Source: Muricea muricata (lineage: Eukaryota; Cnidaria; Anthozoa; Malacalcyonacea; Plexauridae). From it: DNA of 64,000 nt. This document shows, one piece after another, positions 1 through 64,000 of the stretch. Below the pieces are notes generated by a model that saw nothing but the letters and a program-made list of their open reading frames with translations, had not been told where the DNA came from and searched no databases. The translations under genes were made by a program, and so were the position numbers. The stretch lies in NCBI GenBank assembly GCA_963855995.1, contig OY979723.1, positions 9,739,013 through 9,803,012 on the forward strand. The letters run 5' to 3'. Position 1 is the stretch's first letter, and each line of letters starts with the position of its first letter.

Positions 1-11
1 GATCATATCTG
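1..11 (+). CDS. 3' end of an orphan Cys-rich exon
   Basis: The window opens in the last 11 bases of a copy of the Cys-rich exon, followed by its GTAAG donor. The full-length equivalent is at 54029-54247, which also continues into the same recombined junction (here near base 80). The exon is not followed by its usual linker exon, so it is an orphan left by unequal recombination. Confidence 0.5.
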
Positions 12-291
12 GTAAGATTTTACATAGAATTTTTCATTAATTTAGCTTCATTCCGCACTAAATTTTCTTGAAATCAGTTGATGTGATGACGTGGATATTT
101 CGCTTCTATTAATATCAACGTTACCTCGACGTCGTCAACTGAACTTTTAAATATTGTTGAGATTGACAACATAACCTCAACATTGACATTGTTTCAACGT
201 CAAGAATGTAGCAGTTGACCAAGTAATTAACGTATTTGCCCGCTCAGTGCGATCCTGCTTTTTTACCTTCATACAAGCGCGACCATTCTCT

Positions 292-712
292 ATGGACCAT
301 TCCCTAATTAGACCAACTTAAATTCGAAAACAATTTTAGCCCAGTTGGAAAGAGCTTCCTAAATTTAGTGAAATTGTGAAGTTTGGTTGTACAATGTTGT
401 AAAATATCGAAAATAAAGTAATGTAAAATTTGCGAATTTTGTATATATAATTTTGACTTTGTATTACGCGGAAAAAAGCGTTACCACACTTCCACATAGT
501 GGTACCGCTTTTCCGTTCGTAATACAAAAGTGTACAAACTTCCACATTTTACAATATTTCAAATTTCCACGCTTCATATTTCACAATATTTCCACATTTT
601 ACAATATTTTGCAACCAAACTTGACTGATTGTTTGAAATTTAGGATGCTCTTTCCAGCTTTCCTAATTGATTTTCCGAATTCAAAAGTTTGTTGAATGGA
701 GGAATGGTCCAT
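292..712. repeat. Long foldback MITE, family F (copy in unit A1)
   Basis: About 420 bp whose two halves are near-complementary: the left end reads ATGGACCATTCCCTAATTAG and the right end reads GGAATGGTCCAT. The centre has an inner palindrome around the GTGGTA motif. Shadow reading frames on both strands are explained by this structure. Other full copies lie at 5042-5422, 5889-6307, 20996-21415, 54528-54948, 59281-59661 and 60128-60547. Half copies are at 40735-40916, 52925-53082 and 53583-53811. Confidence 0.85.
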
Positions 713-928
713 TAGTCATATTAAGTGTAGATCGACGTACATGCTCTATCATATCGGTCACTTTGATATATTCACGTCAAAATGGTAACTTATATATCTT
801 AATGGCTTAATATCCAAGAAAATGCAATATTGATACAAGTCAATGTCATTAAACGAATTTTGCATCAACTTGATACTTGCAGTTATTTGTAACTTGTGCG
901 CTTTGGGTAATTATTGTCATTTATGTAG

Positions 929-3900
929 TTTTGCTGGTGCAGAAACAGCTGCCAGCACAAGAAGAGCGCAAAAAGACCCGGTTGTCCGTGCAGAAATGAA
1001 GGATTGTATTGCGGAGACAAATGCAAGTGCGGCACAAATGTTATCATGTGTAAAAATAACGAAGACGGGCTGACGCCTAAGCCCAGGAAAAAAAAAACCG
1101 AAAAATATTTGGCAGAGAAGAGAGATGAGAGCTATAGATCATATCTGGTAAGATTTCACATAGAATTTTTCATTAATTTAGCTTCATTCCGCACTAAATT
1201 TTCTTGAAATCAGTTGTTTATAAGGTTTTGTCGATTTCAAAAAAATTAGTAGGGCAGAACACGAATATATGAACATCCCCCCTCCCGCACCAACTAAATT
1301 TCTAGTGCCTCCCCCCCCCCGCGCCAACTAAATCTCTAGTTATGGTCGTGACTATTAGAAACATGAAATACCGCAAGCGAGTCGAAGATATTGAAGGTGA
1401 ACGTGAAATACCAGAATAACTGCATGTGGGAGTAAATTTCATATATACGATTCCTAACTTACATAAATATCGTTGTTTTCGGATTCGTTGTAATTCTTTC
1501 TGTTGTAGCCGTTTGTGGACGAGAATGACAGTGATAGTTCTGAAAAGGATCCGTCATCAACGCCAGGATCTCCAGAAAGTAGTCAAGTCCCTCAAGGTTA
1601 GCAGAAACATTCATGCTGAGACAAAACAGAAAGCGCAATCACTTATTAAGTAAGAACTGGGGCTGGTTGTATCAAAGGTGTTTAGCTTAAACGGTGGATA
1701 AGTGAAATTTAAAAATCACTTTTACACCTTGTACGGAACTGAAATTATGAGTTTAATAGAATAAATATTAAGTTTTATATATAATTGTTCTTCTCAGGTC
1801 AAATAACTTCAGCTAGTTCGTTCACACAACATGCAAACGTGTTTTATATTTTTGACTTATCTACCGTTTAAGCTAAACACCTTTGATACAACCGGCCCCA
1901 GATGTGTAACTTCTGTCAAAAAGTTGTCTCGCATTCACCATCTTCCTAGCAAATGTCATCACAACGTGAGCTTTCGTGTATGTACATCCGAGGAAAATAC
2001 GCGGAAACGAAGTGCTACGAAGTTACACATTTGTACCAAAGGTGAATAGCACTATCTACTGGTTAGTGATTCTTTAAACTTTGCATTAAAACATGCTCAG
2101 TTAACTGGTAAGCCCCGTAAAGTTTATTAGTTTCGAGTTAAGGTCACTTTTTACCGCTGGCGAGTTCAATATACCAGCTAGGTGTTATTGCGTTTTATGC
2201 TTTTCTGTGGTGGTTGAAAAAATCACTATCCGGTGGATAGCGTCATCCATCTTTCGTACAACCGGTGTCCCTGAAAATATGGCCTCCCTTTAAAATCCCC
2301 CCCTGGTCATATTTCCTAGCAAACTTCCTGCGAAATATGACCTCCTCTTACGAAATTTGGGTTAGGGTTTCCGAACGTGGCCATATTTCCTACGATATTT
2401 GGCCCCCGGGCAATGTTTCCTAGGGTTAGCGTTAGGGGTTTTTTTTGGGGGGGGGAGGCATATTTCCTGTTACACCGGCCCCTGTTCTTGCCTAGCAAGA
2501 AAGGAACAACCGGTTCTGGACTGATGAAAACAGCCGATTGAACAATGTTTTGCTGTCCACATTTCTCAATGTTGCCAACATTATTACGCAGAATTCTTTT
2601 GCAACAAAGTGTTTTCCTATAGGGCATGGCAGATACGGAGCGCAAAACGGCCTGGCGCCGAAATCGTCATGGAGTCGTGTATATCAAATCAATTGTGGCT
2701 ATGCTCTCGTGATACACAACAAAAACTTCAATTACAACCTGCGACCAAGAGAAGGGTCTGAAAAAGATCTTGAAATGATAAAAGACTTCTGTGGGGAAGC
2801 AGATCTCCATCTTGATATTATACAAGATGTCACAATCGACGAGATCCGTGCCCATTGTTGGAAACTGGTAACAAAAGAGAGAAGTGTGTTTCAAAACTAC
2901 GATGGTTTTGTTTGTTTTATACTTAGCCATGGAAATAGGTAAATATATATTTTTTATGCTATATATATAGAGATTTACGCAAGGTAAACGGGTGAAATAA
3001 AAATCGTATTTTCACTGTGGAGACGCGAATAAGCGTTTTCATTGGCCGCACGATTTTTTTCACTAGTGAAAAATTATCGTATCAGCATTTTGATTGGCTA
3101 TACGGTTTTTCTCACTAGTGAAGAAAATCGTATTACTATTTTGCTCACAACATGGTCGCCGTGTCGGGGAAGGAGCGAAAGGGTATTTGGCTTTTCCGCA
3201 ATAAAAAACATGAAACGGAAAGAAAAACAGCTTTGGCCAAATAACAGTGAAATAAATGGTATGATTCTGTTTTGAGAGTTCAATATTTTGTTTCGACATT
3301 GTTCGCCTTTGACAGGTTTCCTGTTTTAAAATAATCTCTGTATGGAACAAAATAATCTGCGTGGTTGGCTCGCGTTTGTACGATTTTTATTATGCACTTG
3401 TTGTGAAAGATTGCTAAACTCACTCGTGCATAAAAATCGTACGCACTCGCCAACCATGCAGTAATCTCAATTTCTATCAATTCATGATTTATATTTTCTT
3501 GTTAAAAACCGTTCGCGCAATCCATCAGTTAAAAACATGATCGCTTTCAGCAATGTTCTTAAAGGAACTAGGGGCGCAGTTGTTTGCATCGCCATTTTCG
3601 CAACAAAAATGTTTTACACATGTTAGAACACATTACACGAAACATAACGTTTCTGCAGCTGTGTTGCCTAGTTTGCCTAGGGCTTTAGAATTCGTCGCAC
3701 AGAGGATCGCAGGCTCTGGCTACGAGACTGCCTCATGCGTCGCTGTCCAATGCATCGTTCTTTGATCCCAGTTCTAATCGCAAATATCAAATTCAAATCA
3801 AAGAACGTGCGCGAAACTATACTATCAAGAAAGAACACTATACAATCTGTTGAGGAAAGGCGAAAATACCTGAATCTATTTTCATTTACAAAATTCTAAA

Positions 3901-4563
3901 TGGCACAATGCTCCAAACCTAAAAGACGTTCTTTACCATAATAATGAAAGAGAGATATTTACCATGAAAATAAAGTATGTATGTGTGTTTGTGTGTGTAC
4001 TTTGTTTTAGGTCCGGCATCTCTGGAAAAAACCACAATATAATAAGCGTCGAAGAAATTATAAAGTATTTCAAAGGAAGCGATGACCTCGTGGGAAAGCC
4101 TAAATTATTCTTTATCCAAGCGTGCCGAGGCAGTGAACGCGGCGACAGTGACGTTGAAGGCGATAATAAGGGAGCTGATAACGGCAAACGTTTATGTCCA
4201 CCGGAATCATCCGACATCCTGGTCGCATATTCAACAATCAATAACGAATTACCCTACAGGGATAGTTACAGTCGCTCGTCGTCGTTCATCCAAACTTTGC
4301 TGAAGCAGATTAGCACGCATGCGTATAGCGAGCACTTGATGGACATAATGATTATGGTGAATAAAAAGATAGCTGAGAGCAAACTGGACGGTAACAGACA
4401 AATGTTGCCACAAGTTTCGACTTTGAAAAAATGCGTGTTTTTCAAGATGGCAAAGGTTGGTAATTGTACTAAAAGTCGTGATGAAGAAGGGGAAATATTG
4501 TCAAAGGTGAGATTGCTAATTGTTATAGGAAAAGCTGCAATAATGCTGTCTTTTTACTTGTAA
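929..4563 (+). CDS. Caspase A1 with N-terminal Cys-rich exon (4-exon model)
   Basis: Proposed exons are 929-1147 (Cys-rich, phase 0), 1509-1596 (acidic linker, phase 0 to 1), 2623-2938 (catalytic His) and 4011-4506 or to the stop at 4563. Each is bordered by AG and GT and the phases match across every junction. The first exon has a CWC, GCPC, CGDKCKCG and CKN spacing that looks metal-binding. The linker begins PFVDENDSDSSEKD. The third exon holds the substrate-pocket motif REGSEKD and FILSHGN. The fourth has IQACRG, the canonical caspase active-site pentapeptide, a long acidic inter-subunit loop (about DVEGDNKGADNG), then YRD and SSSFIQTLL in the small subunit. The usual GSWFIQ tryptophan is Ser here. 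The end is uncertain: exon 4 may splice at TCAAAG/GTGAGA or read on to a hydrophobic tail. No upstream start codon exon was identified. Caspase identity is firm; joining the Cys-rich exon to it is inference. Confidence 0.7.
1658..1900. mobile_element. TIR element, family G (GGGGCYGGTTGTA ends), copy 1
   Basis: Inverted ends GGGGCTGGTTGTATCAAAGG and CCTTTGATACAACCGGCCCC, each continuing into a TTTAGCTTAAACGGTGGATAAG block. It lies just after the linker exon of A1. Paralogue A2 has the empty site (AAGAACAGATGTG near 7270). Copy also at about 55896-56138. No transposase is encoded. Confidence 0.8.
2031..2261. repeat. Short inverted-repeat element in intron 2 of A1
   Basis: Left arm TTGTACCAAAGGTGAATAGC with ACTATCTACTGGTTAGTGATT; right arm AATCACTATCCGGTGG with CATCTTTCGTACAA. 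The arms are complementary, about 60 bp each. The same element is in A2 (about 7407-7633), A1' and A2'. Non-coding. Confidence 0.6.
2268..2487. repeat. CATATTTCCTA short-motif repeat with GGGTTAGGG
   Basis: A 200 bp stretch repeats variants of CATATTTCCT(A/G) several times, with GTTAGGGTTT and a poly-G/T run. It lies in intron 2 of every A gene (also about 7645-7842, 56506-56725 and 61884-62080). Non-coding; the TTAGGG-like motif occurs singly and is not a telomere array. Confidence 0.55.
2970..3468. mobile_element. TIR insertion in intron 3 of A1
   Basis: About 500 bp present in A1 and A1' but absent from A2 (9110-9130). Its ends, GAGATTTACGCAAGGT and the complement of GCAGTAATCTC, form imperfect terminal inverted repeats. 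Inside are repeated CACTAGTG palindromes and ATTGGC blocks. No convincing coding sequence. Confidence 0.55.
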
Positions 4564-4623
4564 AAAATAACTAAGTGTGTCATTTAAGATCAGTGATTAA
4601 ATCTTTTTAACATTTTTAACCTT

Positions 4624-5041
4624 TATAGTGGTAAAAATATCGAGTTCACTAATTCCGAATATACAGAACATCTTTAGAATCAACATTTCTATCATTCAAT
4701 TAACAAGACTTTACATTGAAGCAGTAAATCTTGGAGTTCATTTCGGAGTCATCTTCAGGCAGAATGAAATACAATATTTTACAACATACATACGTACACT
4801 ATGAAACTCCAGTTATCCTGCTTGTTGAGTCATTCTTCTCTAGGATATAGTATCATAATTATAAACATATTCATATCAATTTTATGCGTCTTGTTTGAGC
4901 GCGATATATTGATTCTCAATGTATCCTCTATATTTGAAATTTGTTTTGTACTTTACTTTTTAAATTTTCGCTTAATAAGGCCAATATTTCATGCGCATAC
5001 AGAGATCAGCGCTGGCATAGTGGCGCTGGCAAAGCTAAACT
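4624..5041 (+). other. Intron-like sequence downstream of A1 exon 4
   Basis: From the donor at 4507 to about 4970 the DNA matches the intron that follows exon 1 of the B genes (12850-13170, 24500-24840, 35050-35390). It then diverges. The B exon 2 that should follow is missing, so the downstream half of a fused gene has been lost here. Confidence 0.6.
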
Positions 5042-5422
5042 ATGGACCACTCCCCAATTAGACAAACTTTTAATTTCGAAAACAATTTTAGCACAGTTGG
5101 AAAGAGCTTCCTAAATTTAGTGAAATTGTGAAGTTTGGTTGTAAAATATTGTAAAATGTGGAAAATATAGCCCCTGTAAAGTTTGCGAATTTTGTATACT
5201 TTTCTATTACGCGGGAAAAAGCGTCACCACATTTCCACATATAGTGGTAACGCTTTTCCTTGCGTAATACAAAAGTATACAAAATTCGCAGGGCTATATT
5301 TTCCACATTTTACAATATTTTGCAACCAAACTTTACAATTGCACTAAATTTAGAAAGCTCTTTCCAACTGTGCTAAAATTGTTTTCGAATTTAAAAGTTT
5401 GCCTAATTGGGGAATGGTCCAT
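5042..5422. repeat. Long foldback MITE, family F, best palindrome
   Basis: About 380 bp, nearly self-complementary over its full length, with ends TGGACCACTCCCCAATTAG and CTAATTGGGGAATGGTCCA. It separates unit A1 from the tandem repeat that follows. The right flank, GGTCCATTGAGCTATA, is the intact target into which another element inserted at 53088. Confidence 0.85.
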
Positions 5423-5423
5423 T

Positions 5424-5620
5424 GAGCTATATATATTACTCTTGACATAACTGTATTAAACTACTTTGAGCTATTTCCATAACTGTATTAAACTACTTTG
5501 AGCTATATACATTACTGTATTAAACTACTTTGAGCTATATACATAACTGTATTAAACGACTTTGAGCTATATACATAACTGTATTAAACGACTTTGAGCT
5601 ATATACATAACTGTTTTAAA
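5424..5620. repeat. 32-bp tandem repeat (TTTGAGCTATATACATAACTG unit)
   Basis: About six head-to-tail copies of a 32 bp unit containing TATTAAACTACTTTGAGC. Copy number differs among paralogous sites: 20650-20730 (about two), 53296-53520 (about seven), 59663-59860 (about six). Non-coding minisatellite marking the border of each A unit. Confidence 0.9.
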
Positions 5621-5888
5621 CTTAAAAGTACTATAAAATAAAAAGCGACTGCGGATGAGGCAGGTCTTTCTCGACGATGTGATGACGTGGATATTTCGCT
5701 TCTAATATCAACGTTACCTCGACATCGTCGATTCAACGTTTAAATATGGTTAATGAGATTGACAACATAGCCTCAGCATTGACATTGTTTCAACGTCAAG
5801 AATGTAGCAGTTGACCAAGTAATTAACGTATTTTCCCGCTCAGTGCGATCCTGCTTTTTTACTTTCATACAAGCGCGACCATTCTCTT

Positions 5889-6307
5889 TGGACCATTTCC
5901 TAATTAGACAAACTTAAATTCGAAAACAATTTTAGCCCAGTTGGAAAGAGCTTCCTAAATTTAGTGAAATTTTGAAGTTTGGTTGCACAATATTGTACAA
6001 TATGGAAAATAAAGTAATGTAAAATTTGCGAATTTTGTATATATAATTTTGACTTTGTATTACGCGGGAAAAAGCGTTACCACATTTCCACATAGTGGTA
6101 CCGCTTTTCCGTTCGTAATACAAAAGTGTACAACCTTCCACATTTTACAATATTTCAAATTTCCACACTTCACATTTTACAATATTTCCACATTTTACAA
6201 TATTTTGCAACCAAACTTGACTGATTGTTTGAAATTTAGGATGCTCTTTCCAGCTGTCCTAATTGATTTTCCGAATTCAAAAGTTTGTTGAATGGGGGAA
6301 TGGTCCA
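5889..6307. repeat. Long foldback MITE, family F (copy in unit A2)
   Basis: Same structure as the copy at 292-712, at the same position relative to the next Cys-rich exon. It was therefore part of the ancestral A unit before tandem duplication. Confidence 0.85.
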
Positions 6308-6524
6308 TTAGTCATATTAAGTGTAGATCGACGTACATGCTCTATCACATCGGTCACTTTGATATATTCACGTCAAAATGGTAACTTATATATCTTAATG
6401 GCTTAATGTCCAAGAAAATGCAATATTGATACAAGTCAATGTCATTAAACGAATTTTGCATCAACTTGATACTTGCAGTTATTTGTAACTTGTGCGCTTT
6501 GGGTAATTATTGTCATTTATGTAG

Positions 6525-9500
6525 TTTTGCTGGTGCAGAAACAGCTGCCAGCACAAGAAGGGCGCAAAAAGACCCGGTTGTCCGTGCAGAAATGAAGGAT
6601 TGTATTGCGGAGACAAATGCAAGTGTGGCACAAATGTTATCATGTGTAAAAATAACGAAGACGGGCTGATGTCTAAGCCCAGGAAAAAAACAACCGAAAA
6701 ATATTTGGCAGAGAAGAGAGATGAGAGCTATAGATCATATCTGGTAAGATTTTACATAGAATTTTTCATTAATTTAGCTTCATTCCGCACTAAATTTTCT
6801 TGAAATCAGTTGTTCATAAGGTTTTATCGATTTCAAAAAAATTAGTAGGGCAGAACACGAATATATGCACATCCCCCCTCCCGCACCAACTAAATTTCTA
6901 GTGCCCCCCCCCACGCCAACTAAATCTCTAGTTATGGTCGTGACTATTAGAAACATGAAATACCGCAAGCAAGTCGAAGATATTGAGGGTGAACGTGAAA
7001 TACCAGAATAACTGCATGTGGGGGTAAATTTCATATATAGGATTCCTAACTTACATAAATATCGTTGTTTTCAGATTCGTTGTAATTCTTTCTGTTGTAG
7101 CCTTTTGTGGACGAGAATGACAGTGATAGTTCTGAAAAGGATCCGTCATCAACGCCAGGATCTCCCGAAAGTAGCATACCAGATTTTCGTAATGATAGTC
7201 AAGTCCCTCAAGGTTAGCAGAAACATTCATGCTGAGACAAAACACAAAGCGCAATCACTTATTAAGTAAGAACAGATGTGCAACTTCTGTCAAAAAGTTG
7301 TCTCGCATTCACCATCTTCCTAGCAAATGTCATCACAACGTGAGCTTTCGTGTATGTACATCCGAGGAAAATACGCGGAAACGAAGTGCTATGAAGTTAC
7401 ACATTTGTACGAAAGGTAGATAGCACTATCTACCGGTTAGTGATTCTTTAAACTTTGCATTATAACATGCTTAATTAACTGGTAAACCCCGTAAAGTTTA
7501 TTAGTTTCGAGTTAAGGTCACTTTTTACCGCTGGCGAGTTCAATATACCAGCTAGGTGTTATTGCGTTTTATGCTTTTCTGTGGTGGTTGAAAAAATCAC
7601 TATCCGGTGGATAGCGTCATCCATCTTTCGTGCAACCGGTGTCCCTGAAAATATGGCCTCCCTTTAAAATCCCCCCCCGGTCATATTTCCTAGCAAACGT
7701 CCTGCGAAATATGACCTCCTCTTACTAAATTTGGGTTAGGGTTTCCGAACGGGGCCATATTTCCTAGGATATTTGGCCCCCGGGCCATATTTCCTAGGGT
7801 TAGCGTTAGGGGTTTTTTTTGGGGGAGGCATATTTCCTGTTACACCGGTGTCAAGCGAAATTTATGATCTATGCGAAATACGTGACCATGCGTGACGGGT
7901 CATTAATTTCGCGCACGTGGGCGCGAAATTCATGACGCTTGCGAAATTCATGACTTAAGCGGAACATACAAATGTCAAGAAATGTGTATGTCGCATAGAA
8001 ATATAACCTGAAAACCTGCATTAATCGAGATATGAAGAATTTACAAGTCTGCTGCCGTTAATAGACTAAAGTTGATAAAAATATAACTCAACATTGCATC
8101 AGAAACTTCGTGAAATTGTCGATTAATAAACTTGAGCGTTTGTCGAAGTGTAAACATAATTGAACTGGGTTATCGCAACTATGACTTCTAAACATATTTT
8201 CAAAACATTGTAGCTTTCAGGCATGAAACAGCGCATTTTGAAAAGGGGCATTTTAATAGGACATATTGTTACACTCAGTCTAGATGCGTGACATTGATAC
8301 ATAACCCAAAATTTACACCAGTTAATTTGCCTTCGAATTAAGAGAATTTTGCGTATAAACTAAGCTATACAAGCTATACACACCATACACGCTATACAGA
8401 CCTCACTATACACACTATACAAGCTATATACACATGATAATCCCATCTATTAATTGATAATTCAAAATTAAAACCACATGACTTCAAAAACGAGCAAAGA
8501 TTTCCACCAAAACAAGAAACACACGTGCTGTTGTTGTCGACTTGCGAAATTTCTGAGCCGATGTCAATCATGCGCATCGTGTGCGCATGTGCAGATCTGT
8601 CATAGTCATGAATTTCGCAGGTCATAAATTTCGCGCGACACCGGCCCCTGTTCTTACCCAGCAAGAAAGGAACAACCGGTTCTGGACTCATGAAAATAGC
8701 CGATTGAACAATGTTTTGCGGCCCAAATTTCTCAATGTTGCCAACATTATTATGCAGAATTCTTTTGCAACAAAGTGTTTTCGTACAGGGCAAGCCAGAA
8801 ACAGAGCGCAAAACGGTCTGGCACCGAAATCTTCATGCAGTCGTGTATATCAAATCAAACGTGGCTATGCTCTCGTGATACACAACAAAAACTTCAATTA
8901 CAACCTTCGACCAAGAGAAGGGTCTGAAAAAGATCTTGAAGTGATAAAAGACTTCTGTGAGGAAGCAGATCTAAATCTTGATATTATACAAGATGTCACA
9001 ATCGACGAGATCCGTGCCCATTGTTTGAAACTGGTAACAAAAGAGAGAAGTGTATTTCAAAACTACGATGGTTTTGTTTGTTTTATACTTAGCCATGGAA
9101 ATGGGTAAATATATATAATTCTTTCAATTCATGATTATATTTTCCTATTAAAAACCATTCGCGCAATCCATCAGTTAAAACGTGATCGTAACTAGGGGCG
9201 CCATTTTCGCAACAAAAATGTTTACACATGTTAGAAACACATTTTTGCTTCGCAGGAGGAAAAATTTTGTTTCTCTGACAATGTGCCTCGAGGTGGACAA
9301 ACTGGGAAAATCATAGGAAGCATAGCGTTTCTGCAGCAGTTTGCCCAGGGCTTTAGGATTCCTCGCACAGAGGATCGCAGGCTCCGGCTACGAGACTGCC
9401 TCATGCGTCGCTGTCCAATGCATCGTTCTTTGATCCCAGGCGAAAATACCTGAATCTATTTTCATTTACAAAATTCTAAATGGCCACACTGCTCCAAACC

Positions 9501-9784
9501 TAAAAGACGTCTTTTACCATAATAATGAAAGAGAGATATTTACCATAAAAATAAAGTATGTATGTGTGTTTGTGTGTGTACTTTGTTTTAGGTCCGGCAT
9601 CTCTGGAAAAAACGACAATATAATAAGCGTCGAAGAAATTATAAAGTATTTCAAAGGAAGCGATGACCTCGTGGGAAAGCTTAAACTAGAAATACATGCA
9701 TGCAGAAACCCCTCGCCACTAACTAAGAGCATGCAACTAAATTTTCGGAATTACATGAAGTACGTGCATAGGTTGTTGTCATAG
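6525..9784 (+). pseudogene. Caspase A2, last exon truncated; may be a hybrid with B1
   Basis: Exons by homology to A1: Cys-rich 6525-6743, linker 7101-7212, His exon 8789-9104, and the start of exon 4 at 9592. The linker has eight codons more than A1 (a SIPDFRND insert). The His exon ends SHGN then a GGGTAAAT donor. Exon 4 follows A1 only to GGGAAAGCTTAAA (about 9685). It then breaks into unrelated sequence with a stop at 9784, so the QACRG cysteine and the small subunit are gone. The next downstream catalytic-Cys exon is B1 at 12255 and its splice phase fits the A2 His exon, so a hybrid A2-B1 transcript is possible. Otherwise A2 is a pseudogene. Confidence 0.7.
7849..8640. mobile_element. 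792-bp TIR element with CCGG target duplication
   Basis: Ends TGTCAAGCGAAATTTATGATC and GGTCATAAATTTCGCGCGACA are inverted repeats. CCGG flanks both sides (7845-7848 and 8641-8644), and A1 keeps the empty site TTACACCGGCCCCTG near 2475. It sits in intron 2 of A2 and A2'. Internal ACACTATACAAGCTATA short repeats lie at 8360-8430. No transposase; non-autonomous. Confidence 0.85.
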
Positions 9785-10183
9785 CAACACGGCAATTGTT
9801 ATTCTTTCCGTATATTTTTCAAAATGACAAAATATTGAGTTTTTAATCCTTGTTTTGTTGCCAATTTTTAAATGGCACAACACTTTTCATGGATGTGTTA
9901 TTACGCCTAATGTAAGCTTAAATTTGGTATAAAATACGACCTATTAATTACATTAATAATAAGAAGACAGTCTTGCATTTACAAAACATAAACTTACTCT
10001 GAAATTTAAACAGTGAATAGACTGGATGAGTACGGCTACGCCGGCCTTTATAAAGCATTAAAACACAAGTATAAATTCGCATTTTCAACAAACTTGCCTT
10101 GTATTTCACGCCATAGTCAATTGTTGGCGCTTCTCTGTATTTTCCCCGAATTAATCTCTCTTCAATCTTCTTCGGCAGCTCGT
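9785..10183. other. No gene recognised
   Basis: AT-rich sequence from the A2 breakpoint to the next transposon. I see no splice-bounded caspase exon, RNA gene or clear repeat here. Confidence 0.6.
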
Positions 10184-10350
10184 CACAGATCAGGTATAGA
10201 ACCAGATCAAAGAGTAGAGATGTCTCACTTCCTATCTATTCCTAATGTTTTCGTGTCCGCGATTTTTCGGCTGATCACGAATTGCACACGCGAGATGACG
10301 CAACCAGAGAGCACGAATTGCTCACGCAATGGCACTTGCCCACTTGCCAC

Positions 10351-11185
10351 CATAGAGATTATAAAAGAATAGAGGCGGCATCTGGGGACGAATCGCGGGA
10401 CAAATTGAACAAATCTAATGGGGGGCAAATTTAGGTCCCGGATGTATAGCGATGAAAGCATACTGTTTTTGTCAATTTTTGCTTGTTTTATGACCAGTAT
10501 GCACACAGATACTGACTATACTAGGAAAACATGTTTTTAGCTTTCTAGTTTTTGTAATTTTAGGTGCAGATAGCCAGATTTTTGTGTAAATATCAGAGTT
10601 TTTCAACCTTAGGTTCTCCCTAGCAACGCATAGCAACCAGTTTTTGACCGGCTTTTCGCAGCGAGGTTTTGCAAAATATCTGCTAAATTATCCCACATCT
10701 GGACACAAATTGAACTTATTTGCCTTCAAACAGTTATCAACATTGTTCTAGAGGTGCAACAAGGTGTACAACCACAATACGGCGATTTATTTAAACTTTA
10801 AGGACTTTTCTAGTGTGTTCATCTGATTTTTCGAATACAAAAATTGCATTTTCGCTCACAAATACTCAATATTAAACATACCCAACTTTATCCTGTATTC
10901 AAAACACAAAATTTAAACCTTTCAAGGCAATCCCGCACTAATCTTTAACATTTTCGCCTTAGTTTTTATTAAAAAAACTCTTAGTGCGAAAAAATCGGAA
11001 AAAGTTTTTTCTCAGCTTTCTCAATCTGTTGAACAGTCGATCAACAGCCAATAGGTGTAAGATGTTACATCCGGGCATATGATCCGGGTCTTAAATTTGC
11101 CCCCCATTAGCGAGCTTCAATTTGTCCCGCGAGCTTGACTGAATTTTAATCAGGATGCCGCCTCTATTCTTTTATAATCTCTATG
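10351..11185. mobile_element. 835-bp TIR element nested in family H, 8-bp TSD
   Basis: Inverted ends CATAGAGATTATAAAAGAAT and ATTCTTTTATAATCTCTATG. An 8 bp duplication CTTGCCAC flanks it (10343-10350, 11186-11193), and the empty site GGCACTTGCCACGCTGACG is kept in the sister copy near 17260. An 8 bp duplication suggests hAT-type mobilisation. No transposase. Confidence 0.9.
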
Positions 11186-11416
11186 CTTGCCACGCTGACG
11201 TGTACTGCTTACGTGAGAGCACTAATTGGACACGCAATACCTCTGGCAAGTGTAAGTCACATTTTTTATCAGAAAAAAGATAGGGAAGTGCAGAATTTTG
11301 GCAGTTAAACCGCGATTTTAGGCGCAACTACCTATTGGTCTTTATTTTCTTGACGAATTTTACTGATAAATGATACGCTGCTTCTTTTTAGCAAGAAAGA
11401 TTCACGCCACGCGAGC

Positions 11417-11530
11417 AAATCTGACGCGAGCGATCTGACGCGAGCAAGTGTGACGCGAGCAAATCTGACGCGAGCGATCTGACGCGAGCAAATCTGACGC
11501 GAGCAAATCTGACGAAGGCTGACGCGAGCT
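11417..11530. repeat. Short tandem repeat of (AT)CTGACGCGAGC
   Basis: About eight imperfect units of TCTGACGCGAGC with AA or GA spacers, inside the family H element. The sister copy at 17480-17560 has fewer units, so this is a variable internal minisatellite. Confidence 0.85.
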
Positions 11531-11699
11531 CTTCAAAATCGCGGACATAAATTTTGCTTAGTGAGACATCTGGTTCTATACCTGATCTGTGGTCTCGTCG
11601 AGCCTTTGTCGTCGTCTACGCTCGTTTCGCCCTAGGTAGCCCAAAATTGTTCAGTGTTTTGATAAATTCAAACATCCATTCAGTTTTATATTGAGGTCT

Positions 11700-12254
11700 G
11701 TGACGTAGCGGTAGTTGCGTAAAGGCTAGTGTACATGCAAACGTTTCACACAGAAATTCATTCTCTTCCTCCTATTACATGGAAATGATCCTCTTTGGGT
11801 GTCTGCCTGCCGTCAGCATCAATGAACGCCAGCAACCTCTTTGGTATTGACTACAACAATCGCTTGCTCAACTTCTTGGTCGACCTCTCTCTACCTCTTA
11901 TTGACCATCAATCTGTTGATTCTTCACACAGTCCTGCCCGTAGTTTCGTTGATTCCACGTGATCCATTCTTTCTGCCCGAACATAATGATCCCCTTGGTC
12001 TGGGTGAGGTCAAACTATGCTTGCTTGTGTTTGATCCACTTGACCATCTCTGCATTACAAATATTTAACTCCTTTCACAATCTCAGACGCAAATGACGTT
12101 TTAAAATCCCCGAAAGTCAGAGTTCTTTTACTTGACCTCAACACCTTTTTGTGCACATTATAACTTTAAGGATTGCATGTAAATAGCAAAAGTTACTAAA
12201 CATCGTGAAAGATGCACTAAGGACAATTTACATTTTCGCTTGTACATTCTTTAG
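11700..12254 (+). other. Intron 3 sequence of a B-type caspase, His exon missing
   Basis: From CACACAGAAATTCATTCTCTTCC (about 11748) to the acceptor at 12254, the sequence matches intron 3 of B3 (25975-26352) and B4. The exon with the catalytic His that should precede it is absent; transposon family H and unrelated DNA lie there instead. Confidence 0.75.
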
Positions 12255-12729
12255 TTCTGGTATCTGTGGAGTGTCCGACGAAACGATAAGCGTCAAAGAA
12301 ATTGTATCCTATTTCAAAGAAAACAACGAACTCCTCGGAAAACCCAAATTGTTCTTCATCCAAGCTTGTCGAGCTTACGTCGAAGACGATAACACCAGGA
12401 TTGATTACAAAAAAACCTTATGCCCACCAGATTCATCCGACATCCTGGTCGCATATTCAACAATCGATGGCGAGTTATTCTACAGGGATATTTCCAGTCG
12501 CTCATCGTTCATCCAAACTTTGCTGAAGCAGATTAGCACGCATGCGTATAGCGAACACTTGATGGACATAATGATTACGGTGAATAAAAAGATAGCTGAG
12601 AACAAACTGGACGGTAACAGACAAATGTTGCCACAAGTTTCGACTGTGAAAAAATGCGTGTATTTCAAGATGGCAAAGGTTGGTAGTTGTACTAAAAGTC
12701 GTGATGAAGAAGGGGAAATAGTGTCAAAG
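12255..12729 (+). CDS. Caspase B1 catalytic-Cys/small-subunit exon, fused to a B exon 1
   Basis: Begins after the acceptor ATTCTTTAG with SGICGVSDETISV, then GKPKLFFIQACRAY (catalytic Cys kept; the canonical Gly after CR is Ala), PPDSSDILVAYST, YRD and RSSFIQTLL (no Trp). After the normal caspase end (YFKMAKVG) it does not stop. It runs on as SCTKSRDEEGEIVSK, which is homologous to exon 1 of the B genes, and meets the same AAAG/GTGAGA donor at 12730 in phase 0. So it can splice to 13352 and continue into caspase B2. Unspliced, it reads to a stop at 12825 through a hydrophobic tail (LLIVIGKAAIMLCLSFYLL). Its own His exon is missing; the nearest compatible one is A2 at 8789-9104. Confidence 0.75.
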
Positions 12730-13351
12730 GTGAGATTGCTAATTGTTATAGGAAAAGCTGCAATAATGCTATGTCTCAGCTTTTACTTGTTAAAAATAAC
12801 TAAGTGTATCATTCAAGATCAGTGATCTCAATGTTTTTAACATTTTCAACCTTTATAGTGCTAAAAATATCGAGTTCACTAATTCCGAATATACAGAACA
12901 TCTCTAGAATCAATATTTCTATCATTCAAACAAGGCTTTACAATGAAGCAGTAAAGTCATCTTCAGACAGAATGAAATACAATATTTTACAACACACATA
13001 CGAACACTATGAAACTCCAGTTATCCTGCTTGTTGAGTCATTCTTCTATAGGACATAGTATCATAATTGTAAACATATTCATATCAATTTTATACGTCTT
13101 GTTTGAGCGCTATATATTGATTCTCCATGTGTCCTCTATATTTGAAATTTGTTTTGTACTTTACTTTTTTAAATTTTCGGCTAGTTAGGTTTCTCAATTG
13201 AAGGAGTTGTACTATACCTTAAAGCCCATCGTTCAAAAGGCTATAATTGTGCGCTTAAATCTTTCTAAATTCACCCTAAATTAATTAACTGGAGGGTCAA
13301 TAAAACTTAACCAATCCATCAAGTATGATTTCTGTTTTCTTAATTTTTCAG

Positions 13352-14902
13352 ACAAATGAGATTGCACATGAAAGTAATAGTTGCAATCCTCACGAAGAGC
13401 CGATTTCAGTTTCAATCAACACATGCAGTACTAGTGTAAAAAGCAACCTTGAAGGTAAAGATTTGAAAAGAAAAGTTTCCTGTATAATAATAAGGAGTCG
13501 GATACCTTCTTTGAGCCTGGCTTTAGCCAGAGGTATCCAATCAATCGAGCCAGGGCACTTGAGAAACGATAGGGTGTCATAAGTCAGTGACATCTCGCGC
13601 AGAGGTCCTTAGGCCAGGGACACCTTATCTTATTATGACGCCACTGCCTCCGGAAATTTCTAAAGGTTTAATTACAGCAAATATGACATCGTTAAAGGTC
13701 GTCTTTAAGACCTTAAACATTTGTTCGAGTGTGCACAATATTTTTTTGTTGTAGGGCAGATAGGAAACGAATACGAAAAGGCTTTACAGGAGTCATTGCA
13801 TCAAATCAACAATGGCTACGCTCTGGTCATACACAATAGATTTTTCGACAAACTTCCATCAAGAAGAGGATCTGAAAAAGATTTTGATGCGATAAAGATA
13901 TTCTGTGAAAAGGCAGGTCTCTACCTGGATATTATAGAAAATGCCAAAGTCAACGATATCCGCCGCCATTGTCGCAAACTCAGACGAGATAAAAGTGAAT
14001 TTCAGAAATATGATGGTTTCGTTTGTTTTATACTTAGCCACGGAAGTCGGTAATTATCTAGTACGGTGCTTTATATGGATGATACACGGGTTATTGTTTA
14101 TTTAGCCCCTGATTCTTGGGGAATTAGTACTAAAAACGAGGATTTTAAAAACATTTCTTTGTTAAAAAATAAAAGCTACTGTACATGCAAACGTTTCACA
14201 AAGAAATTCATCCTCTTCTTCCTATTACATGGAAATGATCCTCTAATACAAATATTTAACTCCTTCTCTAATTTCAGACCCAAATGACGTTTTAAAATTT
14301 CTAAAAGTTAGAGTTCTACTTGACAACAAAAAAATGGTAGAAATTAAAACTTTAAGGACTTCATGTAAATAGCAAAAGTTATACTAAACATCAAAAAAGA
14401 TGCAGTAAGAACCATTTACATTTTCGCTTGTACATTCTTTAGTTCTGGTATCTGTGGAGTGTCCGGAGATACGATAAGCGTCGAAGAAATTGTATCCTAT
14501 TTCAAAGAAAACAACGACCTTTTCGGAAAACCCAAATTGTTCTTCATCCAAGCTTGTCGAGCTGGCGTCGAAGACGATACCACCAGGATTGATCACGAAA
14601 AAACCTTATGCCCACCAGATTCATCCGACATCCTGGTCGCATATTCAACAATCTACGGCGAATTAGCCTACAGGGATATTGACAATGGATCATGGTTTAT
14701 CCAAACTCTGCTCAAGCAGATTAGCACGCATGCGTATAACGAACACTTGATGGACATAATGATCATGGTGAATAAAAAGATAGCTACAAGTGACCTAGAA
14801 GGTAAAAGACAAATGCCGCAGCAGGTTTCGACATTGACAAAATTTGTGTATTTCAAGATGGCAGAGGTTGGGAAGGTGCTGAAGCGAAAAACTCTATATT
14901 AA
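13352..14902 (+). CDS. Caspase B2 (exons 2-4)
   Basis: Exons: 13352-13454 (prodomain part, TNEIAHESNS, phase 0 to 1), 13755-14049 (GQIGNEYEKALQE then NNGYALVIHN, pocket motif RRGSEKD, catalytic FILSHGS), 14443-14902 (SGICGVSGDTISV, IQACRAGVEDD, PPDSSDILVAYST, YRD, GSWFIQTLL, end KVLKRKTLY). Phases agree across all junctions. His and Cys are present, as is the small-subunit GSWFIQ, so it may be active despite QACRA in place of QACRG. It has no exon 1 of its own; the exon 1 homologue is fused to the end of B1 (12685-12729). No CARD or DED is seen in the prodomain. Confidence 0.8.
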
Positions 14903-15008
14903 GCAGAGAAGCACATCTACAAGGATGAGACCAAATTCCTTAGCGGTTTACAATAGCGAGCTAGACTTGCACCAAGTCTGCCTCTTGAATGGAATTTTGA
15001 ATTAAGGA

Positions 15009-15031
15009 GGGCGGGCGGGAGGGCGGGCGGG
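15009..15031 (+). other. G-quadruplex-type motif after B2
   Basis: Six GGG runs separated by single bases, about 105 bp after the B2 stop codon, on the transcribed (sense) strand. The same place in B3 (26920-26940) has a shortened, broken version. It could fold as a quadruplex in DNA or in the 3' UTR; function unknown. Confidence 0.6.
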
Positions 15032-15134
15032 CGAAAAAGCAGGAAGCGGAGAGACAGACTTATTTCCTTGCAGCGCGACAATTTTACCGGTTGAATTTTC
15101 ACGTTTTATTACTGTAAAGAATAATTAGCAGACA

Positions 15135-15655
15135 TACAGTACTGTGCATTTATTTGTAAAACTTAGCATATTATAACACAAAACTACAAAACAACGACAT
15201 AGTTCATTGTTTTACAGTAGTAGAAAATTGTTCTACATTGGTAGAACCACTCAACAATTTCGTACAGAGAGATCTGGCAGTCTAGTACTTGGTGCTACCA
15301 CCATGAGCAGCAGTTACAGATGCACAACGCCAAGGCATCGAGAAAACAAGCTTCTTTGCTGCATCTTCATCGATATTTTCCAATAACTCAAAGATAGCCG
15401 CCTTTAGTTCTTCAAGGTCTTTGCATGGTTTTGCATCCAACCTTTTCTTTATTTGTTTCCAAAGATGTTCGATGGGGTTTAGGTCAGGACTCTGTGATGG
15501 CCATGGGCTGACTGATATTCCTTTTCTCGCAAACCAAGACATGGTGCTGTTTGCTCGGTGATATGGTGCCCCATCTTGTTGAAAGACAAAGTCTCTACCG
15601 CAAAGCTTGCTACCATCTTTTAGAAGAGTTCGACAATGATGAGCCTAGCATAGCG
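15135..15655 (-). pseudogene. Tc1/mariner transposase, C-terminal fragment
   Basis: The minus strand 15542-15282 reads GAPYHRANS (just upstream) then SPSPDLNPIEHLWKQIKK-like sequence: the third catalytic acid region (SPDLNPIEHLW) of Tc1 DD34E transposases, to a stop at 15282. The 3' end has a terminus-like ACAGTACTGTGCATTTATTTG at 15137. The N-terminal DNA-binding half and the first catalytic Asp are missing, so it is a dead relic. Confidence 0.8.
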
Positions 15656-15998
15656 TATTGCATCTAGACCTGCCGTTTCAGTGCACGGAAACATATATAC
15701 AAGGAGAGACTCATCTCTCTGGACTTATTACCAATCTCTTACTGGCATGAGTTTCTGGACTTGATGTTCTTTTATAAAGCTATATCTGGATTAGTGCTTG
15801 TATCAAGTGATGTCCTACCCGAGCAAATCAACCTATCTAGAGTTACCCGATCAAGTGCAGACTCGAGTGTTCTGGCATTCCGTCCTCGACAATGTAAGAC
15901 TTCAACTTTCCAAAGATCATTCTTTATACGGACACCCCGAACATATAACACCCTGCCAGATGAATTGAGAAGAAAAGATCTATGCTTGACTCTCTTTA

Positions 15999-17698
15999 AG
16001 GTGGCTCCCTACAGTTATAATGTTTCAGTTCACGTATTGTTTGAAGGTCTACTATATTCTTTTTCGTGAAAGTTGTGGTGTTGAAACTTAGCCACCACAT
16101 TACCATGATGTTAAACATTTTTAATGATGAAAACTTTCGTTGGTTCATTTCGTCGCCATGGCAATATGGCGTTATGAACATGTCATATTTTTTATGATCT
16201 TTACATAATTTATTACTTTTAATAACATGATAAATTTTGAGACGAATTGTAAAGGCAGGTTCTGAGATATTCACGAATGACTACTACAACAATTCCACGT
16301 TATACAATTTTTTGAAATTTTGATATGTTTTACTGCTTGTTATACCGAGAAAATGTGCAAGATTAAAAAAAAATTCACCGAAGGAAAAGCGAGAAAAACA
16401 GTCCTAAACTCTGGTTGACTTTATTGTCGTGACAAAATATCGATTCGGCATGATCGCTATTTGCGCATGCGTGTAAATTATAATGCGTGGAAAACGCGTG
16501 TTTTTAGTTGGCTTTTTTAGTAATTTTATTTTCGAGTTGTTTGGCACATATGTTATGAAACAGATATTTTTTACTTGTTTGAGACGAAAACACAAGATAA
16601 TGTTCAAAATACGAAAAAAAACAAAACACTATAATCCATTGAATTGATCAATGGTTCATCATATTCTTTTTTGTTGAAAAAATATGTGTAAATATGCGTA
16701 AAAAAGCACCAAAAGATTCAACTACGACTTGAACAACTCATCCAAAACAACTTCTATCTCTTCTACTGAATTAAACAGGTAAAGTAGTATTAAACAGGGT
16801 TGAATGGCAGGAACTATATATGTTTCGCCGATAATTTGAGAGTGCTTTTGAAAACAGAATAAAATAGCATTTTGAATTTTGATTGGCGACAATTTTTTAG
16901 TAATATTATAAACAACATTGCTTCAAAATAATACTCAGAAACATATTTAAATATATATTTAAAAAACTGGTTAAAAACATACGTACTGTTTAACTTTTCA
17001 AAAAGTCAGGAAAATAATGAAGAATGATCATGTTTTGGTACATAAAAGCACTCAAAAACAAGTTCTGTGGCTCTTGTTTTAAAAATTTTGCCGAACTACG
17101 AAAATTCCACGCGAAAGTCGCGACACAGATCAGGTATAGAACCAGATGTCTCACTTCCTATCTATTCCTAATGTTTTCGTGTCCGCGATTTTTCGGCTGA
17201 TCACGAATTGCACACGCGAGATGACGCAACCAGAGAGCACGAATTGCTCACGCAATGGCACTTGCCACGCTGACGTGTACTGCTTACATGAGAGCACGAA
17301 TTGGACACGCAACACCTCTGGCAAGTGTAATGCACATTTTTTATCAGAAAAAAGATAGGGAAGTGCAGAATTTTGGCAGTTAAACGGCGATTTTAGGCGC
17401 AACTACCTATTGATCTTTATTTTCTTGACGAATTTTACTGATAAATGATACGCTGCTTCTTTTTAGCAAGAAAGATTCACGCCACGCGAGCAAATCTGAC
17501 GCGAGCGATCTGACGCGAGCCAATCTGACGCGAGAAATTCTGACGAAGGCTGACGCGAGCTCTTCAAAATCGCGGACATAAATTTTGCTTAGTGAGACAT
17601 CTGGTTCTATACCTGATCTGTGGTCGCGAGGACGACGTCTAATCTCACTGATCTATATAAATCATTCGTAAACTGTATCAAAATGTAGGGAGCCACCT
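15999..17698. mobile_element. 1.7-kb TIR element, AGGTGGCTCCCTAC ends, TA target duplication
   Basis: Starts AGGTGGCTCCCTAC and ends GTAGGGAGCCACCT, flanked by TA on each side, inside the LINE coding region. TA duplication suggests Tc/mariner-type mobilisation. The same left end occurs at 27171 and 38071. It carries family H at 17124-17622. No transposase recognised. Confidence 0.85.
17124..17622. mobile_element. TIR element, family H, uninterrupted copy
   Basis: Same ends as 10184-11591 and only 499 bp. Flanked by GTCGCGA on both sides. It preserves the empty site for the element inserted at 10351. Confidence 0.9.
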
Positions 17699-18573
17699 TA
17701 AATCGAAGCTGCTCCAATATTATCACGACGCAGTTAAAAATGTTTATGACATAAATGATGCCAGGACATGGAAATCCGTGTGCTTAAAATGCAACGCACC
17801 ACGTAAACTTGTTCAACCACTTATGTGTTGTTTTTAGAACGTATAACATGCAGTTCTAGTTTATATTTTTGTAAGTCCTTGTTCGTATGCATGCACCAAG
17901 GGCCCACAGTAATTGGTTCTACTAGCTGTTGTGGTGCCCCTGCCTTCTGTCTTCAGTATCTGTGTTTGTTTGTGAATGATCTTGTTTGCGTCTGTTGTCA
18001 TTGTGTTTGTTCTTGTACTTAAATAATTTATGTTCATGTAGACGAAGCATAATAAATAAATAAATAAATAAAAGACTAATGTAAATTATACCGCTGAATT
18101 AAAGTTAGATCAAGCATCTCGAAACTGAAAAACTTTATATAAATAAATACTTGAAACTTCACAGGTCTTCACATAGCGAATTATGTGTAATGACTTTTAG
18201 TCTTCTTGTTGATAGAATACCCACGTAGTTCAGAGTTAACTGATACATTATATACCAATTAGATTGGCTTACTTGTGGCAATTTTGTCCTGTTATGGTAA
18301 TAAAACCGGAACATTTTCATTTTCGTATTAATCAAACACCGCAAATAACAACGGAAAATTCGTTGTCTCAAACGGGATTAGAACTTGCATTTTCAGGTTT
18401 CTAGACCGCAACTCTACGTACCAAGTGAGCTCATTATCGAGACAACTTGGATTGCGGGAAGCGAGTATTATCCAATTTAATGGCGACGGTTTTGAAATAC
18501 AATTGTAACACTGCATGCGCCGAAAGTCGTCACGAAAATATTACCTGGGCTTAATCTACTACCAATGCTAGTT

Positions 18574-18647
18574 GGCTAGATAGCTCAATTCGTAGAGCTG
18601 CAGCAGTCTAGAAACCCAAGCATGCGAGTTCAAATCCTGCTCGAAAC
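18574..18647 (+). tRNA. tRNA-like sequence, probably pseudogene or SINE head
   Basis: Contains a D-arm-like TAGCTCAATTCGTAGAGC (A box) and a T-arm-like GAGTTCAAATCC (B box) at roughly tRNA spacing. The anticodon stem does not pair well and the acceptor stem is incomplete, so I do not assign an anticodon. The better-kept copy is at 50969-51043. Confidence 0.35.
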
Positions 18648-19080
18648 AACGAATTTATCGATTTTCTCTGCAGTGTCAGGTTAATATGAATCTAGCTTTT
18701 CATACGTCTGAGCCGAGATGGTTTTGAAATAGATATAAAGTTTTTGCTTTCTTTAATTTTATTTAAATTCAATTTGCCAACATTCTTTTGAATAGATGCC
18801 ATTACTTTCATGTTCAATATATTACGAAAACAGGATTTTTTTATACAGAAAATGAAGATCTGGAAGAATGTAACAACATCCGCATACCTTGTCTTCACAA
18901 CAAGAACCCTTTGTGATTTTCCTGGAAAAGCTCTCAAGCATCGCCCGCCAATTAAGCAAGCAGAATTTCATTTCGCCCACGCTATTATAAACCCTATATC
19001 TAATTTCAGTTTCACTAAGCTATAAAGTTCAGATTGGACTTTCTATCACTTCATTTTACACAGCACGATGTACCACAGAC

Positions 19081-19171
19081 ATGATACAACTGCAGTGCAC
19101 ATGCAAACCAATACACACAGATAAAAATGGACAGAAACAGGAACCAGAAAAAGCCAGCGGAAAGAACACAG
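19081..19171 (+). CDS. Candidate start exon (MIQLQCTCKPIHTD...)
   Basis: An ATG opens a 30-codon frame, Lys/Glu-rich after a CTC motif, ending at a donor ACACAG/GTAAAG in phase 1. The second copy (52826-52916) keeps the frame, the length and the donor with only a couple of residue changes. Phase 1 matches the acceptors of the caspase His exons, so it could be an alternative first exon of a caspase gene. It resembles nothing I can name. Confidence 0.35.
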
Positions 19172-20640
19172 GTAAAGTTGTTAATTTTTAATGGTATTAC
19201 AGTGCGACTCGTCGAGGTTACTCATTTGACGAGTTAAATGAGTCAATGAAAATGTCAATAAGTTAGAGTCAATGAGTCAGTGTAGCGAAAATCTATAGTG
19301 TGGCGAAAATTACTGCTATAAAACTAAATCTATTAAATGGTCAATAATAGTAGTTATGTAGATATGAAACCACTAAAAGTATTTTAAATCCGATTGGAAT
19401 TAGAAATTTACATTTGTATTCTGTGTATTGGCTCGTTCGTAAATTAGTCCTAGAGTTTCGAATTGTTTCGAATCGAAGACAATGCGTAATTCAGAATCGG
19501 CTTTTGAAGAAAAAGTAACAAAAATAGAGCAAGTTTGGATATCTCCGAATGTGGCTTGCAAGTCTAATAATAGTACTGATAAATAACACTATTCATTCCG
19601 AGATTAATTCATCATGTAAGTTATGTAAGTAAGATCGGTCGCTACAGCAACTTGTGCAAGCTTTCACAAGTAAAACAAAGTCTAGTGATATAGCTATATT
19701 GACTCTGCTATCGGTTTCAACTTTCAATTGGTTTTAGTTCGTAATATCTATCGCAGCGAGAACACGATGTTTCACGTTGCATGGTTGAAAATAGATTCGT
19801 ATACATCGACAGCGCGCATGATTTCATTTTTACTCCAAGAACTATGTCAATAAATAACGTTGTGTTACGAACGTTAGCAAACAGACGTTGATAGAAAGCG
19901 TCCATTCATGGTTGATCATATGACGAGGATATTTCACTTCTAATATCAATTCTAATAAAAATATATGTTTACTTACCATAGTGAGGGACAATTTCATTTT
20001 ACGTTTATATTGTACCTTTAGGTCTAATAAATATATTTCTGCATGTTGAACGCGATAAAATTTCTTGTGGGCTCTAGCCAACACGTTTTTCCCGAAATTT
20101 TCTATAAAACTATATTATTGTCAAGAAAGGCGAAATTTCAGATTTATTTCTAGGAAAAACCACTTACGCTATCAAAAAGGTAATAAAAAATTACATATAA
20201 CACATTATGATGGTTACCTTTATTTTTCACATTTTTGTTGAGTTATGAGCGTTTGAAAACTTATTTTCCAACTAGTGCCCAGGAAATTAGCACCATTTTA
20301 GGACACCTTCCCATTTTGAAGCAGCAATAACTCAAGAACGGCTTGAAAAACAAGGGTGCCCGTAATAATGTCTTATATGTTGTTTTTTATAAGCTTTCTT
20401 ATGATACAAGTAATTTTTCAAATGAGCGAATTTGAAAGTTTAACATTTTTGACCACATAATAGTTTTACAATAAAACTGAAGAAAATTAGATAAATCGGG
20501 CAAAACAACATTCACAATTGTGATATTAGGCATCCAATGGACAATGTAAGAGCAAAATTGATTTGTCCCTCGAGAAGGTAGGTAAAATTACCTCTGCCTC
20601 ATTGACTATTTCCATTTTGTCGCAACTGTCGTAATAATAG
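19172..20640. other. No gene recognised
   Basis: AT-rich, with short near-repeats of GAGTCAATGA around 19230-19290. No caspase exon, no transposase and no RNA gene were seen. Confidence 0.6.
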
Positions 20641-21457
20641 TCCTTCTCCTGGTATTAAACTACTTTGAGCTACATGCTATGCATTACTGTATTAAACTAC
20701 TTTGAGCTATATACATAACTGTTTTAAACTTAAAAGTACTATAAAATAAAAAGCGACTGGGGATGAGGCAGGTCTTTCTCGACGATGTGATGACGTGGAT
20801 AAATCGCTTCTATTAATATCAACGTTACCTCGACGTCGTCAATTGAACGTTTAAATATTGTTGAGATTGACAACATAACCTCAACATTGACATTGTTTCA
20901 AGGTCAAGAATGTAGCAGTTGACCAAGTAAATAACGTATTTGCCCGCTCAGTACGATCCTGCTTTGTAACTTTCATACAAGCGCGACCATTCTCTATGGA
21001 CCATTCCCTAATTAGACAAACTTAAATTCGAAAACAATTTTAGCCCAGTTGGAAAGAGCTTCCTAAATTTAGTGAAATTTTGAAGTTTGGTTGCACAATA
21101 TTGTAAAATATCGAAAATAAAGTAATGTAAAATTTGCGAATTTTGTATATATAATTTTCACTTTGTATTACGCGGGAAAAAGCGTTACCACACTTCCACA
21201 TAGTGGTAACGCCTTTCCGTTCGTAATACAAAAGTGTACAAACTTCCACATTTTACAATATTTCAAATTTCCACGCTTCACATTTTACAATATGTCCGCA
21301 TTTTACAATATTTTGCAACCAAACTTGACAATTGTTTGAAATTTAGGATGCTCTTTCCAGCTGTCCTAACTGATTTTCCGAATTCAAAAGTTTGTTGAAT
21401 GGGGGAATGGTCCATTAGTCATATTAAGTGTAGATCGACGTACATGCTCTGTCACAT
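20641..21457 (+). repeat. Relic of the 5' part of an A unit
   Basis: Matches 5500-6345: two copies of the 32 bp repeat, then GCGACTGGGGATGAGGCAGG, then a family F foldback element (20996-21415), then GATCGACGTACATGCTCTGTCACAT. Here it is cut by the palindromic MITE at 21458, and the Cys-rich exon that normally follows is absent. Confidence 0.85.
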
Positions 21458-21625
21458 CATAGGCGGCCCAATTCAGCGTGTAGTTTCATATAGAGATCAG
21501 TAGCGAGCGGTAGCGTATTGTTTACATATATAATATACATACATGTATATTATATATGTAAACAATACGCTACCGCTCGCTACTGATCTCTATATGAAAC
21601 TACACGCTGAATTGGGCCGCCTATG
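21458..21625. mobile_element. 168-bp near-perfect palindrome MITE, family P
   Basis: Starts CATAGGCGGCCCAATTCAG and ends CTGAATTGGGCCGCCTATG; both arms are complementary to a centre near 21541. Flanked by GTCACAT on each side. A second copy is at 49381-49558. Non-coding; apparent reading frames across it are self-complementary shadows. Confidence 0.9.
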
Positions 21626-21626
21626 G

Positions 21627-22878
21627 TCACATATAGAAAATGCAATATTGTTGATCAAGCATAGAAGTTCTATTCATCCTTCGCCCGTGTTGATCAGATG
21701 CACTAGTTGTACTCATCCTTCGCTCTCGATGATCTGGTGTAGTAGTGCCATTCATTCCTCTCTCTCGTTGATCAGAACTGGAAATTCTATTTATGCTTCG
21801 CCCGTGTTGATCAGATGCAGTTGTTGTACTCACGATTTGCTCTCGTTCATTAGGTGTAGTAGTTCTATGCATCCCTCGCTGTCGCTCATCAAGTGTAATA
21901 CTTCTAGTTAATGTTCTTCGCTCTCGATGATCTGGTGTGGTAGTTATTCTACTCATCCCCAGCTCTCGTTCGCGAAAATACACTGGCTTTCTCAATGTGC
22001 TCTCAAAACACGACATTTGCTTTCTGTCACTATTATCCAACCTGGCAACCCGTTTGTTAACAATACTAAGTAAATCCGTCAAATTCATGCCATGGTTACG
22101 TTCATTTAAGACTTCCATCAAAACAGTAATAAACCACGAGCCCTGTGTCACATCTCTGTACGATTCATATCCATCGAATGTAGAGTAAGCAACTAGTATA
22201 TCTGCCTCAAAAGGAATTCGAGCAGGAGTGATTGGAGGACTATCAGCTTGCACCGTATAGACTCCTCTATCAGCATTTCTTCCTCTGCAATTTTGCATGA
22301 AGAAAAGTTTTGGCTTATTTGCTAAAGAAACTATGCCCCTAAACTTGCTGATGACATTATTGACGGTAATACTGTTACCATCAGTTCCATATATAACATC
22401 ACCCTCGTCTCCGCGGCTAGATATGAAAACTAGTAGAGCATCGTAGACTCTGAATGGTGTTTTGGAAAAGCTCTCGCAAACTTGTATCATTTCCTCCGCT
22501 GTCAGCAGTGGCGTAGCCAGCTTCGATAATTGGAGGGGCGAATATTCATATATTTGTGTTCACGGACCTTAAAAACAATCGATTTCAAAAGAAATTAATG
22601 ATGCAAAACATGATACATGAATATTCGCCCCGCCAATTATCGACGCTGGCTACGCCACTGGCTGTCAGATCATCATGATAAAAGTAAGTGAAACCAAAGC
22701 TTCTACAAAACGCAAGAATTTTCGTTTTGTCATACTGCGCTCCTGGTCGGTTTGGAAGCCACAAATTTCTCACTCTGCTTCGAAATATGGTATTGGTTAT
22801 GACCAACGCAATACCTTTACCAATTACAAATTGATCATTGTCGAATTCATCTCTCAATGACAACGACCGCGATGCCAT
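21627..22878 (-). pseudogene. Caspase C1, repeat-tailed, disrupted by a MITE
   Basis: Intronless frame from 22878 on the minus strand: MASRSLSLRDEF, GKGIALVITNT, pocket motif NRPGAQYD, then DLTA. Here a 155 bp element and its 8 bp duplication (163 bp, not a multiple of three) shift the frame. The rest resumes at 22490 with ISSRGDEGDVIYG, FFMQNCRGRN, EADILVAYST, SYRD and GSWFIT. The catalytic SHG is SRG here (His to Arg), whereas C2 and C3 keep His. The tail has seven or more 13-residue repeats (TTTPDHRERRMS, TTASDQHGRSIN types) ending in DQQYCIFYM. Two independent lesions, the insertion and the lost His, make this a dead gene. Confidence 0.85.
22506..22660. mobile_element. 155-bp hAT-type MITE inside caspase C1
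   Basis: Ends CAGTGGCGTAGCCAGC and GCTGGCTACGCCACTG, flanked by GCTGTCAG on both sides (22498-22505 and 22661-22668). C2 and C3 show the uninterrupted target CCGCTGTCAGATC. The 8 bp duplication and CAGTG end are typical of hAT elements. Confidence 0.95.
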
Positions 22879-24327
22879 GATTTAAAATGAAACGTAGGAA
22901 TTAAATGTTTATTTTTGAAAGAATTTCCCCCCAACTGGGAACATCGTCGCTGCTAGTGCATTCTATGTTCATAGTTATGTGTGGAATTTGTTGCGAAATA
23001 TTTTTTTGAAAAAAAGGTGCTTCCCAACAGTCTTGTGACTAAAGATTCGCTAATATGACGACACTGTCACGCTAATCATTCAAAAGCACCACTCAAAAAG
23101 TCCGACTTAAAATGCTACTTTAATTGTCATTGTTGATAAATATGATTGTTCCCATGAATGCACAAAGAATGTTATGCATTTAATTTTTTATGTAAAAATG
23201 AAAAAAAATTCATGAGTATTACATAAACGACAGCATGATAGGATGTTCATGCAATGATAACTAGTTTAAATAATATAATTGTATGTGCTTGTTAAATTAG
23301 CTTTGGCAACGCTTAGCAGGTTTGTATTCGGGTCTATTGGTTTTGTATTGAAAAAATTCGACTTATGCTGCATTATATTAAAACAAAGAGAATTCTTTGT
23401 TCTTTAGAAAACTTTGCGAGAGACAGAGTGTTCGAGAAGGTACTAAAGCCACCAGCTAGGGACATCTGCGCGAAAACGAAACAGTGATTTTCATTGGCTT
23501 ATTTGAATTACGTTTGACCAATCAACAATGAAAATACTTTGTTACTCCGCCTGCGTAAGCGTAGCCGTACAGCGGAGTCTGTTGTCGACGATGTCACAAA
23601 CAGGCTCTGTGATAAATCTATACATTTAATGATACCTAGACACTTTCTATTGACATTTGTGGATAATAGGGACATTAATTGCCTCGTTAAAACTTGATTT
23701 TTTCCTGAGCAGTACGAGACAATCATGCATAGACCGGGGCAGCTAGGAGTGAACGCCTTGGCTAGGCGTCTTGTTCTATGTAGAAAACCTTTGCCTCCCA
23801 ACTGCGAAAGAGCTCCCGAGGAGTTGATACATAGCAAGACCCATATTAAAAAGCTAACGTCTTAGCCTGTCTATATTCACCAAATGCTTGGTCTTTCCGA
23901 CCGTGAAGGATATATTTCTGTGCCGTGTCGAACTGATGTTGGACACTCCATTGTTCTATTACTGTTTTTGACACATCCTGAATGTACAACAGAGCAAACT
24001 ACAGACTCTCCAGTTTGCCGGTTACCCTAATATTCTGTCTTCTCTACCCTGAGGTAGAGAAGAAAAAACGGGTCGGATACGAGTATTTATATAGTAAGTC
24101 TCTTAAGGCTTCTTAGAAACGATGAATTTCAATATTGTTGCTATTCTTGTATTTTCACCTTCTATATGTTTCGAAAGTCAAACACTTCCAATTCAGAACC
24201 GCCAATCCCTTTTTCAATTCATCACTTGATAAAGTTCACTTGATAAAGTTCACTTGAAACCGCACAGTCCGTACCGCAGTTTTGAGAAATTATCGACGAT
24301 CAACAGTACATAATTTACTAACTATAG
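22879..24327. other. Intergenic region between head-to-head C1 and B3
   Basis: Probable shared 5' region of the divergent pair; it is the shortest of the three equivalents (others 32468-34887 and 43302-45804, which carry extra insertions). Conserved among copies: ATGACGACACTGTCACGCTAATC near 23055 and the block GTCGACGATGTCACAAACAGG near 23583. No coding exon recognised. Confidence 0.6.
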
Positions 24328-26872
24328 ATGAACAGCGACAGTGCTGACAGTTCTAATATAAGTCATAATGAAGAAGGGGAAATAGTGTCAAAGGTGAGAT
24401 TGCTAATTGTTATAGGAAAAGCTGCAATAGTGCTATGCCTTTTTACTTGTAAAAAATAACCAAGTGTAAAATTTAAGATCAGTGATCTCTATGTTTTTAA
24501 CTTTTTTAACCTTTGTAGTGCTAAAAATATCGAGTTAACTAATTCCGAATATACAGAACATCTTTAGAATCAATATTTCGATCATTCAAACAAGACTTAT
24601 TAAAATTGAAACTGTAAATTTTCGACTTCATTTCGAAGTCATCTTCAGACAGAATGAAGTACGATATTTTACAACACACATACGAACACTGCTTGTGGAG
24701 TCATTCTTCTCTAGGATATAGCATTATAATTATAAACATATTCATATCAATTTTACGTCTTGTTTGAGCGTTATATATTAATTCCCAATGTGTCCTCTAT
24801 ATCTGAAATTTTTTGTACTTTACTTTTTTAAATTTTTGGCTAGTTAGGTTTCTCAATTGAAGGAGTTGTACTGTATACCTTAAAGCTCATCGTTCAAAAG
24901 ACTATAACTGTGCGCTTAAATCTTTCTAAATTCCCAATAACTTAATTAATTGGAGAGTCAACAAAACTTAATCAATTCATTTAGTATGATTTGATTTTTT
25001 CAGGCAAATGAGATTGCACATGAAAGCGATAGTTGCATTTCTGACAAGGAGCCGATTTCAGTTTCAATCAACACATTCAGTGTAAAAAGCCAACTTGAAG
25101 GTAAAGATTTGAAGAGAAAAATTTCCTGAATAACAATATAGACACTGGGTAACTCCTTTGGGCCCGGTTTTAGCCAGGGACATCCAATCAATCGAACACG
25201 GCCACCTGAGAAACGATCGAAAGAGGCCCATAAGTCAGTGACATCTCGAGACATATCTCGTCGCAACGGTTTAATGCAGCTTTTAAACAGTGTTATTTTC
25301 TATGTAAATCTTGTATTCGACAGTTCCAAGACATAATAGTGTCCGGAAGTGTTTTACTACCAGGCCAAAATATTTTGACGACGAAGGGAGAAAACGTGGG
25401 GAGTTCTTGGGCTAGGAGCACTTTATCTTATAACTACGCCACTGGCTCTAGAAATAGAAATTAAGTCAGGCTTATTACAGCAAATATGACATTGTTAAAG
25501 GTCGTTTTTGAGTGAGTACAACATTTTTTTGCTGTAGGGCAAGCATTGCATCAAATCAACAATGGCTACGCTCTGGTCATACACAATAGATATTTCAACG
25601 AACTTCGATCTAGAAGAGGATCTGAAAAAGATCTTGATGCGATAAAAATATTCTGTAAGGAAGCAGGTCTGTATCTTGATATAATAGAAAACGTCAGAGT
25701 CAACGAGATCCGCCGCCATTGTCGCCAACTCACACGAGATGAAAGTGAATTTCAAAAATATGATGGTTTCGTTTGTTTCATACTTAGCCACGGAAACAGG
25801 TAATTATCTAGTTTCATTACATAAAGTGCAGTGCTTTATATGGATGATGGATTATAGATTATTTAGCCTCTGATACTAAAAATCATGATTTAAAAATCAT
25901 TTCATTGTTATAGGGTATTCTACACGCAATCATAAATGAATTGAGCTGATGTGATAAGTTGATTACATAGAATTTCACACAGAAATTCATCCTCTTCCTC
26001 CTATTACATAAAAATGATCCTCTTTGGGTGTCTGCCTGTCGTCAACATGAATGAACGCCAGCAACCTCTTTAGTATTGACTGCATCAATCGCCTGCTCAA
26101 CTTCTTGTCCTGGTCGATCTTTCTCTACCTGTTTTTGACCATCGACCATTTGACCATCTCTACATTACAAATACTTAACTCCTTCCCTTCTTTAAAATCC
26201 CCGAAGGTCCAAGCTCTTTTACTTGACTACAACACCTTTTTGTGCCCTTTATAACTTTAAGGATTGCACGTAATTAGCAAAAGTTACTCAACATCCTGAT
26301 CCGTGAAAGTTGCACTTAGGACTATTTACATTTTCGCTTGTACATTCTTTAGTTCTGGTATCTGTGGAGTGTACGGCGAAACAATAAGCGTCGAAGAAAT
26401 TGTATCCTATTTCAAAGAAAACAACGACCTTCGCGGAAAACCTAAATTGTTCTTAATCCACGTTTGTCGAGCTGGCATCGAAGACGACGACCCCTGGATT
26501 GATTACAAAAAAACCTTATGCCCACTAGATTCACCCGACATCCTAGTCGCATATTCAACAATCTACGGCGAATTATCCTACAGGGATATTGACAATGGAT
26601 CATGGTTTATCCAAACTCTGCTCAAGCAGATTAGCACGCATGCGTACAACAAACACTTGATGGACATAATGATTTTGGTGAATAAAAAGATAGCTGAGAG
26701 CGAACTGAGTGGTTACAGACAAATGCCACAGCAGGTTTCGACATTGACAAAATTTGTGTACTTCAAGATGGCAGAGGTTGGGAAGGTGCAGGAAGCGAAA
26801 AACTCTATATATACTAAGCAGAGAAGGCACATCTGCAGGGATGAAACCAAATTCCTTAGCGGTTTACAATAA
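24328..26872 (+). CDS. Caspase B3 (4-exon model)
   Basis: Exons: 24328-24393 (start; MNSDSADSSNISHNEEG, phase 0), 25004-25100 (ANEIAHESDSCISD, phase 0 to 1), 25538-25799 (NNGYALVIHNRYF, RRGSEKD, catalytic FILSHGN), 26353-26872 (SGICGVYGETISV, LFLIHVCRAGIED, LDSPDILVAYST, YRD, GSWFIQTLL, end ETKFLSGLQ). All borders are AG and GT with matching phases. The active-site Gln before the catalytic Cys, which lines the Asp pocket in caspases, is His here, and the next Ala is Val: IHVCRA in place of IQACRG. His and Cys themselves remain. It may be an altered-specificity enzyme or a pseudo-protease. The prodomain is about 55 residues, acidic, with no death-fold domain seen. Confidence 0.8.
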
Positions 26873-28004
26873 CGAGCTAGACTTGCACCAAGTCTGCCTC
26901 TTGAATGGAATTTTGAATTAAGGAGGGCGGGCAGGCGAACGAAAAAGCAGGAAGCGGAGAGACAGACGTGTTTCCCTTGCAGCGCGCCAATTTTACGGGT
27001 TGAAAATTCAATCGGAGGCGGAGCTAAATATTGCCGCTAATTATTGTTCATCACAGAGTAGTTTATAATAATTAATTTAATTATGTATATGTATGCAATA
27101 TTTATTTACGATTTACAAAGTATAAACAGAATTATAAACAAGATTAACAACGCCGAATATTAAAATTAAGGTGGCTCCCTACTATTTTAGTTCAAAAGTG
27201 CATTGTAGCCGTTAAGACCCTCGCATTTCCACATCTTTCATGATAAAAATATGAAATTCAGTACAAGTGTTATTGAAGTCTTACTGAAGATTTTATGGTT
27301 GTGATTGTGTGCTAGAAGGTTGTTGCCATGGCAACAAATGGATTAGAACATGGCTTACTTTTCGTCTTCTTCCCACAATTTTCGGGATTTCCTTCGGTGA
27401 ATTATTTTTTAATTGAACAAGTTGCATGATATTGGCGTAATCGTTTCACTTACACATTTAAAAAAAATTTAATCGATACATTTTTTTATTATTCTCCAAA
27501 ATGTTAAAAATCGATAATAAAAAAAATTCCTTAGATTAAAATTTACAAAAATGTGACATTACAAGCGTCTGAGCGAGGTTAATTGATGAGCAAAATTTAA
27601 AAAAAATTCACCGAAGAAAACGGGCGAAATTTGTAGTCAAATTTCATTAAATTTCATTATATTTTTTTGCTCTAACGTCATAAAATTTTTGAAATCACGC
27701 GTGGAATCCGGTACAAGTCACCTATACGACCCTCATGTAATATGACACGCCACGTGTTAAAAATAGCATTTACTCGGACAAACATTGCGCGATTTATGCA
27801 TAGATACTATTACACGAAGGCATAACTAGCGAGCAAAGTTTGTTTTTTTCCCGTTTTTACGATAGAAACTGGAGAAATTGTTGAAATTTATTACTCTGTT
27901 TATTATTTAACGTATTCAAACGAGCAAAAAAGGTTTAAAAATTTAGTTTAACGGTGGATTATTGTGCTTGATTATTGTTGTCGTGTCCGACTACCGAATA
28001 TACT
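26873..28004. other. 3' flank of B3 and left part of an AGGTGGCTCCCTAC element
   Basis: A G-rich tract (26918-26935) follows the gene. At 27171 begins AGGTGGCTCCCTAC, the same terminus as the TA-flanked element at 15999, suggesting the THAP fragment downstream belongs to or sits in such an element. I did not find its right end. Otherwise AT-rich and non-coding. Confidence 0.5.
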
Positions 28005-28327
28005 ATGGTTAAGAGATGTGCTTGGGGTACTTGTAAAACTGACTCGCGCTATCCTGAAAGGTTGATAAAGGGTGGAAAAGTTATAAATTTTCATCTTTTC
28101 CTTCCGAGAAAAAATTAAAAGAACGTAGGGAATTGTGGATTCGTTCTTGTAGCCGGGCAGATGACTTTAAATGTACGAAGGATAGCTACATATGCAGCTT
28201 GCATTTTGTGGGAGAGAACGGGCCGACCGACAAAGATCCATATCCTGTTCCAGCTACAGCTAGTAGAGAAAAAGTTTGTTTTTTTGTATGTATACTGTAT
28301 GTCTACATATTACTTTTTATTCAGTAA
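28005..28327 (+). pseudogene. THAP-domain protein fragment, frameshifted
   Basis: From ATG at 28005: VKRCAWGTCKTDSRYPERL, GGKVINF, then a frame change near 28090, then ERRELWIRSCSR, KDSYICSLHFVGENGPTD, PYPVPA, to a stop at 28325. This is the C2CH zinc pattern of the THAP DNA-binding domain, including the closing proline. The frameshift and the lack of any downstream transposase make it a relic. The copy at 38910-39232 has the same shift, so the break predates the duplication. Confidence 0.85.
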
Positions 28328-28464
28328 TTTAAACTTCATTTAAAAACCTGCGCCATGGTAGGCTGTTTACATGTGTACATGACCTTAAGATGACCTAACG
28401 AGTACGACACATAATTTGCATTCCCACAATGTATAATATTTGGTGTTTTTTAATAGATCAAGCG

Positions 28465-29148
28465 GCTTTATAGAAGGTTGAAAAAGGGTGGAACATAGCG
28501 CTTTTGCATCTAGTCGGCCATTTACAATCTTGAGCGTTCCAACCCCACTGGCTCCCATGCATCCCCATACGTAGATTTTCCATCTCCATGTTTAACCGTG
28601 GATACGAGGCATTCTGGGTGGTACTCCTCTCCTACTCGTCGTCTAACAAATGCTCTTCTTCCCGGAATCATGTCAAAAATCGATTCGTCAGAAAACAACA
28701 TCCTTCCCCACTGCTCGTCTGTTCAATTTTTCCGCTCTTTACACCACTGCAATCTCTCCTTTTTGTGTGCATTTGTGCGAAGTGGCTTCTTCCTGGCAAC
28801 ACAGCCCTTCAACCCACTCTCTAGTAGTCTTCTTCTAATTGTGCTGGAACACACAACTGTCCCTGTTCAGCCCGCAAATTCCCTCTTTAGTCCTTTAGAT
28901 ATTGCTTTTCTGTTAGATAGAGACAGACGCTTTAGAAGACGGTCTTGGCGCTTTGATGTTACGCGAGGTGGACCAGTCCTAACTCTGTCCTTCACTGTGC
29001 CAGTTTCTTCCTTTTTCTTCAGTATTTCTTGAACAGCACACAGGCTAATCTTCTGCTTCCTGGCAATAGCACGTTGACGGTATCCTTCCTTTTCCAAAAT
29101 GACCACTTCAGCTCTTTCTTCCACTGTCAAGTTCCTTTTCTTTGCCAT
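28465..29148 (-). pseudogene. Tc1/mariner transposase N-terminal relic, copy 1
   Basis: Minus strand from ATG 29148: MAKKRNLTVEERAEVV, YRQRAIARKQKISLCAVQEI (helix-turn-helix), GPPRVTSKRQDRLLKR, EFAG, then a TGA that is TGC (Cys) in the second copy. The frame continues (RRRLLESGLKG, LQWCKERKN), meets a second stop at a usual Trp, then FSDESIFDMIPG with the first catalytic Asp, a frameshift, and GCMGASGVGTLKIVNGR before homology ends. The second and third catalytic acids are absent. Confidence 0.85.
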
Positions 29149-31042
29149 CTTAAGCCACTTTCACTTTGAGCAATTTAACTTCAACAATTTATATCTAACA
29201 AATACTTATTGTAGTTGTGGGACACGTATACAATATGTATTTGAAGTGAAGTGTGCGTATACGCTTTCTGGAGTAAGCACCAGCACGTGGAGCAAAATAA
29301 ATTGCAACAAATATGAAATTGAAGTTTCATTTACTTGTGTTTCAGAGTCTGACCTATGATAATGATAATATAAGGAAAAAAACATACTCCGAATAATAAT
29401 GCTACAAGGGGATATAGCTGGGAATTGCTTATTTTTGCTCTGAAAATTGGATTTCGTGCACTGGGACTCATAGGGGGGGGGGGGAGGGTGGGGGGGGGGG
29501 GGTAGAAAATGGGAACTAAATGGTTTAAGATTTGATTAAGAAAGCGACTAGGACTATAGAATTTAGTAAAATTTCGGTGGGAAAGAGGAAATAAAAGATG
29601 GTTAGACTAACAACAGCCCAGCGAGTGTCGTAACATTTACCAACATTATTTCTGAGGTATGTATATCATTTTGTTTATATCCGCCATGAAACGAGCAGAT
29701 AACTTAATTTAAAACCGAATGTGCTACAACTATGTTTTTCATTTTCTTTATTGATTGACTCCTATAAAACCTTGTTCACACATGTCGCTTTGCGCTGAGG
29801 TATAAGAAAAATATTAAGTTGATTCTGCAATGGAATAGAATTCACACAATCGCATGGGCAAGAAGAAGCCCTCCCTGATTCTTGTTTGTTTACATATTCT
29901 TTCACATACGTGAGAAGGAGAAAATCACCGATTCTTAGCTGATCTGACCGTGAGTAAAAAGCCTAGAACTAGCAACCGAATAAAAATCCATTTTGCTCTT
30001 TTTAATCACTTACATCTTTTATTCTCCTTTATGGAACTTATTGAAACTTTGTATCCATGTTCAATAAAGAAAATTATAAGTACACCAGAAATTTGGAACC
30101 CAAGTAAATTATACTTAATGAGAAATTTGCTAGTTTGGCTCGAAAATGGATTTCTATTTGACAACTAGTGCCAGTACTCTACGCGACATGTATGAGCCAG
30201 GCTTAAATTTCAGCATAAAATTTTGATAAAATTTCTGCCTATTCATGCACCAAGCGGTACGCTCACGCGTGTTCGTCATTTCTCGCCTAGAAAGCATAAA
30301 GAATATGAAGGAGAACTTTAAATAACTTTTAAACAAGAGCGGCGGGGATTTTCCGTGTTGACACGCATGGGGTTATATCAACATAGGCCTTAGCCAATGA
30401 GAGTTACAATCAGAATTAATAGAATCAGCGGAAGGGGGGGGGGGGTAGTATTCATACTGTTATTCATGATCATACCATTTAAGGGGCGGCTATGTGGAGG
30501 CAAGTTACCGAGTTAACTGGGTTGAATTTTACCACGAAAATTTCCTGGACAGCAAAATGACATTGCCTCCAAACTAAACCAACTATTCATTGCAACTTCG
30601 TTTAATAGATAGACAGAATTTTATTTCAACAGGGTAGCCCCGTATAACAACACTGGAGGCCCTGAAAGAGAGCCCTAATGCGAGTTTCAAAGACAAATGA
30701 GGATTCTAAAGAAACTAATTAACGCGGTTAACCAGTAAACTCGACTTCATGTAACAGCCCCCCCCCCCCAGTATAAATAGCAGGTTTAGTTGCTCGAAGA
30801 TTTGTTAAGAACGGTTGACACTATAGCGCAAGTGGCTTCCTATTCTTATTCTGGCGTATGTAAGTGAGCAAATGTGTGTAGATGTTACATTTCGAATTTT
30901 CCCTCGTAACAATTGCACGTAATTTGTCGTATGTTGTTAAACGGCCTTTACAAAATTTGAAATTCACCCGATGAAAAATTTTGTGTCAATGTTATTTGAT
31001 ATCGGTTACAATATCAATTGTTGTTATATATTTATTAAGATC
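29149..31042. other. Intergenic between Tc1 relic and C2; no gene seen
   Basis: Contains a long poly-G tract (29467-29503), another near 30436-30449 and a poly-C run at 30758-30769. From about 29638 on it is homologous to 41276-42330, the same flank of C3. No splice-bounded coding exon recognised. Confidence 0.6.
30770..30860 (+). promoter_or_regulatory. Candidate TATA-type core promoter and first-exon donor
   Basis: GTATAAATAG directly follows a poly-C tract; about 90 bp on is GGCGTATGTAAGTGAG, a consensus splice donor. The equivalent site at 42052 has AAGTATAAATTG, with the donor weakened to GTAATT. It points toward the 3' end of the minus-strand C2 gene, so any transcript would be antisense to it. 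Weak evidence. Confidence 0.25.
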
Positions 31043-31429
31043 TCATAATTGTTTAGGTGTGACAGATCTATTCATCGATCGCTCTCGTTGATTAGGTGTA
31101 GAAGTTCTATTTATGCTTCGCCCGTGTTGATCAGATGCAGTTGTTGTACGCACGATTTGCTGTCGTTCATTAGGTGTAGTAGTTCCATGCATTCCTCTCT
31201 CTCGTTGATTACAACTGGAAGTTCTATTTATCCTTCGCCCTTGTTGATCAGATGTAGTTGTTGCATGCACGATTTGCTGTCGTTCATCAGGTATAGCAGT
31301 TCTATGCATTCCTCGCTCTCGTTGATCAAGTGAAATACTTCTAGTTAATGTCCTTCGCTCTCGATGATCTGGTGTGGTAGTTGTAGTCATCCCTAGCACT
31401 TGTTGATCAAGTGTAGACGTTCTATTCAT
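31043..31429 (-). pseudogene. Open repeat tail beyond the C2 stop codon
   Basis: Directly in frame after the C2 TGA (31433-31435), another 128 codons remain open: MNRTSTLDQQ, TTTTPDHRERRTLTRS, ending RSVTPKQL and a stop. It contains about ten more 13-residue repeats. C1 has CGA (Arg) where C2 has TGA, so a single C-to-T change probably truncated a longer protein. The tail would still be made by readthrough. Confidence 0.7.
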
Positions 31430-31432
31430 CCT

Positions 31433-32467
31433 TCACCCGTGTTGATCAGATGCACTAGTTGTACTCATCCTTCGCTCTCGATGATCTGGTGTAGTAGTGC
31501 CATTCATTCCTCTCTCTCGTTGATCAGAACTGGAAGTTCTATTTATGCTTCGCCCGTGTTGATCAGATGCAGTTGTTGTACTCACGATTTGCTCTCGTTC
31601 ATTAGGTGTAGTAGTTCTATGCATCCCTCGCTGTCGCTCATCAAGTGTAATACTTCTAGTTAATGTTCTTCGCTCTCGATGATCTGGTGTGGTAGTTATT
31701 CTACTCATCCACAGCTCTCGTTCGCGAAAATACACTGGCTTTCTCAATGTGCTCTCAAAACACGACATTTGCTTTCTGTCACTATTATCCAACCTGGCAA
31801 CCCGTTTGTTAACAATACTAAGTAAATCCGTCAAATTCATGCCATGGTCACGTTCATTTAAGACTTCCATCAAAACAGTAATAAACCACGAGCCCTGTGT
31901 CACATCTCTGTACGATTCATATCCATCGACTGTAGAGTAAGCAACTAGTATATCTGCCTCAAAAGGAATTCGAGCAGGAGTGATTGGAGGACTATCAGCT
32001 TGCACCGTATAGACTCCTCTATCAGCATTTCTTCCTCTGCAATTTTGCATGAAGAAAAGTTTTGGCTTATTTGCTAAAGAAACTATGCCCCTAAACTTGC
32101 TGATGACATTATTGACGGTAATACTGTTACCATCAGTTCCATATATAACATCACCCTCGTCTCCGTGGCTAGATATGAAAACTAGTAGAGCATCGTAGAT
32201 TCTGAATGGTGTTTTGGAAAAGCTCTCGCAAACTTGTATCATTTCCTCCGCTGTCAGATCATCACGATTATAGTAAGTGAAACCAAAGCTTCTACAAAAC
32301 GAAAGAATTTTCGTTTTGTCATACTGCGCTCCTGGTCGGTTTGGAAGCCGCGAATTTCTCACTCTGCCTCGAAATATGGTATTGGTTATGACCAACGCAA
32401 TACCTTTACCAATTACAAATTTATCATTGTCGAATTCATCTCTCAAAGACAACGACCGCGATGCCAT
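31433..32467 (-). CDS. Caspase C2, repeat-tailed
   Basis: Intronless, 344 residues. MASRSLSLRDEF, pocket motif NRPGAQYD, catalytic SSHGDEGDVIYG, FFMQNCRGRN, inter-subunit loop TVQADSPPITP, EADILVAYST, SYRD, GSWFIT, then from about residue 248 a tail of seven 13-residue repeats (such as TTTPDHRERRTLT, TTASDQHGRSIN) stopping at SDQHG. All catalytic and pocket residues are present, with Asn where most caspases have Ala (QNCRG). Short 20-residue prodomain, no death fold. It lies head to head with B4. The apparent plus-strand frames rich in Ser and Cys opposite the tail are shadows of the repeat. Confidence 0.9.
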   Translation of the reverse strand: MASRSLSLRDEFDNDKFVIGKGIALVITNTIFRGRVRNSRLPNRPGAQYDKTKILSFCRSFGFTYYNRDDLTAEEMIQVCESFSKTPFRIYDALLVFISSHGDEGDVIYGTDGNSITVNNVISKFRGIVSLANKPKLFFMQNCRGRNADRGVYTVQADSPPITPARIPFEADILVAYSTVDGYESYRDVTQGSWFITVLMEVLNERDHGMNLTDLLSIVNKRVARLDNSDRKQMSCFESTLRKPVYFRERELWMSRITTTPDHRERRTLTRSITLDERQRGMHRTTTPNEREQIVSTTTASDQHGRSINRTSSSDQRERGMNGTTTPDHRERRMSTTSASDQHG

Positions 32468-32871
32468 GATTTAAAATGAAACGTAGGAACTAAATGTTTA
32501 TTTTTGAAAGAATTTCTCCCCAACTGGGAACATCGTCGCTTCTCATGCATTCTATGCTCATAGTTATGTGTGGAATTTGTTTCGAAAAATATTTTTTGAA
32601 AAAAAAGGTGCTTCCCAACAGTCTTGTGACTCAAGATTCGCTAATATGACGACACTGTCACGCTAATCATTCAAAAGCACCACTCAAAAAGTCCGATTTA
32701 AAATGCTACTTTGTCATTGTTGATAAATATGATTGTTCCCATGAATGCACAAAGAATGTTATGCATTTAATTTTTTATGTAAAAATGAAAAAAAAAAATG
32801 GCCACAGAGCAAAGTGGCGTAGTTTTTATTCGTTCCTGTACGTTCCAATTCATGAGTATTATATAAACGAC

Positions 32872-33109
32872 TGGGGTCGGTTATATAAAAGGCTTTTAGC
32901 TTAAACGGTGGATAAGCAAAAATTTAAAAGCGTTCCTATTCATCTTGTAAATAATTGAAGTTAAATTTTATCGACTAAATGTGTAGTTCTATGCGTAGTT
33001 GTTATGTTCCGACCGAAAAGTTTGCTTTCAGTCAATAGTTCATAGGCTTGCTTGATATTTTCGACTTATCCAGCGTTTAAGCTAATCGCCTTTTATACAA
33101 CCGGCCCCA
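32872..33109. mobile_element. TIR element, family G, copy in the C2 flank
   Basis: Ends GGGGTCGGTTATATAAAAGG and CCTTTTATACAACCGGCCCC with inner TTTAGCTTAAACGGTGGATAAG. The empty site is in the C1 flank (AACGACAGCATGATAGG near 23228). Copy at 43707-43936 lacks its right tip. Confidence 0.8.
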
Positions 33110-33145
33110 GCATTATAGGATATTCATGCAATGATAACTAGTTTA

Positions 33146-33780
33146 AGTATAGGTAATAGTATAATTTCGAGTGCAATTACCGAATTACGGATAAACAAGC
33201 ACGAGTGAGTTTTTAAAAACTGCAAAATAGCGCGAGTCCGAAGGACGAGCGCTATTTGCGGTTTTTAAAAACTCACGAGTGCTTGTTTTCCGTAATTGCA
33301 CGAGAAATTATACTATTACTTATTGATAATATAAAAAGGAAATGTTCAAACAAGCATTTTGTACTTACAACTTCGCATTATGCAAGTGCACTCATTCTCG
33401 AATTTCTTCGCTTAAAAAATTCATGTTTATAAAAGCCATGGCTAAAAATTTTATGTACAAAGTTCCAGCATACTTTAGAGTTTGTTTTGTGATCATAATT
33501 GTCAGAGCAGAATCCCAAATTGTGTTGAAATTTCGACGAAATCTTTAAGCAAACGTGAAAATTCGGCCGCCATATTTTTGTTTTTTCTGCGAGTAAATCC
33601 CATCGCTCAAAGAGCTTATTACAGATTTTTGCACTGTTGTTACAGATTTTTGCACTGTTGTTACAGATTTTTGCACTGTGTTACAGATTTTTGCACTGTT
33701 TTGGGTGATGTTTGGGATTAACTGCACTCGAATCAACCAATCACAGCCCAGAAACATTTCCTTGTATATTATTAATAGTG
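33146..33780. mobile_element. Insertion with large hairpin and 21-bp repeats
   Basis: About 630 bp absent from the C1 flank (GTTTAAATAATATAATTGTATG near 23262). It holds a hairpin at 33195-33286 (arms ACAAGCACGAGTGAGTTTTT and its complement around GCGCGAG). Near its right end are four tandem copies of a 21 bp TTACAGATTTTTGCACTGTTG unit (33618-33700). No transposase. Confidence 0.65.
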
Positions 33781-34887
33781 TAATTGTATGTGCTTGTTAA
33801 ATTAGCTTTGGCAACGCTTAGCAGGTTTGTATTCGTGTCTATTGGTTTTGTATTGAAAAAATTCGACTTATGCTGCATTATATGAAAACAAAGAGAATTC
33901 TTTGTTCTTTAGAAAACTCTGCGAGAGCGACAGAGTGTTCGAGAAGGTACTACAGCCACCAGCTATGCCTATAGGGGCATCTGCGCGAATACGAAACAGT
34001 GATTTTCATGGGCTTATTTGAATTACGTTTGACCAATCAACAATGAGAATACTTTGCTACTCCGCCTGCGTAAGCGTAGCCGTACAGGGAAGTTTTAGAA
34101 TGCACGAGTCTGTTGTCGACGATGTCACAAACAGGCTCCTTGATAAATTTATACATTTAATGATATCTACACACTTTCTATGGACATTTGTGGATAATAG
34201 GGACATTAATTGCCTCGTTAAAACTTGTTTTTTTCCTAAGCAGTACGAGACAATCATGCATAGGCCGGGGCAGGGGTGAACGCCTTAGCTAGGCGTCTTG
34301 TTCTATGTAAAAACCCTTCGCCTCCCAATTGCGAAAGAGCTTCCGAGGAGTTGATATATAGCAAGGCCCATATCCAAAAGCTAACGTCTTAGCCTATCTA
34401 TATTCACCAAATGCCTGGTCTTTCCGACCGTCAAGATATATTTCTATGCCGTGTCGAACTAATGTTGCACACTCCATAGTTCTATTACTGTTTTTGACAC
34501 ATCCTGACAGAGCAAACTATGCTCCAGACTCTCCAGTTGCCGCTTACCCGAATATTCTGTGTGTTCTATTTTGCCTCTGTTTATATTGCACCCTGAGGTA
34601 GAGAAGGAAAAACGGGTCGGATACGAGTATTTATAAGTCTCTTATAAGTATTCTTAAGTCTCTTAAGGCTTCTTAGAAACGATGAATTTCAATATTGTTG
34701 TTATTCTTGTATTTTCACCTTCAATATGTTTCGAAAGTCAAACACTTCAATTTCAGAACCGCCCATCCGTTTTTCAATTCGTCATGTGATAAAGCTCACT
34801 TGAAACCGCTCGCTACTTCATTCACAGTCCGCGCCGCAGTATTGAGAAATTATCGACGATCAACAAGGCACAACTCACAAATTACAG

Positions 34888-37371
34888 ATGAACCCGTTGG
34901 ACAGTGCTGGCAGTTCTAATAAAAGTCATAATGAAGAAGGGGAAATAGTATCAAAGGTGTGATTGCTAATTATTATAGGAAAAGCTGCAATAATGTTGTG
35001 TCTTTTTACATGTTAAAAGTAACTAAGTGCATCATTCAAGATCAGTGATCTCAATGTTTTTAACATTTTTAACCTTTGTAGTGCTAAAAATATCGAGTTC
35101 ACTAATTCCGAACGTCTTGATATAATACAGAACGTCTTGAGAATAATATTTCGATCATTAATCAAACAAGACTTATCAGTAAAATTGAAACTGTAAATTT
35201 TCATCTTCAGACAGAATGAAGTACAATATTTTACATCACACATATGTACACTGCTTGTTGAGTCATAGTATCATAATTATAAACATATTCATATCAATTT
35301 TACGTCTTGTTTGAGCGCTATATATTGATTCCCAATATGTCCTCTATATCTGAAATTTGTTTTGTACTTTACTTTTTTGCAACTTTTCGGCTAGTTAGGT
35401 TTCTCAATTGAAGGAGTTGCACTATACCTTAAAGCTCATCTTTCAAAAGGCTATAACTGTGCGCTTAAATCTTTCTAAATTCCCAATAACTTAATTAATT
35501 GGAGAGTCAACAAAACTTAATCAATTCATTTAGTATGATTTGATTTTTTCAGGCAAATGAGATTGCACATGAAAGCGATAGTTGCATTTCTGACAAGGAG
35601 CCGATTTCAGTTTCAATCAACACATTCAGTGTAGAAAGCCAACTTGAAGGTAAAGATTTGAAGAGAAAATTTTCCTGAATAACAATATAGGCACTGGGTA
35701 ACTCCTCTGCGCCTGGCTTTAACCAGGGACATCCAACCAATCGAACACGGGCACCTGGAAAACCATCGAAAGAGGCCCATAAGTCAGTGACATCTCGCGA
35801 CATACCTCGTCGCAACGGTTTAATGTAGCTTTTAAACAGTGTTATTTTCTATGTAAATCCTGTATTCGACAGTTCCAAGACATAATAGTGTCCGGAAGTG
35901 TTTTACTACCAGGCCAAAATATTTTGACGACGAAGGGAGAAAACGTGGGGAGTTCTTGGGCTAGGAGCACTTTATCTTATAACTACGCCACTGGCTCTAG
36001 AAATTAAGTCAGGCTTATTACAGCAAATATGACATTGTTAAAGGTCGTTTTTGAGTGAGTACAACATTTTTTTGCTGTAGGGCAAGCATTGCATCAAATC
36101 AACAATGGCTACGCTCTGGTCATACACAATAGATATTTCAACGAACTTCGATCTAGAAGAGGATCTGAAAAAGATCTTGATGCGATAAAAATATTCTGTA
36201 AGGAAGCAGGTCTCTATCTTGATATAATAGAAAACGTCAGAGTCAACGAGATCCGCCGCCATTGTCGCCAACTCACACGAGATGAAAGTGAATTTCAAAA
36301 ATATGATGGTTTCGTTTGTTTCATACTTAGCCACGGAAACAGGTAATTATCTAGTTTCATTACATACAGTGCAGTGCTTTATATGGATGATGGATTATAG
36401 ATTATTTAGCCTCTGATACTAAACTGAAATCATGATTTAAAAATCATTTCATTGTTATAGGGTATTCTACACGCAATCATAAATGAGTTGAGCTGATGTG
36501 ATAAGTTGATTACATAGAATTTCACACAGAAATTCATCCTCTTCCTCCTATTACATAGAAATGATCCTCTTTGGGTGTCTGCCTGTCGTCAACATCAATG
36601 AACGCCAGCAACCTCTTTAGTATTGACTACAACAATCGCCTGCTCAACTTCTTGTCCTGGTCGATCTTTCTCTATCTCTTTTTGACCATCGACCATTTGA
36701 CCATCTCTACATTACAAATACTTAACTCCTTCCCTTCTTTAAAATCCCCGAAGGTCCAAGCTCTTTTACTTGACTACAACACCTTTTTGTGCCCTTTATA
36801 ACTTTAAGGATTGCACGTAATTAGCAAAAGTTACTCAACATCCTGATCCGTGAAAGTTGCACTTAGGACTATTTACATTTTCGCTTGTACATTCTTTAGT
36901 TCTGGTATCTGTGGAGTGTACGGCGAAACAATAAGCGTCGAAGAAATTGTATCCTATTTCAAAGAAAACAACGACCTTCGCGGAAAACCTAAATTGTTCT
37001 TAATCCACGTTTGTCGAGCTGGCATCGAAGACGACAACCCCTGGATTGATTACAAAAAAACCTTATGCCCACTAGATTCACCCGACATCCTGGTCGCATA
37101 TTCAACAATCGGCGAATTATCCTACCGGGATATTGACAATGGATCATGGTTTATCCAAACTCTGCTCAAGCAGATTAGCACGCATGCGTACAACAAACAC
37201 TTGATGGACATAATGATTTTGGTGAATAAAAAGATAGCTGAGAGCGAACTGAGTGGTTACAGACAAATGCCACAGCAGGTTTCGACATTGACAAAATTTG
37301 TGTACTTCAAGATGGCAGAGGTTGGGAAGGCCTCCCAAATGCGAAAGAGCTTCCGAGGAGTTGATACATAG
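34888..37371 (+). CDS. Caspase B4 (4-exon model), C terminus replaced
   Basis: Exons: 34888-34956 (MNPLDSAGSSNKSHNEEG; donor GTGTGA, weaker than the GTGAGA of B3), 35553-35649, 36081-36342 (RRGSEKD, FILSHGN), 36900-37371. Nearly identical to B3, including IHVCRA with the Gln-to-His change at the active site. One codon (Tyr) is missing after AYSTI. After YFKMAEVGK the sequence switches to ASQMRKSFRGVDT because of the inserted patch at 37331-37864, so the last residues differ from B3. Probably the same altered or dead protease class as B3. Confidence 0.8.
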
Positions 37372-37864
37372 CGAGACCCATATTCAGTGTTCAGCAAAGT
37401 ACTCAAAATTTTTACTTAAGTAAAAGTGAAAAGTAACACCTGAATTTTTATTTAAATAAAAGTAAAAATATTGCCTGAAAATTTTACCTGAGTAAAAGTA
37501 AAAGTATTTCCTGAAAATTTTACTTAAGTAAAAGTAAAAATATTGCCTGAAAATTTTACTTAAGCGAAAGAAAAGTATTAGAAAAATATACTTAAGTAAA
37601 AGTACTACTGAAATAGAATATAAATTCGCAAACCATTTCATTTGGCAAATAAAAATTGCTAATAGAAAGGTTAAAGCAGTAATAGAACACTCAGATATGA
37701 GCCAAGCACATTCAAACCAGACCGCTCACTGCTAACTCCGCTAAATACTTTTTTACTTTGCCAAAATATAACAAAAGTAACGAAGTGAAAAAGTAAATAT
37801 TTACCAAAAATCGTTCTTCGTTACAAGTAAAAAGTACTTCATAAAAAGAATACTTCGTTTCAAG
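37331..37864. other. 534-bp patch copied from a 44.7-45.2 kb-like locus
   Basis: Bounded by AAGG/CCTCCCAAATGC on the left and CAAG/AGACAGACG on the right. The interior matches 44674-45208 (535 bp) in order, including part of a hAT-type MITE. In B3 the same interval is about 173 bp of unrelated sequence (26787-26959). Confidence 0.85.
37385..37864. mobile_element. hAT-type MITE (ACTTAAGTAAAAGTA repeats), right end missing
   Basis: Starts CAGTGTTCAGCAAAGTACTC and carries repeated TTTTACTTAAGTAAAAGTAAA blocks. It is cut at TTCGTTTCAAG, whereas the full copy (44728-45275) continues to GGCTAACACTG. Confidence 0.85.
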
Positions 37865-38909
37865 AGACAGACGTGTTTCCCTTGCAGCGCGCCAATTTTA
37901 CGGGTTGAAAATTCAATCGGAGGCGGAGCTAAATATTGCCGCTAATTATTGTTCATCACAGAGTAGTTTATAATAATTAATTTAATTATGTATATGTATG
38001 CAATATTTATTTACGATTTACAAAGTATAAACAGAATTATAAACAAGATTAACAACGCCGAATATTAAAATTAAGGTGGCTCCCTACTATTTTAGTTCAA
38101 AAGTGCATTGTAGCCGTTAAGACCCTCGCATTTCCACATCTTTCATGATAAAAATATGAAATTCAGTACAAGTGTTATTGAAGTCTTACTGAAGATTTTA
38201 TGGTTGTGATTGTGTGCTAGAAGGTTGTTGCCATGGCAACAAATGGATTAGAACATGGCTTACTTTTCGTCTTCTTCCCACAATTTTCGGGATTTCCTTC
38301 GGTGAATTATTTTTTAATTGAACAAGTTGCATGATATTGGCGTAATCGTTTCACTTACACATTTAAAAAAAATTTAATCGATACATTTTTTTTATTATTC
38401 TCCAAAATGTTAAAAATCGATATTAAAAAAAATTCCTTAGATTAAAATTTACAAAAATGTGACATTACAAGCGTCTGAGCGAGGTTAATTGATGAGCAAA
38501 ATTTAAAAAAAATTCACCGAAGAAAACGGGCGAAATTTGTAGTCAAATTTCATTAAATTTCATTATATTTTTTTGCTCTAACGTCATAAAATTTTTGAAA
38601 TCACGCGTGGAATCCGGTACAAGTCACCTATACGACCCTCATGTAATATGACACGCCACGTGTTAAAAATAGCATTTACTCGGACAAACATTGCGCGATT
38701 TATGCATAGATACTATTACACGAAGGCATAACTAGCGAGCAAAGTTTGTTTTTTCCCGTTTTTACGATAGAAACTGGAGAAATTGTTGAAATTTATTACT
38801 CTGTTTATTATTTAACGTATTCAAACGAGCAAAAAAGGTTTAAAAATTTAGTTTAACGGTGGATTATTGTGCTTGATTATTGTTGTCGTGTCCGACTACC
38901 GAGTATACT
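37865..38909. other. 3' flank of B4, copy of 26955-28004
   Basis: Matches the B3 flank base for base with few changes, including AGGTGGCTCCCTAC at 38071. Non-coding. Confidence 0.8.
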
Positions 38910-39232
38910 ATGGTTAAGAGATGTGCTTGGGGTACATGTAAAACTGACTCGCGCTATCCTGAAAGGTTGATAAAGGGTGGAAAAGTTATAAATTTTCATC
39001 TTTTCCTTCCGAGAAAAAATTAAAAGAACGTAGGGAATTGTGGATTCGTTCTTGTAGCCGGGCAGATGACTTTAAATGTACGAAGGATTGCTACATATGC
39101 AGCTTGCATTTTGTGGGAGAGAACGGGCCGACCGACAAAGATCCATATCCTGTTCCAGCTACAGCTAGTAGAGAAAAAGTTTGTTTTTTTGTATGTATAC
39201 TGTATGTCTACATATTACTTTTTATTCAGTAA
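38910..39232 (+). pseudogene. THAP-domain protein fragment, copy 2
   Basis: Same C2CH THAP pattern and the same frameshift as 28005-28327, with a Ser-to-Cys change (KDCYICSLHF). It travelled with the C-B duplication. Confidence 0.85.
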
Positions 39233-39369
39233 TTTAAACTTCATTTAAAAACCTGCGCCATGGTAGGCTGTTTACATGTGTACATGACCTTAAGATGACC
39301 TAACGAGTACGACACATAATTTGCATTCCCACAATGTATAATATTTGGTGTTTTTTAATAGATCAAGCG

Positions 39370-40053
39370 GCTTTATAGAAGGTTGAAAAAGGGTGGAACA
39401 TAGCGCTTTTGCATCTAGTCGGCCATTTACAATCTTGAGCGTTCCAACCCCACTGGCTCCCATGCATCCCCATACGTAGATTTTCCATCTCCATGTTTAA
39501 CCGTGGATACGAGGCATTCTGGGTGGTACTCCTCTCCTACTCGTCGTCTAACAAATGCTCTTCTTCCCGGAATCATGTCAAAAATCGATTCGTCAGAAAA
39601 CAACATCCTTCCCCACTGCTCGTCTGTTCAATTTTTCCGCTCTTTACACCACTGCAATCTCTCCTTTTTGTGTGCATTTGTGCGAAGTGGCTTCTTCCTG
39701 GCAACACAGCCCTTCAACCCACTCTCTAGTAGTCTTCTTCTAATTGTGCTGGAACACACAACTGTCCCTGTGCAGCCCGCAAATTCCCTCTTTAGTCCTT
39801 TAGATATTGCTTTTCTGTTAGATAGAGACAGACGCTTTAGAAGACGGTCTTGGCGCTTTGATGTTACGCGAGGTGGACCAGTCCTAACTCTGTCCTTCAC
39901 TGTGCCAGTTTCTTCCTTTTTCTTCAGTATTTCTTGAACAGCACACAGGCTAATCTTCTGCTTCCTGGCAATAGCACGTTGACGGTATCCTTCCTTTTCC
40001 AAAATGACCACTTCAGCTCTTTCTTCCACTGTCAAGTTCCTTTTCTTTGCCAT
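39370..40053 (-). pseudogene. Tc1/mariner transposase N-terminal relic, copy 2
   Basis: As the first copy, but the codon after EFAG is TGC (Cys), so the frame stays open to KERKN. There the expected Trp is TGA. Helix-turn-helix and FSDES remain; the rest of the catalytic domain is gone. Confidence 0.85.
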
Positions 40054-42320
40054 CTTAAGCCACTTTCACTTTGAGCAATTTAACTTCAACAATTTATATC
40101 TAACAAATACTTATTGTAGTTGTGGGACACGTATACAATATGTATTTGAAGTGAAGTGTGCGTATACGCTTTCTGGAGTAAGCACCAGCACGTGGAGCAA
40201 AATAAATTGCAACAAATATGAAATTGAAGTTTCATTTACTTGTGTTTCAGAGTCTGACCTATGATAATGATAATATAAGGAAAAAAACATACTCCGAATA
40301 ATAATGCTACAAGGGGATATAGCTGGGAATTGCTTATTTTTGCTCTGAAAATTGGATTTCGTGCACTGGGACTCATAGGGGGGGGGGAGGGTGGGGGGGG
40401 GGGGGGGTAGAAAATGGGAACTAAATGGTTTAAGATTTGATTAAGAAAGCGACTAGGACTATGGAATTTAGTAAAATTTCGGTGGGAAAGAGGAAATAAA
40501 AGATGGTTAGACTAACAACAGCCCAGCGAGTGTCTGCAGTAACATCTTGTACATAAACACAAAGCGTAGCGCAAGTGCAAATCGTTTTTACATTAAGGGC
40601 AGTTTTACATACTTCAGCCAATCATCGATGTACATAAAGTGAATTAAATTTCCACAGCAATAAAGGCATGATAACGTGCAAGAGTGACTTCTAAAGGGGA
40701 AACCCTCCGATGATGGCAAGAATTGGACATAATGGACACCATTCCCCTTTTAGACAAACTTTTGAATTAGGCATGTTCATTAGCACAGCTGAAAAGAGCA
40801 TCCTAAATTTAGTAAAGTTGTAAAGTTTTGTTGCAAAACATTGTAAAATGTTGGAAATATAGTCCTGTGAATTTTTCAAATTTTGTATACTTTTGTATTA
40901 CGCATGGAAAAGTGTAATCAGATTTCGAAATGTGAATGGCCATTAGATATACATTAAAATTTGCATCTCAGTAATTTGCATCTCAGTAATTTGCATGCAC
41001 GATTAGCTTATCGTTTAGAAACGTCTAGAGATGAACAAAAATAGACTATGTTGAAGGTCGAAAACCGCAAGATAAAAGAATAATGTACAATACGAAGCAA
41101 CACTAGCATTCCCACTCTCATGAAATTGGATTGAAACCGAACTGTTTTTGCTTTATGAACCCTGAGCTGTTTAAAGATATAAAAGGTCAGCAAATTTTTA
41201 ATTGGCCATTATGTGGGCGTTTCTATATTAAATGACCTTGCACTTCATGTCGAAAACCGCAAGGATCATAACATTTATCAACATTGTTTCTAAGTTATGT
41301 ATATCATTTTGTTTACATCCGCCATGAAACGGCCAGATAACTTAATAACCGAATGTGCTATAACTATGTTTTTCATTTTTTTTATTGCTCGACTCTATAA
41401 AACCTTGTTCACACTTGTCGCTGAGGTATAAGACAAATATTAGGTTGCTTCTGCAATGGAATAGAATTCACTCAATCACATGGGCATTTCCTTTATAGAA
41501 CTTATTGAAACTTTGTAATAATGTTCAATAAAGAAAATTGTAAGTCCACCAGAAGTTTGGAACCGAAGTAAAGTATACTTAATGATTTGGATTATAGTCA
41601 TTGTCAAACCAATGACTTTGAAATAGAGTCGAAGTATATCACCGCAAAACTGTTGTCTTGTTGTTAACAGCTCATATCTTGAGTTTACAAGACGTTGTTT
41701 TTCGGAGAATGTTTTTTCTTATATTTTATTAAATTATCTGCTGGTAAAGGTCATAGGAGTAGACTGCTGGATAATTGCGGCGGCGGCGGGGGGTGCATGG
41801 GGGTAGTATTTATACTGTTATTCATACCATTAAAGAAGCCGTTATATGAAGGCAATTTACCGACCTAACCGAGTTGAATTTTATCAATAAAATTTCCTGG
41901 ACAGCAAAATGACATTGCCTCCAAACTAAACCAACTATTCTTTGCAACTTCGTCTAATGCAAGTTTTAAAGACAAATGAAGATTCTAAACAAACGAATCA
42001 ACTCGGTTAGCCAGTAAACTCGACTCAATGTAACAGCCCCCCCCCCCCCCAAGTATAAATTGCCGGTTTAGTTGCTCGAAGATTTTCTAAGAACTGTTTA
42101 CACTACAGGGCAAGTAGCTTCCTATTCTTATTCTGGCGTATGTAATTGAGAAAATGTGTGTAGATGTTACATTTCAAAATTTGCCTGATAACAATTGCAT
42201 GTAATTTGTCGTATGTTGTTTTAAACCACCTTCAAAAGCTCATCTTCAAAATTTTGAATCAGTGTTACTGTGTATCAATGTTATTTGGTATCGGTTATCA
42301 TATGAATTGTTGTTATATAT
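40054..42320. other. Intergenic between Tc1 relic and C3
   Basis: Contains a poly-G tract (40379-40408), a half copy of foldback family F (40735-40916), and from 41276 the C-gene 3' flank shared with 29638-31040, including the TATA-like AAGTATAAATTG at 42051. An extra segment at about 40535-41275 is absent from the first unit. No gene seen. Confidence 0.6.
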
Positions 42321-43301
42321 TCAAGATCTTATAATGGCGCGCTCAGGTGCATCAGTTCTTCGCTCTTGTGGATCAGATGCACTAGTTGTACTCATCCTTC
42401 GCCCTTGTTCATTAGGTGTAGTTGTTCTATGCATTACTCGCTGTCGTTGATTAAAACTGAAAGTTCTATTCGTCTTCCGCCTTTGTGGCTCAGATGCACT
42501 CATTCTTCGCTCTGGTTCATTAGGTGTAGTAGTCCTATACATCCCTGGCTCTCGTTCGCGAAGATACACTGGCTTTCTCAATGTGCTCTCAAAACACGAC
42601 ATTTGCTTCCTGCCATGATAATCCAACCTTGCAACACGTTTGTTAACAATACTAAGTAAATCCGTCAAATTCATGCCATGGTCACGTTCATTTAAAACTT
42701 CCATCAAAACAGTAATAAACCACGAGCCCTGTGTCACATCTCTGTACGATTCATATCCATCTACTGTCGAGTAAGCAACTAGTGTATCTGCTTCAATAGG
42801 AATTCGAGCAGGAATGATTGGAGGACTATCAGGTTGCACCGTATCGACTCCTCCGTCAGAATTTCTGCCTCTGCAATTTTGCATGAAGAAAAGTTTTGGC
42901 TTATTTGCTAAAGAAACTATGCCCCTAAACTTGCTGATGACATTATTGACAGTAATGCTGTTACCATCAGTTCCATATATAACATCTCCCTCGTCTCCGT
43001 GGCTAGATATGAAAACAAGTAGAGCATCGTAGAGTCTGAATGCTGTTTTGGAAAAGCTCTCGCAAACTTGTATCATTTCCTCCGCTGTCAGATCATCACG
43101 ATAAAAGTAAGTGAAACCAAAGCTTCTACAAAACGCCAGAATTTTCGTTTTGTCATACTGCGCTCCTGGTCGGTTTGGAAGCCACAAATTTCTCATTCTG
43201 CTTCGAAATATGGTATTGGTTATGACCAACGCAATACCTTTACCAATTACAAATTGATCATTGTCGAATTCATCTCTCAATGACAACGACCGCGATGCCA
43301 T
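42321..43301 (-). CDS. Caspase C3, intact repeat-tailed caspase
   Basis: Intronless, 326 residues, best-preserved member. GKGIALVITNT (20-30), pocket Arg 44 in NRPGAQYD, catalytic His 101 in SSHGDEGDVIYG, catalytic Cys 143 in FFMQNCRGRN, small subunit from about 170 with SYRD (Arg 187) and GSWFIT (192-197). The caspase fold ends near 248 (LRKPVYLRER). The tail of about 78 residues has degenerate 13-residue repeats (YRTTTPNEPERRMS, MHRTTTPNEQGRRMS) rich in Arg, Thr and Ser. The prodomain is only about 20 residues with no CARD or DED, like effector caspases. Head to head with B5. The start is the first Met, shared by all three paralogues. Confidence 0.92.
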   Translation of the reverse strand: MASRSLSLRDEFDNDQFVIGKGIALVITNTIFRSRMRNLWLPNRPGAQYDKTKILAFCRSFGFTYFYRDDLTAEEMIQVCESFSKTAFRLYDALLVFISSHGDEGDVIYGTDGNSITVNNVISKFRGIVSLANKPKLFFMQNCRGRNSDGGVDTVQPDSPPIIPARIPIEADTLVAYSTVDGYESYRDVTQGSWFITVLMEVLNERDHGMNLTDLLSIVNKRVARLDYHGRKQMSCFESTLRKPVYLREREPGMYRTTTPNEPERRMSASEPQRRKTNRTFSFNQRQRVMHRTTTPNEQGRRMSTTSASDPQERRTDAPERAIIRS

Positions 43302-43706
43302 GATTTAAGATGAAACGTAGGATTTAAATGTTTATTTTTGAAAGAATTTCTCCCCAACCGGGAACATTGTCGCTGCTCATGCACTCTATGCTCATAGTAT
43401 GTGTGGTATTTGTTGCGAAAAATATTTTTTGAAAAAAAGGTGCTTTCCAACAGTCTTGTGACTCAAGATTCACTAATATGACGACACTGTCACGCTAATC
43501 ATTCAAAAGCACCACTCAAAAAGTCCGATTTAAAAAGCTACTTTGTCATTGTTGATAAATATGATTGTTCCCATGAATGCACAAAGAATGTTATGCATTT
43601 AATTTTTTATGTAAAAATGAAAAAAAAAATGGCCACATAGCAAAGTGGCGTAGTAGTTTTTTATTCGTTCCTGTACGTTCCAATTCATGAGTATTATATA
43701 AACGAC

Positions 43707-43936
43707 TGGGGTCGGTTATATAAAAGGCTTTTAGCTTAAACGGTGAATAAGCAAAAATTTAAAAGCGTTTCTACTCATCTTGTAAATAATTGAAGTTAAA
43801 TTTCATCGACTAAATATGTAGTTCTATGCGTAGTTGTTATGGTCCGACCGAAAAGTTTGCTTTCAGTCAATAGTTCATAGGCTTGCTTGATATTTTCGAC
43901 TTATTCAGCGTTTAAGCTAATCGCCTTTTATACAAC
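43707..43936. mobile_element. TIR element, family G, right tip lost
   Basis: As 32872-33109 but ends at CGCCTTTTATACAAC, directly followed by unrelated sequence and the Penelope-like inverted repeat. Confidence 0.75.
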
Positions 43937-44006
43937 GTTTGCATGGTGAATACAATATACTTGTTAAGCTTTGTGGAAACACCACGTAAATTTATTATTG
44001 CAGAGC

Positions 44007-44036
44007 TTTCGATCCGTAAGCTCGGATCTTCGTCAG
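44007..44036 (-). ncRNA. Hammerhead ribozyme-like core (left arm)
   Basis: Minus strand reads CTGACGA, stem GATCCG, loop, stem CGGATT-type partner, then GAAA: the CUGANGA/GAAA hammerhead core with a 6 bp stem II. The cleavage site and stems I/III are not evident in the single arm. Confidence 0.5.
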
Positions 44037-44172
44037 TGCTATAATAATATTATTATAATAATATTATAATAATGATAATGAAAAAAAAATGGCCACAGAG
44101 CAAAGTGGCGTAGTTTTTATTCGTTCCTGTTTTTGATTTTTCATTTATTATTATAATGATATTATTATAGCA

Positions 44173-44202
44173 CTGACGAAGATCCGAGCTTACGGATCGA
44201 AA
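44173..44202 (+). ncRNA. Hammerhead ribozyme-like core (right arm)
   Basis: CTGACGA, then GATCCG and CGGATC pairing perfectly around AGCTTA, then GAAA. Flanking TTATTATAGCA and TGCAATAATAA can also pair. Known association: Penelope-like elements carry such ribozymes. Activity is not shown. Confidence 0.55.
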
Positions 44203-44727
44203 GCTCTGCAATAATAAATTTATGTGGTGTTTCCACAAAGCTTAACAAGTATAAAGAGAATTCTATGTTCTTTAGAAAACTTTGCGAGAGACAGAGTGTT
44301 TGAGAAGGTACTAAAGCGACCAGCTAGGGGCATCTGCGCGAAAATGAAACAGTGATTTTCATTGGCTTATTTGAATTACGTTTGACCAATCAACAATAAG
44401 AATACTTTGCTACTCCGCCTGCGTAAGCGTAGCCGTATAGGGAAGTCTTAAAATGCCCGAGTCTGTTGTCGACGATGTCACAAACAGGCTCTGTGATAAA
44501 TTTATACATTTAATGATATCTAGACACTTTCTATTGACATTTGTGGATAATAGGGACATTAATTGCCTCGTTATAACTTGTTTTTTTCCTCAGCAGTACG
44601 AGACAATCATGTGTTAGCCGCGGCAGGAGTGAACGCCTTAGCTAGGCGTCTTGTTCTATGCAGAAAACCTTTGCCACCCAATTGCGAAAGAGCTTCCGAG
44701 GAGTTGATACATAGCAAGACCCATATT

Positions 44728-45275
44728 CAGTGTTCAGCAAAGTACTCAAAATGTTTACTTAATGTAAAAGTGAAAAGTAACACCTCAATTTTTACTTAAG
44801 TAGAAGTAAAAGTACTGTCTGAAAATTTTACTTAAATAAAAGTAAAAATATTGCCTGAAAATTTTACTTAAGTAAAAGTAAAAGTATTGCCTGAAAATTT
44901 TACTTAAGCGAAAGAAAAGTATCAGAAAAATATACTTAAGTAAAAGTACTACAGAAATAGAATATGAATTCGCAAACCATTTCATTTGACAAATAAAAAT
45001 TGCTAATAGAAAGGTTAAAGCAGTAATAGAACACTCAGATATAAGCCAAGCACATTAAAACCAGACCGCACACTTCTTACTCCGCTAAATACTTTTTTAC
45101 TTTGCCAAAATATAGCAAAAGTAACGAAGTGAAAAAGTAAATATTCACCAAAAATCGTACTTCGTTACAAGTAAAAAGTACTTCATAAAAAGAATACTTC
45201 GTTTCAAGTAAATACTGATTTTTTTTACTTAAGTAAAGTAACGAAGTAAATTTACTTCGTTACAGGCTAACACTG
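44728..45275. mobile_element. Complete hAT-type MITE (548 bp) with 8-bp TSD
   Basis: Ends CAGTGTTCAGC and GGCTAACACTG; interior rich in TTTTACTTAAGTAAAAGTA repeats. Flanks CCCATATT (44720-44727) and CCCATGTT (45276-45283) are a target duplication with one change. Empty sites: GACCCATATTAAAAAGC near 23850 and GGCCCATATCCAAAAGC near 34365. Confidence 0.92.
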
Positions 45276-45804
45276 CCCATGTTCAAAAGCTAACGTCTTA
45301 GCCTATCTATATTCACCAAATGCCTGGTCTTTCCGACCGTGAAAGATATATTTCTGTGCCGTGTCGAACTAATGTTGCACGCTCCATAATTCTATTACTG
45401 TTTTTGACACATCCTGACAGAGCAAACTATGCTCCAGACTCTCCAGTTGCCGCTTACCCGAATATTCTGTGTGTTCTATTTTGCCTCTGTTTATATTGCA
45501 CCCTGAGGTAGAGAAGGAAAAACGGGTCGGATATGAGTATTTATAAGTCTCTTATAAGTATTCTTAAGTCTCTTAAGGCTTCTTAGAAACGATGAATTTC
45601 AATATTGTTGTTATTCTTGTATTTTCACCTTCAATATGTTTCGAAAGTCAAACACTTCCAATTCAGAACAGCCAATCCCTTTTTCAATTCGTTACTTGAT
45701 AAAGTTCACTTGAAACCGCTCGCTAATTCATTCACGCAGTACACGCCGCAGTATTGAGAAATTATCGACGATCAACAGGCCAGTACGCAACTCACAAATT
45801 ACAG

Positions 45805-45873
45805 ATGAACCCGTTGGACAGTGCTGACAGTTCTAATAAAAGTCGTTATGAAGAAGGGGAAATAGTATCAAAG
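45805..45873 (+). pseudogene. Caspase B5 relic: exon 1 only
   Basis: ATG AACCCGTTGGACAGTG onward gives MNPLDSADSSNKSRYEEG with the AAAG/GTGAGA donor, homologous to B3 and B4 exon 1. The following intron is entered by the Penelope-like pair at 45987 and resumes at 48493. The unit ends near 48760, before any further exon. No catalytic exon survives. Confidence 0.8.
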
Positions 45874-45986
45874 GTGAGATTGCCAATTGTTATAGGAAAA
45901 GCTGCTATGTCTTTTTACTTCTAAAAGATAACCAAGTGTATCATTCAAGATCAATGATCACGATGTTTTTAACATTTTTTAACCTG

Positions 45987-47335
45987 AAAAAATTGAGGAA
46001 ACGCGGCCAGGATTATACATGATGAGTAAATGCAAACGTTCTCTGACCAAATAACTGATAATTCGAGCTTACGGCTGCCAGACTACAGCCTTCAACGGGA
46101 AACAAAAGTCTGAAATATAAAACTATGTACAAGCAAATATGGAGCACAAAGTAATATGATACATATGGACAGGTTAAGCCTTATTCAGCAATTTGCGATA
46201 CTGTTCTGGTAGTGGTTTCGAATTGTTGTCCGATTCAGCTGTAATTGCTGTGTGCCACGACTCTTGTGTTTTTCTTGTTCGATAGTTACCCTTGTCAATA
46301 ACTTTCGCATCTTCAAAATTAATTATGAGGTCATTAATCCAAGGATGACTCGCTATATTTGAGCCAGCAATGTTTTGTTTGACATTCCTAATATGTTCTT
46401 TCTTTCGTGTTTCGAAACACCTTCCCGTTTCGCCAATATGACTCCAAAAGCAGTCTTTGCAGGGGATTTTGTGGATTAAGTTGGTCTGCTTTTCGGTTTC
46501 AGGTCTTGTTGTAGTGTTCTTGTAGGTTTATTAGAAACTTTTATATCATGTTTCCGCAGAACTCGGGTGAGAGGCTCTGTTAAGCCCTTGTATAAGGCAG
46601 AACCGCGTGGCCAGTCGGTGTTGTGAGTCGATCAACCAAGACAAAGAATTCACGTACTGACTGTTCACGTTGAGGAGTCACTTTTGTTTTCTTTTGTCTT
46701 CTCTGTACATCTGCGATAAATTTGGTGGGGTGGCCGTTTGACTTTAAAGCCTCGACAACGTTCTTTGTTTCAATGGCTTTGCCTTCTACAGTGTTAGGTA
46801 GTCGGGTTGCCCTATGTATAAAAGTGTTGCAGCTGTACTAATTTTATGTTTTTTGTCATGGTGCGATTTGAAACGTAAATATCTGTCAGGGTGTGTGGGT
46901 TTGCGGTAGACGTTAGTTGTAATAGTACCAGAATTCTGTGAAATCAATGTGTCTAAAAAGGCAATTTGTGGTTTAGTCTCGTGTTCTATGGTAAAAGAGA
47001 TGTGAGGGTCAATAGAATTTAACTCTTTGTGAAAGGAAGAAATTGCATCTTTCTTCATAATACAGAAGACATCGTCAACATAACGATCCCATTCTCTCGG
47101 TGGATAGGTTGTGTTAGTAATAGCACGTTCTTCGATCTCCTCCATGTAAAGGTTTGCTATAACCGGACTAACTGGGCTTCCCCATAGCACAGCCATGGAA
47201 TTGTCTATAAGTGGTGCTGTTATACGTGAAAAAGCTATTGGAATGCGTGAAACGTAACAGAGATATTATATCGTCAATCGTGAGTGTGGTTCTAGATGGT
47301 AAAGTAACGTCTGATTCATTATTGTTCATCTACCC
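45987..47335 (-). pseudogene. Penelope-like element, minus copy: RT C-terminus plus GIY-YIG
   Basis: Minus strand: SDVTLPSRTTLTIDDIISLL (47330-47240), a frame change, then GSPVSPVIANLYMEEIEER, RYVDDVFCIM (RT catalytic YVDD), ISFTIEHETKPQIAFLDTLI, VYRKPTHPDRYL to 46786. Further down, in other frames, come PLTRVLRKHDIKVSNKPTRT and IPCKDCFWSHIGETGRCFET, the GIY-YIG nuclease domain typical of Penelope-like elements, ending near 46190. Broken by frameshifts. A degenerate hammerhead core (CCGTTGA, stem GGCTG/CAGCC, GTAA) lies at 46071-46097. Confidence 0.85.
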
Positions 47336-48478
47336 GAGGACTCAAAACACCTTGTACGAACAACGGCAGCAGCAATCCTAAACCGAGCCTGCCTGCCACA
47401 GCAAAAGAACACCACCGCCGAAGAATTGAAAGCTCTCAACAATCTGAAGCAAGATAAAACTCGTGTTGTTATGAGAGCTGATAAAGGAAACTGTTTTGTT
47501 GTGATGGACCGCACATCATATGATGAAAAGATGAAATCGATTCTAAGCGACCGAGGAACATACGAAGTTGTTAATAAGGCACCCTTCAAGAAAGTTGAAA
47601 GAGAACTTAATGTCCACTTACTTCGACTCAAGAAAGAGCAAAAACTTGTCAATAACACCTACCGGAAACTTAGATCTACTTATGCCATTCCACCAGCAAT
47701 CAGAGGCTCAGTGAGACATCAAGCTGGGCACAAAAGACACGAAAAACGCATTTGTTGTTGTAACTTTGTCAATAATTTTTCTGTTGAGCCAAATTTTTTC
47801 CGAGACGTAGAAGATATTATTCTCACAAACTTTTGTAGATTGTATAATGAACGCGCTAGAGCACTGCAAAGTTCGATTACCTTTTTTTTGATACACCCTG
47901 TAGAAAGGGCTTAACAGAGCCTCTCACCCGAGTTCTGCGGAAAGATGATATAAAAGTTTCTAATAAACCTACAAGAACACTACAACAAGACCTGAAACCG
48001 AAAAGCAGACCAACGTAATCCACAAAATTCCATGCAAAGACTGCTTTTGGAGTTATATTGGCGAAACGGGAAGGTGTTTCGAAACACGAATGAAAGAACA
48101 TATTTAATTAGGAATGTCAAACAAAACATTGCTGGCCCAAATATAGCGAGTCATTCTTGGATTAATGACCACATAATTAATTTTGAAGATGGGAAAGTTA
48201 TTGACAAGGGTAACTATCGGACAGGAAAAACATAAGAGTCGTGCATGGCACACAGCAATTACAGCTGAATCGGACAACAATTCGAAACCACTACCAGAAC
48301 AGTATCGCATATTACTGAATAAGGTTTAACCAGTACATATGTATCATATTACTTTGTGCTCCATATTTGCTTGTATATAGTTTTATATTTCACACTTTTG
48401 TTTCCCGTTGAAGGCTGTAGTCTGGCAGCCGAAAGCTCGAATTATCAATTATTTGGTCAGAGAACGTTTGTATTTACT
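47336..48478 (+). pseudogene. Penelope-like element, plus copy: RT N-terminal part plus GIY-YIG
   Basis: Plus strand 47426-47700: LKQDKTRVVMRADKGNCFVV, MDRTSYDEKMKSIL, RKLRSTYAIPPAIRG (RT N-terminal region). Then most of the RT is missing. From about 47910 come LTRVLRKDDIKVSNKPTRT and IPCKDCFWSYIGETGRCFET (GIY-YIG) with a small insertion shifting the frame after KEHI. Core CCGTTGA, GGCTG/CAGCC, GAAA at 48405-48434. The last 0.6 kb is the inverted repeat of 46020-46640. Non-functional. Confidence 0.85.
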
Positions 48479-48492
48479 CATTTTTTAACCTG

Positions 48493-49380
48493 CTTAATTG
48501 CTAAAAACATCGAGTTCACTAATTCCGAATATACAGAACGTCTTGAGAATCAATATTTCGATCATCAATCAAACAAGACTTATTAAAATTGAAACTGTAA
48601 ATTTTCGACTTCATCTTTAGACAGAATGAAGTACAATATTTTACATTACACATATGTACAGTCCTTGTTGAGTCATTCTTCTCCAGGACATAGTATCATA
48701 ATTATAAACATATTCATATCAATTTTGCGTCTTGTTTGAGCGCTATATATTCATTCCCAATATTATAAAAAAGCATGTTTTACGCAATAATTATTCCAGC
48801 AGTAATTCTACACCCCCTGGTATTTTTTAATCGAATTTTTAACAAATTAAGAATTTTTAGTGTTCCGGTGTTCCGTGTTCCGGATTGATGCTGTTCCGGT
48901 GTTCCTGGTTTTACTAATAGCCAACGGCTGACGCCATCAGTAACGACGCCACTTACTTCCGGCTGCCGTCCGTGTTGACAAAAACGTCGCTTGCTTATTA
49001 AGCTCTCTAGTGGCGATCGTCACGGCGGCAGAAGTTATTTCGTTTTCGAAGTTATTTTTTCCTTTTAATTAGTTAGCTTATACGCATTTCAAGTGCTCTA
49101 AGACCAATATAAATAAAAACCAACATAAGCACAGTTTTGACTACTCATACTTAATAATACAAAATTTTACAAACCTCGATTACTTTTTCCGACATTCCGA
49201 AAGATATTACTGAAGACTTTTCGATGCGAGTTTTCGAAAACTTTTTACTCTTTGTAATCCATCACTCCTTGTAATTAGCACGCGAGACTGTCGCGAAGCT
49301 GAACTCGCGTGAAATGACCCCCAGACACGCGTGTCGGGTCATTTCACGCAAAATTTGGCTCTTCAAATCCTGTATTATGC
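48493..49380. other. Remnant of B5 intron 1, then no recognised gene
   Basis: 48493-48760 matches B-gene intron 1. After that, unique AT-rich DNA includes a short GTGTTCCG-type repeat (48860-48910). No exon seen. Confidence 0.6.
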
Positions 49381-49558
49381 CATAGGCGGCCCAATTCAGA
49401 GTGTGTAGTTTCATATAGAGATCAGTAGCGAGCGGTAGCGTATTGTTTACATATATAATATACATATTAAAATACATGTATGTTATATATGAAAACAATA
49501 CGCTACCGCTCGCTACTGATCTCTATAAGAAACTACACACTGAATTGGGCCGCCTATG
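49381..49558. mobile_element. Near-perfect palindrome MITE, family P, copy 2
   Basis: CATAGGCGGCCCAATTCAG to CTGAATTGGGCCGCCTATG, as 21458-21625, with a slightly longer centre. Flanks share TATTA. Confidence 0.88.
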
Positions 49559-50017
49559 GTATTACCGGCTAAACTGAAGGTAGCCTTCCAGTTATATTGA
49601 GTTCACTGTTGTAACCATAATAACGGCAACAATTATGCTGATCTTAGAAATGTTTCTGGGTGGTTTCATGGGCGGTTTACGGTGAGATCCATATATATAT
49701 AAATACAACTGGAGCAGCACGCACTATTATCCTTGGTTAAATAAATTGATTATAAATATATCATACAAACAACATTTGCTGACTGCTGTTTATAGCTTAA
49801 AGTTTAGTTCAGACATTTACCGATTTAGTGTTGCCAAAGATTTGATCACCATTTTCCAACCGTCTGATATGGCTCTCCGTTGATAACATATAAATTATTT
49901 TATTTATTAACTAATCACAAGATCGAGTTTTTGCAAAATTATATTCATTGATTAGTAACCAGGCAAACTTACAAAGAATTAAGATCGAGTTTGTTTTATT
50001 GCACTTCTTGAACCGTA
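49559..50017. other. No gene recognised
   Basis: AT-rich DNA between the palindrome and block R2. A (TA)n stretch near 49690 is followed by AAATACAACTGGAGC. No coding exon or RNA gene seen. Confidence 0.55.
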
Positions 50018-50136
50018 AGACTAATGTAAATTATACCACTGAATTAAAGTTAGATCAAGCATCTCGAAACTGAAAAACTTTATATAAATAAATACTTGCA
50101 ACTTCACAGGTCTTCACATAGAGAATTATGTGTAAT

Positions 50137-50602
50137 CAGGGACCGCGGAGCAATTTTTGGATTGAGGGGGCCGAATGCTTAGCTTCCCAGTGGCGGGGAG
50201 GGGGCTCGGGCAACAATCGAGCCCCCATTCATGCTTCGTTCTTTTTCAACCTTTTTCCGTTTTTGTTAATTTTTTAAGTGTTTTTCTTAAACTATCTTGC
50301 GGTTGCGACGTGTTCATGTTTATTGTTGGGATTTTTTTCGTTCTTTATTAGTAAATATTTGAAAAAAATATATGTATGTTTTTTCGACGCCAATCCTTTT
50401 GCCTCCTTTTGCTGGATTTCAGAGTGTGTTTTCGCAAAATCACTGCCAAAATGTTGATGAGGTGCTCTTGACCTGAGCTGTAACGCTATTAATTGGAAAA
50501 ACGTCAAGTAGCACTGGTTATGATTAACCGCCATTCAATCAATCACAGGAAAATTATTGGGGGGGCCAAGGCCCCCGGGCCCCCCCTCCTCCGCGGTCCC
50601 TG
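50137..50602. mobile_element. 466-bp TIR element, CAGGGACCGCGGAG ends
   Basis: Starts CAGGGACCGCGGAGCAATTTTT and ends CTCCGCGGTCCCTG, with GC-rich subterminal runs, unlike the AT-rich surroundings. GTAAT flanks both sides (50132-50136, 50603-50607). R1 has the empty site TGTGTAATGACTTTTAG (18187). Non-autonomous. Confidence 0.88.
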
Positions 50603-50968
50603 GTAATGACTTTTAGTCTTCTCGTTGATATAATACCCACGTAGTCCAGAGTTAACTGATACATTATATACCAATTAGATTGGCTAATTTGTGGCAATTT
50701 TGTCTTGTTATGGTAATAAAGCCGGAATATTTTCATTTTCGTATCAATCTAACACCGCAAAGAACAACGGAAAGTTCGTTGTCTCAAACGGGATTAGAAC
50801 TTGCATTTTCAGGTTTCAGGACCGCAACTCTACGTACCAAATGAGCTCATTATCGAGACAACTTGGATTGCGGGGAGCGAGTCTTATCCAATTTAATGGC
50901 GACGGTTTTGAAATACAATTGTAGTCACGAAAATATTACCTGGACTTAATCTACTACCAATGCTAGTT

Positions 50969-51043
50969 GGCTCGATAGCTCAATTGGTAGAGCTGCAGCA
51001 GTCTAGAAACCCAAACATGCGAGTTCAAATCCTGCTCGAAAAA
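50969..51043 (+). tRNA. tRNA-like sequence, better-preserved copy
   Basis: A box TAGCTCAATTGGTAGAGC and B box GAGTTCAAATCC are close to consensus. The T stem has one mismatch, the acceptor stem pairs only partly and the anticodon arm does not fold. It may retain polymerase III promoter activity but is unlikely to be a working tRNA. It could be the head of a SINE. Confidence 0.4.
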
Positions 51044-51394
51044 ACGAATTTATCGATTTGCTTTGACTGCACTGTCAGGTTAATATGAATCTAGCTTTTC
51101 ATACGTCTGAGCCGGGATGGTTCTGAAATAGACATGAAGTTTTTGCTTTCTTTAATTTTAATTAAATTCAATTTGCCAGCATTCTTTTGAATAGATACCA
51201 TTACTTTCATGTTCAATATATTACGAAAGCAGGATTTTTTTACACAGAAAATGAAGATCTGGAAGAATGTAACAACATCCGCATACCTTGTCTTCACAAC
51301 AAGAACCCTTTGTGATTTTCCTGGAAAAGCTCTCAAGCATCGCCTGCCAATTAAGCAACCAGAATTTCATTTCACCCACGCTATTATAAACTCA

Positions 51395-52775
51395 GGGGCC
51401 GGTTGTTCGAAGCCCGTTTAGCGTAAACGGTGGATAAGTCAAAATTAAACAAGACGCCTGCCAAGGCGTTCACTCCGCCTGCCGAAACGAAAATGGGAAC
51501 AAGGCCAGGCAGGGCTGTAACAAGAAAGTTCATTGGGGATGGGGTATATTCACTTATTTCTGTTCTGACCAACTAATTCCTTTTTAAATCAATTATTATT
51601 AGGGTACCTTCCAAGGCATTTTACCAGTAAGACATTGCTAGCACATCTTATGTAATCACTAAGATAACCAAAAATCAATGTCTGAGTGACTTGCCTGGCA
51701 CTCTGTCCGGAGTCCTAGTAGGATTGCATTTTTTAGAATTTAATTTAAATTAAAGACTTTCATGCTACATATGTTAAACAAGATTATTTTGTCATAATAC
51801 CACCAACATATAGCTGCTTTATATTTTCCAAGTAAAGAAAATTTTACTAAAAGTCTATACAATACGTCAATATATTAACCTGATAGCATCATTTAAATCT
51901 ATTCTGTAGCACACTGCCTGAAGTCTCCACGATATAATTTGTTGGGAACTTTAGACTAACATATTTATTTCTGGAATTGGAATGTAAAATGTCTCTTACC
52001 TTTTATAATTATATGAGATCCCACAAGCAAATAAATCATTTTGAACGAAATATTAGCATCTCAACATAGGTAGAAATAGAAAACCAAGGAAAGAAATTTG
52101 CCGTTTTAAAACATTTCTGGAGCAATGTTTTGATAAAGAACCTTCCTGTCTCTTTTTGCTAACTATTACATGTTAAAAATTGTGTTTTGTATAATTGTAT
52201 ATAGACATTTCAGTAGAATTTGCGTTTGATTCTTGTGTAGGAATTTCTAAATTTCCTTAAAAGTAGGAACACAACAGAAAATGACGGAAACACGTTCTCA
52301 AAACACTGCGATACATCGCTACTCGGTAAAGTTTGGTGGTGGAATTTGTCGTTTTAAAACATTTTGCATGAGAATCCTTGCACGTAAAACCTTCTTGCAG
52401 TTTAGATGTTCTAGCATACATGTTAAAATGCGTGTTTTGTTGACATATTTCGCTAGAAATTGAATTTAAACGCCGTGTTTAGGTCGGCTCACGCGGCTTG
52501 TGCCAGCGGTATCACCCATGAGCGCTGCACCGACTTCTGACACCGACAAAAAATAAAAAAAAACCAGAAACGGAACGAATTTAAAACTCCGCCTCTCTTA
52601 CATTACTCGTTAAACAGTTAACTTAAATATTTTGCAGTAAATATGTAGTTGTAAGCACAATCATTCTATCAAGGTTCAAAACTTTTAGTTTGTTTGTTGA
52701 ATGAATCTGTCAACTTGGTTTCTATTTTGAGCTTAACCACCGTTTAAGCTAAACGGGCTTCGAACAACCGGCCCC
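51395..52775. mobile_element. 1.4-kb TIR element, family G (larger relative)
   Basis: Ends GGGGCCGGTTGTTCGAAGCC and GGCTTCGAACAACCGGCCCC with inner GTTTAGCGTAAACGGTGGATAAG and TTAACCACCGTTTAAGC. Absent from R1, whose corresponding sequence runs GTTCAGATTGGACTTTC near 19030. The interior has no recognisable transposase. Confidence 0.8.
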
Positions 52776-52825
52776 TGATTGGACTTTCTATCCCTTCATT
52801 TTACACAGCACGATCTACCACAGAC

Positions 52826-52916
52826 ATGATACAACTGCAGTGCACATGCAAACCAATACACACAGATAAAAATGGACAGAAACAGGAGCCAGAAAAAGCA
52901 AGAGGAAAGAACGCAG
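52826..52916 (+). CDS. Candidate start exon, second copy (MIQLQCTCKPIHTD...)
   Basis: Same 91 bp frame and phase-1 donor as 19081-19171; Ser-to-Arg and Thr-to-Ala changes near the end keep it open. The intron after it is entered by half of a family F element at 52925. It lies 1.1 kb before an orphan Cys-rich exon. Confidence 0.35.
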
Positions 52917-52924
52917 GTAAAGTT

Positions 52925-53082
52925 GCAATACAAAATTCGCAAACTTTACAGGGCTATATTTTCCACATTCTACAATATTTTGCCACCAAACTTTACAATT
53001 GCACTAAATTTAGAAAGCTCTTTCCAACTGTGCTAAAATTGTTTTCGAATTTAAAAGTTTGCCTAATTGGGGAATGGTCCAT
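52925..53082. repeat. Half copy of foldback family F
   Basis: Starts at the palindrome centre (ATACAAAATTCGC) and runs to GGAATGGTCCAT; the other half is missing. It matches 5273-5422. Confidence 0.85.
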
Positions 53083-53087
53083 TGAGC

Positions 53088-53290
53088 CAGTGGCGGATCC
53101 AGGGTAAGTCAAAATAAATTACAGCATCTCAATTTTAAATTCAAAATAACTTTATAACAATGTCATAGGTTATGAATTTCAATAGAATGAAATCCAACCA
53201 ATGAAGTTGCTTTGAAGGTATTTTGAAATGTAAATATATCCTAGAATGAGCTGCTATAATTTATTTTGACTTACGCTAGATCCGCCACTG
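53088..53290. mobile_element. 203-bp hAT-type MITE with perfect 8-bp TSD
   Basis: Ends CAGTGGCGGATCCAGGGTAAG and CTTACGCTAGATCCGCCACTG, flanked by CATTGAGC (53080-53087, 53291-53298). Empty site GGTCCATTGAGCTATA is intact at 5416-5430 and 59655-59670. Confidence 0.95.
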
Positions 53291-53295
53291 CATTG

Positions 53296-53520
53296 AGCTA
53301 TATACATTACTCTTGACATAACTGTATTAAACTACTTTGAGCTATTTCCATAACTGTATTAAACTACTTTGAGCTATATACATTACTGTATTAAACTACT
53401 TTGATCTATATACATTACTGTATTAAACTACTTTGAGCTATATACATAACTGTATTAAACGACTTTGAGCTATATACATTACTGTATTAAACTACTTTGA
53501 GCTATATACATAACCGTTTT
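53296..53520. repeat. 32-bp tandem repeat, seven units
   Basis: Same unit as 5424-5620, with one more copy and a TTTGATC variant. Confidence 0.9.
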
Positions 53521-53582
53521 AAACTTAAAAGTACTATAAAATAAAAAGCGACTGCGGATGAGGCAGGTCTTTCTCGACGATG

Positions 53583-53811
53583 TGATGTGTTCCACATAGT
53601 GGCACCGCTTTTCCGTTCGTAATACAAAAGTGTACAAACTTCCACATTTTACAATATTCCAAATTTCCACGCTTCATATTTTACAATATTTCCACATTTT
53701 ACGATATTTTGCAACCAAACTTGACTGATTGTTTGAAATTTAGGATGCTCTTTCCAGCTGTCCTAATTGATTTTCCGAATTCAAAAGTTTGTTGAATGGG
53801 GGAATGGTCCA
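53583..53811. repeat. Right half of a foldback family F element
   Basis: Begins at the central CACATAGTGG motif and ends AATGGTCCAT. The left half and the adjoining TGACGTGGATATTTCGC block have been deleted relative to 5680-6307. Confidence 0.8.
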
Positions 53812-54028
53812 TTAGTCATATTAAGTGTAGATCGACGTACATGCTCTATCACATCGGTCACTTTGATATATTCACGTCAAAATGGTAACTTATATATCTT
53901 AATGGCTTAATGTCCGAGAAAATGCAATATTGATACAAGTCAATGTCATTAAACGAATTTTGCATCAACTTGATACTTGCAATTATTTGTAACTTGTGCG
54001 CTTTGGGTAATTATTGTCATTTATGTAG

Positions 54029-54247
54029 TTTTGCTGGTGCAGAAACAGCTGCCAGCACAAGAAGGGCGCAAAAAGACCCGGTTGTCCGTGCAGAAATGAA
54101 GGATTGTATTGCGGAGACAAATGCAAGTGTGGCACAAATGTTATCATGTGTAAAAATAACGAAGACGGGCTGACGCCTAAGCCCAGGAAAAAAACAACCG
54201 GAAAATATTTGGCAGAGAAGAGAGATGAGAGCTATAGATCATATCTG
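54029..54247 (+). CDS. Orphan Cys-rich exon (A0)
   Basis: Same 73-codon frame as 929-1147 (CWC, GCPC, CGDKCKCG, CKN, then Lys-rich EKRDESYRSYL) with AG and GT borders. At about 54317 the intron jumps to ATGTGATGACGTGG of another unit, so the linker and caspase exons that should follow are replaced by the start of unit A1'. Phase 0 at both ends means it could still be spliced, giving two Cys-rich modules in a row. Confidence 0.55.
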
Positions 54248-54527
54248 GTAAGATTTTACATAGAATTTTTCATTAATTTAGCTTCATTCCGCACTAAATT
54301 TTCTTGAAATCAGTTGATGTGATGACGTGGATATTTCGCTTCTATTAATATCAACGTTACCTCGACGTCGTCAACTGAACTTTTAAATATTGTTGAGATT
54401 GACAACATAACCTCAACATTGACATTGTTTCAACGTCAAGAATGTAGCAGTTGACCAAGTAATTAACGTATTTGCCCGCTCAGTGCGATCCTGCTTTTTT
54501 ACCTTCATACAAGCGCGACCATTCTCT

Positions 54528-54948
54528 ATGGACCATTCCCTAATTAGACCAACTTAAATTCGAAAACAATTTTAGCCCAGTTGGAAAGAGCTTCCTAAAT
54601 TTAGTGAAATTTTGAAGTTTGGTTGCACAATATTGTAAAATATCGAAAATAAAGTAATGTAAAATTTGCGAATTTTGTATATATAATTTTGACTTTGTAT
54701 TACGCGGGAAAAAGCGTTACCACACTTCCACATAGTGGTACCGCTTTTCCGTTCGTAATACAAAAGTGTACAAACTTCCACATTTTACAATATTTCAAAT
54801 TTCCACGCTTCATATTTTACAATATTTCCACATTTTACAATATTTTGCAACCAAACTTGACTGATTGTTTGAAATTTAGGATGCTCTTTCCAGCTGTCCT
54901 AATTGATTTTCCGAATTCAAAAGTTTGTTGAATGGGGGAATGGTCCAT
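54528..54948. repeat. Long foldback MITE, family F (unit A1')
   Basis: Copy of 292-712. Confidence 0.85.
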
Positions 54949-55164
54949 TAGTCATATTAAGTGTAGATCGACGTACATGCTCTATCATATCGGTCACTTT
55001 GATATATTCACGTCAAAATGGTAACTTATATATCTTAATGGCTTAATATCCAAGAAAATGCAATATTGATACAAGTCAATGTCATTAAACGAATTTTGCA
55101 TCAACTTGATACTTGCAGTTATTTGTAACTTGTGCGCTTTGGGTAATTATTGTCATTTATGTAG

Positions 55165-58100
55165 TTTTGCTGGTGCAGAAACAGCTGCCAGCACAAGAAG
55201 GGCGCAAAAAGACCCGGTTGTCCGTGCAGAAATGAAGGATTGTATTGCAGAGACAAATGCAAGTGCGGCACAAATGTTATCATGTGTAAAAATAACGAAG
55301 ACGGGCTGACGCCTAAGCCCAGGAAAAAAACAACCGAAAAATATTTGGCAGAGAAGAGAGATGAGAGCTATAGATCATATCTGGTAAGATTTTACATAGA
55401 ATTTTTCATTAATTTAGCTTCATTCCGCACTAAATTTTCTTGAAATCAGTTGTTTATAAGGTTTTGTCGATTTCAAAAAAATTAGTAGGGCAGAACACGA
55501 ATATATGAACATCCCCCCTCCCGCACCAACTAAATTTCTAGTGCCTCCCCCCCCCCCCGCGCCAACTAAATCTCTAGTTATGGTCGTGACTATTAGAAAC
55601 ATGAAATACCGCAAGCGAGTCGAAGATATTGAAGGTGAACGTGAAATACCAGAATAACTGCATGTGGGAGTAAATTTCATATATACGATTCCTAACTTAC
55701 ATAAATATCGTTGTTTTCGGATTCGTTGTAATTCTTTCTGTTGTAGCCGTTTGTGGACGAGAATGACAGTGATAGTTCTGAAAAGGATCCGTCATCAACG
55801 CCAGGATCTCCAGAAAGTAGTCAAGTCCCTCAAGGTTAGCAGAAACATTCATGCTGAGACAAAACAGAAAGCGCAATCACTTATTAAGTAAGAACTGGGG
55901 CTGGTTGTATCAAAGGTGTTTAGCTTAAACGGTGGATAAGTGAAATTTAAAAATCACTTTTACACCTTGTACGGAACTGAAATTATGAGTTTAATAGAAT
56001 AAATATTAAGTTTTATATATAATTGTTCTTCTCAGGTCAAATAACTTCAGCTAGTTCGTTCACACAACATGCAAACGTGTTTTATATTTTTGACTTATCT
56101 ACCGTTTAAGCTAAACACCTTTGATACAACCGGCCCCAGATGTGTAACTTCTGTCAAAAAGTTGTCTCGCATTCACCATCTTCCTAGCAAATGTCATCAC
56201 AACGTGAGCTTTCGTGTATGTACATCCGAGGAAAATACGCGGAAACGAAGTGCTACGAAGTTACACATTTGTACCAAAGGTGAATAGCACTATCTACTGG
56301 TTAGTGATTCTTTAAACTTTGCATTAAAACATGCTCAGTTAACTGGTAAGCCCCGTAAAGTTTATTAGTTTCGAGTTAAGGTCACTTTTTACCGCTGGCG
56401 AGTTCAATATACCAGCTAGGTGTTATTGCGTTTTATGCTTTTCTGTGGTGGTTGAAAAAATCACTATCCGGTGGATAGCGTCATCCATCTTTCGTACAAC
56501 CGGTGTCCCTGAAAATATGGCCTCCCTTTAAAATCCCCCCCTGGTCATATTTCCTAGCAAACTTCCTGCGAAATATGACCTCCTCTTACGAAATTTGGGT
56601 TAGGGTTTCCGAACGTGGCCATATTTCCTACGATATTTGGCCCCCGGGCAATGTTTCCTAGGGTTAGCGTTAGGGGTTTTTTTTTGGGGGGGGAGGCATA
56701 TTTCCTGTTACACCGGCCCCTGTTCTTGCCTAGCAAGAAAGGAACAACCGGTTCTGGACTGATGAAAACAGCCGATTGAACAATGTTTTGCTGTCCACAT
56801 TTCTCAATGTTGCCAACATTATTACGCAGAATTCTTTTGCAACAAAGTGTTTTCCTATAGGGCATGGCAGATACGGAGCGCAAAACGGCCTGGCGCCGAA
56901 ATCGTCATGGAGTCGTGTATATCAAATCAATTGTGGCTATGCTCTCGTGATACACAACAAAAACTTCAATTACAACCTGCGACCAAGAGAAGGGTCTGAA
57001 AAAGATCTTGAAATGATAAAAGACTTCTGTGGGGAAGCAGATCTCCATCTTGATATTATACAAGATGTCACAATCGACGAGATCCGTGCCCATTGTTGGA
57101 AACTGGTAACAAAAGAGAGAAGTGTGTTTCAAAACTACGATGGTTTTGTTTGTTTTATACTTAGCCATGGAAATAGGTAAATATATATTTTTTATGCTAT
57201 ATATATAGAGATTTACGCGAGGTAAACGGGTGAAATAAAAATCGTATTTTCACTGTGGAGACGCGAATAAGCGTTTTCATTGGCCGCACGATTTTTTTCA
57301 CTAGTGAAAAATTATCGTATCAGCATTTTGATTGGCTATACGGTTTTTCTCACTAGTGAAGAAAATCGTATTACTATTTTGCTCACAACATGGTCGCCGT
57401 GTCGGGGAAGGAGCGAAAGGGTATTTGGCTTTTCCGCAATAAAAAACATGAAACGGAAAGAAAAACAGCTTTGGCCAAATAACAGTGAAATAAATGGTAT
57501 GATTCTGTTTTGAGAGTTCAATATTTTGTTTCGACATTGTTCGCCTTTGACAGGTTTCCTGTTTTAAAATAATCTCTGTATGGAACAAAATAATCTGCGT
57601 GGTTGGCTCGCGTTTGTACGATTTTTATTATGCACTTGTTGTGAAAGATTGCTAAACTCACTCGTGCATAAAAATCGTACGCACTCGCCAACCATGCAGT
57701 AATCTCAATTTCTATCAATTCATGATTTATATTTTCTTGTTAAAAACCGTTCGCGCAATCCATCAGTTAAAAACATGATCGCTTTCAGCAATGTTCTTAA
57801 AGGAACTAGGGGCGCAGTTGTTTGCATCGCCATTTTCGCAACAAAAATGTTTTACACATGTTAGAACACATTACACGAAACATAACGTTTCTGCAGCTGT
57901 GTTGCCTAGTTTGCCTAGGGCTTTAGAATTCGTCGCACAGAGGATCGCAGGCTCTGGCTACGAGACTGCCTCATGCGTCGCTGTCCAATGCATCGTTCTT
58001 TGATCCCAGTTCTAATCGCAAATATCAAATTCAAATCAAAGAACGTGCGCGAAACTATACTATCAAGAAAGAACACTATACAATCTGTTGAGGAAAGGCG

Positions 58101-58802
58101 AAAATACCTGAATCTATTTTCATTTACAAAATTCTAAATGGCCACACTGCTCCAAACCTAAAAGACGTTCTTTACCATAATAATGAAAGAGAGATATTTA
58201 CCATGAAAATAAAGTATGTATGTGTGTTTGTGTGTGTACTTTGTTTTAGGTCCGGCATCTCTGGAAAAAACCACAATATAATAAGCGTCGAAGAAATTAT
58301 AAAGTATTTCAAAGGAAGCGATGACCTCGTGGGAAAGCCTAAATTATTCTTTATCCAAGCGTGCCGAGGCAGTGAACGCGGCGACAGTGACGTTGAAGGC
58401 GATAATAAGGGAGCTGATAACGGCAAACGTTTATGTCCACCGGAATCATCCGACATCCTGGTCGCATATTCAACAATCAATAACGAATTACCCTACAGGG
58501 ATAGTTACAGTCGCTCGTCGTCGTTCATCCAAACTTTGCTGAAGCAGATTAGCACGCATGCGTATAGCGAGCACTTGATGGACATAATGATTATGGTGAA
58601 TAAAAAGATAGCTGAGAGCAAACTGGATGGTAACAGACAAATGTTGCCACAAGTTTCGACTTTGAAAAAATGCGTGTTTTTCAAGATGGCAAAGGTTGGT
58701 AATTGTACTAAAAGTCGTGATGAAGAAGGGGAAATATTGTCAAAGGTGAGATTGCTAATTGTTATAGGAAAAGCTGCAATAATGCTGTCTTTTTACTTGT
58801 AA
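55165..58802 (+). CDS. Caspase A1' (duplicate of A1)
   Basis: Exons 55165-55383, 55747-55834, 56861-57176, 58250-58745 (or stop at 58802), with the same borders and phases as A1. The four exons differ from A1 only by a few bases; IQACRG, SHGN and the Cys-rich pattern are intact. The Cys-rich exon has seven A residues then CAACC where A1 has ten A residues then CC, both in frame. Intron insertions (family G near 55896-56138, CACTAGTG element near 57208-57706) are shared with A1, so they predate the duplication. Confidence 0.7.
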
Positions 58803-59280
58803 AAAATAACTAAGTGTGTCATTTAAGATCAGTGATTAAATCTTTTTAACATTTTTAACCTTTATAGTGGTAAAAATATCGAGTTCACTAATTCCGAATA
58901 TACAGAACATCTTTAGAATCAACATTTCTATCATTCAATTAACAAGACTTTACATTGAAGCAGTAAATCTTGGAGTTCATTTCGGAGTCATCTTCAGGCA
59001 GAATGAAATACAATATTTTACAACATACATACGTACACTATGAAACTCCAGTTATCCTGCTTGTTGAGTCATTCTTCTCTAGGATATAGTATCATAATTA
59101 TAAACATATTCATATCAATTTTATGCGTCTTGTTTGAGCGCGATATATTGATTCTCAATGTATCCTCTATATTTGAAATTTGTTTTGTACTTTACTTTTT
59201 AAATTTTCGCTTAATAAGGCCAATATTTCATGCGCATACAGAGATCAGCGCTGGCATAGTGGCGCTGGCAAAGCTAAACT

Positions 59281-59661
59281 ATGGACCACTCCCCAATTAG
59301 ACAAACTTTTAATTTCGAAAACAATTTTAGCACAGTTGGAAAGAGCTTCCTAAATTTAGTGAAATTGTGAAGTTTGGTTGTAAAATATTGTAAAATGTGG
59401 AAAATATAGCCCCTGTAAAGTTTGCGAATTTTGTATACTTTTCTATTACGCGGGAAAAAGCGTCACCACATTTCCACATATAGTGGTAACGCTTTTCCTT
59501 GCGTAATACAAAAGTATACAAAATTCGCAGGGCTATATTTTCCACATTTTACAATATTTTGCAACCAAACTTTACAATTGCACTAAATTTAGAAAGCTCT
59601 TTCCAACTGTGCTAAAATTGTTTTCGAATTTAAAAGTTTGCCTAATTGGGGAATGGTCCAT
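59281..59661. repeat. Long foldback MITE, family F (after A1')
   Basis: Copy of 5042-5422, followed by the 32 bp tandem repeat at 59663-59860. Confidence 0.85.
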
Positions 59662-60127
59662 TGAGCTATATATATTACTCTTGACATAACTGTATTAAAC
59701 TACTTTGAGCTATTTCCATAACTGTATTAAACTACTTTGAGCTATATACATTACTGTATTAAACTACTTTGAGCTATATACATAACTGTATTAAACGACT
59801 TTGAGCTATATACATAACTGTATTAAACGACTTTGAGCTATATACATAACTGTTTTAAACTTAAAAGTACTATAAAATAAAAAGCGACTGCGGATGAGGC
59901 AGGTCTTTCTCGACGATGTGATGACGTGGATATTTCGCTTCTAATATCAACGTTACCTCGACATCGTCGATTCAACGTTTAAATATGGTTAATGAGATTG
60001 ACAACATAGCCTCAGCATTGACATTGTTTCAACGTCAAGAATGTAGCAGTTGACCAAGTAATTAACGTATTTTCCCGCTCAGTGCGATCCTGCTTTTTTA
60101 CTTTCATACAAGCGCGACCATTCTCTT

Positions 60128-60547
60128 TGGACCATTTCCTAATTAGACAAACTTAAATTCGAAAACAATTTTAGCCCAGTTGGAAAGAGCTTCCTAAATT
60201 TAGTGAAATTTCGAAGTTTGGTTGCACAATATTGTACAATATGGAAAATAAAGTAATGTAAAATTTGCGAATTTTGTATATATAATTTTGACTTTGTATT
60301 ACGCGGGAAAAAGCGTTACCACACTTCCACATAGTGGTACCGCTTTTCCGTTCGTAATACAAAAGTGTACAACCTTCCACATTTTACAATATTTCAAATT
60401 TCCACACTTCACATTTTACAATATTTCCACATTTTACAATATTTTGCAACCAAACTTGACTGATTGTTTGAAATTTAGGATGCTCTTTCCAGCTGTCCTA
60501 ATTGATTTTCCGAATTCAAAAGTTTGTTGAATGGGGGAATGGTCCAT
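60128..60547. repeat. Long foldback MITE, family F (unit A2')
   Basis: Copy of 5889-6307. Confidence 0.85.
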
Positions 60548-60763
60548 TAGTCATATTAAGTGTAGATCGACGTACATGCTCTATCACATCGGTCACTTTG
60601 ATATATTCACGTCAAAATGGTAACTTATATATCTTAATGGCTTAATGTCCAAGAAAATGCAATATTGATACAAGTCAATGTCATTAAACGAATTTTGCAT
60701 CAACTTGATACTTGCAATTATTTGTAACTTGTGCGCTTTGGGTAATTATTGTCATTTATGTAG

Positions 60764-63700
60764 TTTTGCTGGTGCAGAAACAGCTGCCAGCACAAGAAGA
60801 GCATAAAAAGACCCGGTTGTCCGTGCAGAAATGAAGGATTGTATTGCGGAGACAAATGCAAGTGTGGCACAAATGTTATCATGTGTAAAAATAACGAAGA
60901 CGGCCTGATGTCTAAGCCCAGGAAAAAACAACCGAAAAATATTTGGCAGAGAAGAGAGATGAGAGCTATAGATCATATCTGGTAAGATTTTACATAGAAT
61001 TTTTCATTAATTTAGCTTCATTCCGCACTAAATTTTCTTGAAATCAGTTGTTTATAAGGTTTTATCGATTTCAAAAAAATTAGTAGGGCAGAACACGAAT
61101 ATATGCACATCCCCCCTCCCGCACCAACTAAATTTCTAGTGCCCCCCCCCACGCCAACTAAATCTCTAGTTATGGTCGTGACTATTAGAAACATGAAATA
61201 CCGCAAGCAAGTCGAAGATATTGAGGGTGAACGTGAAATACCAGAATAACTGCATGTGGGGGTAAATTTCATATATAGGATTCCTAACTTACATAAATAT
61301 CGTTGTTTTCGGATTCGTTGTAATTCTTTCTGTTGTAGCCTTTTGTGGACGAGAATGACAGTGATAGTTCTGAAAAGGATCCGTCATCAACGCCAGGATC
61401 TCCCGAAAGTAGCATACCAGATTTTCGTAATGATAGTCAAGTCCCTCAAGGTTAGCAGAAACATTCATGCTGAGACAAAACACAAAGCGCAATCACTTAT
61501 TAAGTAAGAACAGATGTGTAACTTCTGTCAAAAAGTTGTCTCGCATTCGCCATCTTCCTAGCAAATGTCATCACAACGTGAGCTTTCGTGTATGTACATC
61601 CGAGGAAAATACGCGGAAACGAAGTGCTATGAAGTTACACATTTGTACGAAAGGTAGATAGCACTATCTACCGGTTAGTGATTCTTTAAACTTTGCATTA
61701 TAACATGCTTAATTAACTGGTAAACCCCGTAAAGTTTATTAGTTTCGAGTTAAGGTCACTTTTTACCGCTGGCGAGTTCAATATACCAGCTAGGTGTTAT
61801 TGCGTTTTATGCTTTTCTGTGGTGGTTGAAAAAATCATTATCCGGTGGATAGCGTTATCCATCTTTCGTGCAACCGGTGTCCCTGAAAATATGGCCTCCC
61901 TTTAAAATCCCCCCCCGGTCATATTTCCTAGCAAACGTCCTGCGAAATATGACCTCCTCTTACTAAATTTGGGTTAGGGTTTCCGAACGGGGCCATATTT
62001 CCTAGGATATTTGGCCCCCGGGCCATATTTCCTAGGGTTAGCGTTAGGGGTTTTTTTTGGGGGAGGCATATTTCCTGTTACACCGGTGTCAAGCGAAATT
62101 TATGATCCTTGCGAAATACGTGACCATGCGTGACGGGTCATTAATTTCGCGCACGTGGGCGCGAAATTCATGACGCTTGCGAAATTCATGACTTAAGCGG
62201 AACATACAAATGTCAAGAAATGTGTATGTCGCATAGAAATATAACCTGAAAACCTGCATTAATCGAGATATGAAGAATTTACAAGTCTGCTGCCGTTAAT
62301 AGACTAAAGTTGATAAAAATATAACTCAACATTGCATCAGAAACTTCGTGAAATTGTCGATTAATAAACTTGAGCGTTTGTCGAAGTGTAAACATAATTG
62401 AACTGGGTTATCGCAACTATGACTTCTAAACATATTTTCAAAACATTGTAGCTTTCAGGCATGAAACAGCGCATTTTGAAAAGGGGCATTTTAATAGGAC
62501 ATATTGTTACACTCAGTCTAGATGCGTGACATTGATACATAACCCAAAATTTACACCAGTTAATTTGCCTTCGAATTAAGAGAATTTTGCGTATAAACTA
62601 AGCTATACAAGCTATACACACCATACACGCTATACAGACCTCACTATACACACTATACAAGCTATATACACATGATAATCCCATCTATTAATTGATAATT
62701 CAAAATTAAAACCACATGACTTCAAAAACGAGCAAAGATTTCCACCAAAACAAGAAACACACGTGCTGTTGTTGTCGACTTGCGAAATTTCTGAGCCGAT
62801 GTCAATCATGCGCATCGTGTGCGCATGTGCAGATCTGTCATAGTCATGAATTTCGCAGGTCATAAATTTCGCGCGACACCGGCCCCTGTTCTTACCCAGC
62901 AAGAAAGGAACAACCGGTTCTGGACTCATGAAAATAGCCGATTGAACAATGTTTTGCGGCCCAAATTTCTCAATGTTGCCAACATTATTATGCAGAATTC
63001 TTTTGCAACAAAGTGTTTTCGTACAGGGCAAGCCAGAAACAGAGCGCAAAACGGTCTGGCACCGAAATCTTCATGCAGTCGTGTATATCAAATCAAACGT
63101 GGCTATGCTCTCGTGATACACAACAAAAACTTCAATTACAACCTTCGACCAAGAGAAGGGTCTGAAAAAGATCTTGAAGTGATAAAAGACTTCTGTGAGG
63201 AAGCAGATCTAAATCTTGATATTATACAAGATGTCACAATCGACGAGATCCGTGCCCATTGTTTGAAACTGGTAACAAAAGAGAGAAGTGTATTTCAAAA
63301 CTACGATGGTTTTGTTTGTTTTATACTTAGCCATGGAAATGGGTAAATATATATAATTCTTTCAATTCATGATTATATTTTCCTATTAAAAACCATTCGC
63401 GCAATCCATCAGTTAAAACGTGATCGTAACTAGGGGCGCCATTTTCGCAACAAAAATGTTTACACATGTTAGAAACACATTTTTGCTTCGCAGGAGGAAA
63501 AATTTTGTTTCTCTGACAATGTGCCTCGAGGTGGACAAACTGGGAAAATCATAGGAAGCATAGCGTTTCTGCAGCAGTTTGCCCAGGGCTTTAGGATTCC
63601 TCGCACAGAGGATCGCAGGCTCCAGCTACGAGACTGCCTCATGCGTCGCTGTCCAATGCATCGTTCTTTGATCCCAGGCGAAAATACCTGAATCTATTTT

Positions 63701-64000
63701 CTTTTACAAAATTCTAAATGGCCACACTGCTCCAAACCTAAAAGACGTTTTTTACCATAATAATGAAAGAGAGATATTTACCATAAAAATAAAGTATGTA
63801 TGTGTGTTTGTGTGTGTACTTTGTTTTAGGTCCGGCATCTCTGGAAAAAACGACAATATAATAAGCGTCAAAGAAATTATAAAGTATTTCAAAGGAAGCG
63901 ATGACCTCGTGGGAAAGCTTAAACTAGAAATACATGCATGCAGAAACCCCTCGCCACTAACTAAGAGCATGCAACTAAATTTTCGGAATTACATGAAGTA
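60764..64000 (+). pseudogene. Caspase A2' (duplicate of A2), additional frameshift
   Basis: Exons by homology: Cys-rich 60764-60981 (218 bp, one base short), linker 61339-61450, His exon 63027-63342 (SHGN kept), truncated exon 4 from 63830. The missing A in the run after AAGCCCAGG (60916) throws the Cys-rich exon out of frame, unlike A2. Exon 4 breaks off at the same GGGAAAGCTTAAA point. The window ends before one can see whether a B1-like Cys exon follows. Confidence 0.7.
62087..62878. mobile_element. 792-bp TIR element with CCGG duplication, second copy
   Basis: Same as 7849-8640, flanked by CCGG. Shared by both long copies. Confidence 0.85.

Follow-up and report, generated by a model that had tools for sequence, protein, structure and literature searches.

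The fusion exon and its array

The window analysed here is a 64,000-nucleotide stretch of contig OY979723.1 of the Muricea muricata assembly (C8:9739013-9803012, C8 being the contig and w a window position), and its caspases form part of an array that spans about C8:9.688-9.846 Mb. Array positions (C8 minus 9,670,000) refer to a 190-kb N-free stretch made of the window and its flanks. The 453-Mb genome holds at least 98 Peptidase_C14 matches, and the genes there are intron-bearing. The opposite strand carries a second caspase subfamily, with QNCRG, at w21627-22559 (-), w31724-32413 and w42543-43253 (-); the open frame of the first has a long degenerate repetitive C-terminal tail (RGMHRTTTP.. 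/ DQHGRSINR..). Long Ser/Arg/Asp-rich repeat tails (TRPRSLSDY..) also extend some unfused terminal exons (Table 1), others stopping shortly past AEVG. Tc1-type transposase-like pieces lie at w15282-15644 (-) (DDE_3, E 3.3e-13) and w28867-29160 (-) (paired-box/HTH-like, PAX E 6.1e-6).

Table 1. Features of the window and of the surrounding caspase array
Feature	Position	Strand	Remarks
Repeat block	w490-789, 6086-6385, 53590-53889, 54726-55025, 60325-60624		two pairs at ~5.6-kb spacing and one extra
W4 linker-bearing E4 exon	w4011-4506	+	E4u-type 5' half; linked-type 3' half with linker
Candidate first coding exon, E3u	w8752-9104	+	p20 N-terminal half, catalytic His (SHGNG), donor phase 2
Broken E4u exon	w9592-9784	+	acceptor intact; resemblance to unbroken E4u stops at ~w9680-9688
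TIR-bounded transposon-like element	w10181-11597	.	inverted repeats (TIR CACAGATCAGGTATAGAACCAGAT)
Fusion exon	w12255-12729	+	p20 C-terminal part with catalytic Cys (QACRA), whole p10, linker; mosaic origin
Linker from a caspase first exon	w12685-12729	+	SCTKSRDEEGEIVSK; 45 nt, GT donor phase 0
Unit 2, exon 2	w13352-13454	+	prodomain-like segment
Unit 2, p20 N-terminal exon	w13755-14049	+	catalytic His (SHGSR)
Unit 2, terminal exon	w14443-14902	+	catalytic Cys (QACRAG), p10 with GSWF, stop TAA
Unfused first exon with ATG, for comparison	w45805-45873	+	MNPLDSADSSNKSRYEEGEIVSK
W4, near-identical copy	w58250-58745	+	in 54-kb duplication
Linker loci	C8:9699213 (C), 9727407 (D), 9743480 (W4), 9751703 (window gene), 9797719 (W4 duplicate), 9806145 (window gene duplicate)
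Unfused genes with long exon 3	array E3 at 46891 and 169568		own first exon MNPTDSYVKSLEEEG(G)ILK
Tailed unfused terminal exons	array 41302, 164477, 170435 (C8:9711302, 9834477, 9840435)

The fusion exon of the window gene is bounded by an acceptor at 12255 (..ttctttag/TTCTGG) and by a phase-0 donor after 12729 (TCAAAG/gtgaga). A preliminary description of this DNA had seen a caspase end that runs without a stop into the first exon of a further caspase and uses its phase-0 donor, and both points are borne out. The frame is open across the junction, FKMAKVG-SCTKSRDEEGEIVSK, the peptide that follows FKMAKVG being the linker KSRDEEGEIVSK; over its 45 nt the linker is 91.1% identical to the first exons of two unfused genes (E ~1e-14), and the donor position is the same in all six linkers found in the genome. 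The similarity begins precisely at an AGT codon (AGT TCT AAT), the ATG and leader being gone. The boundaries given earlier (12255, 12729, 13352, 13755, 14443 and the stop end 14902) are each an exact exon edge; the residues then quoted for the unfused exon 1 are indeed alike but do not form a single sequence, reading SSNKSRYEEG at w45829 and SSNKSHNEEG or SSNISHNEEG elsewhere. A 22-nt linker core has at least six exact matches in the 453 Mb, all inside the caspase array, which exceeds chance; at 2-3 mismatches there are at least seven more, five in the array (unfused first exons) and two elsewhere, against six for the reversed pattern at equal tolerance, all these counts being lower bounds. 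With a 41-aa query the same six loci are recovered at full length among 17 matches, all 17 on C8 within the array. The Asp of KSRD in the linker is found in 6/6 linker copies versus 0/7 type-A first exons at that position, and it may be a candidate cleavage site; the Glu that follows it is not favoured as a P1' residue.

Downstream of the linker, the introns in the second-unit part of the window gene have phases 0, 1 and 2. We searched the intron 12730-13351 for a hidden first exon of unit 2 with leader and first-exon sequences from two type-A genes and one type-B gene, all unfused, and none was found by similarity; the only matches, the linker itself and weak stretches of 13-21 nt (E 0.14-0.45), were rejected as candidates. 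The earlier view of a downstream caspase deprived of its own exon 1 is supported, the exons at 13352, 13755 and 14443 completing the second caspase, and the separate first exon that had been set against it did not appear in this similarity search of the intron. Unit 2 begins at residue 277 of the 561-aa window model, and the first in-frame Met after the linker is at 512.

The exon could nevertheless be shared by two separate proteins, if unit 2 were transcribed from within the fusion exon and translated from the Met of FKMAKVG. The resulting 20-residue exon-1 segment (MAKVGSCTKSRDEEGEIVSK) would come near the ~23 residues that a normal first exon contributes up to the same donor (MNPLDSADSSNKS..), and this ATG, in frame with the linker, has a favourable context (CAAGATGG), since A at -3 and G at +4 favour a start ATG under the Kozak rule. 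However, the ATG is ordinary E4 coding sequence that is also present in unlinked E4 exons, and comparison with the 5' region of three unfused genes showed nothing leader-like here, so that we regard separate translation as unlikely. Transcripts might also end prematurely in the post-linker intron, so that unit 1 would be a lone caspase with an unusual tail and unit 2 would not be produced. The linker frame does continue into the intron up to a stop ending at w12825, and one AATAAA, a motif frequent by chance in AT-rich DNA, lies at w13299; but the donor and the downstream exons are in frame both in the window gene and in its paralogue D (below), and such an ending seems to us quite improbable.

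Gene D and the other linker loci

The six linker exons of the genome all lie in the array, at four paralogous loci (C, D, W4 and the window gene) and two duplicates (Table 1), and 6/6 are in frame; a seventh E4 exon of the linked type has lost its linker at the edge of a 7.4-kb duplication. The cleanest two-caspase gene is gene D, outside the window (C8:9724942-9730065), which has an ATG and seven exons in the order E1-E2-E3-E4+linker-E2-E3-E4 and encodes 598 aa. Its splice sites are all GT-AG with phases 0-1-2-0-1-2, its ATG and leader context resembles that of unfused genes, and it carries SHGN and QVCRA in unit 1, SHGN and QACRA in unit 2. Gene D likely produces a two-caspase protein. Unit 2 of D, of C and of the window gene has an exon 3 of a long type that two unfused genes share (Table 1) and, since these have a first exon of their own, we infer that a head gene was joined to a tail gene of another type. 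The remaining loci are less regular: the only p20 exon that paralogue C has ahead of its linked exon, at the place matching the window's, is degenerate, and at W4 no second-unit exon was found between the linker and w8752. Three of the four distinct linker loci (C, W4 and the window) are thus not simple double genes.

The array has also been duplicated on a larger scale. About 54 kb including the left of the window (w1-27000, which covers the fusion locus) is repeated 54.0-54.4 kb downstream (array offset +54.2 kb; C8 ~9738366 onward) with 99.3-99.6% identity in the longest pieces, which could reflect a recent duplication or haplotypes placed in series; a 7.4-kb block further left is also duplicated (99.5-99.9%). 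The window gene differs from its duplicate at 1/1,686 coding bases (one residue), at 0/1,315 bases in the three later introns, and by 6 substitutions and 318 gapped bases in the first intron, so that its second copy is either a very recent duplication or two haplotypes set end to end. Separately, around the W4 and window genes there is a repeat block whose five copies match the reference at 98-100%. Could the fusion itself, or the second 54-kb copy, be an assembly artefact from collapsed or duplicated haplotypes? Near-identity of the two window-gene copies over coding sequence and three introns is what haplotypes, or a very recent duplication, would give, but the fusion is present at four diverged loci (dS 0.08-0.16 between the linked exons at C, D and the window), more than one wrong join in the assembly could produce, and we give an artefact hardly any weight. 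Fusion at the DNA level is near certain.

The doubtful first unit of the window gene

The preliminary description saw two caspases fused head to tail at the window locus, but the first of them is not complete there: no p20 N-terminal exon of unit 1's own type was found upstream of 12255 at this locus, and a normal four-exon caspase was therefore rejected as a model for unit 1. The only candidate for a first coding exon, E3u, belongs to a different caspase subfamily from unit 1. It has an in-frame ATG at 8752, shared with paralogues C0 and C and replaced by ACG/Thr in W4 and its copy, and an acceptor-like AG just before 8789. The next exon is a broken E4u, whose frame past ~9680-9688 reads EIHACRN.. 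and then a stop, with no Pfam match in the frame w9434-9784. Further on, the transposon-like element, with a second inverted-repeat element nested inside it (~w10351-11185), occupies the expected place of unit 1's missing p20 exon, and similarity to the equivalent intron of paralogue C restarts at w11720. A shorter relative of the element lies at w17121-17628.

Because unit 1's own p20 N-terminal exon is missing, a two-domain product of this locus would need a splice from 9104 to 12255. This splice is phase-compatible and gives the uninterrupted 561-aa double caspase model with both dyads; the broken E4u is a competing terminal exon, which the fused product requires to be skipped. The claim of a polyprotein with two catalytic domains finds a complete gene model in D, and at the window locus it depends on the skipping splice. 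With a sole first-exon candidate from another subfamily, reached past a broken exon and nested inserts, the window copy is doubtful, and whether its exons would yield a two-caspase protein is an even call at best.

Mosaic exons and selection

We took 30 codons as diagnostic, those at which none of eight unlinked E4 exons has the codon of either linked exon, C or D. The window E4 exon is unlinked-like in 10/10 of these codons between codons 18 and 73 and, between codons 76 and 144, linked-like in 16/20, private in 4/20 and unlinked-like in 0/20. It is thus a recombinant, with an unlinked-type 5' half and a linked-type p10 and linker. W4 switches type in the same part of the exon: of the informative codons examined (D numbering), 7/7 are E4u-like up to codon 60 and 10/10 linked-like from codon 67. 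The p10 and linker are a common module of the linked exons and, because it is shared as a module, a plain tree shows no single linked clade. In the E4 tree (20 rows, 17 of them different; g175560 was omitted on account of a frameshift in its exon), one clean clade of linked exons had to be rejected, the window exon standing beside the unlinked clade (support 90/84) and W4 with E4u; constraining C, D and the window together (14 rows) was not rejected (p-AU 0.138).

Among the linked E4 exons of C, D and the window, NG86 dN/dS is 0.40-0.58, and the linker with E2 shows 8-11 replacement versus 0-1 silent changes per pair. A GY codon model of 11 E4 exons, with stops in 0/11, gives an omega of 0.63 and rejects omega 1 (2dlnL 8.02, p 0.0046); omega is 0.64 for the three linked exons (C, D, window), indistinguishable from 1 (p 0.16), and 0.70 for the eight unlinked ones (p 0.088), these p-values being approximate, since kappa was taken from a grid of eight values in the fixed-omega runs. 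Pairwise binomial tests on the linked exons give p 0.011, 0.10 and 0.14. We thus discarded strong selection on the linked exons, given the GY result; evolution of the family is rapid, and only the E4 set as a whole gives support for weak constraint.

These data bear on decay: the window locus, C and W4 may be pseudogene-like remnants of a fast birth-and-death array with protein made by just some of the unfused neighbours and perhaps by D. The window locus lacks its own p20 exon and carries nested inserts, C has a degenerate p20 exon, no second unit was found in W4, the codon test on the linked exons alone is not significant, and the near-identical 54-kb and 7.4-kb duplications denote recent instability. 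On the other hand, the window exons are free of stops and frameshifts over 561 codons with splice sites compatible throughout, and gene D is complete. Decay competes with a working two-caspase gene for the window copy alone, not for D, and we consider it nearly as probable as its opposite.

Catalytic and pocket residues

Peptidase_C14 (cut-off 21.4 bits) matches two stretches in D and two in the window model, with whole-protein values of E 1.6e-79 (267 bits) for D and E 1.1e-81 (274 bits) for the window model minus its first 12 residues. In D and the window model alike, each of the two units has the catalytic His and Cys (SHG, Q[AV]CR), and both halves look catalytically active, judging from these residues. 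No CARD or DED, the prodomains of initiator caspases, was matched in Pfam up to E 1 in D or in the window model, which begins at w8752. Of the solved chains, the best 60 of 225 for window unit 2 and the best 60 of 188 for D unit 1 are mostly caspase-3 and -7, and the alignment to these chains covers those two units. The pentapeptide QACXG is not matched: the sequence is QACRA in both window units, and QVCRA and QACRA in D; elsewhere among 21 E4 rows it is QACRA, HVCRA or QACRD, with QACRG in W4 and its copy, E4u (2) and g175560.

In caspases the substrate Asp is held by Arg, Gln and Arg, as described in the text of PMC10967218. D unit 1 and window unit 2 both have them, as the Arg of SRRGSEKD, the Gln of QACR/QVCR and the Arg of AYRD/PYRD, and in the other two units they were matched by eye. 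The Trp of GSWF, which the same text assigns to the caspase-3 P4 pocket, is absent in 7/7 linked-type E4 exons and present in 13/14 other E4 exons of the array, the fourteenth having a shifted-frame Trp. The copies being related, Trp loss and the linker Asp each count as few independent events.

Discussion

The DNA structure, the open frames, the compatible splice sites, the kept dyads and the mosaic exon are all read directly in the assembly, and they suggest a joining event behind the fusion. By a deletion or an unequal crossover in the tandem array, the last exon of one gene could have been fused at its 3' end, in frame, to the inside of the next gene's first exon. The leader and ATG of the downstream gene would have been lost in the process and the rest of its exon 1, with exon 2, turned into a spacer of ~60 residues that kept the phase-0 donor. 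In the preliminary description a deletion had made the fusion: the in-frame loss of leader and ATG agrees with this, but a single deletion at the window locus does not explain an arrangement shared by at least four loci or a recombinant E4. We suggest instead that the two-caspase gene stayed intact in D and that the window locus inherited the rearranged form; the window copy would then be a recombined relative, its head swapped for an exon of another subfamily.

Caspases, proteases of cell death, normally act as dimers of two molecules. If transcribed and translated, the fused gene would produce a single-chain double procaspase, both halves with His and Cys and the first with a substrate pocket built differently. 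The halves might pair within one chain or with those of a second chain, and might be separated or trimmed by cutting at aspartates; processing, dimer and function are all predictions of this model. From array joining through a two-caspase gene to the single-chain double procaspase, we favour the explanation as a whole, with moderate confidence.

Double caspases as such are already known from corals and mammals, and in the two that are best characterised the first domain is dead. Coral caspase-X (Acropora; Moya et al., 2016, PMC4715348), isolated as a cDNA, has two caspase domains in one polypeptide of 721 aa and four paralogues in A. millepora, and its first domain is thought to regulate the second by intrachain contact; the authors also point to unverified database entries with more than one domain. 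As a gene model, D likewise has two domains in one polypeptide. As caspase-X is described, however, its domain 1 lacks catalytic His and Cys, whereas unit 1 of D and of the window gene has both. In mammalian CASP16 (Eckhart et al., 2025, PMC12198278; review PMC12292325) the caspase domain is reported to have doubled through exon duplication, with a single-chain domain pair proposed. CASP16 differs in being a vertebrate gene whose first domain has, by that account, lost the dyad kept in unit 1 of D and the window gene, and in its origin, exon duplication there and here two genes joined via a first-exon remnant. In Mytilus coruscus, tandem duplication has enlarged the caspase family, and 4/47 of its genes have two CASc domains (PMC10967218); by its description, this family shares with ours the double domains, the tandem expansion and the frequent pentapeptide departures. 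Our literature search, which covered passages of main texts, found no description of a double caspase with both dyads kept, and the main-text parts of PMC7836458 and PMC11251625 mention no double-domain caspases.

More broadly, and only tentatively, the linked genes might make up a small family of double caspases, single chains with two live active sites, in which a Trp-less p10 and linker module has been recombined onto different p20 halves within one exon, array recombination thus giving rise to new two-enzyme proteases. The locus offers a readable case of a first exon that, minus its start codon, became a protein linker, and another of intra-exon recombination exchanging caspase half-domains. 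A gene with two hard-wired caspases and both dyads would allow intrachain pairing to be tested as a mode of activation, and would allow testing why the first site was lost in caspase-X and CASP16.
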